DNA of 62,926 bases from positions 1 to 62,926 of the forward strand of contig NZ_JAGQCY010000017.1 of assembly GCF_024346455.1 (NCBI RefSeq), written 5' to 3'. Source of the stretch: Cyanobium sp. Aljojuca 7A6 (lineage in GTDB: Bacteria; Cyanobacteriota; Cyanobacteriia; PCC-6307; Cyanobiaceae). The position numbers and the translations under genes were made by a program. A model generated the notes under the pieces. The model was given only the letters and a program-made list of their open reading frames with translations, was not told the origin of the DNA and searched no databases. Shown here piece by piece: positions 1-62,926 of this stretch. The first letter of the stretch is position 1; the number at the start of each line of letters is the position of its first letter.

Positions 1-1877
1 TGCGTCACGAACTGGCGCTCAGCCTGCGTGCGGCCGGTGATGTCGTGGCCAGCCTGGCGATGCTGGAAGCGATCGTGGCTGAGTCACCGGAGCACAGGCC
101 GTCCGTGGTGGCGCGGATTGACACCCTCGGAGCGGCGGATGACGCTGTGGGGCTTGAGAAGATCTTCGACGCTGAATTGCGGCTGGGCCTTTCCTGCGCT
201 GATCCGACCCGGCGATTGTTGTCTGCCGAACTCGTTTGCAAGGCACTACCGCACCTGTCCCCGACGACAAGACCCGCGGCCCTGCGCCTCGCGGCGCCCC
301 TGGTGAACAGCGCGGCTGTATCCCTGCCTGCCGCGTCACTCTGGGACGTCTGTCTGGCTGCCGACGTGTCTGGCGCTGCGCGCGACTACCAAGAGGCGGC
401 AACGGCACTCTTGCAGCACGAGAACCTAAGCCTGGATTTATGCCGAGCGATTCTGTCGCATCTGCATCGGGGGGGTGATCCTGATTGGGTCAAGTTGGGC
501 GAGTCGTTAGGCATGAGGCTTGGCCCTGGCGATGCCTGGCTCTACCGTCTGGGCCTGATGGCCCTGACCTGTGGTGCTGAAACAGCGCTGGCCCGCCGAA
601 AGGTCGACCGTGCTCAGGTTTCCAGCACGGCTATCACAGCGACGATCCATGGCCTCCTTCGGCAGGCAGGGCGCCTGCGTCTGGCCGAGCGATACCTGCG
701 CCGTGCACGGCGCGCCTTACCCCTTCATGCTCCGACCCTGAACGCCCACGTATCGGCATTGATCGCCATTGGCAAGGCGAAGGAGGCTCGCGAGGTGCTT
801 GACGAGGCCGCAGCCAGAGCCGAGATTCCCCAGGCAACCTTGCAGGCGATGCGAACCAGCTGCTTGCTGCACATCGGAGAGTTGGAAGAGGCACTTGTGG
901 TCCACGATGGCATTGAAGTTACGGAGATTCGCAGCCGCCAACTGGGTTCAATCAATCATGCACTTTTCGGCCACGGCCATGTTGAGGTGGCCATGGTGCA
1001 ATCTGCCGAAGTACGGCGTACCTTGCCGCCAAAAGCTGCAGCGCACTTTGGTGTGACCTTTAGCGGCATTCTGCTCACAGAACGCCTCGTGATGGGAGAA
1101 GACGGTGCAGCCAAAGACGTCAGGGATTCTGTGTTGGCAGCCGTGCGCTCGATCAGCTCCTGGCGAAGCCGTGGATTTCAAGAAGGCTACGGTCGTGTGC
1201 CGCATCAGATGATGCAGTACTGGAACACGCCACAACCACCTGCCGACATCGCTTCGATCATGGCGACATGGGAGGGCACCAAAGGAATTGACTATCAGCG
1301 ATTTGATCGCCAATCGGCCCGCCATTTTCTCGCCAGTCGATTGGGCAAGGAGTGGGAAACAGCGTTCAGTGCAGCGAACTCGCCAGCAGAGGAGAGCGAC
1401 TACTTCCGCTTGTGCTGGATCATGCTTGAAGGTGGCATGTATGTCGACGGCGACGACCGTCTAGTGGGCGACGCCTCCGCATTGATCGGTGCACATCGCG
1501 GGCTGACCGTGTATGCCGAGCCGCACGGATTCATCAGCAACAACCTTGTTCTCGCCCCACCCCATCACCCGGCCATTGTGTGGGCCGCCGCTGCCGCTCG
1601 CAGGGCGTTGGCGGAACGTCACAACGACAGCACTTGGTCAAAGACCGGTCCTGGGTTGCTGAGCAGAGCCGTCGCTTGGTACCTGTCCCGAACCCAGGCG
1701 CGCTGCGAAAAGGCAGACCTCACAATCCGTCCAAGATGGGAACTGGGGCGTGAGGTCCAAGTTCACGTCCCATTGCCCTACAAAAGCACGCGACGTTACT
1801 GGAATGCAGCCGGAAAGATTGCGGGTTCTGGTGCGGTTCTGCTGGATGTATATCGTAGAAACGTTAGGGGAAACTGA
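1..1877 (+). CDS. TPR-like, DXD-motif glycosyltransferase (5' end outside window)
   Basis: The frame is open to the left edge, so the gene is cut; the first in-window start (GTG at 45) is probably internal. The first roughly 400 residues are Ala/Leu-rich helical repeats of TPR character. The C-terminal third has the motif GGMYVDGDDRL near 1430-1465, the DXD-type nucleotide-sugar site of the Gly_transf_sug (OCH1/TcdA-like) family, followed by a HRG/YAEPHGFISNN stretch typical of these enzymes. A role in polysaccharide or protein glycosylation is inferred; donor and acceptor are unknown. Codon use is less GC-biased than in the metabolic genes downstream, which would fit an accessory surface-glycan gene. 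Confidence 0.6.
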   Translation, partial: RHELALSLRAAGDVVASLAMLEAIVAESPEHRPSVVARIDTLGAADDAVGLEKIFDAELRLGLSCADPTRRLLSAELVCKALPHLSPTTRPAALRLAAPLVNSAAVSLPAASLWDVCLAADVSGAARDYQEAATALLQHENLSLDLCRAILSHLHRGGDPDWVKLGESLGMRLGPGDAWLYRLGLMALTCGAETALARRKVDRAQVSSTAITATIHGLLRQAGRLRLAERYLRRARRALPLHAPTLNAHVSALIAIGKAKEAREVLDEAAARAEIPQATLQAMRTSCLLHIGELEEALVVHDGIEVTEIRSRQLGSINHALFGHGHVEVAMVQSAEVRRTLPPKAAAHFGVTFSGILLTERLVMGEDGAAKDVRDSVLAAVRSISSWRSRGFQEGYGRVPHQMMQYWNTPQPPADIASIMATWEGTKGIDYQRFDRQSARHFLASRLGKEWETAFSAANSPAEESDYFRLCWIMLEGGMYVDGDDRLVGDASALIGAHRGLTVYAEPHGFISNNLVLAPPHHPAIVWAAAAARRALAERHNDSTWSKTGPGLLSRAVAWYLSRTQARCEKADLTIRPRWELGREVQVHVPLPYKSTRRYWNAAGKIAGSGAVLLDVYRRNVRGN

Positions 1878-1894
1878 GACTTCTCCTGATCAGC

Positions 1895-2833
1895 TCATAC
1901 CGGCAGGAGTGCTCGCACCAGTGCTGCGAAATCGGCGTCAATGTCGTCGCCAAAACGTGGGATGCCAAAGCGTGCCGCGGTGGCGGCTGGGAGTTGGCGC
2001 CGTGAGGAGACACGGGGCCGTGTCATCTCCGGGATGATCCGCTCGCAGCCATACAGATCGAGGTACTCCTGATGGTTGTCGAAGCTGCGGCGCCCGACGT
2101 AATCAACGAAGGTTTCTGTCGGTGCTCCATTGGCCAGGATTTCCTCGTGACCCTCGGTCTCAATGTGCCAGTAGGTGATCTTATCGGCCAGATCGGCCAT
2201 CGGCTCAAAGGTGATGGTGGTGCCGTTCACCAGCGCCGAAGCATTGATCGCCAGATCATCAATGATCAAGGCGTGGTCACCAGTGAGGATCAGATCGGTG
2301 TGCGGCACGCCCACCGCCAGGGCACCGGCCCGCACCCGCACCGGGGCATAGCTGCGCTCCGGTGTGAATAGCTTCTGACGCGTCTGCCGGCCCATCCACC
2401 GCACCGGAACTTCGCGACCGTCGGTGGTGAGGATCAGATCACCGATGGCCAGGGTTTCGACCATCCGTTCGCCATCCGGCGTGGCAATCAAGGTGCCGGC
2501 GGCGAAGCAGATGATGATGGAAGTGTCATCGACGGCCGGCCAGGGTTGTCCCGGATCTTGCGGAATGTCTGAGAGAGTGATCCAAAGGCGACCAAAATGT
2601 TCTGCGGAAAGTCCTCCTGACGGGTCTTGCCCCCTGTAGGTGTAGGTAATCTGAAAGATATCGCCACTAATGGTGAACTCATCGCCTTCCAACAACACAT
2701 TGCGATCGCCCCCGCTGACTTTGGTGACAACAGCAGGACTGGGCAGAAAAAATGCACTTCCAGTAACTTCAAGTGGTGGACTGAAAAGCTCACCAAGCCC
2801 GAAGTAGGCAAAATCAAATACACCAAGAGTCAT
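1895..2833 (-). CDS. Hint-domain (hedgehog/intein-like) protein
   Basis: A 312-residue protein. An N-terminal region of about 105 residues is followed by a Hint_2-type autoprocessing module. This starts at Cys109 (CFAAGTLIATPDGERMVE), includes RWMGRQTR and the GDHALII block carrying the conserved His, and has the downstream HEEILANGAPTETFVDYVG segment usual for this family. Hint modules cleave or rearrange the backbone at the N-terminal Cys; what is released here is unknown. I chose the ATG at 2833 (MTLGVFDFAYFG); an upstream in-frame start at 2917 would add a hydrophilic leader without family character. Debris of a related gene lies directly upstream. Confidence 0.72.
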   Translation of the reverse strand: MTLGVFDFAYFGLGELFSPPLEVTGSAFFLPSPAVVTKVSGGDRNVLLEGDEFTISGDIFQITYTYRGQDPSGGLSAEHFGRLWITLSDIPQDPGQPWPAVDDTSIIICFAAGTLIATPDGERMVETLAIGDLILTTDGREVPVRWMGRQTRQKLFTPERSYAPVRVRAGALAVGVPHTDLILTGDHALIIDDLAINASALVNGTTITFEPMADLADKITYWHIETEGHEEILANGAPTETFVDYVGRRSFDNHQEYLDLYGCERIIPEMTRPRVSSRRQLPAATAARFGIPRFGDDIDADFAALVRALLPV

Positions 2834-3419
2834 GTTGATCCAATTTCTATTTTTTAATGTTAGGATTGATTGTTCAGACTTGTCAACCCCATCCGCGCTT
2901 CTAGCTGGCGGCCTCAAAGCGTTGCGTCGCTCTCCATCTGGCGATCGAGCTCACGCCGGCAGGAGCGCTTGCCCCGTGCCGGCCCATCCACCGCACTGCA
3001 TCGGGTGTCAACGACTGAGCCGGCCACGTCCAGGACTTAAATCACGGCCTGCATCGGATGACGGCTGCCCATGGCGTTGGGGCGGCCGTGCGGTTTCAAG
3101 TGGCACCCATTGCCGCCTCGTCCTGCTGTCAGGCCAGCAGATCGTGCAGCACCACGGTTTCGTGATGGGCGCCCATCGGTTCCGCTCCGGCCAGCGCAGA
3201 ACGAGTCCTCGGGATCCCCCTGGAGCCGTTGCCCGCAGCCCTTGGGCGCTGCCCCATACCGTTCCACAGTGCCAAACGACCTGCGGGATGACGGGTCTGC
3301 GGTGCCAGCCCGGCAACGCTCCGGGGCCCCGAAGCGTTGCCGGCTCACGGTAGGACGGGGCTCAGGCCCTGTTAAACGGACTCACTTCGTCTTAGAGTGA
3401 TGCCTCCCGCTCCCCCGCC
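2834..3419. other. 586-base gap with gene debris and the dps promoter region
   Basis: No intact gene is supported. Bases 2951-3030 carry fragments resembling the neighbouring Hint gene. Bases 3129-3257 hold a 42-codon minus-strand frame ending in ETVVLHDLLA then a stop, which reads like the C-terminus of a lost gene I cannot name. The last 100 bases before dps are the likely promoter and leader; I see no convincing -35/-10 pair. Confidence 0.5.
2951..3030 (-). pseudogene. remnant of a second Hint-domain gene
   Basis: Read on the minus strand, 2978-3019 gives LTPDAVRWMGRHG, which parallels LTTDGREVPVRWMGRQ of the intact neighbour. A 19-base stretch at 2978-2996 is identical to 2386-2404 in that gene. 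Immediately after it, in another frame, comes QALLPA plus stop at 2951-2971, matching the neighbour's end (RALLPV plus stop, 1895-1915). The roughly 150 codons between these points in the intact gene are missing. I infer a deleted tandem paralogue. Confidence 0.5.
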
Positions 3420-3905
3420 ATGGCCATCACCGCTCCCGCCATCGACATCGGCATTCCGGCCGAGCAGCGCCAGCAGATCACCGAGGGCCTCGGACGCGTC
3501 CTGGCTGACAGCACCGTGTTGTACGCCAAGACCCACGGCTTCCACTGGAACGTCACCGGGCCGATGTTCAATACGCTCCATCTGATGTTCATGGACCAGT
3601 ACACCGAGCTCTGGACCGCCCTCGACCTGATCGCCGAGCGCATCCGCGCCCTCGGCTTCCCCGCCCCCTACGGCGGCTCCATCTATGCCGGTCTTTCTTC
3701 GGTCCCCGAGGCCGAAGGGGTGCCCGCCGCCCTGGCCATGGTGCGCGAGCTGGTGGAGGGTCACGAGGCCGTGGCCCGCACGATCCGCTCGGTGTTCACC
3801 ATTGCCGATGGGGCCAACGACCAGCCCACCGCCGACCTGCTCACCCAACGGCTCCAGATCCATGAGAAGACCGCCTGGATGCTGCGGAGCCTGCTCGAGG
3901 CGTGA
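3420..3905 (+). CDS. dps: Dps/ferritin-like DNA-protection and iron-storage protein
   Basis: A 161-residue protein, normal length for Dps. It has the family signature THGFHWNVTGPMFNTLH. The putative ferroxidase ligands His42, His54, Asp69 and Glu73 have the spacing (12, 15, 4) typical of the Dps inter-subunit site. Dps dodecamers oxidise Fe(II) with hydrogen peroxide, store iron and often protect DNA. Start ATG at 3420. It stands alone between debris and pyrG, so probably has its own promoter. katG in the same window (51.1 kb) would be a functional partner in peroxide defence. Confidence 0.93.
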   Translation: MAITAPAIDIGIPAEQRQQITEGLGRVLADSTVLYAKTHGFHWNVTGPMFNTLHLMFMDQYTELWTALDLIAERIRALGFPAPYGGSIYAGLSSVPEAEGVPAALAMVRELVEGHEAVARTIRSVFTIADGANDQPTADLLTQRLQIHEKTAWMLRSLLEA

Positions 3906-3952
3906 GCTCTGCGCCGGTCCAGGCCCGGAGGCGGACTGGAAGGGGTCGGTAG

Positions 3953-5677
<1,725 letters not shown>

Positions 5678-5763
5678 CGCCGGCAGGGAAGTAGCCCGCC
5701 AGCCAACGGCTGACCCAGCTTGCTGGCTCGCGCGTGAACTGGGTTGTCAGCGCCCCTGGGCTG

Positions 5764-6063
5764 ATGAAAACGACCCTCGACCTGCCGGACCACCTCGTGC
5801 GCCAGGCCAAGCAACGGGCCCTTCAGCAGGGGCGCACCCTCAAGGAGTTCGTGGCTGAGTTCATCCGTCAGGGCCTCCATGGCGGCACGACGGTGTCTGT
5901 GCCCTCCGTCAGCGATGGGGTGATGGTTGATTCGGCCGGGCTGCCGGTGTTCCGCTGTGAGCCAGCCAGCGGCCGGCCGCGAATCGATCTGGCCACGGCC
6001 CTGCAACTGGAGCAGCAGGGACTCGCGTTGGAGGACCTCCGTCGTGCCGGCCTCTCTTCTTGA
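5764..6063 (+). CDS. VapB-type antitoxin
   Basis: A 99-residue protein starting at the ATG at 5764 (MKTTLDLPDHLVRQAKQRA). A GTG at 5734 would add ten unlikely residues. The N-terminal ribbon-helix-helix pattern is typical of VapB/CopG-like antitoxins, which repress their own operon and neutralise the partner toxin through the C-terminal tail. The end overlaps the PIN-domain gene downstream by 20 bases, the usual toxin-antitoxin arrangement. Confidence 0.78.
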   Translation: MKTTLDLPDHLVRQAKQRALQQGRTLKEFVAEFIRQGLHGGTTVSVPSVSDGVMVDSAGLPVFRCEPASGRPRIDLATALQLEQQGLALEDLRRAGLSS

Positions 6064-6511
6064 TGTGAATGTGTGGGTGGCGGCGGCCTTCGCCGCCCAT
6101 CCAGCCCATCACAGCGCCCAGACGGTGCTGCTTCGGGCCACGCCCGCGGCTCCGGCCCTGATCTGCCGAGCCACCCAGCAGAGCTTTCTGCGGCTGGTCT
6201 CCACCCCGGCGATCTTCACGGCCTACCAAGCCGCGGCGATCACGAATCAAGATGCGCTGGCTGCATTGGTGGCCATTCAGGCCCTGCCCAAGGTGGACCT
6301 GGTGGACGAGTCGATCGGGATGGAGGGGCTCTGGTGGCGTTTGGCTGGTCTCGCCGTGGCCGCACCGAAACGCTGGATGGAGGCCTACCTGGCGGCCTTC
6401 GCCATCAGCACTTCCACCCGGATGGTCACATTGGATCAGGATTTTCGCCAGTTCCTCGGGGCGGGGCTGAATCTGGAACTCCTGCAGGCCGATCGTCATG
6501 GCGGCGGTTGA
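6044..6511 (+). CDS. VapC-type PIN-domain toxin
   Basis: About 155 residues, starting at a GTG at 6044 inside the end of the antitoxin gene. It opens LLDVNVWVAAAFAAHP with the first acidic PIN residue and ends with VTLDQDFRQF, the usual C-terminal acidic motif; central Glu/Asp residues lie in KVDLVDESIG. PIN toxins are Mg-dependent RNases that cleave tRNA or rRNA. Its last 14 bases overlap the start of queE, so the pair is wedged directly against a tRNA-modification gene. The start is inferred, because longer in-frame extensions run through the antitoxin gene. Confidence 0.78.
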   Translation: MPASLLDVNVWVAAAFAAHPAHHSAQTVLLRATPAAPALICRATQQSFLRLVSTPAIFTAYQAAAITNQDALAALVAIQALPKVDLVDESIGMEGLWWRLAGLAVAAPKRWMEAYLAAFAISTSTRMVTLDQDFRQFLGAGLNLELLQADRHGGG

Positions 6512-7211
6512 GAGGCCCCCCCGGTGGCAGGCTGAAGGGATCTTCCGGCTTGATCCCGCCCTGCCCGTCCCTGCCCCAGCCCTGCCGGCGCTGCCTGTGG
6601 TGGAAACCTTTCACTCCCTGCAGGGGGAGGGTGTCCATGCCGGCCGCAGCGCCTTCTTCATCCGCCTGGCGGGCTGTGATGTGGGCTGCCCCTGGTGCGA
6701 CACCAAGCACTCCTGGCCGGAGGCGGCCCATCCGCGGCGTCCCCTGGGCGACCTGGTGGCCGAGGCCACCGCTGCCGCCGCCGCTGGTGCGGCCTTTGTG
6801 GTGATCACCGGCGGCGAGCCCCTGCAGCAGCCCCTCGACGCCCTCTGCGCCGCCCTGGCTCCAGTGGGTCTGCCGCTGCATCTCGAAACCAGCGGCGTGG
6901 GCCCTTTCAGTGGCTGCTTCGACTGGATCACCCTCTCGCCGAAACGCCATCGGCCCCCGGTGGAGGTCCTGCTCCGCCATTGCCACGAACTCAAGGTCGT
7001 CGTGCATGAGCCGGCTGACCTTGGCTTCGCCGACGCCATGGCCCGCGCCGCCAGCCTGATCCGGAGAGGCAGCGGCTCGGAAGCGCCTGTGCTGCTGCTG
7101 CAGCCCGGCTGGCAGAGCGCCGAGGGCCAGAGTCTGGCGATTGATTATGTGCAGTCCCATCCGGCTTGGCGGCTTGGCCTGCAGCTCCACAAGGGGCTGG
7201 GGGTGCGCTGA
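6498..7211 (+). CDS. queE: 7-carboxy-7-deazaguanine synthase
   Basis: A 237-residue radical SAM enzyme making 7-carboxy-7-deazaguanine, the second committed step toward queuosine. It has the QueE-type cluster motif CDVGCPWC (CX3CX2C), preceded by VETFHSLQGEGVHAGR, and VVITGGEPLQQP for SAM binding. The start ATG at 6498 overlaps the toxin gene by 14 bases. queC lies 0.6 kb downstream, separated only by a minus-strand ecotin-like gene. Confidence 0.93.
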   Translation: MAAVERPPRWQAEGIFRLDPALPVPAPALPALPVVETFHSLQGEGVHAGRSAFFIRLAGCDVGCPWCDTKHSWPEAAHPRRPLGDLVAEATAAAAAGAAFVVITGGEPLQQPLDALCAALAPVGLPLHLETSGVGPFSGCFDWITLSPKRHRPPVEVLLRHCHELKVVVHEPADLGFADAMARAASLIRRGSGSEAPVLLLQPGWQSAEGQSLAIDYVQSHPAWRLGLQLHKGLGVR

Positions 7212-7215
7212 AGCC

Positions 7216-7764
7216 TCAGAGGGCCTGGGCCGGCTGCTGCACCTTCTCGGCTTTCCACAGCCGCCAGCGCAGCTGCAGATCCTTGGGGGTGTACACGACG
7301 ATCGGCCGGCTGGCGTCGTAGGGCACCACGAAGGGCCTGCTGCCCATGGGCACGAACACACTGCGCTTGGCCTGGCCGGGGGGGCAGGCCATCAGGGTGG
7401 TCACCATGGGGCCCACATCGCTCACGGTGTAGACGCTGACGCCGAGATCCTTCAGCTTGCTGGCGCGGAAGCGGCCGCGGAAGGCCTGCTGGTTGCAGTC
7501 GGCCTTCACTTCCCGGCCGGGGATCAGTTGCACCCGCCAGTCGCTCGGGTGGGGGGAGAGGCGCGGATCGGTGCCGGGCGGCAGCACGCCGGGCAACTGG
7601 ATCACCCAGCGGGTCTGGCCGGCGGCCGCCGGTGGGTAGGCCTTGAGATCCAGCTGGGGGATGGCCATGGCCGGAGCCCCCCACCCCGCGAGCAGGGACG
7701 GCAGGGTGACGATGACGCTGGCGGTGGCCGCCGTGAGGCGGGCGCGGCGCAGGGCGTGGGCCAT
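7216..7764 (-). CDS. ecotin-family serine-protease inhibitor, exported
   Basis: About 182 residues. The N-terminus ([10 protein letters not shown], then a hydrophobic run ending GAPAMA) is a Sec signal peptide. The mature part matches ecotin: [15 protein letters not shown], the reactive loop [10 protein letters not shown] and the C-terminal [20 protein letters not shown]. Cys90 and Cys127 correspond to the ecotin disulfide. By alignment with the Escherichia coli loop the P1 residue would be Leu124, suggesting chymotrypsin- or elastase-like targets, though ecotins are broad. Ecotins are periplasmic dimers. The gene is antisense between queE and queC, stopping 4 bases from queE's end. A slightly longer start at about 7776 is possible. 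Confidence 0.82.
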
Positions 7765-7847
7765 GGGGATCCTCATGGAATCACGATGGCATCTTCCGCC
7801 CCCTCCGGCCGCTTCCACAATGGGGGCATCTTGCGCCCACCGGCCCC

Positions 7848-8570
7848 ATCACGCCCCCCCCACCCACGCCCCCCTCTGCCACGCCCCTCGCCGTCGCCCT
7901 GCTCTCGGGCGGTCTCGATTCGGCCACCGCCGCCGCCCTGGCGATCGAGGCGGGCCACAGGGTGATCGGCCTTTCCTTCGATTACGGCCAGCGCCACCGG
8001 CGCGAGCTCGCCGCCGCCGCCACGGTGGCCGCCGCCCTGGCCCTCGAGGAACACCACGTGATCGCCGTGAACCTGGCGGCCTGGGGCGGCTCGGCCCTCA
8101 CCGATCCGGCCATCCCCGTGCCTGAGGAGGGGGTGAGCGACGGGGTGATCCCCAGCACCTACGTGCCCGGCCGCAACACGGTCTTCATCGCCCTGGGGCT
8201 CAGCCTGGCCGAAGCCCGTGGTGCCGGCCGCCTGGTGCTCGGGGTCAATGCGGTGGATTACTCCGGCTATCCCGATTGCCGCCCCGATTACCTGGCCGCC
8301 TTCCAGAGCCTGGCCGACCTGGCCAGCAAGGCGGGGCGCCAGGGCCATGGGGCCCGCCTCTGGGCGCCGCTGGTGGCCTGGGACAAGACCACCATCGTGC
8401 GCGAAGCGCTGCGACTGGGGGTGCCGATCGCGGCCACCTGGAGCTGCTACAGCGGGGCAGACCTCCCCTGCGGCCGCTGCGACAGCTGCCGCATCCGCGA
8501 TGCCGCCCTGGTCGCTGCCGGCCGGACCGACCTGGCCAGCGCTGCCATCCGCGCTGGAGCCGGCCGTTGA
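7848..8570 (+). CDS. queC: 7-cyano-7-deazaguanine synthase
   Basis: An ATP-dependent ligase making preQ0. It has the P-loop [10 protein letters not shown], the [12 protein letters not shown] block, VPGRNTVF and the zinc-site cysteines [15 protein letters not shown]. The conserved domain starts at about 7887, but no ATG, GTG or TTG lies in frame upstream of it. The only plausible initiators are a rare ATC at 7848 or an ATG at 7820 that would need a one-base shift across the C8 run near 7854-7861. The first in-frame GTG (7962) would delete the P-loop. The start given is therefore tentative. The end overlaps pabB by 4 bases. Confidence 0.88.
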
Positions 8571-9907
8571 AGAGCGTGCCGCTTCCTTGGCTGGAGCCCC
8601 GCTCCCTGGCCCGGGTGCTGGCGGTGAACTTCGGCCAGGACGGGCTGGTGCTGCTCGATGGCGACGGCAGCCGCCTCGGCCGCCGCGGCGTGCTCGGGGT
8701 GGATCCGGTGGCCCGGGTGGTCTGCCGGGGCCTTCCGGGCACCCCAGGGGCGGGCGATCCCTTCGCTGCCCTGGCGGACCTGGAGCGCCAGGGGGGGCCG
8801 TGGCTGGGCTGGCTCGGCTACGAGGCCGGGGCCTGGGTGGAGCCCGCTGACCACTGGCAGCTCTCCGACATGGCCAGCCTGTGGGCGGCCCGCCATGACC
8901 CCCTGATCCACTTTGATCGGGGCGAGCAGCGGCTCTGGCTCGAGGGCCGCGACCCCGCCCGGTTGGCGGCCATGGTCCGCCTGCTGGAGGATCCCGCCAC
9001 GGTCGCGGCGGTGGCCTTGGCGGTGGCCGCGGCAGAGGCCGAAGCCGGAGAGCGCCCGGCCGACGGGGCCGGCATCGCGCGCGGTGACTGGCATTGGCAC
9101 ACCTCCCCGGAGGACTACGCCGGGAAGGTACGGATCCTGCGCGACTGGATCGCCGCCGGTGATCTGTTTCAGGCCAACCTCACGGCCTGCTGTGAGAGCC
9201 TGCGGCCGCAGCAGGCCGATCCCCTGACGCTCTACAGCCGCCTGGTCCGGCACGGGCCGGCCCCCTTCGCGGGCCTGGCGATCGCCGGGGAGGAGGCGGT
9301 GATCTCGGCCTCCCCTGAGCGCTTCCTGCGCCTGCACCCGGATGGGCGGGTGGAGACGCGGCCGATCAAGGGCACCCGGCCGCGCCATGGCGACCCCGAG
9401 GCCGATGCCGCCAGTGCCGCCGCCCTGATCTGCGACCCCAAGGACCGGGCCGAGAACGTGATGATCGTCGACCTGCTGCGCAACGACCTGGGCCGGGTCT
9501 GCGTGCCCGGGTCGGTGCACGTGCCCCAGCTGCTGGGGCTGGAGAGCTACGCCCATGTGCACCACCTCACCTCGGTGGTGATGGGCCAGCTCGCCGCCGG
9601 CCGGGGCCTGGTGGACCTGCTGCGGGCCTGCTGGCCGGGGGGGTCGATCACCGGTGCTCCCAAGGTGCGCGCCTGCCGGCGCCTCAACCAGCTCGAGCCG
9701 GTGCCGCGGGGCCCCTATTGCGGCTCCCTGTTTCACCTCGGGGCCGATGGCGGCTTCGACAGCAGCATCCTCATCCGCACCCTGTTGCAGAAGGGTCGTC
9801 GCCTGCGGCTGCATGCCGGCGGCGGCATCGTCGCCGATTCCGACCCGGCGGGGGAGGCCCGGGAGATGGGCTGGAAGATCGAACCGCTGTTGGAGGCCCT
9901 GGCATGA
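8567..9907 (+). CDS. pabB: aminodeoxychorismate synthase component I
   Basis: About 446 residues of the anthranilate-synthase-like chorismate-binding family. Key motifs are the PabB-type [10 protein letters not shown] (Trp-type enzymes differ here), [16 protein letters not shown] and [14 protein letters not shown]. It aminates chorismate for folate synthesis and needs a PabA glutaminase, which is not in this window. The likely start is TTG at 8567 overlapping the queC stop (TTGA); GTG at 8576 is an alternative. It is followed by pabC with an ATGA overlap, so queC-pabB-pabC appear translationally coupled. Confidence 0.92.
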
Positions 9908-10779
9908 GCGGCGGCGGCCCCACTGGCCCGGACCCCAGGGCCATCGCCTGGATCGATGCGCCGGCGCCGGACGGAACCTGGGGCGACCCGGACCAGCTCA
10001 GCCTGCCCCTGAACGACCGGGGCCTGCTGCTGGCCGATGGCCTGTTTGAAACGGTGCTGATCCAGGCCGGGTGCCCCCGGCTGCTGGCGGAGCACCTGGG
10101 GCGTTGGCAGGCCGCCGCCGCCAGCCTGGGCCTGGCGGCTCCCCCCGGCGCCGACCGGGTGCTGCCCCTGCTCTCGGAGGCCGTGGCCCGCAGCGGCCTT
10201 TGCGGCGATGGCGCCCTGCGTCTCAACTGGAGCCGGGGGAGTGGCGGCGGCCAGAGGGGCCTCGCCCTGCCGGGGCCGGGCGAACCCCAGGGGCGGCATC
10301 GCTTCTGGTTGCAGCTGAGCCCCTGGACGCGCGCCAGCACGCCGCTGGCGGTGATCGTCAGCCGCCTGGAGCGGCGCAACTCAGGCAGCCTGGTCAGCCG
10401 CTGCAAAACCTTCGCCTACGCCGGCGCCATCCAGGCCCTGCGCGAGGCCAGGGCCGCCGGCGCCGACGACGCCCTGCTGCTCGGGGGCGGCGGTGATCTC
10501 TGCTGCGGCACCAGCGCCAACCTCCTGGTGCGGCGGGGGGCTGGGTGGATCACACCGCCCCTGGCCAGCGGCTGCCTGCCGGGGGTGATGCGGGGCCGAG
10601 CCCTGGCTCTGGGGTTGGCGTGCGAGGGCCGCTTGGTCCTCGCGGACCTGCTGGCCAGCGAGGGGGCCCTGCTGATCAACAGCCTGGGCTGCCGGCCGAT
10701 CCGCCGCTGCGAGGGCCGTGATCTGCCCCTGCCGAGCGGGGCCGAGGACCTGTGGGAGCAGTTGCTGGCGTCGTCATAG
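9904..10779 (+). CDS. pabC: aminodeoxychorismate lyase-like class IV aminotransferase
   Basis: A 291-residue fold-type IV PLP enzyme. SLPLNDRGLLLADGLFET is the usual N-terminal signature; the PLP-binding Lys is in SRCKTFAYAGAIQALREA; GGDLCCGTSANLLVRR and SGCLPGVMR follow. Adjacency and ATGA overlap with pabB argue that it removes pyruvate from aminodeoxychorismate to give p-aminobenzoate. A branched-chain or D-amino-acid aminotransferase remains possible on sequence alone. Confidence 0.85.
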   Translation: MSGGGPTGPDPRAIAWIDAPAPDGTWGDPDQLSLPLNDRGLLLADGLFETVLIQAGCPRLLAEHLGRWQAAAASLGLAAPPGADRVLPLLSEAVARSGLCGDGALRLNWSRGSGGGQRGLALPGPGEPQGRHRFWLQLSPWTRASTPLAVIVSRLERRNSGSLVSRCKTFAYAGAIQALREARAAGADDALLLGGGGDLCCGTSANLLVRRGAGWITPPLASGCLPGVMRGRALALGLACEGRLVLADLLASEGALLINSLGCRPIRRCEGRDLPLPSGAEDLWEQLLASS

Positions 10780-10805
10780 GTTGGCCGGCGAGCCGATCGA
10801 TCACC

Positions 10806-11306
10806 TTGTCCAACGCTGTGGGGGGCCTGGGGTCCCGGAAGCACCTGGCGGGATGGCTGGCCTGTCTGGGCGTGGCCCTGGCCGCCGGTTGCGGTTCCAC
10901 CTCCAGGGAGGTGGCCGCCCAGAACGCCAAACCGGGCGACCTGTTGGTAAGCGTGGATGGAAGCCAGGTGGAGCTCGTCAGAGCCTTCACGCCAGGGATC
11001 GCCAATGGCCTGCACAAGGGCGTTGTGAAGATCACAACAGAGGCCGATGGGGCCAAAGGCAAGATGTATGAAGTCACGGCGATCTGCAGTGTCAAGGGAG
11101 AGCCGGGCTGGCAAACCTATGACAACATCTATGGAGATCCGATCAGCGATCTCAACGCCAAAAGAACATACCCAGTTAAGGACCGCTGGCAGTTCCTGTT
11201 TCATTTTGATGGTCGAACGGAAAAGACTGGAACGCTTGAACCCAGTGGCTGGGTCTCACGACTGAAAGACAATCTGTGCCGCAAAGGCGATTTTGATGAC
11301 ACCTGA
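10806..11306 (+). CDS. hypothetical lipoprotein
   Basis: I do not recognise the family. The region ending LGVALAAGC is a signal peptide with a lipobox, so the mature protein would be a membrane-anchored lipoprotein beginning at Cys (CGSTSREVAAQN). The mature part of about 135 residues is soluble, with a Trp/Tyr-rich stretch WQTYDNIYGDPISDL and a WQFLFHFDGRT segment. The start is uncertain: TTG at 10806 or GTG at 10818 fits the signal peptide, whereas an earlier GTG at 10752 lies inside pabC. Codon use becomes markedly more AT-rich toward the 3' end than in pabBC. Confidence 0.6.
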   Translation: MSNAVGGLGSRKHLAGWLACLGVALAAGCGSTSREVAAQNAKPGDLLVSVDGSQVELVRAFTPGIANGLHKGVVKITTEADGAKGKMYEVTAICSVKGEPGWQTYDNIYGDPISDLNAKRTYPVKDRWQFLFHFDGRTEKTGTLEPSGWVSRLKDNLCRKGDFDDT

Positions 11307-11400
11307 TTGTCCTGACGGCCAATCAACCTGAATCCCTCCTCAAGCCTGATAATGATTCCTAATTCGATCCCCTAGGCAGGTCCTGGGTCGCTGATATTCG

Positions 11401-11442
11401 GTAGCAACAGGCACTTTAGAGCCGCAGGTCATCCTTTTGGAT
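11401..11442 (+). promoter_or_regulatory. candidate NtcA-type promoter of fmdA
   Basis: GTA-N8-CAC at 11401-11414 is one mismatch from the NtcA consensus GTAN8TAC. Exactly 22 bases later comes TTGGAT (11437-11442), one mismatch from TAN3T. This is the spacing of class II NtcA-activated cyanobacterial promoters. Transcription would begin about 20 bases before the fmdA ATG at 11471. Found by eye, so a chance match is possible. Confidence 0.4.
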
Positions 11443-11470
11443 GGAGAGGACACTGCGCCTCGGTTTCTCG

Positions 11471-12676
11471 ATGCCAAAAACACTCTTCTCCGTCGATCTC
11501 ACCAAGCCGATGGATCAGCAGGACATGCCCGGTCACAACCGTTGGCATCCCGAAATCCCGGCTGTGGCCTCGGTGAATCCTGGTGACGTGTTCCGGATCG
11601 AATGCAAGGACTGGACCGATGGCCAGATCAAGAACAACGACGACCCCAAAGACATCGAAGATGTCAATCTGGAGGTTGTCCACGTCCTGAGTGGACCGAT
11701 CTGGGTCAACGGGGCCCAGCCCGGAGACATTCTTGTGGTCGACATTCTTGATGTCGGTGCCCTGCAGGGGGACGAATGGGGTTTCACAGGCATCTTTGCC
11801 AAGGAGAACGGTGGTGGCTTCCTCACCGATCACTATCCCAAGGCCGCCAAGGCGATCTGGGATCTGGAAGGCATCTACACCTCCTCCCGCCACATTCCTG
11901 GCGTGCGCTTCGCCGGCATCACCCACCCGGGTCTGATCGGTTGCGCCCCTTCCCAGGAGTTGCTCAATGAGTGGAACCGTCGCGAGACGGAACTGGTGCA
12001 GACCGCCCCCGATCGCCGCACCTACGGCGCCGGCCTCTCGGGCAGTGAGCCTGTGCTGGCGGCCCTTCCCAACCCCAACAGCGCCATCCTCGGCACCCTC
12101 CCCTCCAGTGAGTTTCAGCGGGTGGCCAACGAAGCGGCCCGTACCGTGCCGCCCCGGGAACACGGCGGCAACTGCGACATCAAGAACCTCACCAAGGGCA
12201 CGCGGATTTACTTCCCCGTCTATGTCGAAGGCGCCAAGCTCTCGATGGGTGATATCCACTTCTCCCAGGGGGATGGGGAGATCTCCTTCTGCGGCGCCAT
12301 CGAGATGTCTGGCTATCTTGATCTCCATGTGGAGATCATCAAAGGTGGCATGGCGAAGTATGGGATGGTCAACCCCATGTTCAAAACCAGCCCGGTGGAA
12401 CCCCACTACAGCGACTACCTGGTCTTTGAAGGCATCTCCGTTGATGAATTCGAAGGCAAGCAGTACTACATGGATGTGCACATCGCCTACCGTCGTGCCT
12501 GCCTCAACGCCATCGAGTACCTCAAGAAGTTCGGCTACACCGGCGAACAGGCCTACCTGCTGCTGAGTTGTGCGCCGGTGGAAGGCAGGATCAGCGGCAT
12601 TGTTGACATCCCCAACGCCTGCTGCACCCTGGCCATTCCCACCTCGATCTTCGATCAGGACATCCTGCCCTGTTGA
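11471..12676 (+). CDS. fmdA: formamidase/acetamidase
   Basis: A 401-residue enzyme of the FmdA/AmdA family hydrolysing formamide or short aliphatic amides to ammonium. Typical segments are DMPGHNRWHPEIPA, the PGDVFRIECKDWTDGQI block, HVLSGPIWVNGAQPGD, and the metal/active-site region GGNCDIKNLTKGTRIYFPV followed by GDIHFSQGDGE. Length agrees with the family. I chose the ATG at 11471 because an upstream ATG at 11441 lies within the candidate promoter. It is followed by a strong terminator and fmdB, and faces the urt operon: a nitrogen-scavenging context. Confidence 0.93.
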   Translation: MPKTLFSVDLTKPMDQQDMPGHNRWHPEIPAVASVNPGDVFRIECKDWTDGQIKNNDDPKDIEDVNLEVVHVLSGPIWVNGAQPGDILVVDILDVGALQGDEWGFTGIFAKENGGGFLTDHYPKAAKAIWDLEGIYTSSRHIPGVRFAGITHPGLIGCAPSQELLNEWNRRETELVQTAPDRRTYGAGLSGSEPVLAALPNPNSAILGTLPSSEFQRVANEAARTVPPREHGGNCDIKNLTKGTRIYFPVYVEGAKLSMGDIHFSQGDGEISFCGAIEMSGYLDLHVEIIKGGMAKYGMVNPMFKTSPVEPHYSDYLVFEGISVDEFEGKQYYMDVHIAYRRACLNAIEYLKKFGYTGEQAYLLLSCAPVEGRISGIVDIPNACCTLAIPTSIFDQDILPC

Positions 12677-12692
12677 TCAGTCACCGGGAATC

Positions 12693-12722
12693 GGGGCCTG
12701 AGTGTCAGGCCCCTTTTCTTTT
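12693..12722 (+). terminator. rho-independent terminator after fmdA
   Basis: A perfect 9-bp stem (GGGGCCTGA / TCAGGCCCC) with a GTG loop, followed by TTTTCTTTT. It is a textbook intrinsic terminator 17 bases after the fmdA stop, so fmdB is probably transcribed from its own promoter or by read-through. Confidence 0.9.
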
Positions 12723-12762
12723 GTGACACCGTTTGCTCCCCATCCCTCTTCCCATTTGCTCG

Positions 12763-13035
12763 ATGCCTGTCTACGAATACAGCTGCAGCAATGGCTGCGA
12801 GAACTACGAAGTCTGGCGCAGCATTGATGAGCGCCAAAAGGAGACCAACTGCCCGACCTGCACCGCGGAAGGCGTCCGGGTCTTCACGCCTGTGATGTCG
12901 CTCAGTGGCCCCCTCAGGCTGAAGCAGGAACAATCCGGACCGCGCCTGGTGCGCAAGGAAACCAAGGAAGTGGCCGGCAAGCAGCGGCTGAAAGAAAGCG
13001 GCACCCGTCCCTGGATGCTCAATCGCGGCTGCTGA
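12763..13035 (+). CDS. fmdB: FmdB-family zinc-ribbon protein
   Basis: A 90-residue protein beginning MPVYEYSC with a CxxxC/CPTC zinc ribbon (Cys at SCSNGCENYE and NCPTC) and a basic C-terminal tail. The family is named for FmdB, a proposed regulator of formamidase genes in methylotrophs; its true function is not settled. Here the tail (KETKEVAGKQRLKESG) is longer than the minimal domain. Location directly after fmdA supports the name. The stop lies in a hairpin shared with the convergent urtE stop. Confidence 0.82.
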   Translation: MPVYEYSCSNGCENYEVWRSIDERQKETNCPTCTAEGVRVFTPVMSLSGPLRLKQEQSGPRLVRKETKEVAGKQRLKESGTRPWMLNRGC

Positions 13036-13056
13036 GGCCCGAGGCCCCCGGCCTCA
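13033..13056. terminator. shared hairpin between convergent fmdB and urtE
   Basis: TGAGGCC (13033-13039) pairs with GGCCTCA (13050-13056). The arms contain the stop codons of fmdB (plus strand) and urtE (minus strand). There is no T-run, so it is at best a weak bidirectional terminator or RNA 3'-end protector. Confidence 0.45.
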
Positions 13057-13779
13057 GACCGTCAGGAATTCCTTGATCACGTCATCGGAGAGCTTGTCGG
13101 TCTGGCCACTGGAGACGATGCCGCCGCGCTGCATGGCGTAATAGAAGTCGGATTGGCGCACAAAGTGCAAGTGCTGCTCCACCAGCAACACGCTGATGCC
13201 GGTTTCCTTCATGATCCGCTGCACGGCATGCTCGATGTCGAGGATGATGGAGGGTTGAATCCCTTCTGTGGGTTCATCCAGGAGCAACAGCTTGGGCTTG
13301 CCCAGCAGGGCGCGGGCGATGGCCAGCTGTTGCTGTTGACCGCCACTGAGGTCGCCCCCTTTGCGCTTGAGGAACTTCTCGAGGATCGGGAACAGATCGA
13401 AGATCAGCGGATCGATGTGGCGGTTCTTTTCAAGGCCCCCAGGCAAGGCCTCCATGCCGAGCAGCAGATTTTCCTTGACAGTCACCTGGGGAATGATGTC
13501 GCGGCCCTGGGACACGTAGCCGATTCCTGAGCGGGCCCGCTTGTAGGGCGGCTGGTTGGTGAGCTGGCCATCCTGGTAATGGATCGTCCCCGAGCGCTGC
13601 TGGAGCAGGCCGATGACGGTCTTGAGGAAGGTGGTTTTGCCGACGCCGTTACGGCCGATCAGGCAGACCATCTTGCCTTCGTCGATGGAAAGATCGACGT
13701 TGCGGAGAATATGGCTCTCTCCGTAATAGACATTCAGGTCGGAGACCTGGAGCAGGGGTTGGGAGCTGGTGGGGGACAT
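13054..13779 (-). CDS. urtE: urea ABC transporter ATP-binding protein UrtE
   Basis: A 241-residue LivF-type ATPase. Walker A GRNGVGKT, signature LSGGQQQQLAIARALL, Walker B LLLLDEPTEGIQ and the H-loop EQHLHF are present. GMEALPGGLEKNRHIDPLIF is characteristic of UrtE versus other branched-chain amino acid type ATPases. It powers high-affinity urea uptake together with UrtD on the UrtBC membrane pair. It is last in the urtABCDE operon, 29 bases after urtD. Confidence 0.94.
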   Translation of the reverse strand: MSPTSSQPLLQVSDLNVYYGESHILRNVDLSIDEGKMVCLIGRNGVGKTTFLKTVIGLLQQRSGTIHYQDGQLTNQPPYKRARSGIGYVSQGRDIIPQVTVKENLLLGMEALPGGLEKNRHIDPLIFDLFPILEKFLKRKGGDLSGGQQQQLAIARALLGKPKLLLLDEPTEGIQPSIILDIEHAVQRIMKETGISVLLVEQHLHFVRQSDFYYAMQRGGIVSSGQTDKLSDDVIKEFLTV

Positions 13780-13808
13780 GGGGTCGGTGGGTGATGGTCA
13801 AGAAGCGA

Positions 13809-14561
13809 TTACTGTTCGGGCGGCCCCAGGTAGACCTCGATCACCCGTGGGTCGGATTTCACCTTCTCCAGTGGCCCTTCCGTGAGCACCTGACCCTGGT
13901 GCAACACGGTGACGTCGAAACCCAGGTCGCGGATGAACTCCATGTCGTGTTCGATCACCACCACGGTGTGGTCGCCGGCCAGGGACTTGATCAGCTCGGC
14001 CGTGCGCAGGGTTTCCTCGTCGGTGAGGCCAGCGACGGGTTCATCCAGAAGCAGCACTTCGGGGGCCTGGGCCACGAGAGAGGCGATCGCCAGCCACTGC
14101 TTCTGGCCGTGGGAGAGGGAGCCGGCCTTGACGGTGGCGAAGGGCGTCAGACCCACGTAATTCATGATCCGATGCACTTCATCCTTCGACGACTGGGGCA
14201 GGCCGGAGCCCAGCAGGCTGATGGCATTCTTGACAGGCGAAGCGGATAACTCCAGGTTTCGCAGCACGGTGAGATTTTCAAACACCCGAGGCGTCTGAAA
14301 CTTGCGGCCGATTCCCCCGCGAGAGATCTTCTGCTCGGAGACGCCAAGCAGAGACTTCCCCTTGAAGGACACCGTTCCTTTGGTGGGCCGCACCTTGCCT
14401 GTGATCACATCCAGAAAGGTGGTCTTGCCAGCACCGTTGGGGCCGATGATGGACTTCAACTCACCCTTGTAGAGCTTCAGACTGAGGTCTGTAAGGGCAT
14501 AGAAGCCGTCGAAACTCACGCTGACGTCATTGAGCTCGAGGAGAGGTTCTGACATGGACAT
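13809..14561 (-). CDS. urtD: urea ABC transporter ATP-binding protein UrtD
   Basis: A 250-residue LivG-type ATPase with Walker A GPNGAGKTT, signature LSHGQKQWLAIA, Walker B EVLLLDEPVAGLTDEE and the switch His in VVIEHDMEFI. The signature motif LSHGQ rather than LSGGQ is usual for UrtD. It starts at ATG 14561, with an in-frame ATG two codons later at 14555. It partners UrtE in the heteromeric urea importer. Confidence 0.94.
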   Translation of the reverse strand: MSMSEPLLELNDVSVSFDGFYALTDLSLKLYKGELKSIIGPNGAGKTTFLDVITGKVRPTKGTVSFKGKSLLGVSEQKISRGGIGRKFQTPRVFENLTVLRNLELSASPVKNAISLLGSGLPQSSKDEVHRIMNYVGLTPFATVKAGSLSHGQKQWLAIASLVAQAPEVLLLDEPVAGLTDEETLRTAELIKSLAGDHTVVVIEHDMEFIRDLGFDVTVLHQGQVLTEGPLEKVKSDPRVIEVYLGPPEQ

Positions 14562-14624
14562 CGGAAAGGTGCGAAATCGAAACAGTAGTCACAGCAGAAA
14601 AGCCAGGAGGAGTTCCCTGGAGGA

Positions 14625-15731
14625 CTAATCCACGGGAATGGCCTCCTTGTCCAGCTGGGGGTAAGTATTGGACTTTTTGGCGATGCCGAAGGCGGCCAGG
14701 AAGGTACGGAAGCCACCTTTGGTGATCCAGCCGTAGATGCCATCCGGCATCAGAACCACCACGAAGATGAACAGGGCCCCCTGCACAAATAGCCAGGCCT
14801 CAGGCAGGGCCTCACTCACCAGGCTGCGCAGGTAGTTCACCAGGGTGGCTCCGATGATCGGGCCCACCAGGGTGCCCCGCCCGCCCACGGCGACCCAGAT
14901 CACCATCTCGATAGAGAAGGAGATCGACATGTACTGGGGCGAGACGATGCCAGTCTGGACTGTATAGAGAGCTCCGGAGATCCCGCACAGGGCCCCTGCC
15001 ACCAGAAAGACGATGGTTTTGAAGGGAACGGGGTTGAATCCGGCGAAGCGCAGCCGGCTTTCGTCATCCCGGATGGCAATCAGAGCATCACCGAAGCGAC
15101 CGCTGGTGAAGTAGCGACAGACCAGGAAGGCCAGGGGTAGCAGAAGCACCGTGAGGCGGTAAAACCACACCTGCATGTCGGGCGAACCCACCAGTTGGCC
15201 GAACAGCTCGGTCGTGCTGGTTTTTAGACCGTTGGTGCCGTCGAAGAGTTTCTGCTGACCGTTGAAAAAGTGAAAGAAGACCATCAGCGCCGCCTGGGTG
15301 ATGATCGAGAAATACACCCCCTTGATGCGATTTCTGAAGATCAACCAACCCACCACACCCGCCACGACGGCAGGAATCACCCAGATGGCGATCAGGGTGA
15401 AGACAGGCGACCAGAAGGGCTGCCAGAAGAAAGGAAGCTGGGCAACACCGTAGTTCTCAAAGAACTTGGGGATGCCATTGCCCCCCGCCAGGCTCTTGGT
15501 GTTGAGCATCAGGTTCATGGCCACCGCGTAGCCCCCCAGTGCAAAGAAGATCCCCTGTCCCAGGCTCAGCAGACCGGTGTAGCCCCAGATCAGGTCGATC
15601 GCCAGGGCCGTGATCGAGAGCGCGAAATAGCGGCCGAAGAGGTTGAGACGGAAGTCGTCGAGCGCCGCCGGAAGGATGAACAGGGCGATCGCCAGCAGAA
15701 TCCAGGGGACGAGTCTTTGGAAAAGTTTCAC
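14625..15731 (-). CDS. urtC: urea ABC transporter permease UrtC
   Basis: A 368-residue LivM-type permease with about ten hydrophobic segments, including WGYTGLLSLGQGIFFALGGY and GRFGDALIAIRDDESRLRF (the EAA-like cytoplasmic loop). It starts at a GTG (15729-15731), preceded on the mRNA by AGGAGG nine bases upstream, a strong ribosome-binding site that decides the start. Inner-membrane partner of UrtB. Confidence 0.94.
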   Translation of the reverse strand: MKLFQRLVPWILLAIALFILPAALDDFRLNLFGRYFALSITALAIDLIWGYTGLLSLGQGIFFALGGYAVAMNLMLNTKSLAGGNGIPKFFENYGVAQLPFFWQPFWSPVFTLIAIWVIPAVVAGVVGWLIFRNRIKGVYFSIITQAALMVFFHFFNGQQKLFDGTNGLKTSTTELFGQLVGSPDMQVWFYRLTVLLLPLAFLVCRYFTSGRFGDALIAIRDDESRLRFAGFNPVPFKTIVFLVAGALCGISGALYTVQTGIVSPQYMSISFSIEMVIWVAVGGRGTLVGPIIGATLVNYLRSLVSEALPEAWLFVQGALFIFVVVLMPDGIYGWITKGGFRTFLAAFGIAKKSNTYPQLDKEAIPVD

Positions 15732-15791
15732 AGGTAGGGCCTCCTGGTGGGGAGATGGAACGGGAATCTGCAGAGGGTTGGAGGGAGTGGG

Positions 15792-16949
15792 TCAGGCATC
15801 GACCGAGCGACCCTTCTGGGGGAACATGCCGTTGGGGCGGAACTGAAGGAACACGATGATGAAGATGAACACCAGCACCAGCGACATGCTTGTGGTGGCG
15901 AAGAACTCGATCACGCCCTTGGCCGCCAATGGCATGTCCGGGAAGATCGTCAGCAAGGTGCCGGAACCGATCACCGACTGGATGATGCCCAGCAGCAGGG
16001 AGGCCAGCACCGTGCCCAGCAGATTGCCCACTCCGCCGAGAACGATCACCATGAAGCAGGACACGATGTAGGCCGCCCCAAGGTTCGGGCCTACGGACCC
16101 CAGCAGGGTGATGGCACAACCGGCCACCCCGGCCAGTCCGGATCCGATGCCGAAGGTGATGCTGTCAACGCGGTCGGTGGGAATGCCGAGGCAGTTGCTC
16201 ATCTGGCGGTTCTGGGTGACAGCCCGGATGCGCAGCCCCCAGACGCTTTTGTTGAGAAACCAATAGGTGGCCAGCAGCAACAGGGCCGACAGGAGAATGA
16301 TGAAGATGCGCAGACCAGGAAGCTCGATGCCGCCGATCGCTCCCCAGCTTCCCTGCAGCCACTTGGGCGCGGTGACATCAATGTTGCGGGGGCCGAACCA
16401 GGCCTTGGACAGCGGCCGAATCTGATCGAGCAGGTTAACGGCGATCAGGCCAATGCCGATGGAGATGGCCCAAGCGAGTCCGTTGAGATAGGTGAAGAAG
16501 GGCTTCTCTGAGAACTTGGCCCGGAGTACCTTGGATAGGAGAAAACCAACCACGACGCCGACGATGATGCCGAGCATCATCGCGGTTGAGACACTCCGTA
16601 TCAGCTGGATGAGAATCAGGCTGACCCCCCACGTGGCCAACAGTGTTTCAAGGGGGCGGCCGTAGAGCTGCCTGATCAACGTTCTCTCCAGTAGGACCCC
16701 GATCAGTGCCGTCACAATGAAGGCCAGAACCAGTGAGACCGGAAAATACAGTTCGAAAATCACACCACCCATGGGCTTGAAGGCCGACTGCACCACATAG
16801 GTCACGTAGGCCCCGAGCATCATGAACTCCCCGTGGGCGAGATTGATGACGCCCATCAAGCCGAAAACGATGGCCAGGCCTGTGGCTGCAAGCAGCAGCA
16901 CAGAACCGATGCTCAGACCATCGAGTATCTGAGAAAAGAAAAGTTCCAA
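15792..16949 (-). CDS. urtB: urea ABC transporter permease UrtB
   Basis: A 385-residue LivH-type permease. It opens with the membrane segment QILDGLSIGSVLLLAATGLA and has INLAHGEFMMLGAYVTYVVQ and SNCLGIPTDRVDSITFGIGS, both conserved in UrtB. The N-terminus lacks the extra domain found in some proteobacterial UrtB proteins. It is separated from urtA by about 140 bases holding two hairpins. Confidence 0.94.
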   Translation of the reverse strand: MELFFSQILDGLSIGSVLLLAATGLAIVFGLMGVINLAHGEFMMLGAYVTYVVQSAFKPMGGVIFELYFPVSLVLAFIVTALIGVLLERTLIRQLYGRPLETLLATWGVSLILIQLIRSVSTAMMLGIIVGVVVGFLLSKVLRAKFSEKPFFTYLNGLAWAISIGIGLIAVNLLDQIRPLSKAWFGPRNIDVTAPKWLQGSWGAIGGIELPGLRIFIILLSALLLLATYWFLNKSVWGLRIRAVTQNRQMSNCLGIPTDRVDSITFGIGSGLAGVAGCAITLLGSVGPNLGAAYIVSCFMVIVLGGVGNLLGTVLASLLLGIIQSVIGSGTLLTIFPDMPLAAKGVIEFFATTSMSLVLVFIFIIVFLQFRPNGMFPQKGRSVDA

Positions 16950-17034
16950 CGGAATGATTGTTGAACGTTAGATCGAACGTTGCCTTGGCAGCGCTCGATC
17001 GGGTCGAACGTGGTGGTGCGATGAACCGGAAAGT

Positions 17035-17056
17035 GGTGGTTCCCGAAGGAACCACC
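17035..17056 (-). promoter_or_regulatory. C(UUCG)G-capped stem-loop between urtA and urtB
   Basis: On the urt mRNA this is GGTGGTTCC-TTCG-GGAACCACC: a perfect 9-bp stem closed by the very stable UUCG tetraloop. No U-run follows in the urt direction, so it looks like an mRNA stabiliser or partial terminator that keeps urtA message above urtBCDE, as is common for binding-protein genes. On the plus strand it is followed by TGTTTTT, so terminating antisense transcripts is also possible. Confidence 0.6.
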
Positions 17057-17069
17057 TGTTTTTCATGCA

Positions 17070-17088
17070 ATCACGGATTTTCCGTGAT
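17070..17088 (-). promoter_or_regulatory. second hairpin at the urtA stop
   Basis: ATCACGGA-(3-base loop)-TCCGTGAT, an 8-bp perfect stem that starts at the last base of the urtA stop codon (17088-17090). With the UUCG hairpin 13 bases further on it makes a tandem structure at the urtA 3' end. Confidence 0.5.
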
Positions 17089-18383
17089 CACATCTTGAAC
17101 TTGCCGGCGTCAGGACGGTCCTGGGTCCAGTCGCAGGTGAATCCCTTGGTCTCAGGAACGAACTGGTTCCAGGGGATCGGGGGGATGGCCTTGACGCTGT
17201 CGTAGAGAATCTTGAATTGGCCGGAGTTCTCAGCCTCGCCGATGAGGACCCGCTCGGAGGTGTGGTGGTTGGGGAACATCTTGATTTCGCCCTGGGGAGC
17301 GGCGAAGGTGATCCCGATCATGTCAGTGCGGACCTTGTCGAGATCTTCGAAGGTTCCGGCCTTCTCGACGGCGTTCTTCCAGAGGTAAACCATGTTGTAC
17401 GCGGATTCGGCCGGGTCACCCGTGACCCGATCGGCGCCATACATGGCCTGGAAGTCGGCGGTGAACTTCTTGGAGGCCGGGGTGTCCAGGCTCATGAAGA
17501 AGTTCCAGGCGGCATAGGTGCCGGTGGTGTACTCCGGTCCGATCTGACGAATCTCTTCTTCCGCGATGGAGAAGGACATGATCGGATACTTGGCCGGGTC
17601 GATACCCGAAGCCTTGAACTGCTTGAACAGGGCGACGTTGGAGTCCCCGTTCAGGGTGTTGATGATGATCCCACCATCCGGGAATGCCTTCTTGATCTTG
17701 GCGATGATCGGAGCCACCTCGGTGTTGCCGAGAGGGATGTAATCCTCGCCGACGGTCTCACCGCCGAGGGCTTTCATCTGCTCCTTGATGATGGTGTTGG
17801 CTGTACGTGGATACACGTAGTCGGAACCGACCAGATAGACCTTCTTGCCCAGCTTGTCGCCGAACTTGTCCATCAGCCACTGCACCGCAGGCTCGGCCTG
17901 CTGGTTCGGAACAGCACCGGTGTAGAAGATGTTCCTGGAGCACTCCTGACCCTCGTACTGAATCGGGTAGAAGAGCATGTGGTTCTTCGACTCGAAGACC
18001 GGCAGCATCGCTTTGCGGCTGGCCGAGGTCCAGCCGCCGAAGACCACGGCAACCTTGTCGGAGTCGATCAGCTTCTGGGCTTTTTCGGCAAACGTGGGCC
18101 AGTCGGAGGCGCCGTCTTCGATGACAGGGACGATCTTGTACGACTTGTCGCCGACTTTGACACCGCCGGCATCATTGATCTCCTTGATCGCCATTTCCTC
18201 GACTTCTTTCAAAGTCGTTTCGGAAATGGCCATGGTGCCACTGAGGGAATGAAGGATGCCAACCTTCACTTCACCATCAAAATCGCCGCCTGCCCCGGAC
18301 TCGCCGCCACAGGAGACGAGGGTGACGCTCACAGCAGTTACGGCGAGAGCAGCTGTCAGTCGCCTTGAAAGATGCAGAGACAT
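17088..18383 (-). CDS. urtA: urea ABC transporter substrate-binding protein UrtA
   Basis: About 431 residues. A signal peptide (MSLHLSRRLTAALAVTAVSV) ends in the lipobox LVSC, so the protein is a lipid-anchored periplasmic receptor. The mature protein has the Peripla_BP family 5 start EVKVGILHSLSGTMAISE and FGGWTSASRKAMLPVFE, typical for UrtA. The ATG at 18383 puts the signal peptide at the very start; an upstream in-frame start at 18428 is unlikely. It heads the urtABCDE operon. Short-chain amides could be additional ligands given the fmdA context. Confidence 0.95.
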   Translation of the reverse strand: MSLHLSRRLTAALAVTAVSVTLVSCGGESGAGGDFDGEVKVGILHSLSGTMAISETTLKEVEEMAIKEINDAGGVKVGDKSYKIVPVIEDGASDWPTFAEKAQKLIDSDKVAVVFGGWTSASRKAMLPVFESKNHMLFYPIQYEGQECSRNIFYTGAVPNQQAEPAVQWLMDKFGDKLGKKVYLVGSDYVYPRTANTIIKEQMKALGGETVGEDYIPLGNTEVAPIIAKIKKAFPDGGIIINTLNGDSNVALFKQFKASGIDPAKYPIMSFSIAEEEIRQIGPEYTTGTYAAWNFFMSLDTPASKKFTADFQAMYGADRVTGDPAESAYNMVYLWKNAVEKAGTFEDLDKVRTDMIGITFAAPQGEIKMFPNHHTSERVLIGEAENSGQFKILYDSVKAIPPIPWNQFVPETKGFTCDWTQDRPDAGKFKM

Positions 18384-18533
18384 TGAAGCCTGTTCAAGAT
18401 GAATTGTAGTCGCCGTAACCGACGGCAAAAGGAAAGGTAAAGAAGGACGCGATTACCCCCGGTATCCAATGAGACAGAAACTGACCGAGGGCCTGCCGGA
18501 GTGAGGATTTGCACGTGCTTTTCCTGTCGATAG

Positions 18534-18547
18534 GTAGCCTTGCCTAT
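18534..18547 (-). promoter_or_regulatory. candidate NtcA box upstream of urtA
   Basis: On the plus strand GTA-N8-TAT, on the urtA sense strand ATA-N8-TAC, one mismatch from GTAN8TAC, about 150 bases before the urtA ATG. No clear TAN3T box stands 22 bases downstream. urt operons are NtcA-activated in characterised cyanobacteria, so a site is expected here, but this match alone is weak. Confidence 0.3.
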
Positions 18548-18608
18548 AGCTCTGGTGATGAAAGGGTGAGAATCGCCGTTCTGAACTTTGTGGACCGGGG
18601 GGTGGGGG

Positions 18609-19223
18609 TCAGGAAGTGGCGGTTGCGGGCAGCTGCCGCAGCAGGAAGCTTTCGACACGATCCAGCCCTTCGCCGCTGCGCAGATTCGTGAAGCACCAGG
18701 GGCGACCACCGCGCATGCGTTCGGTGTCTGCTTGCATCACCGAGAGGCTGGCGCCCACCATGGGAGCCAGGTCGATCTTGTTGATCACGAGCAGGTCGGA
18801 GCGGGTGATGCCAGGCCCTCCCTTGCGAGGGATCTTGTCGCCGGCGGCCACGTCGATCACGTAGATGCAGAGATCCACCAGCTCCGGGCTGAAGCTGGCC
18901 GCCAGGTTGTCGCCACCGCTTTCCACCAGCACCAGATCCAGGTCCGGGAAGGCCTCCTCCAACTCCTGCACCGCGGCCCGATTGATCGAACAGTCCTCAC
19001 GGATGGCGGTGTGGGGGCAGCCCCCGGTCTCGACCCCCCGGATCCGCTCGGGGGCCAGGGAGCCGGCCTTGGTCAGAAACTGGGCATCCTCCTGGGTGTA
19101 GATGTCGTTCGTGACGACGGCGAGCTGCAACCGTTCCCGCAGGCGGCGGCAGAGGGCATCCACCAGGGCCGTCTTTCCCGATCCCACCGGCCCTGCGACC
19201 CCGACCCTCAGCTTGCTGCCCAT
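18609..19223 (-). CDS. ureG: urease accessory GTPase UreG
   Basis: A 204-residue SIMIBI-class GTPase. P-loop [18 protein letters not shown], the metal-binding CPH in [32 protein letters not shown] and the G-motif NKIDLAP are present. UreG delivers nickel to urease with UreE, UreF and UreD. Here it sits apart from ureEF, separated by three unrelated genes, although on the same strand. Confidence 0.96.
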
Positions 19224-19237
19224 CGCCCCATCCCAGG

Positions 19238-19894
19238 ATGGGTGCCATCCTGGCGCCAGCGCCGATGGCCGCGGTGAGTGATGAACCGATCCCCAGGCTG
19301 ATCCGCCGCTTTGAGCGTCTGGATGGGCGCCTCGTCGCCACGGTGACGGGGACTGGTGTTGTGGTCTGCCTTGGCTTCATTGAGCTGCTGCGCAGTCCGC
19401 TGCAACAGCTGTCCAGGCTCACGGTCGAGTTGCTGGCGGTGCGGACGCTGCTTTTCTTGGGCCCATTGCTGGTCAGCCTGCTGCTGTTGCTTCGGGACGG
19501 TCCGCGGCTGCTGGGGGAACGGCGTTCCCCCGGCTCCTGGGGGCCCGAGCTGCTGGCCAGTGGGCTGCTGAGCATCGTGCTGCTGCTCTATTACATGGCC
19601 GCTGTGATCCTCACGGCCAGCCTCACCCTCAACCAGGGCGATGTGGTGGCGGAAGTGGGCTTCCTGGTTGGCCAGCTGGAGCCGGCCCGCTTCGCCGCCA
19701 CCCTGGCCAGGGCGGGCCTCTATGGCGCGATCACCGCCGCCATCTGCCTGCAGCAGGGGAGGCGCTCTTCGGCCGGCGCCATGGCGATGGCCTCCCGCCT
19801 GTCCCGCTCATTCCTGCTGGGCCTGGGGATGCTGTTCTGCATTGACCTGCTCTGGACGATCGTCGTCGATCCCCTGCGGCTGGGAGGGAGCTGA
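19238..19894 (+). CDS. divergent MlaE-like ABC permease
   Basis: A 218-residue membrane protein with about five hydrophobic segments. I recognise a weak MlaE/YrbE pattern in the C-terminal half: [20 protein letters not shown] then [19 protein letters not shown] resembles the last helices of MlaE permeases. The N-terminal half is too divergent for me to align. It directly precedes an MCE-domain gene (2 bases), the standard MlaE-MlaD pairing of lipid-transport ABC systems. No MlaF ATPase is nearby. ATG at 19238 or 19265 are both possible starts. Confidence 0.55.
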
Positions 19895-19896
19895 CC

Positions 19897-20766
19897 TTGA
19901 CACCGACCGCAGCGCAGCGCCGTCCTGGCCTCCAGAGCCTGGTTTTCCTGGCGGGGGCGGTGGGATTGCTGGGGCTGTTCGTGGTGGGCATCGCCCGCTC
20001 CAACAGTTGGTTGGCGCCAAGCGTGCGGCTGCAGTTCCGCACCCTCGATGCCGCCGGCCTGCAGACGGGCATGGCGGTGCGGATCTCGGGGTTCGCCGTG
20101 GGCCAGGTGCGCCGCATCCTGCTTCAGCCTGATGCCCAGGTGCTGGTGGAACTGGAGCTGCGGGATCCTTACCGCTCCATGGTGGGGCGCCGCAGCCGGG
20201 CGGAGCTGGCCCAGGTCGGGCTGCTGGGCGACAGCTACATCGCCATCACGCCCGATCCGGCGGCGGTGGGTCAGCCGCCGATCGGCGATGGCGAGACGCT
20301 CGTGTTCACCAGTCGTCCGGATCTCGAGGACCTGCTCGCTGAGGTTGCCAGCAGCCGCATCCCCCTCCAGCGGGCCCTCAGCAGCGGCCTCAACCTGGCG
20401 GAGACTCGCCTGCCCCGCAGCCTCGATCAGCTGGACCAGACCCTGGCTGCCACCCGTCGTCTGGCGACGCGGCTGGAGGCCGACACCCAGCGCAGCAGCA
20501 GCGAGCTGAACCGCACCCTGGGAGCCACCCGCGCCCTGGCGGAACGCCTGGAGAGCCGCGCCGACGGCACTGCCGCTGATCTTTCGGCCCTGATCCGGCG
20601 CCTGGAGAGCACCGAAACCCAGACGCGGCCGCTGCTGCTCCAGACCCTGCGGGAGCTGACCACCATGGCCGCCGCCACCAACCGCCTCGTGAAGACCCTC
20701 AACGAGAGCTGGCTGTTCAAGCTGATTGAGCAGCCTGGGGATCTGTTGCGCGACCACTTGCGCTGA
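19897..20766 (+). CDS. MCE/MlaD-family lipid-transport protein
   Basis: A 289-residue protein with one N-terminal transmembrane helix (LVFLAGAVGLLGLFVVGIA) and an MCE domain: VRLQFRTLDAAGLQTGMAVR, GFAVGQVRRILL and ELAQVGLLGDSYIAI. A long coiled-coil tail of about 130 residues is rich in Leu/Arg/Thr. MCE proteins form periplasmic hexameric rings or tubes moving lipids between membranes. It starts at TTG 19897, 2 bases after the permease gene, so the two are co-transcribed. Confidence 0.85.
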   Translation: MTPTAAQRRPGLQSLVFLAGAVGLLGLFVVGIARSNSWLAPSVRLQFRTLDAAGLQTGMAVRISGFAVGQVRRILLQPDAQVLVELELRDPYRSMVGRRSRAELAQVGLLGDSYIAITPDPAAVGQPPIGDGETLVFTSRPDLEDLLAEVASSRIPLQRALSSGLNLAETRLPRSLDQLDQTLAATRRLATRLEADTQRSSSELNRTLGATRALAERLESRADGTAADLSALIRRLESTETQTRPLLLQTLRELTTMAAATNRLVKTLNESWLFKLIEQPGDLLRDHLR

Positions 20767-20771
20767 GCCGT

Positions 20772-21785
20772 TCACCCCACCAGCCGGTTGGCCTGGCGCA
20801 GCAGCTCGGGCGGGAAGGTCACCCCGATGGCCCGGGCCGTACGGCGATTCAGCAGCAGGAGCTTCTCTGTCACCGGTTCGAAGGGCAGATCGGCCGGCGA
20901 GCGGCCGCGCAACACCTTGACCGCCAGATCCCCGGCCAGGGCCCCATCGGCTTCCGGATCCCAGCCCACCACCCCCAGGCAACCCGGTGTGGCGATGTCG
21001 GAGGGATCAACGGAATAGACCGGCAGGCGGTGGCGCAGACCCGCCGCCGCCAGGGCGGGGAAGCCGACGCTCGTGGCGTAGTCGCCCACCCGCACCAGGG
21101 CCCCCACCCGCCGGGTGGCCAGGGCGTCAGCCGCACGGGTCACCTCCCCCGGTCCGGACACCGGCTCGATCTCGACCGCGATCGACCGCTGGCTGGCTTC
21201 CCGGCGCAGCAGCTCCGCTTCGAAGCTGGCATTGGCCTCGGAGGGGTTGAACAGGAGCCCGACGCTGGACAGGCCGGGGCTGATCCGGCGGGCGAGGTCG
21301 AGCTGCTCGGCGAGGGGACTGGTGCTCACGGTGCCCACCACGTTGGGCCGATGGTTGGTGTAGCTGGTGCCGGCCCCCGCCCCCCAGGGATTGGAGCAGT
21401 ACATGAACACGACCGGCACCCGGGCGGGGGCGACGGCCAGGATCGCCGTCAGGGGCGGGGTGCCGATGGCCACCAGCATGTCGACCCCGTCTTCCAGCAG
21501 CGCGATCACCTGGGCGCGGCTGGTGGCCATGCTGCCCTCGGCGAAGCGGTTCAGCAGGGTCAGGCTGGCCGGCGGCCGGAAACCGCCCCCGGCCAGGGCC
21601 CGCACGAACCCGCGGCGGGCGGCCTCGGGGGCCGCACCCCGGACGTACTGCAGCAGCCCGAGGCGGGGCGGGCCCGGAGGCCGTGAGCGGCGGGCGCATC
21701 CGGCAGCCAGCAAGGCCCCGCCCGCCGCGCCACCGCCCAGCAGGAGCAGGGCCCGCCGCCGGCTGGTCTTGCCTGCACTGGCCAT
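20772..21785 (-). CDS. ABC_sub_bind-family lipoprotein (TrpX-like)
   Basis: A 337-residue protein. The N-terminus has twin arginines (SRRRALLLLGGG) and the lipobox ALLAAGC, so it is an exported lipoprotein. The body fits the ABC_sub_bind fold: RLGLLQYVRG, DMLVAIGTPPLTAILA, RVPVVFMYCSNPWGAGA, SVGLLFNPSEANA and GVVGWDPEADGALAGDLAV. Such proteins bind amino acids or other small ligands for ABC importers, but no permease or ATPase is adjacent. Its ATG overlaps the ureF stop (ATGA at 21785), implying translational coupling with the urease accessory operon. Confidence 0.8.
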   Translation of the reverse strand: MASAGKTSRRRALLLLGGGAAGGALLAAGCARRSRPPGPPRLGLLQYVRGAAPEAARRGFVRALAGGGFRPPASLTLLNRFAEGSMATSRAQVIALLEDGVDMLVAIGTPPLTAILAVAPARVPVVFMYCSNPWGAGAGTSYTNHRPNVVGTVSTSPLAEQLDLARRISPGLSSVGLLFNPSEANASFEAELLRREASQRSIAVEIEPVSGPGEVTRAADALATRRVGALVRVGDYATSVGFPALAAAGLRHRLPVYSVDPSDIATPGCLGVVGWDPEADGALAGDLAVKVLRGRSPADLPFEPVTEKLLLLNRRTARAIGVTFPPELLRQANRLVG

Positions 21786-22468
21786 CAGCTGCGGAACAAC
21801 CGCGAGTAGAGCTCCCCATGGCCAAGCTGGGCCAGGCCCGCTCCCACGCCCCCGTTCCAGAGGGTCTCGGGGTCGGCGTCCACGAGTTCCCCAGCCCGCG
21901 AGGCGATGGCGGCCGCCAGGGCCAGCTGCAACCGCTGGGATTCGGTGGGGCCCAGGGGCACCAGTCGCACGGCGGCGCTGAGCTGGGTGGCGATCCAGCC
22001 GTAGAGGTAGGCCTCCACCACCTCCTGGGGGGCGATCTCCAGGGCCAGCCCCGCCCAGGCCCAGGCGGCTGGCCAGGCCAGCCGCGGCGTGCGTCCATGC
22101 GGCAGGGGCAGGCCCAGGTCCGCCAGCAGCTGCAGCAGGGAGCGGCCCATCTGGCGTTGCTGGGCCCTCACCTCGGCCGCCTCCCGCTGGGCCAGCAGCC
22201 AGCCGTCCAGTTCCAGCAGCTCCTGCCAGGCAGGCCCGTCCGGTGCCTCACGCCAGCGGGCCAGGGCGTCCATCAACCGGCCCAGGCTGGCCGCCTCGAT
22301 CGTCAGGGCGCCGCGGTCCAGCTCCGCCTCCAGCCAGCGGCGCACGCTGGCGGCGTCCCGCAGCTGGCCCGTCTGAACCAGCACCTCCAGGCCCTCGGAA
22401 TAGCTGAAGGCCCCCACCGGCAGGGCCGGGCTGACGAGTTGGAAGAGGCGCAGCCGGTTGAGGCTCAT
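21785..22468 (-). CDS. ureF: urease accessory protein UreF
   Basis: A 227-residue all-helical protein with the UreF opening LRLFQLVSPALPVGAFSYSE GLE (split here), plus VVEAYLYGWIATQLSAAVRL and QLGHGELYSRLFRS near the end. UreF joins UreD and UreG in the urease activation complex and controls GTP use by UreG. It overlaps ureE by 4 bases and the binding-protein gene downstream by 1 base. Confidence 0.94.
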   Translation of the reverse strand: MSLNRLRLFQLVSPALPVGAFSYSEGLEVLVQTGQLRDAASVRRWLEAELDRGALTIEAASLGRLMDALARWREAPDGPAWQELLELDGWLLAQREAAEVRAQQRQMGRSLLQLLADLGLPLPHGRTPRLAWPAAWAWAGLALEIAPQEVVEAYLYGWIATQLSAAVRLVPLGPTESQRLQLALAAAIASRAGELVDADPETLWNGGVGAGLAQLGHGELYSRLFRS

Positions 22469-22992
22469 GGCTGCGGCGCCGGAATCCCGGCGGCGTGGGT
22501 GTGGTCATGCCCATGGTCGTGGGCGCCGCCATAGGCGCCGGCCTCCGGCAGGAAGGGCTCCAGCCGCCGCTCCAGATGCAGGTCCGCCAGCTGGCGCAGC
22601 AGATCCGCCAGCACTGGATCGTCCAGGAGCCGGAGGCCGTCCTGCCCCACCTGAAGGGCCACGTGGCGATTGCCGAGGTGATAAGCGGCCCGCAGCAGGG
22701 CCAGGGGATGGCCTGAGCGCACCAGCAGCAGGGGCTCGGCGGCGGCCTCCACCTGCACCCTGGGCGTGCCGTCGGGGCCTGAGAGCCATTCGCCCGGTTC
22801 CAGGGCCGCGCCTCGGGGCAGCTGCAGCAGCAGGTCATGGCCGCAACGGCTGCGGCGATGGCCCCGCAGCCGGGTGCGTTCATCGGCGCTCAGTTCGAGC
22901 TGCAGTGGCGCGGCGGCGGCATCGCCCCTGGCGACCTGGCCCGGAGCCACCCGGCCGGTGAGCAGCAGTGGCTCCGGTTCCCTCTCGGCCAT
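22465..22992 (-). CDS. ureE: urease accessory nickel metallochaperone UreE
   Basis: A 175-residue protein. The N-terminal peptide-binding-like domain includes LSADERTRLRGHRRSRCGHD, and the C-terminal nickel domain has YHLGNRHVALQV with the conserved His. The His-rich tail (HDHGHDHTH) binds extra nickel. Its start codon is embedded in the CATG shared with the divergent ureD start. Confidence 0.94.
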   Translation of the reverse strand: MAEREPEPLLLTGRVAPGQVARGDAAAAPLQLELSADERTRLRGHRRSRCGHDLLLQLPRGAALEPGEWLSGPDGTPRVQVEAAAEPLLLVRSGHPLALLRAAYHLGNRHVALQVGQDGLRLLDDPVLADLLRQLADLHLERRLEPFLPEAGAYGGAHDHGHDHTHAAGIPAPQP

Positions 22993-23956
22993 GGGCTGGG
23001 ACGTCGCGGCGTTTCACCCCCAGAGTGTGCCCGTTCGAGTCGGGATCCGCAGGCCCATGGGCAACACAGCCAGCGACTGGTGCGGCACCGCCACTCTTCG
23101 GTTTGCCCGGGGGCCCCAGGGCACGCGACACCAGGGGAGTACCACCTCGCCGCTCAAGGTGCAGCGCTCCTTCCAGCAGGCCGATGGCCGCTGCGAGCTG
23201 CCGATCCTGCACACGGCGGGTGGCCTGGTGGGCGGCGACCGACTCAGCATCGCCGCCACCCTGAAGGCCGGCAGCCGGGCCCTGCTCACGAGCGTGGCGG
23301 CCCAGAAGGTGTATGGCTCGATCGGTCGCTCGCGTCGGGCGCCGGCCGGCAGCTGGGTCAGCCAGGACCTGGCGTTCGCCGTGGAGGCGGGAGCCGACCT
23401 GGAGTGGTTGCCCCAGGAGCTGGTGCTGTATGCGGGGGGGTTGTTCGAGCAGCGCACCCGGGTGACGTTGGCCCCGGGGGCCGGCTGGCTGGGGGGTGAG
23501 GTGGTGCGCCTGGGCCGGACGGCGGCTGGGGAGGACCTGGGAGAGGGGCGCTGGCGTTCCCTGCTGGAGATCCGCCGTCTTGGGGCGACCGCCGCCGAAG
23601 CTGACCGCTGGGAGCTGGTGGATCGGATCGAGCTGGGGGGCTCCAGCTTGAAGGGCTCCCACGGCATGGACGGCGTGCCGGTGTTCGGGTCGCTGGTGTG
23701 GGCCGCGCCCGAGCCGTTGGCTGGCGAGGCCATGGTTCAGCTGCTGGAGGACTGCCGCAGGGATCGCCAGGGGCTGAGCGGGAGCATGGCCTGCGGAGCC
23801 CTCGACCAGGGCCTGGTGGCCCGCTATCGGGGCGCCTCAAGCGGCGATGCCCGTTGCTGGTTCACCCGGGTGTGGGCACGGCTGCGCGCTGTCCAGGGGC
23901 TGGGCGCCCCCCAGATCCCGCGGGTGTGGCCCTTCCAGGAGCAGCCGCTGGGCTGA
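22991..23956 (+). CDS. ureD: urease accessory protein UreD
   Basis: Up to 321 residues. Conserved stretches are TSPLKVQRSFQQADGRCELP, HTAGGLVGGDRLSI, ALLTSVAAQKVYGS and WLPQELVLYAGGLFEQRTRV. UreD (UreH) is the scaffold recruiting UreFG to apo-urease. ATG 22991 overlaps the divergent ureE start; an internal ATG at 23057 would leave about 65 bases for a divergent promoter and still keep the family core. It is followed by ureABC on the same strand. Confidence 0.93.
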   Translation: MGWDVAAFHPQSVPVRVGIRRPMGNTASDWCGTATLRFARGPQGTRHQGSTTSPLKVQRSFQQADGRCELPILHTAGGLVGGDRLSIAATLKAGSRALLTSVAAQKVYGSIGRSRRAPAGSWVSQDLAFAVEAGADLEWLPQELVLYAGGLFEQRTRVTLAPGAGWLGGEVVRLGRTAAGEDLGEGRWRSLLEIRRLGATAAEADRWELVDRIELGGSSLKGSHGMDGVPVFGSLVWAAPEPLAGEAMVQLLEDCRRDRQGLSGSMACGALDQGLVARYRGASSGDARCWFTRVWARLRAVQGLGAPQIPRVWPFQEQPLG

Positions 23957-24029
23957 GACCGGAGAAAGGTGCGGCAGGAACCTTGGCCGTTCCCGTCCCT
24001 GACAGGATGAACCGGTTGCCGCCGGGCCC

Positions 24030-24332
24030 ATGCACCTGACCCCTCAGGAGAAAGACAAGCTCCTGATCGTCACCGCCGCCTTGTTGGCCGAACGCCGAAT
24101 GAACAGGGGGCTGCAGCTCAACTACCCCGAAGCCGTGGCCTGGCTGAGTTTCCAGGTGCTGGAAGGTGCCCGGGACGGCCGTTCGGTGGCCGAGCTGATG
24201 CGGGACGGCACCACCTGGCTGACCCGGGAGCAGGTGATGGAGGGTGTGCCCGAGCTGATCGTTGAAGTTCAGATCGAGGCGATGTTTCCCGACGGCACCA
24301 AGCTCGTCACCCTCCATGCACCGATCCGCTGA
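24030..24332 (+). CDS. ureA: urease gamma subunit
   Basis: A 100-residue subunit with [34 protein letters not shown] and [20 protein letters not shown], essentially full family consensus. It is part of the (ureA-ureB-ureC)3 nickel urease that splits urea to ammonia and carbamate. 73 bases separate it from ureD; ureB follows after 23 bases. Confidence 0.97.
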
Positions 24333-24355
24333 CCCCACCCCACCCCCACCCCACC

Positions 24356-24673
24356 ATGGCCCCCCTGATCCCCGGCGAGCTGATCCCCGAACCGGGGACC
24401 CTTGTGCTCAACGCCGGTCGCCCCGTCACCAGCCTTTCGGTGTCCAACAGCGGCGACCGCCCTGTGCAGGTGGGCTCCCACTTCCATTTCCATGAGGCCA
24501 ACGACGCCCTCCACTTCGATCGCGAGGCGGCCCGGGGCCTGCGGCTCGACATCCCGGCCGGTACCGCCATTCGCTTTGAGCCCGGCGACACCCGCCAGGT
24601 GGATCTGGTGCCCTACGTCGGCGAGCGACGTGTGTTCGGCTTCAACGGTCTGGTCAACGGCCCCCTCGACTGA
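24356..24673 (+). CDS. ureB: urease beta subunit
   Basis: A 105-residue subunit with [40 protein letters not shown] and [17 protein letters not shown], all conserved. It is separate from ureA (not fused as in Helicobacter), as usual in cyanobacteria. It lies 6 bases before ureC. Confidence 0.97.
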
Positions 24674-24679
24674 ACTCCC

Positions 24680-26388
<1,709 letters not shown>

Positions 26389-26404
<16 letters not shown>

Positions 26405-27174
26405 CGCCGCCGCCGGAACGACCTCCAGAAGCTGAGCAGGCGCATCAGGAGGGTGCGGCTGCTGGTGCGGCCCTGGGCGCCGGCGGCGAAGGCGATCGCC
26501 ATCAGCAGGGACGAACCGATCAGGCGCAGGCCATCACGAACGGCCGCCCAGACCAGGGGTGTCAGGGGGGTCGCCTGCTGGATGGTGGCGGGCATGGCCG
26601 CCTCGGCCTGGCGGAGGGCGGCCAGCAGGTCCTGGCGCAGCTGGGGCATCGGCTTGGCCAGGTCGGCCGCGGAGAGGGCGGGCCCATTGGCCTGCGTCAG
26701 TTGCCGCTGCAGGCTGAGGGCATCAGGGGCTGAGCGGATCAGGGCCGCGAAGCTGCTGAACTGACCGCTGAGCCGGCGCCGCTGCTCGGCCTGCAGGGCG
26801 GTGCGGTCGCTGAACTGACGCACGGTGATGGAGAGCTGCAGGGGGATGAGCAGCAGATACAGAACGGTGATCAGCACCGCCCAGCGCCTCAGCTGTTGGC
26901 GGAGCTGGAAGAGCTCGAGGCGTTCCGGCTCCACGTGGGCCGCCAGGTGCACAAACGCGAATCCCACGATGGGAAACCCGGAATTGGCGATCACCAGTTC
27001 GATGAAGCGTTGTTGCCAGTCGCGTTGCAGCACCTGAACCGGAAGAGCGCTGGCCACCACGGCCAGCACGAAGAGGCCGAACAAGGCCAGGGCCGTGGCG
27101 AGCAGGATGGAGGCCAGCGATGAAACCGGGCCCATTGGGGCCCTCGTCTCAAGCCCCGGATCCGTTGCGGTCAC
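26389..27174 (-). CDS. HpsJ-like membrane protein
   Basis: A 261-residue protein with about four membrane segments: one near residue 20-45, one around [14 protein letters not shown], one at [19 protein letters not shown] and one near the C-terminus ([15 protein letters not shown]). A soluble helical stretch of about 90 residues lies between the third and fourth. This layout matches the cyanobacterial HpsJ-B family, named after hormogonium polysaccharide secretion; a role in a unicellular cyanobacterium is unknown. The basic tail ([11 protein letters not shown]) is cytoplasmic by the positive-inside rule. Confidence 0.65.
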
Positions 27175-27964
27175 AGGGGGAGGCGACGGGACCGATGGGG
27201 CTCAGGCGGGAACGCAGCCGCCGGCTCCAGCCGAAGGCCGCCATGGCCCCGAGCAGGGGCAGGGGACCGGGAACGTTCGACGTGGTGGGTGGTTCCTGGG
27301 GGAGGGCTCGTACCACCAGCCCACTGAGCAGGGCCTCAGTGGAACTGGTGCCACCGCCTCCGCCGGTGCCGGTGATCGTGAGGATCTGATTGGCCTGGAC
27401 GATGAAGGGATTGGAGAAGGCGTAGGTGGTGTTGATCTGTTTGTCGAACAGGGTTTCGTTGGACACCACCGGGCTGTTGGGGTCGGCCCAGGTGAGCAGG
27501 GGATTGCCCGGGGCCACCCGCAGGCTGCCGTAGCGATAGCTGAGCAGTTCCACCTGCTGGTCGAAGAACAGCTCGATGGAGTCCTGGTTGGCCACGCCCG
27601 AGTCGTTTCCGGGACTGCTGAGTCCGCAGTTGGTGCTTGCCCCGCCGGCTTTGTAGATGCAGAGGCCGTCGGCGGTCGCACTCACGGGCTTGGCGTCGCC
27701 GTTGGGCTGCAGAGCGTTCTGAAAAACCAGGTTGAGGGAGCGGCCGTCGGCGCTGGCGGTGAAGGTCTTCTTCGGTGAGGCCAGCGGACCGGAGGGCGTG
27801 GCGGTGGTGCTGCCGAGGTTGAAGCTGAAGGTGGTGCCGATGGCCTGCGCCGGTTCCGAGGCCAACACCAAGCCGGCCGTGAGGAGTGAGCCAAGCAGGA
27901 ACCAGGTGGACGCTGGGGAGAGCGTGACGGCAGCACCCACAGAACCCGGCTCGCTCCTGCTCAC
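27149..27964 (-). CDS. exported protein with PEP-CTERM-type sorting tail
   Basis: About 271 residues from a GTG at 27964. A Sec-type signal (hydrophobic run WFLLGSLLTAGLVLASEPAQA) precedes an all-beta-looking mature region. The tail VPGPLPLLGAMAAFGWSRRL plus Arg residues is the cyanobacterial VPGPLP variant of a PEP-CTERM sorting signal, normally cut by an exosortase after membrane insertion. Cys pairs in LCIYKAGG and TNCGLSS may form a disulfide. The last 26 bases overlap the HpsJ-like gene. A 16-bp palindrome sits 12 bases before the start. Confidence 0.7.
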   Translation of the reverse strand: MSRSEPGSVGAAVTLSPASTWFLLGSLLTAGLVLASEPAQAIGTTFSFNLGSTTATPSGPLASPKKTFTASADGRSLNLVFQNALQPNGDAKPVSATADGLCIYKAGGASTNCGLSSPGNDSGVANQDSIELFFDQQVELLSYRYGSLRVAPGNPLLTWADPNSPVVSNETLFDKQINTTYAFSNPFIVQANQILTITGTGGGGGTSSTEALLSGLVVRALPQEPPTTSNVPGPLPLLGAMAAFGWSRRLRSRLSPIGPVASPCDRNGSGA

Positions 27965-27976
27965 GGCACTGATTTC

Positions 27977-27992
27977 GGTAGGTATACCTACC
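27977..27992. promoter_or_regulatory. 16-bp perfect palindrome upstream of the PEP-CTERM-type gene
   Basis: GGTAGGTATACCTACC is fully self-complementary and lies 12 bases before the GTG start, between this gene and the PilZ gene. Such uninterrupted palindromes are typical operators for dimeric regulators. The regulator is not identifiable here. Confidence 0.5.
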
Positions 27993-28032
27993 TTAGGCCC
28001 ATCAAGCTGGGTTGGGCCATCCGGCTCTCGCC

Positions 28033-28524
28033 TCAGGACAGCGCCAGGGCCCGCTCCTCCTCGATGGCCCAGTCCTCCTGGTTGGGATCCCGGCGCGTGC
28101 TGCGTCGCTCCACCGACAGCACCGGCACGTCCTTCAGGGGGGTGGCGAAGGCCACGCCGAAGGTGAGGGCAAAGTGGGCCCGGGTGAGCCAGCGCAACTG
28201 GGCCTGCATCCGCAACTGGCCAAAGCCGGGATGGGCGCGCAGATCCATCAGCAGCCATTGCCCGATTTCAAGGGACTGCTCTTTGGAGGCGACCAGGCAC
28301 ATGCCACCCACACCCACATCGGCGACGTCGGCGAGGAACCAGCGGCCGGTGGGCTGGCGATCGTCGTCCAGGCGCCGGAGGGCGATGGTGCGGCAGCTCT
28401 CGATCGCGTGACGGGCGTAGGCCCGCTTGTCTCGGCGGGCGCCAGCCCTTTCCTTGTCACGCAGCAGGACGCCTGACGCGCTTGAGGCTCTAGAGGACTG
28501 GGACCCGGACTTATTCGTTAACAT
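28033..28524 (-). CDS. PilZ-domain c-di-GMP receptor
   Basis: About 163 residues from ATG 28524, preceded on the mRNA by AGGAG eight bases upstream. Upstream in-frame ATGs at 28551 and 28581 lack this. The PilZ signature is split as expected: an Arg-rich segment (RRDKRAYARHAIESCRTIAL) and then FLADVADVGVGGMCLV, the D/NxSxxG-like motif with Val in place of Ser. It likely binds c-di-GMP and acts on a surface or motility target. It is a single-domain protein with a disordered N-terminus. Confidence 0.78.
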   Translation of the reverse strand: MLTNKSGSQSSRASSASGVLLRDKERAGARRDKRAYARHAIESCRTIALRRLDDDRQPTGRWFLADVADVGVGGMCLVASKEQSLEIGQWLLMDLRAHPGFGQLRMQAQLRWLTRAHFALTFGVAFATPLKDVPVLSVERRSTRRDPNQEDWAIEEERALALS

Positions 28525-28543
28525 CGGCGTTGCTCCTGCCCTT

Positions 28544-28560
28544 GGGTTCATCCTGAACCC
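28544..28560 (-). promoter_or_regulatory. leader hairpin before the PilZ gene
   Basis: GGGTTCA-(3-base loop)-TGAACCC, a perfect 7-bp stem in the untranslated leader, immediately before the ribosome-binding site. It could influence translation initiation. Confidence 0.35.
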
Positions 28561-28595
28561 TCTGTGTCGCAGTGAGATCAATGCTTAATCGAATG

Positions 28596-28614
28596 CTATC
28601 GTATGTAGCGATAG
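28596..28614. repeat. short inverted repeat between the PilZ and ATP-grasp genes
   Basis: CTATCG and CGATAG arms of 6 bp around a 7-base AT-rich centre, in the divergent promoter region. It may be an operator or overlap a promoter; the evidence is only its position and symmetry. Confidence 0.25.
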
Positions 28615-28759
28615 GAGGGGGACGCGGATCGGGCCTGCAGGATGCTCGGCGATGGCTGGCGGAGCCCACCAGCCGATAGCGCCCCGAGTTTTCGTAACAA
28701 CGGCAACGGGTGGCCACCCCGGCGGCACTGCAGGATCCAACCGCGCGGATGGGTCTGGA

Positions 28760-30199
28760 ATGTTCAGTCAGTACAAGCCGAACCAGGGATACGACGAGTA
28801 CTTCACGTCCACCGACCAGCCCCGGGCCACCCTCAAGCCGCTGCTCTCGTCCCTGGGCCAGATGGGACTGGATCAGTTGAACCGCAACCACGTGGCGGCC
28901 GGCATGCTGCTGAAGCGGCTGGGGGCCACGTTCCGCCTCAACGACTCCGGCAGCAAGGGTGTGGAGCGGATCCTCCCCTTCGATCCCCTCCCCCGCCTGA
29001 TCGGGGCCCAGGAATGGGAGCGCCTGGAGCGTGGCCTGATCCAGCGCCTGGAGGCGATCGACCGCTTCCTGGCCGATGTTTATGGCGACCAGAAGATCCT
29101 GGCCGACGGCGTGGTGCCCAGGGGCGACGTGGAAAGTTCCCAGGGTTGGCGGCCCCAGATGCAGGGCTTCCAGCCTCCCCTCGGGCGCTGGTGCCACATC
29201 TCAGGCCTCGATCTGGTGCGCGATGGCGACGGCACCTGGCGGGTGCTGGAGGACAACCTGCGCTGCCCGTCAGGGGTGGCCTACTTCCTCGAGAACCGGC
29301 GGGTGATGAAGCGCATGTTCCCGAGCCTGTTCGCCGGGCGCACGGTGCAGCCCATCGATGACTACCCCTCCCACCTCCTGCAGACCCTGCGGGAACTGGC
29401 CCCCTGGACCGACACCCCCAAGGTGGTGCTGCTCACCCCCGGGGTGTTCAACAGCGCCTACTTCGAGCACAGCTATCTCGCCCAGCAGATGGGGATTCAG
29501 CTGGTGGAGGGGCGCGATCTGGTCTGCGAAGGGGACCGGGTCTGGATGCGCAGCACCGCCGGTCTTGAGGCGGTTGACGTGATCTACCGCCGCATCGATG
29601 ACGACTTCCTCGATCCGGCCGTGTTCCGCAGCGACTCCCTGCTGGGCGTGAGGGGCCTGATGGGGGCCTACGCCGCGGGCCGGGTGGCCATTGCCAACGC
29701 CCCTGGTACCGGCGTGGCCGACGACAAGCTCATCTATGCCTATGTGGGCGAGATGATCCGCTACTACCTGGATGAGGAGCCCATCATCGAGAACGTGCCC
29801 ACCTACATCTGTTCGCGGCCCGACGATCAGGCCTATGTGCTGGAGCACCTTGGGGAGCTGGTGGTGAAGGCGGTGGCGGAAGCCGGCGGGTACGGCATGC
29901 TCATCGGCCCCCATGCCAGCCAGGCGGAGATCGATGAGTTCGCCGTCAAGATCCAGGCCAACCCCCGCAACTACATCGCCCAGCCGACCCTGGAACTCTC
30001 GACCGTGCCCTCCCTGAGTGAAGGGGAGCTCTACCCCTGCCACGTGGACCTGCGGCCCTACGTGCTGCGTGGCAAGGAGGCGTGGGTGAGCCCCGGCGGC
30101 CTCACCCGCGTGGCCCTGCGCCGGGGCTCCCTGGTGGTCAATTCCTCCCAGGGTGGCGGCTGCAAGGACACCTGGATCGTGGATGAAGCCCCATGCTGA
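28760..30199 (+). CDS. circularly permuted type-2 ATP-grasp protein
   Basis: A 479-residue protein starting MFSQYKPNQGYDEYF. Family motifs include FDPLPRLIGAQEWERLERGL, FLADVYGDQKIL, WRVLEDNLRCPSGVAYFLEN, DVIYRRIDDDFLDP, IANAPGTGVADDKLIYAYV and QPTLELSTVPS. These enzymes are predicted to form amide or peptide bonds using ATP; their substrate is not established. Genes encoding alpha-E and transglutaminase-like proteins follow, a conserved bacterial neighbourhood. ATG 28760 begins the conserved domain; an in-frame start at 28652 would add 36 residues without family character. The end overlaps the alpha-E gene by 7 bases. Confidence 0.88.
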   Translation: MFSQYKPNQGYDEYFTSTDQPRATLKPLLSSLGQMGLDQLNRNHVAAGMLLKRLGATFRLNDSGSKGVERILPFDPLPRLIGAQEWERLERGLIQRLEAIDRFLADVYGDQKILADGVVPRGDVESSQGWRPQMQGFQPPLGRWCHISGLDLVRDGDGTWRVLEDNLRCPSGVAYFLENRRVMKRMFPSLFAGRTVQPIDDYPSHLLQTLRELAPWTDTPKVVLLTPGVFNSAYFEHSYLAQQMGIQLVEGRDLVCEGDRVWMRSTAGLEAVDVIYRRIDDDFLDPAVFRSDSLLGVRGLMGAYAAGRVAIANAPGTGVADDKLIYAYVGEMIRYYLDEEPIIENVPTYICSRPDDQAYVLEHLGELVVKAVAEAGGYGMLIGPHASQAEIDEFAVKIQANPRNYIAQPTLELSTVPSLSEGELYPCHVDLRPYVLRGKEAWVSPGGLTRVALRRGSLVVNSSQGGGCKDTWIVDEAPC

Positions 30200-31173
30200 G
30201 CCGCGTTGCCGACTCGCTCTACTGGATCAATCGCAACGTCGAACGGGCCGAGAACATCTCCCGTTTCGTGGAGGTGAGCGAGGCCATGGCCCTCGACTGC
30301 CCCCCCGGCAGCGCCGAACCCTGGCTCCCCCTGATTGAGGCCAGCGGCGACCGCAAGCTCTTCGATGAGCTGTGCCCGGTGGTCACCCCCGAGGCCGTGA
30401 TCCATTTCCTGGTGCGGGAGGCCGACAACCCGAGCAGTGTTCTCAACTGCATCGGCAACGCCCGGGAGAACGCCCGGCAGATCCGTGAAGTGATCACCAC
30501 GGAGATGTGGGAGCAGATCAACGACATCTACTGGACGTTGCAGGAAGAGCACTTCTGGGAGCAACCACCCCAGGAGCAGTTGCGGGAGATCCGCCGCGCC
30601 TGCCAGCTTTTTTACGGGATCACCGACGCCACCCTCAGCCGCGATCTCTCCTGGCAGTTCAGTCGCCTGGGGAGGTTGCTGGAGCGGGCCGACAAGACCA
30701 CCCGGATCCTGGACGTCAAGTATTTCCTGCTGCTCCCCTCGCCCGAGGAGGTGGGCGGGGTGCTTGATGAGCTGCAGTGGATTTCCCTGCTGCGCTCGGC
30801 GGGGGCCTACCAGATGTTCCGGCAGTCGAGCCAGCAGGCCATTGAACCCAAGGCCGTGGCCGCCTTTCTGCTGCTGGATCCGATCTTTCCCCGCTCGGTG
30901 CGTTACTGCCTGGAGAGGATCAGCGACACGCTGCGGATCATCCGCGGCAGCTCGGTGCCCCAGCCCGCCGACGACCTCGAGTGCCTGATCGGGCTCACCC
31001 TGGCCCACTGGAGTTTCACCAGGATCGACGAACTCGTCGCCACCGGACTGCACGAAGCGATCGACAACTTCCAGTCGGACCTCAACCGCCTTCACGAGTT
31101 GATCGAAGCGCGCTACTTCATCGCCCCCACGAGCAGCGCCTCAACTCAGGAGGCGGCATGCGAGTCCGCCTGA
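30193..31173 (+). CDS. alpha-E domain protein (DUF403)
   Basis: A 326-residue all-helical protein that opens MLSRVADSLYWINRNVERAE, the hallmark of the alpha-E family, and has FYGITDATLSRDLSWQFSRL and LLERADKTTRILDVKYF. The family accompanies circularly permuted ATP-grasp ligases and transglutaminase-like proteins, and is thought to be part of a peptide-modifying system; its chemistry is unknown. It overlaps both neighbours, by 7 bases upstream and 16 bases downstream, so it is co-translated with them. Confidence 0.88.
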   Translation: MLSRVADSLYWINRNVERAENISRFVEVSEAMALDCPPGSAEPWLPLIEASGDRKLFDELCPVVTPEAVIHFLVREADNPSSVLNCIGNARENARQIREVITTEMWEQINDIYWTLQEEHFWEQPPQEQLREIRRACQLFYGITDATLSRDLSWQFSRLGRLLERADKTTRILDVKYFLLLPSPEEVGGVLDELQWISLLRSAGAYQMFRQSSQQAIEPKAVAAFLLLDPIFPRSVRYCLERISDTLRIIRGSSVPQPADDLECLIGLTLAHWSFTRIDELVATGLHEAIDNFQSDLNRLHELIEARYFIAPTSSASTQEAACESA

Positions 31174-32057
31174 CCCACACCTTCAACTACCGCTACAGCG
31201 CTCCGGTCTTCCTGGGCCCCCACCGTTTCTGCCTGAAGCCCCGGGGCCATGGCTTCCAGCGCCTGCTCGATTTCCACCTGGCCATCAGCCCGGAACCGAC
31301 CCTGCTTTTCCCGCTGGTGGCCGCCAGCGGCGATGAGATCCTGCGGGCCCGCTTCGAGGGCAGCACCGAGAACTTCCGGGTGCAGGCGATCAGCGATGTG
31401 GAAACCCAGCCGCCCCCGACCCTGGCCACCTGCCTGGAGGACCAGGAGCCCCTGCTCCCCTACCCAGCGGGCCATCTCAACGGCGATCTGCTGGGCTCCC
31501 TGGAGGGGTGGCTGCCCAACGGCCAGCACGACCCGGCCGCGGTGGATCTGGCCCAGGAAGCGTTGATGGGCAGCGATCAGAGGGGGCTGATGTTCCTCGA
31601 CCAACTGGTGGAGATCATCAAGGACCGGGTCAAGTACACCCAGCGGCACGTGGGCCCGGCCTGGCCGGCGGGCCGCACCCTCAAGGAGCGGGTCGGCTCC
31701 TGCCGCGACCTGGCGATGCTGATGATCGAGACCTGCCGCTGTGCCGGCCTGCCGTCCCGGTTCGTGAGCGGCTACCACCTGGTGGAGCCTCCCCCGAAGC
31801 AGTATGACCTGCATGCCTGGGCGGAGGTCTACCTGCCTGGAGCGGGCTGGCGGGGCTTCGACCCCAGTGGCACCGGGAGCATCGACGACCGCTACATCAC
31901 CCTGGCCACCTCCTCCAAACCCACCCTCACGGCGGCGGTGAACGGCAGCTTCTCGGGCCCTGAGGGGGTGGAAAGCGAGCTGGACTGGACCATCGAGGCG
32001 GAGTTGCTGGAGCCTGCTCCCGTGGGCGCTTCCTGGCACGGGGTGCTGCAGCGCTGA
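31158..32057 (+). CDS. transglutaminase-like cysteine protease-fold protein
   Basis: A 299-residue protein. An N-terminal beta domain (MRVRLTHTFNYRYSAPVFLG) is followed by a transglutaminase core with the triad Cys182 (VGSCRDLAML), His219 (YDLHAWAEVYLPG) and Asp235 (WRGFDPSG). All three are intact, so it should act as a peptidase or amide-forming enzyme. ATG 31158 is inside the alpha-E gene end. In many bacteria this domain is joined to a DUF2126 region in one long protein; here the DUF2126 part is a separate gene beyond glgP. Confidence 0.87.
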   Translation: MRVRLTHTFNYRYSAPVFLGPHRFCLKPRGHGFQRLLDFHLAISPEPTLLFPLVAASGDEILRARFEGSTENFRVQAISDVETQPPPTLATCLEDQEPLLPYPAGHLNGDLLGSLEGWLPNGQHDPAAVDLAQEALMGSDQRGLMFLDQLVEIIKDRVKYTQRHVGPAWPAGRTLKERVGSCRDLAMLMIETCRCAGLPSRFVSGYHLVEPPPKQYDLHAWAEVYLPGAGWRGFDPSGTGSIDDRYITLATSSKPTLTAAVNGSFSGPEGVESELDWTIEAELLEPAPVGASWHGVLQR

Positions 32058-32162
32058 AGCGAAGCCACTCTTAAGGAGCGCTCGCCTGTATCCGATGGTG
32101 CAGCGGCAGCGGTACTCCCCAGGCCAGGACAGGTCCCACCTCGCCAATCACGGCATCTCCCC

Positions 32163-34589
<2,427 letters not shown>

Positions 34590-34605
34590 CCCTTTGGCAA
34601 CCCGC

Positions 34606-34623
34606 ATGAGCTGGTCCTCATGA
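34606..34623 (+). promoter_or_regulatory. five-codon upstream ORF abutting the DUF2126 start
   Basis: ATGAGCTGG occurs twice, at 34606 and 34620. The first copy opens a five-codon frame (M-S-W-S-S-stop) whose TGA overlaps the second ATG (ATGA at 34620). It is either a duplicated start region or a tiny leader frame that couples ribosomes into the main gene. Confidence 0.3.
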
Positions 34624-36713
34624 GCTGGATGGAGAGGGTGGCCGAGGCGGCCGAGTTCCGCCTGCGCGCCGCCGGCATCCAACTCACCCTCGGCGGCGAG
34701 CCCACCCTGGTGCCCCTCGAACCGGAAGGGCCGGAATGGAGCGTCACCGCCGACGGCCCCACCAAGCTGCCCATCGCCCGGGCCTTCGCCCTTGATCTGC
34801 AGCAGCGGATCTGGCGCGGCAGCACGCTTCTCTACTGCCCGGGCAAGCGCTACGACGGTGAGGTCAATCCCCGCTGGGCCCTGCGCCTGTTCCTGGGCAA
34901 CGACGGCACGGCGCCGGTCCGCTGGCCTGGCCTCTGCCAGCCCGGCCTGGAGGGTTCACCGCTGAGGGCCAGCGAGGGGCCGGCCTGGCTGGAGCGCCTG
35001 GGCGGGCTCCTGGGCCTCACCCTCCAGCCCGTGCTGCTGCGGGATCCCCTCGACCCCGACCGGCGGGCCTGGGCCGCTCCCTTGAGTGTGGCTCCCGTCG
35101 AGACGGGGGCCGAGGCGGCGCCGGTGGAATGGAAGGTGGCGCCCTGGCCCCTGGCGGAAAGTCTGCGGGAACTCACCGGCGCCCCCGGTCCAGCGGGTCT
35201 GCGTCTGCCCCTGGAGCACCTTCCCGAGGACGTGCCCCGCCAGGTGCTGACCCTGGAGATCGACCCCGACGGCTGGGAACTGTTCCTGCCCCCCCTGGAG
35301 CGCGAACCGCTGCGCCTGTTGCTGCAGGCGGTGGCCGACAGCCTGGGCGACCTGGCCGCACCGAGGCTCAGCGGCGTGCTGCCCGTCGATGCCGGCGAGC
35401 GCTGGCAGGTGCTGGGCCTGACGGCCGATCCGGGTGTGCTGGAGATCAACCTGCCCATCTGCCACAACTGGCTGGAGTACCACCAGTGGCTGCAGCGGCT
35501 GGAGGAGGTCGGTGCCCGCGTCGGCCTGCGCAGCTGGAAGGACCTGGGCGATGGCCGCCAGGAGGGCACCGGCGGCGGCAATCACCTGCTCTGGGGCGGC
35601 CCCGATCTGGCCCACCACCCGTTCTTCTCCCGGCCGGCCTGGCTCACGGGGATCCTGCGCTACTGGCAACGGCACCCGTCGCTGGCCTACCTGTTCTGCG
35701 GCCCCGGAGTGGGCCCCTCCTCCCAGTCGCCACGACCGGACGAGGCGATCGGCGAATGCTTCGATCTCGAGCTGGCCTACCGCGCCATCGAGCAGGCGGA
35801 GGGCCAGCCCTCGGGCGAACCCTTCGGGGATGTCCGGGGCCTGATCGGCGAAACGCTGCGCCATCTCCACGCCGACCGCAGCGGCAACAACCACCGCAGC
35901 GAGATCAGCTTCGACAAGTTCTGGAACCCCGGTGCCCCGGCCGGTTGCCTGGGACTGGTGGAATTCCGGGCCCTCGAAAGCCTGCCCAGCATGGCCTGGA
36001 GCAGCACCATCGCCCTGCTCTGGACGGCCCTGGCGGCCCACCTGCTGGAGCCTCGCCACCGTCCCACCCAGCTGCACGACTGGGGTTCTTCCCTGCACGA
36101 CCGCCAGCTGCTGCCCAGCCAGCTCTGGGCCGACCTCGAGGCCATCCTGACCGACCTGGCGGCCGATGGCCTGGCTCTGGATCCGGCCCCGTTCCGGGCC
36201 ATCTGGGAGTGGCGCTTCCCGCCCCTGCTGCTCTGGCAGGGGGAGGCCGGCTCCGCCGACGCGGCTCCGGCCCTGGAACTGCGTCCGGCCCCCGAGCCCT
36301 GGCCCCTGATCTGCGACACCCCCGTGCAGGGGGGCTTCACCAGCCGGTTCATCGACGGTTCCCTGCGCCGCTTCGAGGTGGTGGCCAACCCGATGTTCCG
36401 CCGCGACTGCCAGCTGCTGGTGAACGGTCGGCCCCTGCCCCTGGAGCCCGCCGGCGAGGGGGCGCCCCAGGTGCTGGCGGTGCGCTTTCGCTTCCAGCGG
36501 CTCTACCCCTGCCTGCATCCAGCGATCGAGCCGCACATGCCGCTGGAGCTTGTGCTGCGCACACCTGGCGGGGATGTCGGTTTCCGTTTGCATCCCGAGG
36601 GCCACCGCTTAGAACCCTGCCCGGTGCCGGTGCCCGGACCGGTTCCTGGCGCGCCCGCCTGGCAGGGGCGCCAGTGCCCCACCGATCACACCATCGACCT
36701 GAGGATTGACTGA
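34620..36713 (+). CDS. DUF2126 protein (transglutaminase-system partner)
   Basis: A 697-residue protein. LTLGGEPTLVPLEPEGPEWS, RWALRLFLGNDGTAPVRWP, ADPGVLEINLPICHNWLEY, GTGGGNHLLWGGP, NNHRSEISFDKFWNP, LVEFRALESLPSMAW and the late CDTPVQGGFTSRFIDGSLRR belong to the DUF2126 region usually fused behind a transglutaminase domain. Here that domain is encoded 2.5 kb upstream, so the protein is a natural split version. The biochemical role is unknown. ATG 34620 matches the start of the conserved region. Confidence 0.85.
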   Translation: MSWMERVAEAAEFRLRAAGIQLTLGGEPTLVPLEPEGPEWSVTADGPTKLPIARAFALDLQQRIWRGSTLLYCPGKRYDGEVNPRWALRLFLGNDGTAPVRWPGLCQPGLEGSPLRASEGPAWLERLGGLLGLTLQPVLLRDPLDPDRRAWAAPLSVAPVETGAEAAPVEWKVAPWPLAESLRELTGAPGPAGLRLPLEHLPEDVPRQVLTLEIDPDGWELFLPPLEREPLRLLLQAVADSLGDLAAPRLSGVLPVDAGERWQVLGLTADPGVLEINLPICHNWLEYHQWLQRLEEVGARVGLRSWKDLGDGRQEGTGGGNHLLWGGPDLAHHPFFSRPAWLTGILRYWQRHPSLAYLFCGPGVGPSSQSPRPDEAIGECFDLELAYRAIEQAEGQPSGEPFGDVRGLIGETLRHLHADRSGNNHRSEISFDKFWNPGAPAGCLGLVEFRALESLPSMAWSSTIALLWTALAAHLLEPRHRPTQLHDWGSSLHDRQLLPSQLWADLEAILTDLAADGLALDPAPFRAIWEWRFPPLLLWQGEAGSADAAPALELRPAPEPWPLICDTPVQGGFTSRFIDGSLRRFEVVANPMFRRDCQLLVNGRPLPLEPAGEGAPQVLAVRFRFQRLYPCLHPAIEPHMPLELVLRTPGGDVGFRLHPEGHRLEPCPVPVPGPVPGAPAWQGRQCPTDHTIDLRID

Positions 36714-36869
36714 ACGGCTAGGCGAGGAGCACAAATACGCTAGAACGACTGCTGGGGCAGGCGATCTGCAAGCTCCAATTCTTCTCCTTCTTTCACTTTC
36801 CTGGCAGACGAAAGCCACATTTCCAGTCCAATCTTCAGGAGAGCTGCAGTTATCACGAATCTCTTCGGG

Positions 36870-36892
36870 GGGGAAGGAGATTTTCCTTCCCC
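36870..36892. promoter_or_regulatory. stem-loop upstream of the PAS/GGDEF/EAL locus
   Basis: GGGGAAGGA-(GATTT)-TCCTTCCCC, a perfect 9-bp stem 42 bases before the ATG at 36935, in a 220-base AT-richer intergenic stretch. No T-run follows on the plus strand, so I favour a leader structure or factor-dependent terminator for the DUF2126 transcript. Confidence 0.45.
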
Positions 36893-36934
36893 ATCCTGGT
36901 CAGCACCGAAAACAATGCCTAACATCCCTGGTGA

Positions 36935-37807
36935 ATGGAAGCATCAGTGCCATCGTTCTGGTTCAGCACCCCGTCAGAACAGGGGCTGATTCCTTGTGTC
37001 GACAGCGTCGGCGACGCCCTGCGTTTTGCCGCTGATCTGGGCAGTGATGATCTTGTCGTCCTGGATCTTGCCAGTGGCCAGTACATCGATTGCAACCGTT
37101 CTGCCCACGAACGGCTCGGCTACGACCGGGACCACTTCCTCACACTGAATCCAGCTGCGATTCAGGCGGATGGTGACCTGGCCGAGGATCTGATGCGGGA
37201 TCAACTGCGGGTGATGCGGCAGCAGCCCAGGGGCAGTTTCGCCACGCGCCACCGGGCCCGTTCCGGCACCAGTCGGAATGTGTCCGTGAGCTATCAGGTG
37301 CTGGAGTTGCGTGGTCGCCTGGTGGCCCTTGTCAGCCACCGCGACCGCACCGACCTGGACACGGCCCTGCGGGAGAGCTCCAGGCTGGGCTCACTGCTGC
37401 AGGAAGCCGAGCGACTCACCCATGTGGGCAGCTGGGAGTTGAACCACCGAACCGGAGGACTGCTCTGGTCGAAGGAGGCCTACAACATCTTCAACACCGC
37501 CCCGGAGCTGACGGTGCCGTCCTACGAGGTGTTCCTGCGGACGGTGCATCCGGAGGACCGTTCCCTTGTGGATGCCACCTTCCAGGATTCCTTCCGTTCG
37601 GGCAGGCCCTACCGGATCGAGCACCGCCTGCTGCTCGACCATGGTCTGCTCAAGGTGGTGCTGGAGCGGGGCTGCACGAGATCCAGCAGCGACTGGAGCG
37701 CATCGCCTTCGTTGATCCCCTCACCAGGCTGCCCAACAAGGCCGCCGCTGTGCGCCAGCTGGCCCGCCTGCTGCGTACCTCCGGCAAGGAGCACAGCATC
37801 GCCCTGA
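36935..37807 (+). CDS. PAS-domain sensor fragment (5' part of a broken PAS-GGDEF-EAL gene)
   Basis: A 290-residue frame. Residues 25-140 form one PAS-like domain (DLVVLDLASGQYIDCNRSAH, LGYDRDHFLTLNPA). Residues 155-245 form the first half of a second PAS domain (LTHVGSWELNHRTGGLLWSK, VHPEDRSLVDATFQ, YRIEHRLLLDHGLLKVVLER). After residue 247 the protein becomes a Ser/Pro/Cys-rich out-of-frame tail. The second PAS domain stops where its PAC half should begin, and the normal continuation (EIQQRLERIAFVDPLTRLPN) is present at 37678 onward in another frame. I infer a deletion of 3n+1 bases that removed the PAC half and broke the gene. Confidence 0.7.
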   Translation: MEASVPSFWFSTPSEQGLIPCVDSVGDALRFAADLGSDDLVVLDLASGQYIDCNRSAHERLGYDRDHFLTLNPAAIQADGDLAEDLMRDQLRVMRQQPRGSFATRHRARSGTSRNVSVSYQVLELRGRLVALVSHRDRTDLDTALRESSRLGSLLQEAERLTHVGSWELNHRTGGLLWSKEAYNIFNTAPELTVPSYEVFLRTVHPEDRSLVDATFQDSFRSGRPYRIEHRLLLDHGLLKVVLERGCTRSSSDWSASPSLIPSPGCPTRPPLCASWPACCVPPARSTASP

Positions 37808-39003
37808 TCAACCTCGACCTCGACAATTTCCAGTCGATCAACAACAGCCTGGGCCATGAGATCGGCAACCAGGTGCTCCAGGCCAGCGGCACCTGCCTGC
37901 GTCACCTGATGCGGCCGGACGACTGGCTGGCCAGGGTCGGCAGTGATGAATTCATCCTGTTGCGACCCATGGCCATGGCGGACCGGGGCCAGGCCCTGCA
38001 GTGGGCGGAGGACATCCGCCGCACCCTTGGCAACACCCCCGGGATGGATACCGGCCTGGCGGTCCAGCCCAGTGCTTCGCTGGGGGTGGCCCTGGCCCCG
38101 GATCACGGCCAGGACCCCGATACCCTGCTGCGCTGTGCCAACACGGCCTTGATGGAGGCCAAACAGCACGGCAAGAACCAGCTGCGCGTCTACTCCCCGG
38201 AGATCAGCCTGCAGCTGCGCGAACGCCTTGAGCTCGAACTGAGTCTGGCCCGGGCCATCGATCGGGAGCAGCTGCGGCTCATCTACCAGCCCCAGATCGA
38301 TCGCAGCGGCAGCCGCATCGCCGGGGCCGAGGCCCTGTTGCGCTGGCGGGATCAGAGCGGTCGGACGGTGTCCCCGAACGTCTTCATTCCGCTGGCAGAG
38401 AGGACCGGCCAGATCCACACCATCGGCCTCTGGGTGATCGAGGAGGCCTGCCGGCAACTGCACACGTGGCATCGCCAGGGGCTGCGGCTGGGGAAGCTGG
38501 CGATCAACATCTCAGCCCTGCAGCTGGGGGCTGAACACCCTTCCCTCTCCGAGCTCCTGGCCGGGGCCCTGCAGAGCTACGACCTGGCCCCGGAAAACCT
38601 CGAACTGGAGATCACCGAAACGGCCCTGCTCAACGATCCAGGCCGTGCCGGCGAACAGCTGCGTCAGCTCGCCGACAGCGGCTTCAGCCTCGCCATCGAC
38701 GACTTCGGCACGGGCTACTCCTCCCTGGCCATGCTCCACTCCCTGCCCCTCGACAAGCTCAAGATCGACCGTTTCTTCGTCGACCGCCTCGGCAATGACG
38801 ACGCCGACCTGGCCATCGTCAAGGCCACGATCGTGATGGCCAAGGAGCTGGGCCTGATGACCCTGGCCGAAGGGGTGGAAACCCGCGAACAACTCCGAAT
38901 GCTCCAGAATCTCGGCTGCGACCAGTTCCAGGGGCACCTGCTGGGCAGGCCCATGGGCGCCGACGCCTTCGGCTCTCTGCTGAGGGGCACGGCCGCAGCC
39001 TGA
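37750..39003 (+). CDS. GGDEF-EAL c-di-GMP enzyme fragment (3' part of a broken gene)
   Basis: A 417-residue frame, with a GTG at 37750 as first start. The GGDEF domain is degenerate (VGSDEFILL instead of GGDEF) and lacks its N-terminal strand when started here. The EAL domain looks complete and active: AEALLRWRDQSG, INISALQL, ELEITETALL, AIDDFGTGYSSLAML, LKIDRF and AEGVETREQL. The product would therefore act, if at all, as a c-di-GMP phosphodiesterase without its PAS sensors. It lies out of frame with the upstream PAS portion. Confidence 0.75.
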   Translation: MRQLARLLRTSGKEHSIALINLDLDNFQSINNSLGHEIGNQVLQASGTCLRHLMRPDDWLARVGSDEFILLRPMAMADRGQALQWAEDIRRTLGNTPGMDTGLAVQPSASLGVALAPDHGQDPDTLLRCANTALMEAKQHGKNQLRVYSPEISLQLRERLELELSLARAIDREQLRLIYQPQIDRSGSRIAGAEALLRWRDQSGRTVSPNVFIPLAERTGQIHTIGLWVIEEACRQLHTWHRQGLRLGKLAINISALQLGAEHPSLSELLAGALQSYDLAPENLELEITETALLNDPGRAGEQLRQLADSGFSLAIDDFGTGYSSLAMLHSLPLDKLKIDRFFVDRLGNDDADLAIVKATIVMAKELGLMTLAEGVETREQLRMLQNLGCDQFQGHLLGRPMGADAFGSLLRGTAAA

Positions 39004-39012
39004 AGCAGGCGG

Positions 39013-39570
39013 TTACCAGCTCACCCCATGGAGCTTGGGCAAGGGCGCGGTCTTGGAGGTCACGGCGAACAGCCGTGGGATGCGGTGGCTGTTGTAGACG
39101 CGGAATTCGCGCACCACGCTGGCGCCTTCCTCGCGCACGGCCTGGTTAAGCACCAGGGAGCCATCGGGATCGGAGACGGAACGGTGGAACGTGCCGGGAG
39201 GAATGCGCAGAATGTCGCCGCCGCAGTCGAGACGAACGATGTGATACGGATAATTCCAGCCCAGATTGACCAGGAAGAAGGTGCGGCCGCCGTGCATGGC
39301 CAGCAGGTTGTCCTCCTGATGGGGATGGAGATAGAACTGCCAGCTGCCGGACTCCTGGCAATCCGGTGGGCTGACCGCCGGACCCGAGTGGACCACCAGA
39401 TCCCGCTTGTTCGAGGTGGGCACGGTGATGTCGAAGAAGCGCACCGACGGGGTGTCGCGGAACTTCTCGTAGGGGATCAGCTCGAACATCGGAGCAGGAC
39501 GGGGTCCTTGGCTGGACCCGGTGGGCGGGCGGCCCTGCAGCTCGTCTCTCGACGGGACGGTGGCGGTCAT
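39013..39570 (-). CDS. cupin-fold protein
   Basis: A 185-residue protein. A single cupin barrel is suggested by WQFYLHPHQEDNLLAMHGG (metal-ligand His/Glu region) and GGDILRIPPGTFHRSVSD. Function is not evident; cupins range from sugar epimerases to dioxygenases and storage proteins. The first 27 residues are low-complexity, and a start at 39489 (MFELIPYEKF) is possible. It lies 9 bases after the EAL gene end, convergent. Confidence 0.65.
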   Translation of the reverse strand: MTATVPSRDELQGRPPTGSSQGPRPAPMFELIPYEKFRDTPSVRFFDITVPTSNKRDLVVHSGPAVSPPDCQESGSWQFYLHPHQEDNLLAMHGGRTFFLVNLGWNYPYHIVRLDCGGDILRIPPGTFHRSVSDPDGSLVLNQAVREEGASVVREFRVYNSHRIPRLFAVTSKTAPLPKLHGVSW

Positions 39571-39740
39571 TGGGAGCGACTTCGTCAGAAGCCTCTGCGG
39601 TCTCTTCAGTGAACCTAATCCTGGCGGGGTCCCACGGTGAGATCGGCTACGAAAGCCCTCGGGCTTTGGGCCAGTTCCGGTGGTGGAGACGCTTGCTTGA
39701 ATGGTCGTCAGAAGACGATCGCGCTGCAGGACAACGTCCC

Positions 39741-40598
39741 ATGGCCACCCCGGAGAGCCTGCTGAAGCTGGTGTTGGGTGGCGTCACCCTGAGTGCCGCC
39801 GTTGCCGTCGCCCCCTGCTCCGCCCTGGCCCAGAACCGTCAGCCGGCGGGCCGGCCCACCGTGTCCGTGCCGGCCTTCAAGAACACCGTGACCCAGCCCA
39901 CCTGGTGGTGGCAGGGTCCGGTGGCTGATGACCTGGCCGCCGCCCTGGCCAACGAACTCCAGGGCACCGGCACGCTGCAGGTGGTGGAGCGGCGGCAGCT
40001 GAAGGACGTCCTGTCCGAACAGGAGCTGGCCGAGCTGGGGATCGTCAAGCGAGGACCGGATGCCGCCAGCAAGGGGCAGATGCGCGGCGCGCGCTACATC
40101 GTGCTTGGCACGGTCACCTCCTACGAAACCAACGTGGAGCAGAAGCAATCGGGCAGCAGCTTCGGTCTGCTCGGCTTCGGCAAGCGCAACCAGGAGGTGG
40201 AGACCAAGGACTATGTGGCGATCGACATCCGCGTCGTGGACAGCAGCACCGGCGAGGTGATCGGTTCGCGCACCGTGGAAGGTCGGGCCAGCAACACGGC
40301 CAGCGCCAGCTCCAGCGGAGTCAATCTGCTGCCGGCGGCCGGCCTGGCCCTCTGGATGGCGCCCAACATGGGCCGCACCGGCCAGGCCCTTACCGGAGCG
40401 GCCGGCACGCTCAACTTCGGCAGCAACCAGTCTCAGGCCCAGCGGACCCCGGCCGGCAAGGCGATCCGGGCCGCCCTGATCGACGCCTCCGAGTACGTCA
40501 GTTGTGTGCTGGTGCCCCAGGGCGACTGCCTGGCGCGCTTCGAGCAGCAGGACCAGCAGCGCCGCCAGCGCACCAGGGGCGTGCTGCAACTCGATTGA
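39741..40598 (+). CDS. CsgG/LpoB-like exported protein
   Basis: A 285-residue protein with a signal peptide (MATPESLLKLVLGGVTLSAA ending CSALAQ). The mature part resembles the CsgG/LpoB/HfaB fold: TVSVPAFKNTVTQPTWWW, DDLAAALANELQGTGTLQVV ERRQLKDVL (split here) and ARYIVLGTVTSYETNV. Such proteins form outer-membrane secretion pores or activate penicillin-binding proteins. The Cys in the signal region (APCSALA) is not a good lipobox. ATG 39741 was chosen because the upstream extension is unlike a leader. Confidence 0.68.
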   Translation: MATPESLLKLVLGGVTLSAAVAVAPCSALAQNRQPAGRPTVSVPAFKNTVTQPTWWWQGPVADDLAAALANELQGTGTLQVVERRQLKDVLSEQELAELGIVKRGPDAASKGQMRGARYIVLGTVTSYETNVEQKQSGSSFGLLGFGKRNQEVETKDYVAIDIRVVDSSTGEVIGSRTVEGRASNTASASSSGVNLLPAAGLALWMAPNMGRTGQALTGAAGTLNFGSNQSQAQRTPAGKAIRAALIDASEYVSCVLVPQGDCLARFEQQDQQRRQRTRGVLQLD

Positions 40599-40652
40599 GC
40601 CCCGGATCAAGGCCCCCGGCTGCTTAGGCTGATCCCACTCAGGGGCGGGGCC

Positions 40653-41114
40653 ATGGGCCGCCACGACCACTGTTTCGGCTTTGAGGCCGACTTCGTCGGC
40701 GATCTGCGTTGCATCCCCATGGCCGTGCGGCGCAAGCTCGACCTGGTGGGCGTCAAGCTGAAGCTGAGCCACTGGGGCGACCTCAGCGACCAGGAACGGC
40801 AGCGGCTGCTGGCCTGGCCGGACGACCCCGACGCCCTGGCGGAGCTGGACCACTGGCTCGGCCAGCGCACCGCCGGTATGGCCGCCGGAGCTGCCGGCCG
40901 ACTCGAGCCCGCCTGCGGCGCCCCATGGCAGCAGGGTGAGGCTCCCCCCGAGGTGCTGCTCACCTCCTGCCAGCAGTTGGGGCTGAGGCTGCCTGCCAAC
41001 ACCTGGGGGGAGCTCGATGAGCTGCAACGCTTTGCTCTGGTGAAGCTCAGCCATCCGGGCCACGAGCACCGCAACCTGCCGCGGGCTTTCGCCGAGTTCG
41101 GCCTGTTGGCGTGA
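40653..41114 (+). CDS. narM: nitrate-reductase-associated protein NarM
   Basis: A 153-residue protein with the PF09655-type core FGFEADFVGDLRCIPMAVRR KLD (split here), LKLSHWGDLS and LVKLSHPGHEHRNLPRAFAEF. NarM is needed for assembly or activity of the cyanobacterial nitrate reductase NarB. narB itself is not in this window. It overlaps mobA by 4 bases, linking it to molybdenum-cofactor synthesis. Confidence 0.88.
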   Translation: MGRHDHCFGFEADFVGDLRCIPMAVRRKLDLVGVKLKLSHWGDLSDQERQRLLAWPDDPDALAELDHWLGQRTAGMAAGAAGRLEPACGAPWQQGEAPPEVLLTSCQQLGLRLPANTWGELDELQRFALVKLSHPGHEHRNLPRAFAEFGLLA

Positions 41115-41710
41115 GCGGCCTGCGGGCCTGCCTGCTCAGTGGCGGCGCCAGCCGCCGCATGGGCACGGACAAGGCCCTGCTGCCCCATCCCGCCGGGGGC
41201 ACCTGGCTGGAGTTCCACCTGGCCCAGCTGGCGGCCTTGCCGCTGCCGATCACCCTGGTCAGTCATCACCGGGCCCACCACGCCCTGGTCCAGTCCCTGC
41301 GGGACGGGCTGGGAGAGGCGATCACCGTCCTGGAGGAGCCGCCACCGCGGGAAGGGCCGCTGCTGGCCCTCGACCGGTTGATGCAGCACCACCCCCGCCA
41401 GGACCTGCTGCTCTGCCCGGTGGACATGCCCTGGCTGGAGACCGCCGCCCTCCAGGCCCTGGTGGCTGCCGCTATCTCTTCAGGCTCCGCGGCCATCCAC
41501 CTGGCCCACGACGGCCGGCGGCTGCAGCCGCTGCTGGGGGTCTACCCGGCCCACGCCAGCCGCTGCCAGGGGCTGCGTGCCTTCACGGCGGCGGGCGGCC
41601 GGCGGCTGCAGGATTGGCTGGCCGGAGAAGAGGTGGTGGCGGTGCTGCTGCCGCCGACGGGCCTGCGCAATGCCAACAGACCCGACGACACCACCGGCCT
41701 GTGGCCCTAG
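41111..41710 (+). CDS. mobA: molybdenum cofactor guanylyltransferase
   Basis: A 199-residue nucleotidyltransferase. ACLLSGGASRRMGTDKALL is the GTP-binding signature, and LLCPVDMPWLE carries the metal-binding Asp. It converts Moco to the bis-MGD form used by NarB and FdhF-type enzymes. It starts at GTG 41111 overlapping the narM stop (GTGA). It lies 10 bases upstream of moaA. Confidence 0.92.
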   Translation: MSGLRACLLSGGASRRMGTDKALLPHPAGGTWLEFHLAQLAALPLPITLVSHHRAHHALVQSLRDGLGEAITVLEEPPPREGPLLALDRLMQHHPRQDLLLCPVDMPWLETAALQALVAAAISSGSAAIHLAHDGRRLQPLLGVYPAHASRCQGLRAFTAAGGRRLQDWLAGEEVVAVLLPPTGLRNANRPDDTTGLWP

Positions 41711-41720
41711 CTTTCCTGCC

Positions 41721-42770
41721 ATGGCGGAGCGTCCCCTGGATCTGCATGGCCGGCCCCTGGGGGTGCTGCGGCTGTCGCTCACGGCCCGCTGCAACCTGGC
41801 CTGCCCCTACTGCTGCCCCGATGTCGAGGACGCGCCCGACCTGCTGACCCTGCCGGAACGGCTGGCCCTGGTGGAGACCACCGTGGGCCTGGGGGTGCAT
41901 ACCTTGCGCCTCACCGGCGGCGAGCCCCTGCTGCACCGGCAGCTGGAGGCGCTGATCGCGGCCCTGCAGCCGCTGCGGCGGCGTGACCCCAACGATCCCC
42001 GCGGCGTCTTGCGGGAGATCGCCCTCACCAGCAACGGCGTGCTGCTCAGTGCCGAGCGGGCCCGGCAGCTGAAGGCGGCGGGCCTCGACCGGATCACCCT
42101 CAGCCTCGATGGCACCGACGGGGCCAGCGTGGCCCGCATGGCCGGCCTGGGGGGGGCGGCCGCCGGTGGTGCTGTGCTGGAGAAGGTGCTGGCGGCGATC
42201 CGGCACGCCAGAGAGGCCGGCTTCGATCCGGCCCGCGGCGCGCTGAAGCTGAACGCGGTGATCACCCGCACCGGCAATGCCGACCAGCTGCTGCCCCTGG
42301 CGGCCCTGGCCCGGCAGCAGGGGCTGGAGCTGCGCCTGATCGAATTCATGGACGTGGGTAATCGCAACGGCTGGGCGCCGGAGCAGGTGCTGCCGGCGGC
42401 CGAGATGGTGGCCGGCATCGGGGCGGCCTGGCCGCTGGAGCCGGTGGGGCGCGCACCCCACGGCACCGCCGGCCGCTGGCGCTACCAGGATGGGGGCGGC
42501 CTCCTGGCGGTGGTGGCCTCGATCACGGCGCCCTTCTGCGGCGACTGCAACCGGCTGCGGATCACCGCCGACGGGGTGGCCTACAGCTGCCTGTTCGCTG
42601 CCACCGGCACCGACCTGAAACCCTGGCTGCGGCCCCGGCCCGAGTCGGCCCGGCTGCAGGAGGCGCTGGAAAGTTTGTGGCGGGCCCGGCGCGACCGCTG
42701 GAGCGAGGAGCGCCAGGAAGCGGCCGACCAGCGGCCGGCACCAGCGGAGATGGCCTACCTGGGGGGCTGA
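41721..42770 (+). CDS. moaA: GTP 3',8-cyclase MoaA
   Basis: A 349-residue radical SAM enzyme, first step of Moco synthesis. The N-terminal cluster is in SLTARCNLACPYCCPD and the C-terminal cluster in APFCGDCNRLRITADGVAYS CLF (split here). TLRLTGGEPLLH and the conserved C-terminal Gly-Gly (AYLGG) are present, the latter essential in characterised MoaA. It overlaps the convergent molybdoenzyme gene by 16 bases. Confidence 0.93.
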   Translation: MAERPLDLHGRPLGVLRLSLTARCNLACPYCCPDVEDAPDLLTLPERLALVETTVGLGVHTLRLTGGEPLLHRQLEALIAALQPLRRRDPNDPRGVLREIALTSNGVLLSAERARQLKAAGLDRITLSLDGTDGASVARMAGLGGAAAGGAVLEKVLAAIRHAREAGFDPARGALKLNAVITRTGNADQLLPLAALARQQGLELRLIEFMDVGNRNGWAPEQVLPAAEMVAGIGAAWPLEPVGRAPHGTAGRWRYQDGGGLLAVVASITAPFCGDCNRLRITADGVAYSCLFAATGTDLKPWLRPRPESARLQEALESLWRARRDRWSEERQEAADQRPAPAEMAYLGG

Positions 42771-45049
42771 GCGGCTCCGGGCGCTGAAGCCAGCGCCCCC
42801 CGCACCAGCACCGGCACCCGCTTGAAGGCCGGTGTGCCGCAGCGGGGGTCGATGATGGCCTTCATGATCACGTTCACCTCCGGGTAGAACATCAGCGCCG
42901 CCCCCTCGCGGATCTCGCCGGGAATGATCTCGACGCCCTCCAGGGTGCCCGCCTCCCCCTGCACCGTCACCCGCTGATGGGCCGCCAGACCGCAGCGCCG
43001 CAGGTCGGCGCGGTTCATCAGGATCGTGTGGCGGTGGGGCATGCCCCGGTAGCTGTCGCCGGCCTTGTAGACGACGGTGTTGTGCTGGCCGTAGCTGCGG
43101 GCCGTGATCAGGGCCAGCACCAGGCCGGTTTCCCCGGGCCCGAGGCCGCCGAAGTGCTCCGCCTCCGGCAGCGACAGTTCCGGCAGGGGGGTGGGCGCCA
43201 TCCGGGCCCGGCCGCTGGGGGTGGGGAAGGTCGGGGTGTCGAACAGGCGCCCCTCGACGCTGAACTCCTGCCGGGTGGCGTCGATGCGGGCGATCGGGCC
43301 GTAGCCGGGCACGGTGCGGCCGATCAGTTCCCGCACGTAGGACGGATCCTGCAGCCGCCCCCAGTCGATCGGATCGCTGCCCATCCGCCGCCGGGCCAGT
43401 TCGGCCAGGAACGCCACCTCGCTGATCAGGTCGGCGCCGCGCAGGTGGGTGGAGCCAGGCTCGTTGAGGCGCACGTAGTTGTTGCCCGATTCGGTGGTGG
43501 TGCGGTGCGGCGTCTCGAATCGGTTGAACACTGGCAGCACCAGGGTCTGGCGGGCGGCCAGGCCGTGGAAATGGCCCTGGTTGGGCTTGGTGGCCAGATA
43601 CAGGATCGTGTCGATGCGGCCCAGGGCGCGTTTGGCCTCGCCGCTGTCGGGGTTGGCGCCCCAGAGGTTGCCCCCCAGGCACAGCAGGCTGTCGATCCGG
43701 CCGGCATCGGCCGCCGCGATCAGGGCGCGGGTGTCGTAGCCGGGCACCCGGCTCAGGGGCCGGCCCAGCAGCTGCTCGAGGGCCTGCTGCATCTCCGAGC
43801 GCAGCTTGACGGTGACCCCCATCGAGCCGAAGCCCTGCACGTTGGAGTGGCCCCGGATCGGCATGGTGCCGGCCCCCGGACGGCCCACGTTGCCGCTGAG
43901 CAGGGCGGTGTTGGCGATCGCCTGCACGTTGTCGATGCCGTTGGCGTGGTGGGTGATGCCCATCGCCCAGGCGAACACCACCCCCCGGGCGCGGGCGATC
44001 ACGGTGGCGCTGTGCTCCAGTTCCTGGCGGCTGAGGCCGCAGGTGTTGGTGATCGCCTCCCAGGAGGTGCTCTCCAGCTGCGCCAGCAGCGCCTCCCAGC
44101 CCTCGGCATGGGCAGCCAGAAAGTCGCGCTTGACGGCGCCGGCCTCCAGCAGGGCCTTCTGCAGCCCCAGGAACACGGCCGTGTCGCTGCCGGGCACCGG
44201 CTGCAGGAACAGCGAGGCGATCTCCGAGCCCGCCAGCATCGAGCGGATCGGGAAGGCGGGGGAGCCGAACTTCAGCAGCCCCACCTCGATCACCGGGTTG
44301 ATCACGATCACCGTGCCGCCCCGCTGGCGGAGCTTGATCAGCTCGTTCATCAGCCGTGGGTGGTTGGCCGGGGCGTTGGAGCCCACCAGCACCACACAAT
44401 CCGCCTGCTGCAGGCTCTCCAGGCTCACCATCGAGGTGCCGGAGCCGAAGATGGCATTGAGCCCCACGGTGGAGGGGGCGTGGCAGAGGTCGGAGCAGTC
44501 GGCCAGGTTGTTGGAGCCCATGGCCCGCAGCAGCAGCTGCAGCAGGTAGGCCGCCTCGTTGGAGGAGCGCCCCGAGCTGTAGGAGGCCACCCGCTCCGGC
44601 GGGCGCCGGAAGGCGGCCTCGGCGATGGCGAACACGTCGTCCCAGCCGATGCGCTCGTAGTGGCTGCGGCCGTCGCGCAGCAGCAGGGGGTGGCTGAGGC
44701 GGCCGAGGCGGTCGGCCTCCATCGAGCAGAGCTGCTGGAGGTCCACCAGGCTGCGGCGGCCGAACACCCCCTCGCTCACCGCCGGCTGCAGCTCGGCCAT
44801 GATCGCCTCGACGCTCTTGAGGCAGCGCTGCAGCGGCTCCCCCAGCTCGTCGACGAAGCCTCCGTGCTGGCCGCCGGTGCCCCAGGCGCAGGAGAGGCAG
44901 GCGCTCTTGTGGTTGAGGGTCTGCCAGAGCTTCGGGCCCCGGGGGGTCAGGGTGGCGCGGGCCCAGCCCTCGATCAGGGGCCAGCCGCCGCCCTGGCCGG
45001 GGGTGGCCGGCTCTGGACGGGGTGCAGCTTCGGGGGCTCCAGATTCCAC
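42755..45049 (-). CDS. FdhF/YdeP-family molybdopterin oxidoreductase
   Basis: A 764-residue protein. Features are KSACLSCAWGTGGQHGGFVD near the N-terminus, ASYSSGRSSNEAAYLLQL, NLADCSDLCHAPSTVGLNA, VVLVGSNAPANHPRLMNELI, WAMGITHHANGIDNVQAI and PIRGHSNVQGFGSMG. These fit the YdeP branch of the DMSO reductase superfamily. YdeP proteins are linked to acid or stress resistance but their substrate is unknown. Only one N-terminal CxxC-like cysteine pair is visible, so a classical 4Fe-4S cluster is doubtful. It shares its genome position with narM-mobA-moaA. Confidence 0.86.
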   Translation of the reverse strand: MESGAPEAAPRPEPATPGQGGGWPLIEGWARATLTPRGPKLWQTLNHKSACLSCAWGTGGQHGGFVDELGEPLQRCLKSVEAIMAELQPAVSEGVFGRRSLVDLQQLCSMEADRLGRLSHPLLLRDGRSHYERIGWDDVFAIAEAAFRRPPERVASYSSGRSSNEAAYLLQLLLRAMGSNNLADCSDLCHAPSTVGLNAIFGSGTSMVSLESLQQADCVVLVGSNAPANHPRLMNELIKLRQRGGTVIVINPVIEVGLLKFGSPAFPIRSMLAGSEIASLFLQPVPGSDTAVFLGLQKALLEAGAVKRDFLAAHAEGWEALLAQLESTSWEAITNTCGLSRQELEHSATVIARARGVVFAWAMGITHHANGIDNVQAIANTALLSGNVGRPGAGTMPIRGHSNVQGFGSMGVTVKLRSEMQQALEQLLGRPLSRVPGYDTRALIAAADAGRIDSLLCLGGNLWGANPDSGEAKRALGRIDTILYLATKPNQGHFHGLAARQTLVLPVFNRFETPHRTTTESGNNYVRLNEPGSTHLRGADLISEVAFLAELARRRMGSDPIDWGRLQDPSYVRELIGRTVPGYGPIARIDATRQEFSVEGRLFDTPTFPTPSGRARMAPTPLPELSLPEAEHFGGLGPGETGLVLALITARSYGQHNTVVYKAGDSYRGMPHRHTILMNRADLRRCGLAAHQRVTVQGEAGTLEGVEIIPGEIREGAALMFYPEVNVIMKAIIDPRCGTPAFKRVPVLVRGALASAPGAAQPPR

Positions 45050-45076
45050 GATCCCTCGTGTGCCAAGGCGTTAACC

Positions 45077-45355
45077 CTAGGCAGAGGCTTCGGCGGCGCC
45101 AGACAGCAGCGCATCCAGCCGGCCCTGGCGCTCCAGGGCAAACAGGTCGTCGCAGCCGCCGACATGGGCGTCGTCGATGAAGGTCTGGGGCACCGAGCGG
45201 CGACCATCGCTGCCCCGGGCCACCATCGCGTCGCGGGCGTCCTCGTCGCCATCGATGACGTATTCCTCGTAGACCACGCCCTTGCGGTCGAGCAGCTGCT
45301 TGGCCCGGATGCAGAACGGGCAGAAGCGCCAGGTGTAGATCTCGACCTTGGCCAT
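45077..45355 (-). CDS. grxC: glutaredoxin (GrxC type)
   Basis: A 92-residue protein with the dithiol active site CPFC in YTWRFCPFCIRAKQLL, SVPQTFIDDAHVGGCDDLFA (cis-Pro and GSH-binding GG) and an alpha-helical end. It reduces disulfides with glutathione. The start at 45355 (MAKVEIYTW) is the usual grxC start. It is divergent from the DUF1971 gene. Confidence 0.92.
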   Translation of the reverse strand: MAKVEIYTWRFCPFCIRAKQLLDRKGVVYEEYVIDGDEDARDAMVARGSDGRRSVPQTFIDDAHVGGCDDLFALERQGRLDALLSGAAEASA

Positions 45356-45431
45356 GGAGGGGACGGTATGCGGCTGTTGAATGTGATTCTGACGACCCGC
45401 ACGCCCTCTCGTCTGTCGGAGCTGCCACGCC

Positions 45432-45758
45432 ATGCAAGCTGAGCTGCCCGGCGGCCTGACGCCCTACCAACGCACGCCCTCCTTCGACGCCGAGACCGTG
45501 CCGGCGGGTCTGCGGGCGCAGCACAGCACCAAAGCGGGGGTGTGGGCCCGGGTCGTTGTGCTGGAGGGTTCGCTGCCGTTCCGGTTTCTTGAGCCCCATG
45601 AGGAGCTGGTGCTGCTGACGCCCGAACGGCTCGGCATCGTGGCTCCCACCCAGTTGCACCAGGCTGAGCCCGGCCCCGGGGTGCGGTTCTACGTCGAGTT
45701 CCACCGGGCCGAAGTTCCGCTCAGGTCTGTTCCGTCCCCACCGCCTGGCGTGGCCTGA
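45432..45758 (+). CDS. DUF1971 (TehB/YeaR-like) protein
   Basis: A 108-residue single-domain cupin-like protein: YQRTPSFDAETVPAGLRAQH, STKAGVWARVVVLEGSLPFR and GPGVRFYVEFHRAE. The family occurs as the N-terminal part of tellurite-resistance TehB and as free-standing YeaR, which responds to nitrate and nitric oxide in enterics. The nearby narM/Moco genes make a nitrogen-oxide link attractive but unproven. It overlaps the convergent gene by 38 bases. Confidence 0.8.
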   Translation: MQAELPGGLTPYQRTPSFDAETVPAGLRAQHSTKAGVWARVVVLEGSLPFRFLEPHEELVLLTPERLGIVAPTQLHQAEPGPGVRFYVEFHRAEVPLRSVPSPPPGVA

Positions 45759-46707
45759 TGCCGTACTGGCGGCGTACCTCCTCCAGGGGCAGGGGGAAGT
45801 CGTCCCAGGGATCCCAGTCGCTGATCAGGTCGCGGCTGACGCCGAGGCCGTGCTCCAGGCCGCGGAAGATCACCTCCGGATCGGCTTGGCCGGTTTCCGC
45901 CGCCGTCACCGGGGTGGCGCCGATGCCCAGCTGGAACTGGGCCAGGGCGAACAGGATCGTGAAGAAGGGGTCGTTGCGGCCGAAGCCGGCCTGGAAGCCG
46001 AGCACGCCGCATTCCTCGCTGGCGCTGGTGCCGTAGCCGCCGAGCACGTGGCAGCAGTCGTGGCGCACCACCGGTGGGGGCGGACCGCCCAGTTCGCCGG
46101 GAACGCTGAAGCCGTTGGCCTCAATGAAGGCCAGGTAGGCGCGGCCCAGGCTGCCCTCGGGCAGTTCCGCCAGGCCGCGGTAGCGGCTGGCGAGGGCGGG
46201 ATCCTCCCGTTTCAGCAGCGAGCGGGCGATCTGCAGGGCGCCGGCGGGGCCTTCATCGCGCAGGTAGGCCGCGGCGGCCCCCCTCTGGAAGCCCCGCCGG
46301 GCGATGTCGAGGCGCACCAGGTTGAACTGGTGCTCGAGCACATGGCGGAACGCCTGCACTGGGGCCTCGTCGATCCCCAGCGTCCGGGCCGTGGCCTCGA
46401 GCCTGGCCAGGCGGGCCTCGCCCGGCGCGTCCTCGAGCAGGGCCAGCACGGTCATGCCGCGCAGGATCCGCTGGCGCCACTCGCTTTCGGGCACCGCCGC
46501 CGCCAGCTGCTCCGCCGTGAGGGGCTCCAGCGAATCGAGGGGGATGGGCAGGTGGAGCAGGTGATCACGGATGGCCGTGATCGTGCGCAGGGCGATCGGG
46601 CTGGGCGGCCCGCCCTCGGCGGCGATCGCCAGCAGGCTGCCCAGGCCGGCCCGGCCGATGGCCTCGCGGCGTTCCGGGGGCGGCTGAGCGGAGAGGAGGG
46701 GGTTCAT
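45721..46707 (-). CDS. Coq4-like zinc-motif protein
   Basis: A 328-residue helical protein. HDCCHVLGGYGTSASEE fits the HDxxH-x11-E motif of Coq4, a zinc-dependent quinone-synthesis scaffold that acts on the benzoquinone ring in mitochondria. AYLRDEGPAGALQIARSL and FHCLL-like spacing are not diagnostic. Plastoquinone synthesis in cyanobacteria does not need Coq4 as far as is known, so the function is open. ATG 46707 was chosen over an upstream start at 46818. Confidence 0.6.
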   Translation of the reverse strand: MNPLLSAQPPPERREAIGRAGLGSLLAIAAEGGPPSPIALRTITAIRDHLLHLPIPLDSLEPLTAEQLAAAVPESEWRQRILRGMTVLALLEDAPGEARLARLEATARTLGIDEAPVQAFRHVLEHQFNLVRLDIARRGFQRGAAAAYLRDEGPAGALQIARSLLKREDPALASRYRGLAELPEGSLGRAYLAFIEANGFSVPGELGGPPPPVVRHDCCHVLGGYGTSASEECGVLGFQAGFGRNDPFFTILFALAQFQLGIGATPVTAAETGQADPEVIFRGLEHGLGVSRDLISDWDPWDDFPLPLEEVRRQYGIRPRQAVGTEQT

Positions 46708-46888
46708 GGCAGAAACGGCGGCAACGTGCTGGGGTGATCCTCGCCGCAGTTCGCCGTCCATAGGGCCGATCGGTGACGGGCAGCCGGCCCGTGTCGGCCT
46801 CCCCCGGGTGCCTGACAAGCACCACCGACGGATTCAGCATGGCGACAGGGCCATCCCAGCAGACTCCCATCGCGGCAGCGTCCTCGCC

Positions 46889-48559
46889 ATGAACGATCCC
46901 TCCTCCAACGGGCCAGGCCTCAGCCGGCGTGAGGCCCTGCAGGCCGGCGCCCTTTCCGCCCTCGGTCTGCTGGCGGCGGGAGCGGGGCCCGCCGCAGCGG
47001 CGGAGCCGGCCGCCGCCGTTGTTGGCCAGGGCGCCCAGAAGGGCCTCGGCGACAAGCTGGCGCCGGACCATGGCGTGCGCGTCACCGATCGACCCAAGGA
47101 TTACGTCACACCCAAGGGGCTCAAGGTTGACCGCGAGATCATCAATTTCAGCGACATCCCTTTCCAGCTCAATGGCTACACTTTGGGCCGGCACATCGTG
47201 GTGATGCCCCAGAAGATGGGCGGCGGTGTGAACCTGATTGACCTCGGCAGCGGCCGGGCGCTGGCCTCGCTGTGGTACTGGAACTACGGGGATTACAACC
47301 CCATCAGCCACCACATCCAGGCTTTTCCAAGCTCCAATCCTTACCAGGAGTTCGAGTTCATCAACAGCTGCCAGGGCGGTATGAATTCGCTCATCTATGG
47401 CATGCCGACGGCGGTGACGGATCCGCCGCCTGGTTTCAACATGTACCGGGTTCGCTACAACGGCGATGTCCTGGAGCTGGAGGAAAATATCGCCGAGACC
47501 ACGGGACTGGGTCTGGGTGTTCACACCACCATCCGTCCCTCCGATGCCAAGAGTTACTGCATCTCCGATGGCCAGAAGGACATCTTCGCCTGGTTTGATC
47601 GTGCCTCCACCCGCGTGCTGCAGGCGTTCCGTTACGACTGGCAGGGCAACTCCCCGGAGCTGGCGGACTGCTGGACCGGTGGCGGCACCCTGCTGATCAG
47701 CCGTATCAAGCCAGACCCTACGACCGGACTGTTTGATCTGCGTGGCACCAAGGGCCTCAAGATCAACTGGGAAATGGTGCCGATGGGTGAGCTGTTCGTC
47801 CCCGAGGGTCAGATCCCCGGCCCCAACGTGCGGGCCCTCACGGGTGCCGATGCCTTCGTCTGGCACCCCGATGGCCGCTACGGTGCGGAGATCATCCGCA
47901 TGCTCGGCGGCTGCGTTGTCCACGACAGCCAAAACGGCATGGTCCCCGTGGCCTATTGCGCCTTCCCCAGTCAGTCGCCCGACACCTACACGGTGGAGCA
48001 GGTGGATAGGGACACCTGGAAAGTAGTGATCGATCGGGTGTACTCCCCGGGTCATGAACTTGGCTTCTCACCGGATGGCAACAACCTTGTGATGATGAAC
48101 AACGGGCTGGAGAACAGCGTCGGGATTTTTGACAGCTCCGATCCCGACCCCAGCCAGTGGCGCAAGATCCGGCAGATCATCGATCCCACCTGGGGCAAGC
48201 GCTATCCCAGCCCCTTCCACATGGCTTTTACACCCGACAGCAAGAAGATGTACGTGGTGGTGCTGAACCCGGCCCCGGGCCGCAGCGGCATCATGGTGGT
48301 GGATACGGCCACCTGGACGCCGATCAAGGAGCTGCAGAACATCACCCAGGACATGCAGTCCTGCACGGTCACGCCTGACGGCCAATTCCTGCTGGTGGCC
48401 GTCGGTGGCTTCCAGCGTTACGCCTCCGGCATCTTCGTGCTCGACACGGCCAAGGATGAGCCGGTGGGTTTCATCCCCAATCCAGGTGGCCACCACGACC
48501 TCACCTTGGTGCCCACCAGCGTGGAGCAACTGCGCTTCTCCCGCTCCTGTGCGATGTGA
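46889..48559 (+). CDS. Tat-exported beta-propeller protein, NosZ/thiocyanate-dehydrogenase-like
   Basis: A 556-residue protein. LSRREALQAGALSALGLLAA then AAAAE is a Tat-type signal. The mature part is a propeller with repeats such as HELGFSPDGNNLVMMNN, FHMAFTPDSKKMYVVV and CTVTPDGQFLLVAV. Candidate metal ligands are Lys109, His141/His142 (NPISHHIQAF), His212, Glu295, Asp321, His389, His444 and His535/His536 (GGHHDLTL). From memory this order and spacing resemble the tri-copper site of bacterial thiocyanate dehydrogenase, a NosZ-type propeller; one expected His near 488-492 is replaced by a DMQSC stretch. A periplasmic copper oxidoreductase is therefore inferred, substrate unknown. It is coupled to the permease gene by a GTGA overlap. 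Confidence 0.6.
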   Translation: MNDPSSNGPGLSRREALQAGALSALGLLAAGAGPAAAAEPAAAVVGQGAQKGLGDKLAPDHGVRVTDRPKDYVTPKGLKVDREIINFSDIPFQLNGYTLGRHIVVMPQKMGGGVNLIDLGSGRALASLWYWNYGDYNPISHHIQAFPSSNPYQEFEFINSCQGGMNSLIYGMPTAVTDPPPGFNMYRVRYNGDVLELEENIAETTGLGLGVHTTIRPSDAKSYCISDGQKDIFAWFDRASTRVLQAFRYDWQGNSPELADCWTGGGTLLISRIKPDPTTGLFDLRGTKGLKINWEMVPMGELFVPEGQIPGPNVRALTGADAFVWHPDGRYGAEIIRMLGGCVVHDSQNGMVPVAYCAFPSQSPDTYTVEQVDRDTWKVVIDRVYSPGHELGFSPDGNNLVMMNNGLENSVGIFDSSDPDPSQWRKIRQIIDPTWGKRYPSPFHMAFTPDSKKMYVVVLNPAPGRSGIMVVDTATWTPIKELQNITQDMQSCTVTPDGQFLLVAVGGFQRYASGIFVLDTAKDEPVGFIPNPGGHHDLTLVPTSVEQLRFSRSCAM

Positions 48560-49767
48560 GCCGGCGTTTCCGCGCCCAGCTTCGGCTGATCGCCAGCAAT
48601 GTCACGCGCCGGTCCCTGCGGACGGGCCTGCTGGCTGGGGCCGTGGGCCTGGCCACGGGCCTCAGTTTTCTCACCGTGGTGCTGTTGGGGTCCCTGCAGC
48701 AGTCGCTGGAGGGCAGCTTTTCCAGGCTGGGCGCCGATCTGCTGGTGGTGCGGCAGGGAGCGACAGTGAACCTTACCCAGGCGCTCCTGGCCGTTGAGCC
48801 CGAGGCGCCTCCCCTGAGTTCCGCCATCCTGGAGCGGGCCGCGGCGATCGAGGGCCCGATCCGGATCAATCCCCAACGGGCCGTGCGCGGCAGCGGACGG
48901 TTGGCCCTGGAGGCGGGGCTGCCCTCCCCCACGGATCTGCCGCTCTACGGCATCGACCCCCAACGGGACAGCACGGTGATCCCCTGGCTGGAGAGCAGCC
49001 GGGGGATCGACTTTCAGGACGGCCAGGTGATCCTCGGCTCCCGCCGCCGCGGCCGCCTGGGGGATCGCCTGTCCCTGCTGGGCCAGACCTTCCGGATCCA
49101 CGGCCGCCTCGCCTCCACCGGCATCCCCTCCCATGAACAGGGCCTGTTCTTCACTCTGGACGATCTGGAGCGGCTTGTGCCCAGTGACAGCCCGGCCACG
49201 CTCGGGGTGAACGGGCTGCTGGTGCAGGCGCCGCAGGGGATGGCGATCGAACAGCTGCGCTTCAGCCTGCTGGCCCGTCTGGAGGATGTGCAGGTGGTGG
49301 GTGGCCGCACCCTGTTCGCCATGGTGCGACAGGCCGGTGCCTCAATGGCGACCCTGCTGGTCCTGCTCAGCGCCATCCTGCTGCTCTGTTTCGCCCTGCT
49401 GCTGACGCTCATGTACGCCGGCATCGCCTCCGAACGCCGCCGGGAGCTTGGGCTGCTGCTCAGCCTGGGGGCCCTCCCCAGCGAGGTGCTGGGGCTGATG
49501 GTGGGAGAGGCGAGCCTGGTCTGCGGCGGCGGTGGCGGTCTCGGCCTGGTGGTTGCTGCCCTGGTCGGCCCGCCCGTCCATGCGCTGCTGGGGGATCGGT
49601 TGGCGGCCAGCGGCATGGCGTTCCCCTGGCCCGCCCTGGCGCCCCAGGCTGAGCTGGCAGCCGGGCTGTGGCTGCTGGTCACGGGCATCGGTGCCCTGGC
49701 GGCGGCCCTGGCGATGCTGCCCGTGCTGCGCCTCGATGCCCTCGTGCTGGTGCAGGGCGATGACTGA
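48556..49767 (+). CDS. FtsX/MacB-type ABC permease
   Basis: A 403-residue protein with one N-terminal helix (TGLLAGAVGLATGLSFLTVV), a periplasmic domain of about 210 residues, and three C-terminal helices (LLVLLSAILLLCFALLLTL, GGGGGLGLVVAALVG and LWLLVTGIGALAAALAM). This is the type VII/MacB-LolC topology used for lipoprotein or mechanotransmission export. GTG 48556 overlaps the propeller stop; the end overlaps the ATPase start by 8 bases. It likely handles or assembles the upstream protein. Confidence 0.85.
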   Translation: MSRRFRAQLRLIASNVTRRSLRTGLLAGAVGLATGLSFLTVVLLGSLQQSLEGSFSRLGADLLVVRQGATVNLTQALLAVEPEAPPLSSAILERAAAIEGPIRINPQRAVRGSGRLALEAGLPSPTDLPLYGIDPQRDSTVIPWLESSRGIDFQDGQVILGSRRRGRLGDRLSLLGQTFRIHGRLASTGIPSHEQGLFFTLDDLERLVPSDSPATLGVNGLLVQAPQGMAIEQLRFSLLARLEDVQVVGGRTLFAMVRQAGASMATLLVLLSAILLLCFALLLTLMYAGIASERRRELGLLLSLGALPSEVLGLMVGEASLVCGGGGGLGLVVAALVGPPVHALLGDRLAASGMAFPWPALAPQAELAAGLWLLVTGIGALAAALAMLPVLRLDALVLVQGDD

Positions 49768-51097
49768 GCCCCTGCTGCGGGCCGAAGGGTTGCAGCGCTG
49801 GTTCGGTAATGCCGGGGTGCGTCAGGCCAGCCTGCAGCTGGCGGCGGGCGAGCGGGTGGCGATCCTGGGCCGCTCGGGATCGGGCAAGTCGACCCTGCTG
49901 GCCATGCTGGCGGGCCTCAGCCGGCCGGACGCGGGCAGGATCGAACTGCGGATCGGCGTTGGGGGCGCTGGCCCCATCGATCTCTGGAGCCTGCCTGCGG
50001 CTGAGCGCTGTCGCCTGCGGCGGGGGCCGGTGGGGTTTGTGAGTCAGTTCACCAGCCTGCTGCCCACCCTCTCGACCCTGGAGAACCTGCTGCTTCCGGG
50101 CGAGCTGGAGGGCCGCCGCAGCGCCACCGAACTGTTGGCCGATGCGGAGCACTGGCTGGAGGCCGTCGGGTTGAGCCATCTCCGGGACAGGCGGCCGGGC
50201 CAGCTCTCTGGGGGTGAGATCCGGCGCGCCATCCTGGCCCGTGCCCTGGTGAACCGGCCCAACCTGCTGCTCGCTGACGAACCCACCAGCAACCTCGATG
50301 GCTGCAGTGAGACAGAGATCGTGGCCCTGCTGGAATCCCTCTGCGCCAGCAGCGGCGCAGCCCTGCTGATGGTGACCCACAGCGAGGCCCTGGCCCGGCG
50401 CTGCGACCGCTGGCTCGAGCTGGAGGCCGGCACCCTGCGGGATCCCGCCGCCGCGGCCGAGCCGCCCTTGCCGTCCGGCTTGGGTGGGACCGCCGAGGCC
50501 CATCCCACGCGCCGCCGCCTGCTGGCCGGGGCCCTGGCGGGCGGGATGTCCCTGGTGGGGGGCACGGTGTTCTGGCAATGGCGCCAGCAGCAGCAGCGCA
50601 CCGCCAGGATCCGCCGCGACCGGCTGCAGCGACTGGCCTTCAGTGGCCTTTCCTCTGAACTCGTTGCGGTGGAACGAACAGGACCTGAGCGTTATCTGGG
50701 CACGCTCGCCGTCGAGAATCTCGAGGTCAGCCAGTCGCTGTACCTGCTGCCCCTCGACGTGCAGCTCTACATCCAGCAGGGCTCACGCTGGAATCCCTTT
50801 CCGGCCCACTGGAGTGACAGCCAACGCCAGGTGCTGGCGGTGGAGGGCTTGCGGCCGTTGCACTTCGAATTTTCCGACCCCCCCTCGAGCCACACCGAAC
50901 TGGTGCCTGGATACATGCATGTCCGCATCGACGTGACCTATGCCGTTGCCGATCGCCCTGACCCCGAGCTGATGCCGGTGGAGCGGCGCGATTCGTTCTT
51001 TGTCCATCTCCTCCCGCCGCTGCCGGACGCCGAGAAGGTCGCCCGCAACGGTTTCCCCGGCGAGCCGCCCCTCTATATCCCGATGCCGCCACATTGA
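49760..51097 (+). CDS. ABC ATPase fused to a membrane-anchored extracytoplasmic domain
   Basis: A 445-residue protein. Residues 1-235 are a MacB/LolD-type ATPase: Walker A GRSGSGKST, QFTSLLPTLSTLENLLLPGE, signature LSGGEIRRAILARAL, Walker B LLLADEPTSNLDG and H-loop MVTHSEALA. After a Pro/Ala linker come Arg250-252 and a transmembrane helix (LLAGALAGGMSLVGGTVFWQ) followed by about 165 residues that must lie outside the inner membrane, rich in Trp/Tyr/Pro and unlike any domain I recognise. Such a C-terminal fusion is unusual for this ATPase class. It is coupled to the permease by an 8-base overlap. Confidence 0.85.
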   Translation: MTEPLLRAEGLQRWFGNAGVRQASLQLAAGERVAILGRSGSGKSTLLAMLAGLSRPDAGRIELRIGVGGAGPIDLWSLPAAERCRLRRGPVGFVSQFTSLLPTLSTLENLLLPGELEGRRSATELLADAEHWLEAVGLSHLRDRRPGQLSGGEIRRAILARALVNRPNLLLADEPTSNLDGCSETEIVALLESLCASSGAALLMVTHSEALARRCDRWLELEAGTLRDPAAAAEPPLPSGLGGTAEAHPTRRRLLAGALAGGMSLVGGTVFWQWRQQQQRTARIRRDRLQRLAFSGLSSELVAVERTGPERYLGTLAVENLEVSQSLYLLPLDVQLYIQQGSRWNPFPAHWSDSQRQVLAVEGLRPLHFEFSDPPSSHTELVPGYMHVRIDVTYAVADRPDPELMPVERRDSFFVHLLPPLPDAEKVARNGFPGEPPLYIPMPPH

Positions 51098-51122
51098 GGC
51101 CGATGCCACCGCACTGGGGCGT

Positions 51123-53345
51123 TCAGGCCAGCTCGAACCGGTCCAGGTCCATCACCTTGCTCCAGGCCGCCACGAAGGCGGCCACGAAGCGCTCGCCGGC
51201 ATCGGCGGAGCCGTACACCTCGGCGATCGCCCGCAACTGGGCGTTGGAGCCGAAGATCAGGTCGACGCGGGTGGCGGTCCAACGCAGATCGCCCGTGTGG
51301 CGATCGCGGCCTTCGAAGCTGTCTTCGGCCTCCGAGGTCGCCGTCCAGCTGGTGCCCATGTCGAGCAGGTTGACGAAGAAGTCGTTGCTAAGGGTCTCGG
51401 GGCGGCCGGTGAACACCCCATGCCGTGACTTGCCGTAGTTCGCATCCAGCACCCGCAGGCCCCCCACCAGCGCCGCCATCTCCGGGGCGGTGAGGGTGAG
51501 CAGCTGGGCCTTGTCGATGAGCAGCTCCTCGGCGGAGGCCGGCAGGCCCGGCCGCAGGTAGTTGCGGAAGCCGTCGGCCTTCGGTTCGAGCACGGCGAAG
51601 GAGGCCACATCCGTCTGCTGCTGGGAGGCATCCATGCGCCCGGGGGTGAAGGGCACCGTCACCGCGTGGCCGCCCCGGCGGGCCGCTTCCTCCACGGCGG
51701 CGCAGCCGCCCAGCACGATCAGATCGGCCAGGGAGATGCGCTTGCCGTCGTGGCGGGAGCCGTTGAACTCCTGGCGGATCGCCGCGTAGGCCTCCAGGGC
51801 CCGGGCCAGCTTGGCGGGCTGGTTCACCTCCCAGTCCTTCTGGGGGGCCAGCGCCAGCCGGCCGCCGTTGGCACCGCCGCGCTTGTCGGAGCCGCGGAAG
51901 CTGGCGGCCGCGGCCCAGGCGGTGGCCACCAGCTGGGAGATGGGCAGGCCCGTCTCCAGGATCCGCCCCTTGAGGGCGGCGATGTCGTCAGCGTCCACCA
52001 GGGGATGGTCGACGGGCGGAATCGGGTCCTGCCAGAGCATCACCTCCTCCGGCGCCAGGCTGCCCAGGTAGCGGGAGCGGGGCCCCATGTCCCGGTGGAC
52101 GAGCTTGAACCAGGCGCGACGGAAGGCCTCCCCCAGCTGGTCGGGGTTGGCATGGAACCGGCGGGAGATCTCCAGGTAGGCCGGATCGACCCGCAGGGAC
52201 AGATCGGTGGTGGCCATCATCGGCGCGTGGCGCTTGGACGGGTCGTGGGCATCGGGCACGGTGTCCGCCGCCGCCGGATCGGTGGGTCGCCACTGCCAGG
52301 CGCCGGCCGGGCTTTTCTCCAGCGCCCATTCATAACCGAACAGGTTGTCGAAATAGCCGCTGTCCCACTGCACGGGGTTGGCGGTCCAGGCGCCCTCCAG
52401 GCCACTGGTGGTGGTGTCGTCCCCCTTGCCGCTGCCGAAGCGGTTGTGCCAGCCCAGGCCCTGCTCCGCGATGGTGGCGGCCTCGGGCTCCGGCCCCACC
52501 AGGTCAGGGTCGCCAGCGCCGTGGCACTTGCCGAAGGTGTGGCCCCCGGCGATCAGGGCGACGGTCTCCTCGTCGTCCATCGCCATGCGGGCGAAGGTCT
52601 CACGGATGTCCCGGGCGGCGGCGAGGGGATCGGGCTTGCCGTTGGGCCCCTCCGGGTTCACATAGATCAGCCCCATCTGCACCGCGCCCAGCGGGTCCTC
52701 CAGCTCACGGTCGCCGCTGTAGCGCCGGTCGCCGAGCCATTCGGTCTCCGGGCCCCAGTCGATGTCGATCGGCGGCTCCCAGACGTCTTCGCGGCCCCCG
52801 GCGAAGCCCAGGGTGGGGAGGCCCATCGATTCGATGGCGCAGTTGCCCGCGAAGATGATCAGGTCGGCCCAGGAGAGGGCGCTGCCGTACCTCTGCTTGA
52901 TCGGCCAGAGCAACCGCCGCGCCTTGTCGAGGTTGCCGTTGTCGGGCCAGCTGTTGAGGGGGGCGAAGCGCTGGGTGCCGGCGCCGGCGCCGCCGCGGCC
53001 GTCATGGATGCGGTAGGTGCCGGCGCTGTGCCAGGCCATGCGCACGAAGAAGGGACCGTAGTGGCCGTAGTCGGCCGGCCACCAGTCCTGGGAGCTGGTC
53101 ATCAGCGCGAACAGGTCCTGCCGCAGGGCCTCCAGGTCGATCGTGCCGAAGGCCGCGGCGTAGTCGAAGCCGCTGCCCATCGGATCGGCCTGGGGCGCGT
53201 GCTGATGCAGCACGGCCAGGTTCAGCTGCCGCGGCCACCAGTCCCGGTTGGAGCGGGCCCCGGCGGTGCTGCCCCGGAGCTTGCCGTGCAGGAAGGGGCA
53301 CTGGCCGCCGGCGTCGGCGCCGGCCTCGGGGGAGAGTCCTTCCAT
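51123..53345 (-). CDS. katG: catalase-peroxidase KatG
   Basis: A 740-residue bifunctional haem enzyme removing hydrogen peroxide. Distal Arg/Trp/His are in [12 protein letters not shown], the proximal His in [14 protein letters not shown]. The Met-Tyr-Trp adduct typical of KatG is supported by this Trp, the Tyr in [12 protein letters not shown] and the Met in [12 protein letters not shown]. Both tandem peroxidase-like halves are present. ATG 53345 gives the usual [10 protein letters not shown] start with the CPF motif soon after. Picocyanobacteria carry katG patchily, so it may be an acquired gene. Confidence 0.97.
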
Positions 53346-53431
53346 CCGCTGCTGCCGCGTTTTTATCAAATGTAGGGGTGGGATGGAGATCAAGTCAGAC
53401 TGAGGCCAGCCCGTGCCAGCTGGCGCCCCCC

Positions 53432-53965
53432 ATGACCACCCCCGCCCGTGCCGCCGCCGGACCGACGACCGGGTTTCTGGAGGAATCCCCGGGCAACCGC
53501 TCCTGCATGCGGTTGATGTGTCTGCTGGCCCTGGTGGCGTCGATCGCTTTCGCCGCGGTCACGATGATGCGCAGCGCGCCGCTGGTGACCAGGGATTCGG
53601 GGGGTCGGGAGTCGATCTCCTATCCGCCCAGGGATGACACCGGGATGGTCATCAGCTTCGCCTTCCTGCTGGCCGCCTTCGCCCCCAAAGTGGTGCAGAA
53701 GTTCGCTGAGCAGCACCTTGGGGAGCTGAAGAGCTCCCGCCTGCGCGAACGGCTGCTCGGTTTGGGCCCCTCCGCTGGGCCGTTGGCTGCCACTGCCACC
53801 CCAACGGAGGATCCCCGCCTGCGTCAGCTCCTGGAGGAGGTGGAGCGCCTGCGTGCCGAGATCGAGCGCAGCCGCACCCCGATTCAGGTGAGCGCGGCCA
53901 CCCCCGTGGCCCCGCCGGCGGCCCTGACCCCCCTGGAGCGGATCCGCCTGAGCGGAAGCCTCTGA
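53432..53965 (+). CDS. holin-like two-helix membrane protein
   Basis: A 177-residue protein not assigned to a named family. Two hydrophobic helices ([17 protein letters not shown] and [17 protein letters not shown]) flank a short polar loop; the C-terminus is a charged coiled coil ([18 protein letters not shown]) with a Pro/Ala tail. Small size, two helices and coupling (TGATG overlap) to a lysozyme-containing gene suggest a holin-like or endolysin-export role, as in phage lysis modules. This is inference; a plain membrane anchor is equally possible. Confidence 0.5.
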
Positions 53966-55368
53966 TGCCCACCATCACCGCCCGCCAGGACGCGGGACTC
54001 AGCCCCAGCCCCGCCGCCGCCGATGCCGATTCCTATGTGGCCGCCGGCGCCCGCATCGCCGTGGCCTGGGTGCGGCCGGCCCCCGGTACGGACCTGGCGA
54101 TCGTGCGGCTGGCGGGGCCCTACACCTGTCCGGGCGCCACGGTGCCGCTGCCGGATGGCGAGCAGCGCTATCTCAACCCCGAGCGTTTCAACATTCCTGA
54201 TGAGGCCTGGCTGGGTGTTTCAGCCGAGGGTCCGCTTCCCCCCGAGGTGGCCCAGCTCAATCACCACTACGAGGGCTGCCGGCTCCAGGCCTACCCCGAC
54301 CCCCGCACCGGCGGCGCACCGATCACGATCGGCTGGGGCAGCACCTTCTATCAGGACGGTTCCCCGATCCGGCTGGGGGACGTGATCACCCAGGCGCAGG
54401 CCGACGCGCTTTACGAACACAACTGCCGCGAGAAGTTCTGGACGGTGCTCGTGGCCACGATTCCCTTCTGGGCGGAGATGGGGGATCGGCAGCGGGCCGC
54501 CCTGTGCAGCTTCGCTTACAACAACGGCGCCCATTTCCATGGCGATGGGTACCACGACACGCTGGATCGCCACCTGCGGGATCGCCGCTGGGGGGCCGTG
54601 CCCGGTGCACTGATGCTGTACCGCAATCCCGGTGAGACGGTGGAGGTGGGGCTGGGCCGCCGCCGCCGGGCCGAGGGGCTCGTGTGGAGCGGAATGCAGC
54701 CCGCCGTCGCCTGCGCCCAGGCGGAGCGGGAGATTCGCACTCCTGCCGATTGCGAAGCCTGGGAGCAGCATCTGAAGCGGGAGGCTGACGGTTCGGCTGC
54801 CCCTGCCGCCAGATCCACAACGGCGCCAGCCAAGGGGGCCAGCCTCCTGCCCGGTTTGGTGGGTCCCCAGAAGACCCCCCAGGACTTCGGCTTCAGTGGC
54901 TCCGACAGCCATGTGGTCGTCAACGACGCCAATCAGACAGCCAAGGCCTTCGATGCGGAGGGCCGGTTGCTCTGGGAGATCCCGGCGCTGGCCCGCGGCC
55001 AGGGGCGGGAGAACCAGTGGCAGGACACCTCCACCGACACACCGCCGGGGGTCTATCGCATCGCCCAGAAGGTCTACCGGGACTACGAGCAGGATCCCAG
55101 CCCCACCTACTCCGCCGACCGCCGCAGCTATGGCTGGTACAGCTTCGATCTGGAGGATCTGGAGATGCAGGAACGGCGGTTTGGCCGGTCCGGGATCATG
55201 GTGCACGGTGGCGGCACCGCCTGCGGCTGGCCCGGGGCCTGGGCGCCGTATCAGCCCCTGCATTCCACCCTCGGCTGCGTACGCCTCCACAACCAGGATC
55301 TGCGCGACAAGCTGCTGCCGCTGGTGGAACAGGGCACGGTCTACGTGTCGGTGTACCAGGAGGCCTGA
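53965..55368 (+). CDS. GH24 lysozyme-L,D-transpeptidase fusion
   Basis: A 467-residue protein. Residues 95-250 are a T4-type lysozyme: Glu103 in HHYEGCRLQAYPD, Asp112, then ITIGWGSTFYQDG, the E-D-T pattern of GH24, with FAYNNGAHFHG later. Residues 295-467 are a YkuD-type L,D-transpeptidase: MVHGGGTACGWPGAWAP and LHSTLGCVRLHNQ with nucleophile Cys438. One chain could thus both cut glycan strands and form or break 3-3 peptide crosslinks. No signal peptide is seen, which fits export by the holin-like neighbour. A phage origin for the lysozyme half is plausible. Confidence 0.82.
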   Translation: MPTITARQDAGLSPSPAAADADSYVAAGARIAVAWVRPAPGTDLAIVRLAGPYTCPGATVPLPDGEQRYLNPERFNIPDEAWLGVSAEGPLPPEVAQLNHHYEGCRLQAYPDPRTGGAPITIGWGSTFYQDGSPIRLGDVITQAQADALYEHNCREKFWTVLVATIPFWAEMGDRQRAALCSFAYNNGAHFHGDGYHDTLDRHLRDRRWGAVPGALMLYRNPGETVEVGLGRRRRAEGLVWSGMQPAVACAQAEREIRTPADCEAWEQHLKREADGSAAPAARSTTAPAKGASLLPGLVGPQKTPQDFGFSGSDSHVVVNDANQTAKAFDAEGRLLWEIPALARGQGRENQWQDTSTDTPPGVYRIAQKVYRDYEQDPSPTYSADRRSYGWYSFDLEDLEMQERRFGRSGIMVHGGGTACGWPGAWAPYQPLHSTLGCVRLHNQDLRDKLLPLVEQGTVYVSVYQEA

Positions 55369-55413
55369 ACGGGAGTCCACCCCTACCCTGACCGTCAACG
55401 CCACTGCCCTGGC

Positions 55414-55749
55414 ATGCCCACTCCCTTCGCCCTGCTGCTCCTGGCGCTCCTGAACGCCACACCGGGACTGGCTGCAGCGCAATCACAGAGTGGGGAACTC
55501 AGCCCACGGGAAGCGTTCATTGTGATGGTGGGGGTGGGCTCCGGGTACATGAGCGCCCTCTGCAACCTGGAGAAGGACGGCTTCATCTCCACCGCCACCC
55601 GCGCCAAGCTGGCCCAGGCGCAACTCGACATCATCGGCGGCGATCCCTCCACGAAGGACGATCTGGAGGGCGTGCTCGCCGGTATGAAGGGGGTGGAAGA
55701 GGACAAGGACCTGTGCCCCAGCCAGGTGCTGCCGCCGCGACGGAAATGA
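55414..55749 (+). CDS. small exported hypothetical protein
   Basis: A 111-residue protein with a clear signal peptide (MPTPFALLLLALLNATPGLA, cut near AAAQ). The mature part of about 88 residues has two cysteines (ALCNLEKDG and DLCPSQ) that could pair, and a helical AFIVMVGVGSGYMSALCNLE segment. I recognise no family. It sits 19 bases upstream of the SulP transporter. Confidence 0.55.
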   Translation: MPTPFALLLLALLNATPGLAAAQSQSGELSPREAFIVMVGVGSGYMSALCNLEKDGFISTATRAKLAQAQLDIIGGDPSTKDDLEGVLAGMKGVEEDKDLCPSQVLPPRRK

Positions 55750-55768
55750 CTACCGACGGGGGACGCTG

Positions 55769-57475
55769 ATGGAGCCGCGCGACCGCCTGGACAGGGTGGT
55801 GCCGGGCCTCGCGCAACTGCTGGGCTACCAGCGCAGCTGGCTGCGGCCCGATCTGCTGGCGGGCGTCACCGTGGCCGCCTACCTGGTGCCCCAGTGCATG
55901 GCCTACGCCGAAGTGGCCGGGCTGGCGCCGGTGGCGGGTCTGTGGGCGATCCTGCCTCCCCTGCTTCTCTATGCCCTGCTGGGGTCCTCGCCCCAGCTCT
56001 CGGTGGGGCCCGAATCCACCACAGCCGTGATGACGGCGGCTGCGGTCGGGCCGCTGGTGGCGGGCAATCCGCTCGCCTACGCTGGTTATTGCAGCCTCCT
56101 GGCCCTGCTGGTGGGACTGGTCTGCTGCGCCGGAGCCTGGGCCAAGCTCGGATTTCTGGCCGATCTGCTCTCCCGGCCGATCCTGGTGGGCTACCTGGGC
56201 GGGGTGGCGCTGATCATGATCGGCGGCCAGCTGGGCCGGGTCAGCGGCATGACGCTTCAGGCCGATTCCAGCCCCGCCCAGCTGCTGGAACTGCTGGGCC
56301 GCCTGGGGGAGATCCACCGTCCCACGCTGCTGTTGGCTCTGGGAGTGCTGGTGTTTCTCCTGCTGGTGCAGCGCCGCTTCCCCCGGGCCCCGGCTCCCCT
56401 GCTGGCGGTGCTCTTGGCCATGGCGGTGGTGGCGGTGGGACACCTGGATCAGCGCGGCGTGGCCGTGATCGGCGCCATCCCAGCCGGGCTGCCCCAGCCG
56501 GCGCTGCCGCCCTGGGTCTCACCAGACCAGCTGCGCTATCTGCTGACGGCGGCCGTGGGCATCGCCCTGGTGGGCTACTCCGACAACGTGCTCACGGCCC
56601 GGGCCTTCGCCGCCCGGGGCGGCTACCGCATCGACGCCAACCAGGAGCTGCTGGCCCTCGGCAGCATCAACCTGGGCAATGGCTTGATGCAGGGCTTTCC
56701 GGTGAGCAGCAGTGGCAGCCGCACGGCCATCGGCGATTCCCTCGGCAGCCGCTCCCAGCTGTTCTCCCTGGTGGCCCTGGGGGTGGTGCTGGCCGTGCTG
56801 CTGTGGCTGCGGCCGGTGCTGGCCCTGTTCCCCACGGCGGCCCTTGGGGCGATCGTGATCTATGCCGCCCTGCGCCTGATCGACATCCCGGAGTTCCTGC
56901 GGCTGCAGCGCTTCCGCCCCAGCGAATTCCGGCTTGCCCTGATCACCCTGGTGGGGGTGTTGGCCACTGACCTGCTGCTCGGCGTGGCGCTGGCGGTGGG
57001 GCTGTCGGTGATCGATCTGTTCGCCCGGCTGGTGCGGCCCCACGACGCCGTGATGGGGATCGTGCCCCGGCTGGCGGGCCTGCACGACGTGCGCGACTGG
57101 GAGGGGGCGCGCACGATTCCCGGCCTGGTGCTGTTCCGGTTCGACGCCCCCCTCTGCTTTGCCAACGCGGAGCACTTCCGCCAGCGGGTGCTGGCAACGA
57201 TCACCGCCGAGACCCAGCCGGTGGCCTGGTTCGTCCTCAATGCCGAAGCCATCGTTGAGATCGACATCACGGCGGCTGACGTGCTTGAGGAACTGCAGCG
57301 GGAACTGACCGCTCGCGGCATCACCTTCGGCCTGGTGCGGGTCAAGCAGGACCTCTACGTCCAGCTGGAGCGCGCCGGCCTGGTGGAGCGGATCGGGGCG
57401 CGCCTGTTCTTCCCCACCCTGCCCACGGCGATTGCGGCCTTCCAGGCCCGGGCGACGCCGGTGCCCAGCGCATGA
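55769..57475 (+). CDS. SulP-family anion transporter with STAS domain
   Basis: A 568-residue transporter. GVTVAAYLVPQCMAYAEVAG LAP (split here), PQLSVGPESTTAVMTAAAVG, GYSDNVLTARAFAARGGYRI and PVSSSGSRTAIGDSLGSRSQ are SulP core motifs, followed by a C-terminal STAS domain (ARTIPGLVLFRFDAPLCFAN to about residue 555). SulP proteins move sulfate, bicarbonate or related oxyanions. Its stop overlaps the start of the selD fusion gene (ATGA at 57472), so transport of selenium oxyanions is worth considering; bicarbonate or sulfate are the default guesses. Confidence 0.9.
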   Translation: MEPRDRLDRVVPGLAQLLGYQRSWLRPDLLAGVTVAAYLVPQCMAYAEVAGLAPVAGLWAILPPLLLYALLGSSPQLSVGPESTTAVMTAAAVGPLVAGNPLAYAGYCSLLALLVGLVCCAGAWAKLGFLADLLSRPILVGYLGGVALIMIGGQLGRVSGMTLQADSSPAQLLELLGRLGEIHRPTLLLALGVLVFLLLVQRRFPRAPAPLLAVLLAMAVVAVGHLDQRGVAVIGAIPAGLPQPALPPWVSPDQLRYLLTAAVGIALVGYSDNVLTARAFAARGGYRIDANQELLALGSINLGNGLMQGFPVSSSGSRTAIGDSLGSRSQLFSLVALGVVLAVLLWLRPVLALFPTAALGAIVIYAALRLIDIPEFLRLQRFRPSEFRLALITLVGVLATDLLLGVALAVGLSVIDLFARLVRPHDAVMGIVPRLAGLHDVRDWEGARTIPGLVLFRFDAPLCFANAEHFRQRVLATITAETQPVAWFVLNAEAIVEIDITAADVLEELQRELTARGITFGLVRVKQDLYVQLERAGLVERIGARLFFPTLPTAIAAFQARATPVPSA

Positions 57476-59583
57476 CCATCGCCCCCGAGCGCCACCAGCT
57501 GGTCCTGGCGGGGGGCGGCCACAGCCATGTGCTGGTGCTGCGGCGCTGGCTGATGCGCCCGCGCCACCGGCCGTTGCGCACCCGTCTCACCCTGGTGAGC
57601 CGCCACGGCACCGCCCTCTATTCGGGCCTGCTCCCGGCCGTGGTGGCTGGGCTGGAGCCCCTGGAGGCCGCCGCCATCGACCTGCGCCGCCTCTGCAGCC
57701 TGGCCGGCGTCGCTTTTGTGCAGGCGGAGATCACCGGGCTGGATCCGGCGGCCCGGGAGCTCCACCTGGCGGGGCGCCCCCCCCTGCGCTTCGACCGGCT
57801 CAGCCTCGATCTGGGCGCCGTGACCGCCACGCCGGGGGCGGCGATGGCCGTCAAGCCGTTGGAGCCCTTCCTGGCCTGGGCGGAGCGGCGCGCCGCCGGC
57901 GAGCCCCTGGTGATCCGTGGCGGTGGGGCCGCTGCCGTGGAGCTGGCCCTGGCCTTCCGGGCCCGGGGCCTGGCCTGCCGTCTGCTGCTGCAGGGGGAGG
58001 TCCTGCACCTGGGCTCGGCCGCGGCGAACCGGGCCGGTGAACGGCTGCTGGCCCAGGCCGCCATCCCGATCCAGCGGCGGGCGCCGCCTGGGGCCCCGGC
58101 CGATCTGGCCTGCACCGGCAGCCGCGCCCCCGCCTGGCTGGCGGCCGCCGGCCTGCCGGTGGACCCGGCGAGCGGCCGGGTGCTGACCCACCCCAGCCTG
58201 CAGGTGATCGGCCATCCGGAGCTGTTCGCCGCGGGTGACTGCGGCCTGATCGCCACCGATCCCCGGCCCCCCTCGGGGGTGTGGGCCGTGCGGGCGGCGC
58301 CGGTGCTGGCGTACAACCTCGGCCGCAGCCTGGGTGAGCCCCCCACGCCACTGCGGCCCTGGCGGCCCCAGGCGCGGGCCCTGCAGCTGCTCGGCGACGG
58401 CGGCTGGCAGGCCGCTGGCCCCAGGGCCCTGGCCCTGTTCGGTCCGCTGGTCCTGGGGCCTTCGGGGTGGATCTGGCGTTGGAAGCAGCGCATCGATCGG
58501 GCCTTCATGGCCCGCTTCGCCACGCTCCAGCCGATGGCCGCCGCCGCCATGGCCTGCCGCGGCTGCGCCGCCAAGCTGGGGGCCGCCCCCCTGAGCGCCG
58601 CCCTGGCCAGGCTCGACCCTGGCGGCCAGTCAGCGCCGGTGGAGGACGCGGCCCGGGTGGGCACCGGCGTCGATGGGGCCCTGCTGCTGCAGAGCGTCGA
58701 TGGCTTCCCGGCCCTGGTGGACGACCCCTGGCTGAACGGCCGGCTCACCACCCTGCATGCCTGCAGCGACCTCTGGGCCAGCGGTGCGACGGTGGCGAGC
58801 GTGCAGGCCCTGGTCACGGTGCCCGAGGCGGCCGCCGCCATTCAGGAGGAACTTCTCCTGCAGACCCTGGCGGGGGTGCACTCGGTGCTGGAGCCCCTCG
58901 GGGCCGCTCTGATCGGTGGTCACACCCTGGAGGGCCGGGATGGGGCGGGGCTGGCCCTGGCCCTGACCGTGAACGGCTGGGTGGCGCCGGCGGCGTCCTG
59001 GGGCAAGGGGCCACTGCGCCCTGGCGACGCCCTGCTGCTGAGCCGGCCCCTGGGCACCGGCGTGCTGTTCGCCGCTGCCATGGCCGGTGCTGGCGCCCCC
59101 GAGTGGATGGAGGCGGTGCTCGTGGCGATGCAGCGCAGCCAGGCGGCTCTGGTGCCGCTGCTGGTCGCCCACGGTTGCGGGGCCTGCACCGACGTGACCG
59201 GATTCGGCCTGCTGGGCCATCTCGGCGAGATGCTGGACGCCTCGGGTGCGGAGCTGGCGGTGGAGCTCGCCGCCGCCGCCATCCCCGCCTATGGCGGCGC
59301 CCTGGAACTGCTGGAGCGGGGTTTTGCCAGCAGCCTGGCCCCTGCCAACGCCGCCGCCCTGGCCCTGCTGGAGGGGCCGGTGCGGCTGGTGGGGGCGGAG
59401 GGCGGTGGGCTGGCGGAGCTGCTGATCGATCCCCAGACCTGTGGTCCCCTGCTGGCGGCGCTGCCGGCGCAGCGGGCGCCCGCCGCCCTGGCCGCCCTGC
59501 ATCAGGGCGGCTTCCCTGAGGCTTGCCTGATCGGTCGGGTCAGCGGGAGGGAGGCTGCTGCAGCGTCACCAGGCCCTGGCTGA
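57472..59583 (+). CDS. selD: FAD/NADH-dehydrogenase-selenophosphate synthase fusion
   Basis: A 703-residue protein. Residues 1-350 are a pyridine nucleotide-disulfide oxidoreductase-like domain: HQLVLAGGGHSHVLVLRRWL and FAAGDCGLIATDPRPPSGVW. Residues 365-703 are SelD, with the catalytic MACRGCAAKLG (Cys with Lys three residues on; Cys, not selenocysteine) and TDVTGFGLLGHLGEML. SelD makes selenophosphate from selenide and ATP; the fused redox domain may deliver or reduce selenium. The fusion is known in cyanobacteria. Its end overlaps the convergent mnmH by 44 bases. Confidence 0.93.
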   Translation: MTIAPERHQLVLAGGGHSHVLVLRRWLMRPRHRPLRTRLTLVSRHGTALYSGLLPAVVAGLEPLEAAAIDLRRLCSLAGVAFVQAEITGLDPAARELHLAGRPPLRFDRLSLDLGAVTATPGAAMAVKPLEPFLAWAERRAAGEPLVIRGGGAAAVELALAFRARGLACRLLLQGEVLHLGSAAANRAGERLLAQAAIPIQRRAPPGAPADLACTGSRAPAWLAAAGLPVDPASGRVLTHPSLQVIGHPELFAAGDCGLIATDPRPPSGVWAVRAAPVLAYNLGRSLGEPPTPLRPWRPQARALQLLGDGGWQAAGPRALALFGPLVLGPSGWIWRWKQRIDRAFMARFATLQPMAAAAMACRGCAAKLGAAPLSAALARLDPGGQSAPVEDAARVGTGVDGALLLQSVDGFPALVDDPWLNGRLTTLHACSDLWASGATVASVQALVTVPEAAAAIQEELLLQTLAGVHSVLEPLGAALIGGHTLEGRDGAGLALALTVNGWVAPAASWGKGPLRPGDALLLSRPLGTGVLFAAAMAGAGAPEWMEAVLVAMQRSQAALVPLLVAHGCGACTDVTGFGLLGHLGEMLDASGAELAVELAAAAIPAYGGALELLERGFASSLAPANAAALALLEGPVRLVGAEGGGLAELLIDPQTCGPLLAALPAQRAPAALAALHQGGFPEACLIGRVSGREAAAASPGPG

Positions 59584-60580
59584 TCAGCTGGCGGGCAGCC
59601 TCCGGAGCCGCCAGGCCGCCGAGATCCACCGCCGAACAGGCATGGCCGTCGAGGCCGTGGTCGTAGCAGCGGTCGTAATAGTCGAGCATCTGCCGGCAGG
59701 CGGCGGCCCAGTGGCCTTGCTCGATCGCCTCGAGGGCCAGCGCGGTGCGCTGGGGACCCAGCCGCTTGGCGATCCGCCGGGTGGCCTCCGCCAGGGCGAG
59801 GGGGTCCTGGGCGCCGTAGATCTCCACCAGGTTGGCCACCCGCTCCTGGAGGGGTCGCTCCACCGCCAGCACCGGCGCGGCCTGCATCTGGCGCCACAGG
59901 CCGGCGGGAATGCGGCAGCGACCCACCATGGCGCTCTCGGCCTCCAGCCAGATCTGGTCCGCCCCGGCCAGGGGGGCCAGGGCGGCGGCCAGCTCGTTCT
60001 CGTAGTGCTCTGAGCTGGGCTGCTCCGGCAGCCCGAGCCCGCCGAAGCTGCTGCCGCGGTGGTGGGCCAGCCCCTCCAGATCCACCACCCCTGCCCCCCG
60101 CTCCCGCAGGGCCAGCAGCAGGTCGGTCTTGCCGCTGCCGGTGCGGCCCCCCAGCAGCCGCACCGGCCAGGGCTGCTCGAACAGCTCCAGCACCCAGCGC
60201 CGGTAGCTCTTGTAGCCGCCCTCCAGCAGCAGCACCGGCAGCTCCAGCTGCTGGGCCAGCCAGGCGACGCTGGCCGAGCGCATCCCGCCGCGCCAGCAGT
60301 GCAGCCGCAGGGGCGCCCCGGCCGAGCGCTCGCTCGAGGCCACCAGTTCGGCGGCCAGGGCCTCCATTCGCGGCCCCACCAGGGCCAGACCCCTCAGCAC
60401 GGCGGCCTGGCGGCCCTGCTGCTTGTAGAGGGTGCCCACCTCGGCCCGCTCGGCATCGCTGAACAGGGGCAGATTGGTGGCCCCGGGGATGTGGCCCTGG
60501 CGGAATTCAGCCGGCGTGCGCACGTCGAGCAGCGTGCCGCCGCTCAGCAGGAAGTCTTCGATGGGAACGCAGGCCGCCAT
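59540..60580 (-). CDS. mnmH: tRNA 2-selenouridine synthase
   Basis: A 346-residue protein. The rhodanese domain has TLLDVRTPAEFRQGHIPGA and the catalytic Cys in LHCWRGGMRSASVAW; the P-loop domain has LLGGRTGSGKTDLL and DLEGLAHHRGSSFGG. It replaces sulfur by selenium in the wobble uridine of Lys/Glu/Gln tRNAs using selenophosphate. Start at 60580 (MAACVPIEDFL). It shares its 3' end with selD, tying supplier and user together. Confidence 0.94.
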   Translation of the reverse strand: MAACVPIEDFLLSGGTLLDVRTPAEFRQGHIPGATNLPLFSDAERAEVGTLYKQQGRQAAVLRGLALVGPRMEALAAELVASSERSAGAPLRLHCWRGGMRSASVAWLAQQLELPVLLLEGGYKSYRRWVLELFEQPWPVRLLGGRTGSGKTDLLLALRERGAGVVDLEGLAHHRGSSFGGLGLPEQPSSEHYENELAAALAPLAGADQIWLEAESAMVGRCRIPAGLWRQMQAAPVLAVERPLQERVANLVEIYGAQDPLALAEATRRIAKRLGPQRTALALEAIEQGHWAAACRQMLDYYDRCYDHGLDGHACSAVDLGGLAAPEAARQLISQGLVTLQQPPSR

Positions 60581-60667
60581 GGTGCTGACCCAGGCAAGAG
60601 GCGGTGCAGGTTGGCTTCCACCCGATCGCCATAGTGGAGCAAGGGCCGCCAGCGTTTCCCATCCCCG

Positions 60668-61618
60668 ATGAGCATGTTCCGGATCCGCACCACCGCCACC
60701 GCCGCCCTGATGGGGGTGTCGCTGGCGTTGCTGCCCCTGCTGGCGCCCGCCCCCGCCCCGCTTCCCGGCCTGCTGGCTCCGGCGGCGGCCCAGCAGAGCC
60801 AGAAGGTGCTGCGCATCGGCGCCATCCCCGACCAGAAGCCCGAGATGCTCAACCGGCTCTACCCGCTGGTGGCCAATGAACTCAGCCGTCAGCTGGGGGT
60901 GAAGGTGGTCTACGTGCCGGTGGTGGATTACGCCGCCGCCGTCACCGCCTTCCGCACCGGTGGCCTGGATCTGGTCTGGTTCGGCAGTCTCACCGGGGTG
61001 CAGGCGCGCCTGCAGAAGCCCGGTGCCCTGGTGATCGCCCAGCGCGACATCGACGCGTCGTTCCAGAGCGTCTTCATCGCCAACACCAGCAGCGGCCTCA
61101 AGCCGATCAGCAGCGTCAAGGGGCTGGCGGAGCTGAAGGGCAAGCGTTTCACCTTCGGCTCGGAGAGCTCCACCTCCGGCCGCCTGATGCCCCAGTTCTA
61201 CCTGAATCAGGCCGGGGTCAAGCTGAGCGACTTCGCCGGCGGCGCCCCCGGTTTCAGCAGCAGCCATGACGCCACGATCGCCCTGGTGCAGAGCGGCGCC
61301 TACCAGGCCGGCGCTGTCAGCGAAGAGGTCTGGCGCAGCAGCCTCAGCGACGGCAAGGTCAACCGCGCCAAGGTGGTGCAGATCTGGAAAACCCCCGGCT
61401 ATCCCAACTACCACTGGATCGCCCAGCCCGACCTCGACAAGCGCTTCGGCAAGGGCTTCACCGCCAGGATGAGGACGGCGATCCTCAGCTGGCGCGCCAC
61501 CAATCCCCGCCAGAAGGAGGTCCTGGCGTTGTTCGGCGCCCAGCGGTTCATCCCCGCCAATGCGGCGGCCTACAGCCCCATCGAGAAGGTGGGCCGCCAG
61601 ATCGGCAAGATCCGCTGA
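60668..61618 (+). CDS. PhnD-like periplasmic binding protein, probably selenate-type
   Basis: A 316-residue protein with a signal peptide (ALMGVSLALLPLLAPAPAPL ending AAAQQ). The mature part has VLRIGAIPDQKPEMLNRLYP, VDYAAAVTAFRTGGLDLVWF and the SESSTSGRLMP anion-site loop. The fold is that of phosphonate/phosphite receptors, and the subgroup found beside selD/mnmH in bacteria is annotated as putative selenate receptor. Position next to mnmH and selD fits this. No permease or ATPase of the same system follows within the window. Confidence 0.82.
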   Translation: MSMFRIRTTATAALMGVSLALLPLLAPAPAPLPGLLAPAAAQQSQKVLRIGAIPDQKPEMLNRLYPLVANELSRQLGVKVVYVPVVDYAAAVTAFRTGGLDLVWFGSLTGVQARLQKPGALVIAQRDIDASFQSVFIANTSSGLKPISSVKGLAELKGKRFTFGSESSTSGRLMPQFYLNQAGVKLSDFAGGAPGFSSSHDATIALVQSGAYQAGAVSEEVWRSSLSDGKVNRAKVVQIWKTPGYPNYHWIAQPDLDKRFGKGFTARMRTAILSWRATNPRQKEVLALFGAQRFIPANAAAYSPIEKVGRQIGKIR

Positions 61619-62802
61619 GCCCGCCCGGACGCTGGCACCGCAGCGGGACCAGGGCCGTCGGGCTGGCCCTCGGCCTGGCCTCCCTGCTGGTGGCGCCTGG
61701 GCCCTCGGCCGCCAGCACCTGTGTGCCCGCCGGCGCCTGGGTGGAGCCCACATCCCCGGCTCCCCGCAGTGTGGCGGCGGGCGACCTGCTCGATCGCCTG
61801 GCCCGGCGTCCGGTGGTGCTGCTGGGGGAACGTCACGACAGCGCCGCCCACCACCGCTGGCAGCTGGCCACGCTCCAGGCGCTGCAGGAGCGCAGCCCCG
61901 ACCTGAGCCTCGGCCTGGAGATGGTGCCGCGCCGGCTGCAGCCGGTGCTCGACCGCTGGGTGGCCGGGGACCTGAAAGAGCGTGCCTTCCTCGAAGCCCT
62001 CGACTGGCCGGCGATCTGGGGCTACGACGCCGATCTCTACCTGCCGATCCTGCGCTTCGCCCGCGACCGGCGCCTGCCACTGCTCGCCCTGAATGTGGAC
62101 CGGCTGTTGGTGCGGCGGGTGCGGGCCGAGGGGTTTGCGGCGGTGCCCGCCAGAGAGCGGGAGGGGGTGGGGCGTCCGGCGCCGGCCAGCGCGGCCTACC
62201 GGACCCAGCTGCACCGGCTCTGGCAGCACCATCCCTTCGTTCCCACCAGCGGCCAGCGGCGGCCGGGTCTGGAGGATCCCTCCTTCGTCCGCTTCGTGGA
62301 GAGCCAGCTGCTGTGGGACCGGGCCATGGCCGAGGCCATCGCCGACCGCCGCCGTCGCCATCCCGGCGCCCCGGTGGTGGCCTTGATCGGCAACGGCCAC
62401 CTGGCCGGAGGCCACGGCGTGCCCCATCAGCTCCGGGCCCTCGGTCTGGCGCAGGCGGCCTGGCTGTTGCCCTGGGATGGGGGGCTTGACTGCGCCGTCC
62501 TGCAACCGGGGCTGGCCACCGCGGTGTTCGGGGTGGTGTCGCGGCCGCCGGCGGGCCTGCGGCTGGGGGTGTATCTGGAAACCCACAGCGGCCGGGTGGA
62601 GATCCGCCAGGTGGCGCCTGGGTCGCTGGCGGAGCGCTCCGGCCTGCGGGTCGGCGATCGGATCACGGCGATCGACGGCCAGCCCGTCAGCAGCGCCCGC
62701 CAGGTGATCGAGCGGCTGGCCGCCCATCCGGCGGCCCGGCCCCTCGGCCTCACCCTGCGGCGGGAGGGGCGGCTGCTGCCGCTGCAGCTGGCCCTGCCCT
62801 AG
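61615..62802 (+). CDS. ChaN-type haem-binding-like protein with C-terminal PDZ domain
   Basis: About 395 residues if begun at the CTG at 61615 (CTGA overlap with the previous stop); the first canonical start, GTG 61690, would cut through the signal peptide (LALGLASLLVAPGPSAAS). The core has RPVVLLGERHDSAAHHRWQL, SLGLEMVPRRLQPVLDRW and ALIGNGHLAGGHGVP, the ChaN (DUF399) pattern. The C-terminal 75 residues form a PDZ domain (RQVAPGSLAERSGLRVGDRI). Haem or iron handling in the envelope is likely; the true substrate is unknown. Confidence 0.8.
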   Translation: MSPPGRWHRSGTRAVGLALGLASLLVAPGPSAASTCVPAGAWVEPTSPAPRSVAAGDLLDRLARRPVVLLGERHDSAAHHRWQLATLQALQERSPDLSLGLEMVPRRLQPVLDRWVAGDLKERAFLEALDWPAIWGYDADLYLPILRFARDRRLPLLALNVDRLLVRRVRAEGFAAVPAREREGVGRPAPASAAYRTQLHRLWQHHPFVPTSGQRRPGLEDPSFVRFVESQLLWDRAMAEAIADRRRRHPGAPVVALIGNGHLAGGHGVPHQLRALGLAQAAWLLPWDGGLDCAVLQPGLATAVFGVVSRPPAGLRLGVYLETHSGRVEIRQVAPGSLAERSGLRVGDRITAIDGQPVSSARQVIERLAAHPAARPLGLTLRREGRLLPLQLALP

Positions 62803-62926
62803 GAGCCTGCTGAAATAGCCGCCAATCCGACTCCAGCCACAACGTTTTTGTCTGTGACGGCCATGGACAGCCCTGATCGGCAGTGGGGTTCAACTCTTCG
62901 GGTGGATTTTCTTGGCCCTTGTGCCG
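62803..62926 (+). mobile_element. possible insertion-element end with a truncated reading frame
   Basis: Directly after the ChaN-like stop the sequence GAGCCTGCTGAAATAG has the look of an IS terminal inverted repeat. A frame opens at 62854 (GTG) or 62863 (ATG) and runs off the right edge (MDSPDRQWGSTLRVDFLG). GC content falls compared with the upstream gene. Only the left tip can be seen, so this is a guess from sequence style. Confidence 0.25.

Follow-up and report, generated by a model that had tools for sequence, protein, structure and literature searches.

Thiocyanate dehydrogenase (TcDH) has an unusual three-copper centre and oxidises a small anion (PMC9456337, in excerpt). In Thioalkalivibrio the TcDH gene is followed by ABC transporter genes (PMC5328954; PMC5744179, the latter in excerpt). 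According to the same excerpt, four ABC genes beside TcDH were upregulated in T. thiocyanoxidans on thiocyanate (log2 4.54 to 6.75), a membrane-anchored hypothetical protein (G372_RS0106345) is reported from Thioalkalivibrio, and the exact function of the transporter in TcDH operons is said to need biochemical study (PMC5744179). A further system of similar outline is NosZ with NosDFY and NosL, in which a Tat-exported copper enzyme is accompanied by an ABC complex and periplasmic helpers (PMC7558416, in excerpt). The FtsX-type ABC complexes LolCDE and MacB provide the third point of comparison.

The locus and its propeller

The window (the whole stretch of 62,926 nucleotides of Cyanobium sp. 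Aljojuca 7A6 DNA that was analysed) carries the following features, with the basis of each given last:

46889..48559, + strand: TcDH-family propeller gene, Gln-type (P0002, 556 aa); sequence and structure matches to TcDH
46889..47005 (end approximate), + strand: predicted Tat-type signal region (SRREALQAGALSALGLLAAG...); by eye from the translation
48356..48358, + strand: Gln490 codon, at the place of TcDH His482; alignment to TcDH and branch members
48556..49767, + strand: FtsX/MacB-type permease (P0001, 403 aa, GTG start); Pfam profiles, adjoins the enzyme gene in 37/39 loci
49760..51097, + strand: ATPase with anchored C-terminal domain (P0003, 445 aa); PF00005, LolD model, motifs
50519..50575, + strand: likely membrane anchor of the fused ATPase (about residues 254-272); hydropathy, RRR directly before
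50576..51094, + strand: beta-sandwich domain (CTD) with invariant His and C-terminal Met-Pro-Pro-His; AF2 model, alignment

The three genes of the original prediction all lie at the positions given for them, the propeller and permease genes overlapping by 4 nt and the permease and ATPase genes by 8 nt. We read this unit, with a probability of roughly 0.55, as a periplasmic copper oxidoreductase from a separate, Gln-type branch of the TcDH family, together with the machine that activates it. The original prediction had been a cyanobacterial periplasmic copper oxidoreductase with its own ABC machine; the TcDH-type propeller and the accompanying ABC unit stand, while NosZ is no more than an analogy and neither cyanobacterial specificity nor a new arrangement is borne out. 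The ABC genes lie directly downstream of the propeller gene, as at TcDH in Thioalkalivibrio, with one permease/ATPase pair in this unit as opposed to two described there (PMC5744179, in excerpt). Because TcDH with downstream ABC genes has already been described in Thioalkalivibrio (PMC5328954; PMC5744179, the latter in excerpt), there is nothing new in the gene order itself. Ten ORFs around the unit were scanned for families, of which three matched none; unlike at thiocyanate loci, no sigma-54 system, copper genes (copCD) or flavocytochrome (fccAB) were found among these ten.

The propeller is unmistakably a homologue of TcDH, far beyond chance: it matched nine distinct solved TcDH sequences in the PDB by phmmer (E 3.8e-137 to 1.6e-129), its best 20 Foldseek matches were TcDH chains (TMt 0.88-0.91), and comparison with 8q9x gave a VIA Z of 50.6 with an rmsd of 2.7 over 454 residues. 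Fold, Tat-type signal and 12/13 site residues are common to it and the TcDH of Thioalkalivibrio paradoxus (5f75, 5oex) and Pelomicrobium methylotrophicum (8q9x). A Tat motif, SRREALQ, followed by a hydrophobic stretch was recognised by eye at the start of the translation. The original prediction of a propeller that carries a Tat signal and conserved site residues is borne out, and the exported enzyme probably contains copper, as judged from homology. The AF2 model is of moderate quality (mean pLDDT 72.0) and has stretches near the site with pLDDT <50 (residues 132-136, 164-181, 291-308, 438-440 and 553-556). NosZ also has a propeller fold; assignment to its family was tried and rejected, as the 11 PDB sequences with E<=1 include no NosZ. 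None appeared among the 50 structural matches listed either, which carries no weight by itself. The accessory genes differ as well, those of the window being FtsX/LolD-like and the CTD a predicted beta-sandwich, unlike NosZ with NosDFY/NosL.

Active site and the glutamine branch

The active-site residues of T. paradoxus TcDH have been listed as Lys103, His135, His136, Gln156, His206, Glu288, Asp314, His381, His437, His482, His528, Asp529 and Arg544 (PMC6504805, Fig. 4 legend). All residues named in the original prediction (Lys109, His141/142, His212, Glu295, Asp321, His389, His444 and His535/536) are present in the propeller; all except His535 align with this list, which is filled out by Gln162, Asp537 and Arg552. 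By alignment to solved TcDH, the listed residues would converge in one central site. The earlier site reading holds for these residues but overlooked that His482, the thirteenth, is replaced by Gln490; its suggestion that the enzyme acts on thiocyanate is left open. We take TcDH His482 to be a direct copper ligand, and because of this replacement the propeller was treated as belonging to a sister branch, not to TcDH proper.

Gln occupies this site in 44/44 distinct branch members covering it (window propeller included), whereas His is found in four His-type references (5oex, 8q9x and two His-type genome loci), including L066/L073, which at 33% identity is the remotest locus recovered. The other 12 published residues are kept in every locus covering them, and the family does not consist mainly of homologues without the listed residues. 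The same replacement has been made in the laboratory: PDB entries 6sji (His482Gln), 8yu5 and 8yu6 (both His447Gln) are titled as engineered His-to-Gln mutants, identical in residue and site to Gln490 but made in His-type enzymes, whereas the Gln of the window's branch is natural and fixed branch-wide. The branch is a natural counterpart of a mutant made by structural biologists, and the role of the residue can be tested by comparing natural enzymes.

In the tree the Gln rows formed one clade (support 99/96), which was recovered with support 100/100 after the Gln490 column had been masked and the longest-branch row removed; both trees carried a long-branch warning, and in both the 6sji row, whose Gln is engineered, was classed as His-type by origin. 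Gln490 apart, 21 columns hold a single residue throughout the 17 Gln rows and a different one in each of the three close His-type rows; examples are Gly111 and Gly113 after Lys109, Asn159 and Ser160 before Gln162, and Met296 after Glu295. The distant His-type row L073 shares the Gln-branch residue in 4/21. As judged from sequence, the Gln branch is a separate branch of the TcDH family.

A search with the cyanobacterial query gave 37 loci, of which 33 are alphaproteobacterial to go by their record titles; such a query favours Gln-type members, so the ratio of His- to Gln-type loci is no census. Full-length propellers were found in 2/386 genomes of a phylum-wide cyanobacterial sample, and the enzyme in 5/251 genomes of the family Cyanobiaceae, the window's own genome included in both; weak matches (G300, 19.5 bits; seven genomes, 18-29 bits; five genomes, 20-22.5 bits) and a second, partial match in G583 (28.8 bits) were set aside before any counting. 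The system is rare among cyanobacteria and not specifically cyanobacterial. Two of the 37 loci, L017 and L028, lie on contigs with SCN in their names, like the thiocyanate-reactor contigs of PMC8061750.

Lys109, Glu295 and Arg552 are kept in cyanobacterial, alphaproteobacterial, Nitrospirota and G771 members. Since these are presumably non-ligand or catalytic residues, their conservation across groups speaks for catalysis, and a non-enzymatic copper-binding or scavenging protein, with which rare, patchy presence and a changed site residue would agree, is very improbable.

The ABC unit and its anchored domain

The permease matched PF02687 (FtsX) with 38.1 bits, above the cut-off of 25.5, and PF12704 (MacB_PCD) with 26.5 bits, just below the cut-off of 27. 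The ATPase gene encodes a fusion protein in which a LolD-like domain (about residues 1-235) is followed by an anchor (about 254-272) and then by a beta-sandwich of 173 residues; its ATPase part matched PF00005 (E 2.6e-32) and carries a Walker A motif, LSGGE and LLADEP. LolD (TIGR02211) was its best NCBIfam model, at 172.2 bits against a cut-off of 307.75, which places it outside the LolD equivalog. Permease and ATPase families are shared with LolCDE and MacB, from which the unit differs by this score and by carrying or adjoining the anchored beta-sandwich with its Met-Pro-Pro-His end.

The mean hydropathy of the anchor (1.54 over 19 residues) is below the 1.6 of the first scan; by eye, the same region looks clearly hydrophobic in the unfused homologues. 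The CTD was modelled by AF2 with a mean pLDDT of 93.1 (69 in the last block), and 20 columns are invariant in 22 homologues, including His115 and Met170-Pro171-Pro172-His173 (domain numbering). No known family could be assigned to it: a Pfam search with P0003 gave ATPase-type models only, among those listed, and the fold matched generic beta-sandwiches, at best the TMEM106B luminal domain (Z 8.9, rmsd 2.6 over 111 residues). ATPase and CTD share one frame in 7/40 CTD frames (six cyanobacterial-type loci and L051), and in Methylocella the CTD is a separate gene. Such a fusion links the anchored protein with the ABC complex, and in its cyanobacterial form it names a partner for the transporter of TcDH operons.

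A dedicated ABC unit does accompany the propeller, as predicted: among 39 loci the permease was found in 37, the ATPase in 36 and the CTD in 33, with five of the six CTD misses at cut ends. In a co-occurrence survey the CTD was present in 7/7 enzyme-bearing genomes and 0/642 others, with many genomes scored on their best candidates (e.g., best 8 of 28, best 14 of 23) and not exhaustively. Near one Gln-type gene, that of Nitrospirota L036/L052 on a contig of 16.4 kb, neither a permease nor a CTD was recognised, which indicates that the ABC unit is not indispensable. Tree analysis did not resolve the L051 and L072 permeases; the His-type locus L072 ends, by eye, just past the apparent start of a second permease, so that a CTD can be neither seen nor excluded there.

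A possible role of the CTD in copper handling is suggested by one His and the Met/His tail. Copper passage through the permease is not indicated, since none of its Met or Cys and only one His (41/43) is conserved in at least 95% of 43 homologues. The ABC unit might instead remove a sulfur product, a lipid or a lipoprotein in the manner of LolCDE, with no part in copper loading, a role compatible with either of the two alternatives for the enzyme weighed below. The FtsX domain of the permease and the proximity of the ATPase to LolD among NCBIfam models agree with this, but the score well under the LolD cut-off, the restriction of the CTD to enzyme-bearing genomes (best candidates scored) and its invariant Met/His tail make it unlikely. 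Small and, in the genomes surveyed, never seen apart from the enzyme, the ABC unit offers a handle on how complex copper sites are filled.

Proposed mechanism and candidate reactions

If the unit is an oxidoreductase with its activating machine, the propeller would, to go by its signal, be exported folded via Tat. Its observed homology suggests a copper cluster in the propeller tunnel, at a site lined by Lys109, His141, His142, Gln162, His212, Glu295, Asp321, His389, His444, His536, Asp537 and Arg552, with Gln490 in the position of a His in the three-copper site of TcDH. An ABC complex using ATP in the cytoplasm would be formed by the FtsX-type permease and the LolD-like ATPase, and the anchored beta-sandwich with its Met-Pro-Pro-His tail may deliver or position copper for the enzyme, a job like that of NosFY with NosD and NosL. 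The enzyme would carry out a two-electron oxidation of a small sulfur/nitrogen anion, and a soluble carrier, for which cytochrome c6 or plastocyanin may be considered, could take up the electrons.

As to the reaction, the Gln branch may act differently from TcDH, on another small sulfur/nitrogen anion or a gas and with a two-copper or altered three-copper site, a reading to which we give somewhat less than even odds. Branch-wide Gln490 with coordinated changes nearby, the separate clade, and differing gene neighbourhoods and hosts argue for it; the remaining 12 residues of the published site, however, are the same as in TcDH, and none of the neighbouring genes suggests another substrate. In its fullest form, which we put forward tentatively, this would be a natural copper-propeller branch that has moved between picocyanobacteria, alphaproteobacteria (Reyranella-type and methanotrophic) and others, with Gln fixed for the TcDH His, changed site surroundings, a different small-molecule oxidation and its own ATP-driven copper-insertion machine with an anchored beta-sandwich arm ending in Met-Pro-Pro-His.

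It is also possible, though with the odds against it, that the enzyme is an ordinary TcDH in which Gln490 is tolerated, and that the cell destroys or exploits thiocyanate formed, for example, from cyanide via rhodaneses. Identity to the two TcDH rows compared is 45-47%, with 12/13 site residues kept; the gene context is the one known from Thioalkalivibrio, the two SCN contig names fit, and extra rhodaneses are carried by freshwater picocyanobacteria (PMC9361551, in excerpt). His is nevertheless kept in the most distant locus, L066/L073, whose CusB-type neighbours resemble those of described thiocyanate users, and the thiocyanate-locus genes named above are absent from the ten neighbouring ORFs scanned. 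No cyanase (PF02560) turned up in G464 or the window's own genome, and its distribution does not track that of the enzyme (3/5 enzyme-bearing against 11/20 other genomes), so that a cyanate pathway was of no help as support for thiocyanate use; its absence is common in freshwater picocyanobacteria, with cyanate hydratase reported in 38/67 (PMC9361551, in excerpt). Thiocyanate would be the first single substrate candidate, at odds below even, and a different substrate or copper state appears about as likely, since both the site residue and the second shell are altered. Should thiocyanate prove to be the substrate, the trait would extend to oxygenic phototrophs.

As had been supposed, no description of the cyanobacterial version was found among the matches listed from the open-access papers searched. 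In one annotated record examined, both enzyme and CTD are labelled 'hypothetical protein', and the Gln branch may be overlooked for this reason.

Three-gene unit and relation to thiocyanate dehydrogenase

The three overlapping genes predicted at 46889-51097 were borne out, with all frames on the + strand and overlaps of 4 bases (propeller/permease) and 8 bases (permease/ATPase):

46889-48559, + strand: propeller gene, 556 aa, Tat-type start
48556-49767, + strand: permease gene, 403 aa
49760-51097, + strand: ATPase and CTD gene, 445 aa

The third gene, originally read as an ATPase gene, does encode an ABC ATPase domain (residues ∼1-235; PF00005, E 2.6e-32), LolD-like with a score below the LolD cut-off, but is not a plain ATPase: RRR and a moderately hydrophobic, probably anchoring stretch (residues ∼254-272) follow, together with a C-terminal domain (CTD) of 173 residues, predicted by AF2 as a beta-sandwich (mean pLDDT 93.1).

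The propeller is a relative of thiocyanate dehydrogenase (TcDH), the enzyme with which the original prediction had proposed to compare it; TcDH topped the sequence, Foldseek and VIA results. Nine distinct TcDH sequences from the PDB were matched (E 3.8e-137 to 1.6e-129; 47% and 45% identity to the two rows compared), and the next matches, to different propellers, had E values of 2.5e-4 and 9.7e-4. The propeller model was moderate (mean pLDDT 72.0, 18-row alignment, several low stretches close to the site); with it, the first 20 Foldseek rows were all TcDH chains (TMt 0.88-0.91), past which E fell from 1.8e-48 to 1.7e-11, and VIA gave Z 50.6 for Pelomicrobium TcDH (8q9x; rmsd 2.7 over 454 residues), Z 49.6 for T. 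paradoxus TcDH (5f75) and Z 32.5 for the top non-TcDH row.

Other genes in the window lie outside the unit:

41577-42770, + strand: radical SAM and Mob_synth_C (MoaA-type) domains, adjoining the next gene
42755-45049, - strand: molybdopterin oxidoreductase gene
53965-55368, + strand: single frame fusing Phage_lysozyme (PF00959) and YkuD L,D-transpeptidase (PF03734) domains

Active site and position 490

The active-site residues of T. paradoxus TcDH, with roles in copper and water coordination or in the shape of the cavity, are given in an excerpt of PMC6504805 as Lys103, His135, His136, Gln156, His206, Glu288, Asp314, His381, His437, His482, His528, Asp529 and Arg544. The window equivalents by alignment are, in the same order, Lys109, His141, His142, Gln162, His212, Glu295, Asp321, His389, His444, Gln490, His536, Asp537 and Arg552; the sole change among the 13 is from His482, which we take to be a direct copper ligand of TcDH, to Gln490. 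The equivalent residue is His in 5oex (T. paradoxus) and 8q9x, and the titles of 6sji (His482Gln) and 8yu5/8yu6 (His447Gln) describe engineered His-to-Gln mutants at this place.

Judged from alignments and trees, Gln490 is fixed in a separate branch of the TcDH family. Position 490 was Gln in 38/38 loci covering it in the first locus set (n=39; L038 ends before the position and is not countable), and later sets added six distinct Gln-type loci. A full recount of 62 rows, 47 of them distinct, gave Gln in 44 (window included), His in two and an uncovered site in one; the remaining 12 site residues were kept wherever covered, with gaps confined to L037 and L038. His-type loci were L056/L072 (44% identity) and L066/L073 (33%), and the His-type references are few (four: two loci, wild-type T. 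paradoxus and Pelomicrobium). In a maximum-likelihood tree of 21 rows all 17 Gln rows were separated from the others by a branch supported at 99/96, or 100/100 once column 490 was masked and the longest-branch row, L073, removed; both trees carried long-branch warnings. A further 21 columns were fixed in Gln rows and held another residue in each of the three close His-type rows; examples are Gly111 and Gly113 after Lys109, Asn159 and Ser160 before Gln162, Met296 after Glu295, and Leu459 (Trp in His-type rows); the distant L073 shows the Gln-branch residue in 4/21.

Permease/ATPase/CTD module

The first 40 loci were scanned for the module. The enzyme was found in 39 (none in L003), accompanied by permease (37/39), ATPase (36/39) and CTD (33/39); of the six loci in which the CTD was missed, five are truncated there (L001, L002, L011, L021, L038). 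The genuine exception is L036, where permease and CTD were not found even by profile search on its 16.4-kb Nitrospirota contig (L052), although a Gln-type enzyme gene is present. The CTD shares one frame with the ATPase Walker A in 7/40 CTD frames (six cyanobacterial-type loci and L051) and not in the other 33. It has 20 invariant columns in 22 homologues, including His115 and a terminal Met-Pro-Pro-His.

The four-gene unit of Methylocella tundrae (L079), carried by a 304-kb plasmid (NZ_LR536451), has the order enzyme, ABC permease, ABC ATP-binding protein, CTD, the first and last annotated as 'hypothetical protein'; this CTD likewise terminates in Met-Pro-Pro-His. A conserved gene of ∼241 aa lies upstream of alphaproteobacterial Gln-type loci:

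L019:6808-7530, - strand: ∼241-aa upstream gene
L079:10755-11477, + strand: ∼241-aa upstream gene

The two products are 41% identical (E 7e-42) and, read by eye, each has a pair of hydrophobic stretches and a C-terminal part resembling a J-domain, whose HPD motif is present in L079 and absent from L019; the only Pfam match was a weak one to Pam16.

The enzyme occurred in 2/398 Pseudomonadota genomes (centre included) and 5/251 genomes of the window's family (own included). In the proposed co-occurrence survey the CTD profile gave the same counts in the same seven genomes, hence 7/7 genomes with the enzyme and 0/642 without; the absences are not exhaustive, because for many genomes the best candidates alone were scored. 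Of the seven, the window's genome and that of the Reyranella centre G580 were picked rather than sampled, and several cyanobacterial CTDs are themselves part of the profile.

Proposed function and mobility

We suggest that the propeller would be exported via Tat and loaded with copper by the ABC/CTD complex, in a role likened to that of NosFY with NosD and NosL, which the CuZ site of NosZ requires (PMC7558416, in part). By analogy with TcDH, for which both the reaction and the cytochrome partner have been reported (excerpt of PMC9456337), it may take two electrons from a small S/N anion and pass them to a soluble acceptor. Thiocyanate is a candidate for this anion: close homology to TcDH, a similar gene context and the rhodaneses of freshwater picocyanobacteria (PMC9361551, in part) speak for it, whereas three points speak against: the natural change at position 490, a cyanase search of the window's genome that found none, and cyanase presence not linked with that of the enzyme.

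TcDH and its ABC neighbours are already known. Among the His-type loci a layout was seen that resembles Thioalkalivibrio, where two permease/ATPase pairs occur together with a two-component system and two hypothetical proteins, one membrane-anchored and one with a Tat signal (excerpts of PMC5744179 and PMC5328954), and the two CusB/HlyD genes of L073 recall Thiohalobacter and Guyparkeria (PMC6504805, in part). A TcDH-type 'thiocyanate desulfurase' (33.7% identity to 5F75) was proposed for an Afipia from a thiocyanate reactor (PMC8061750), and TcDH was reported as abundant in the proteome of one thiocyanate-degrading Thiohalobacter (PMC6934394); the available portions of both articles do not mention the Gln branch. 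Among the open-access matches listed, with subscription papers mostly outside, no description of the Gln branch, the CTD or a cyanobacterial member was found, in keeping with the original statement that no such cyanobacterial system was known to have been described.

Full-length enzyme was found in 2/386 cyanobacterial genomes (own included) and 2/148 of the phylum of the Nitrospirota locus (centre included); of the four substantial matches among 99 genomes in the family of G771 (centre included), three were Gln-type and one His-type. The window, L004 and the L053/L054/L055 group differ in their flanking genes, and no neighbour beyond the three genes was common to all compared cyanobacterial loci. 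Plasmid copies occur in two Methylocella tundrae records. Cyanobacterial permeases grouped into a single clade in their tree (100/100), and so did the alphaproteobacterial ones (83/88); the tree did not resolve L051 and L072. Taken together, flanks, plasmid copies and tree suggest that the unit moves as a block. Around the unit in L051 (G771) lie several genes of transposase type (IS110, IS21-like, DDE families), consistent with movement. The L005 contig, binned as 'bacterium TMED88', holds a cyanobacterial-type unit with 95% identity to L053 and common flanking genes, and is probably a misbinned picocyanobacterial contig.
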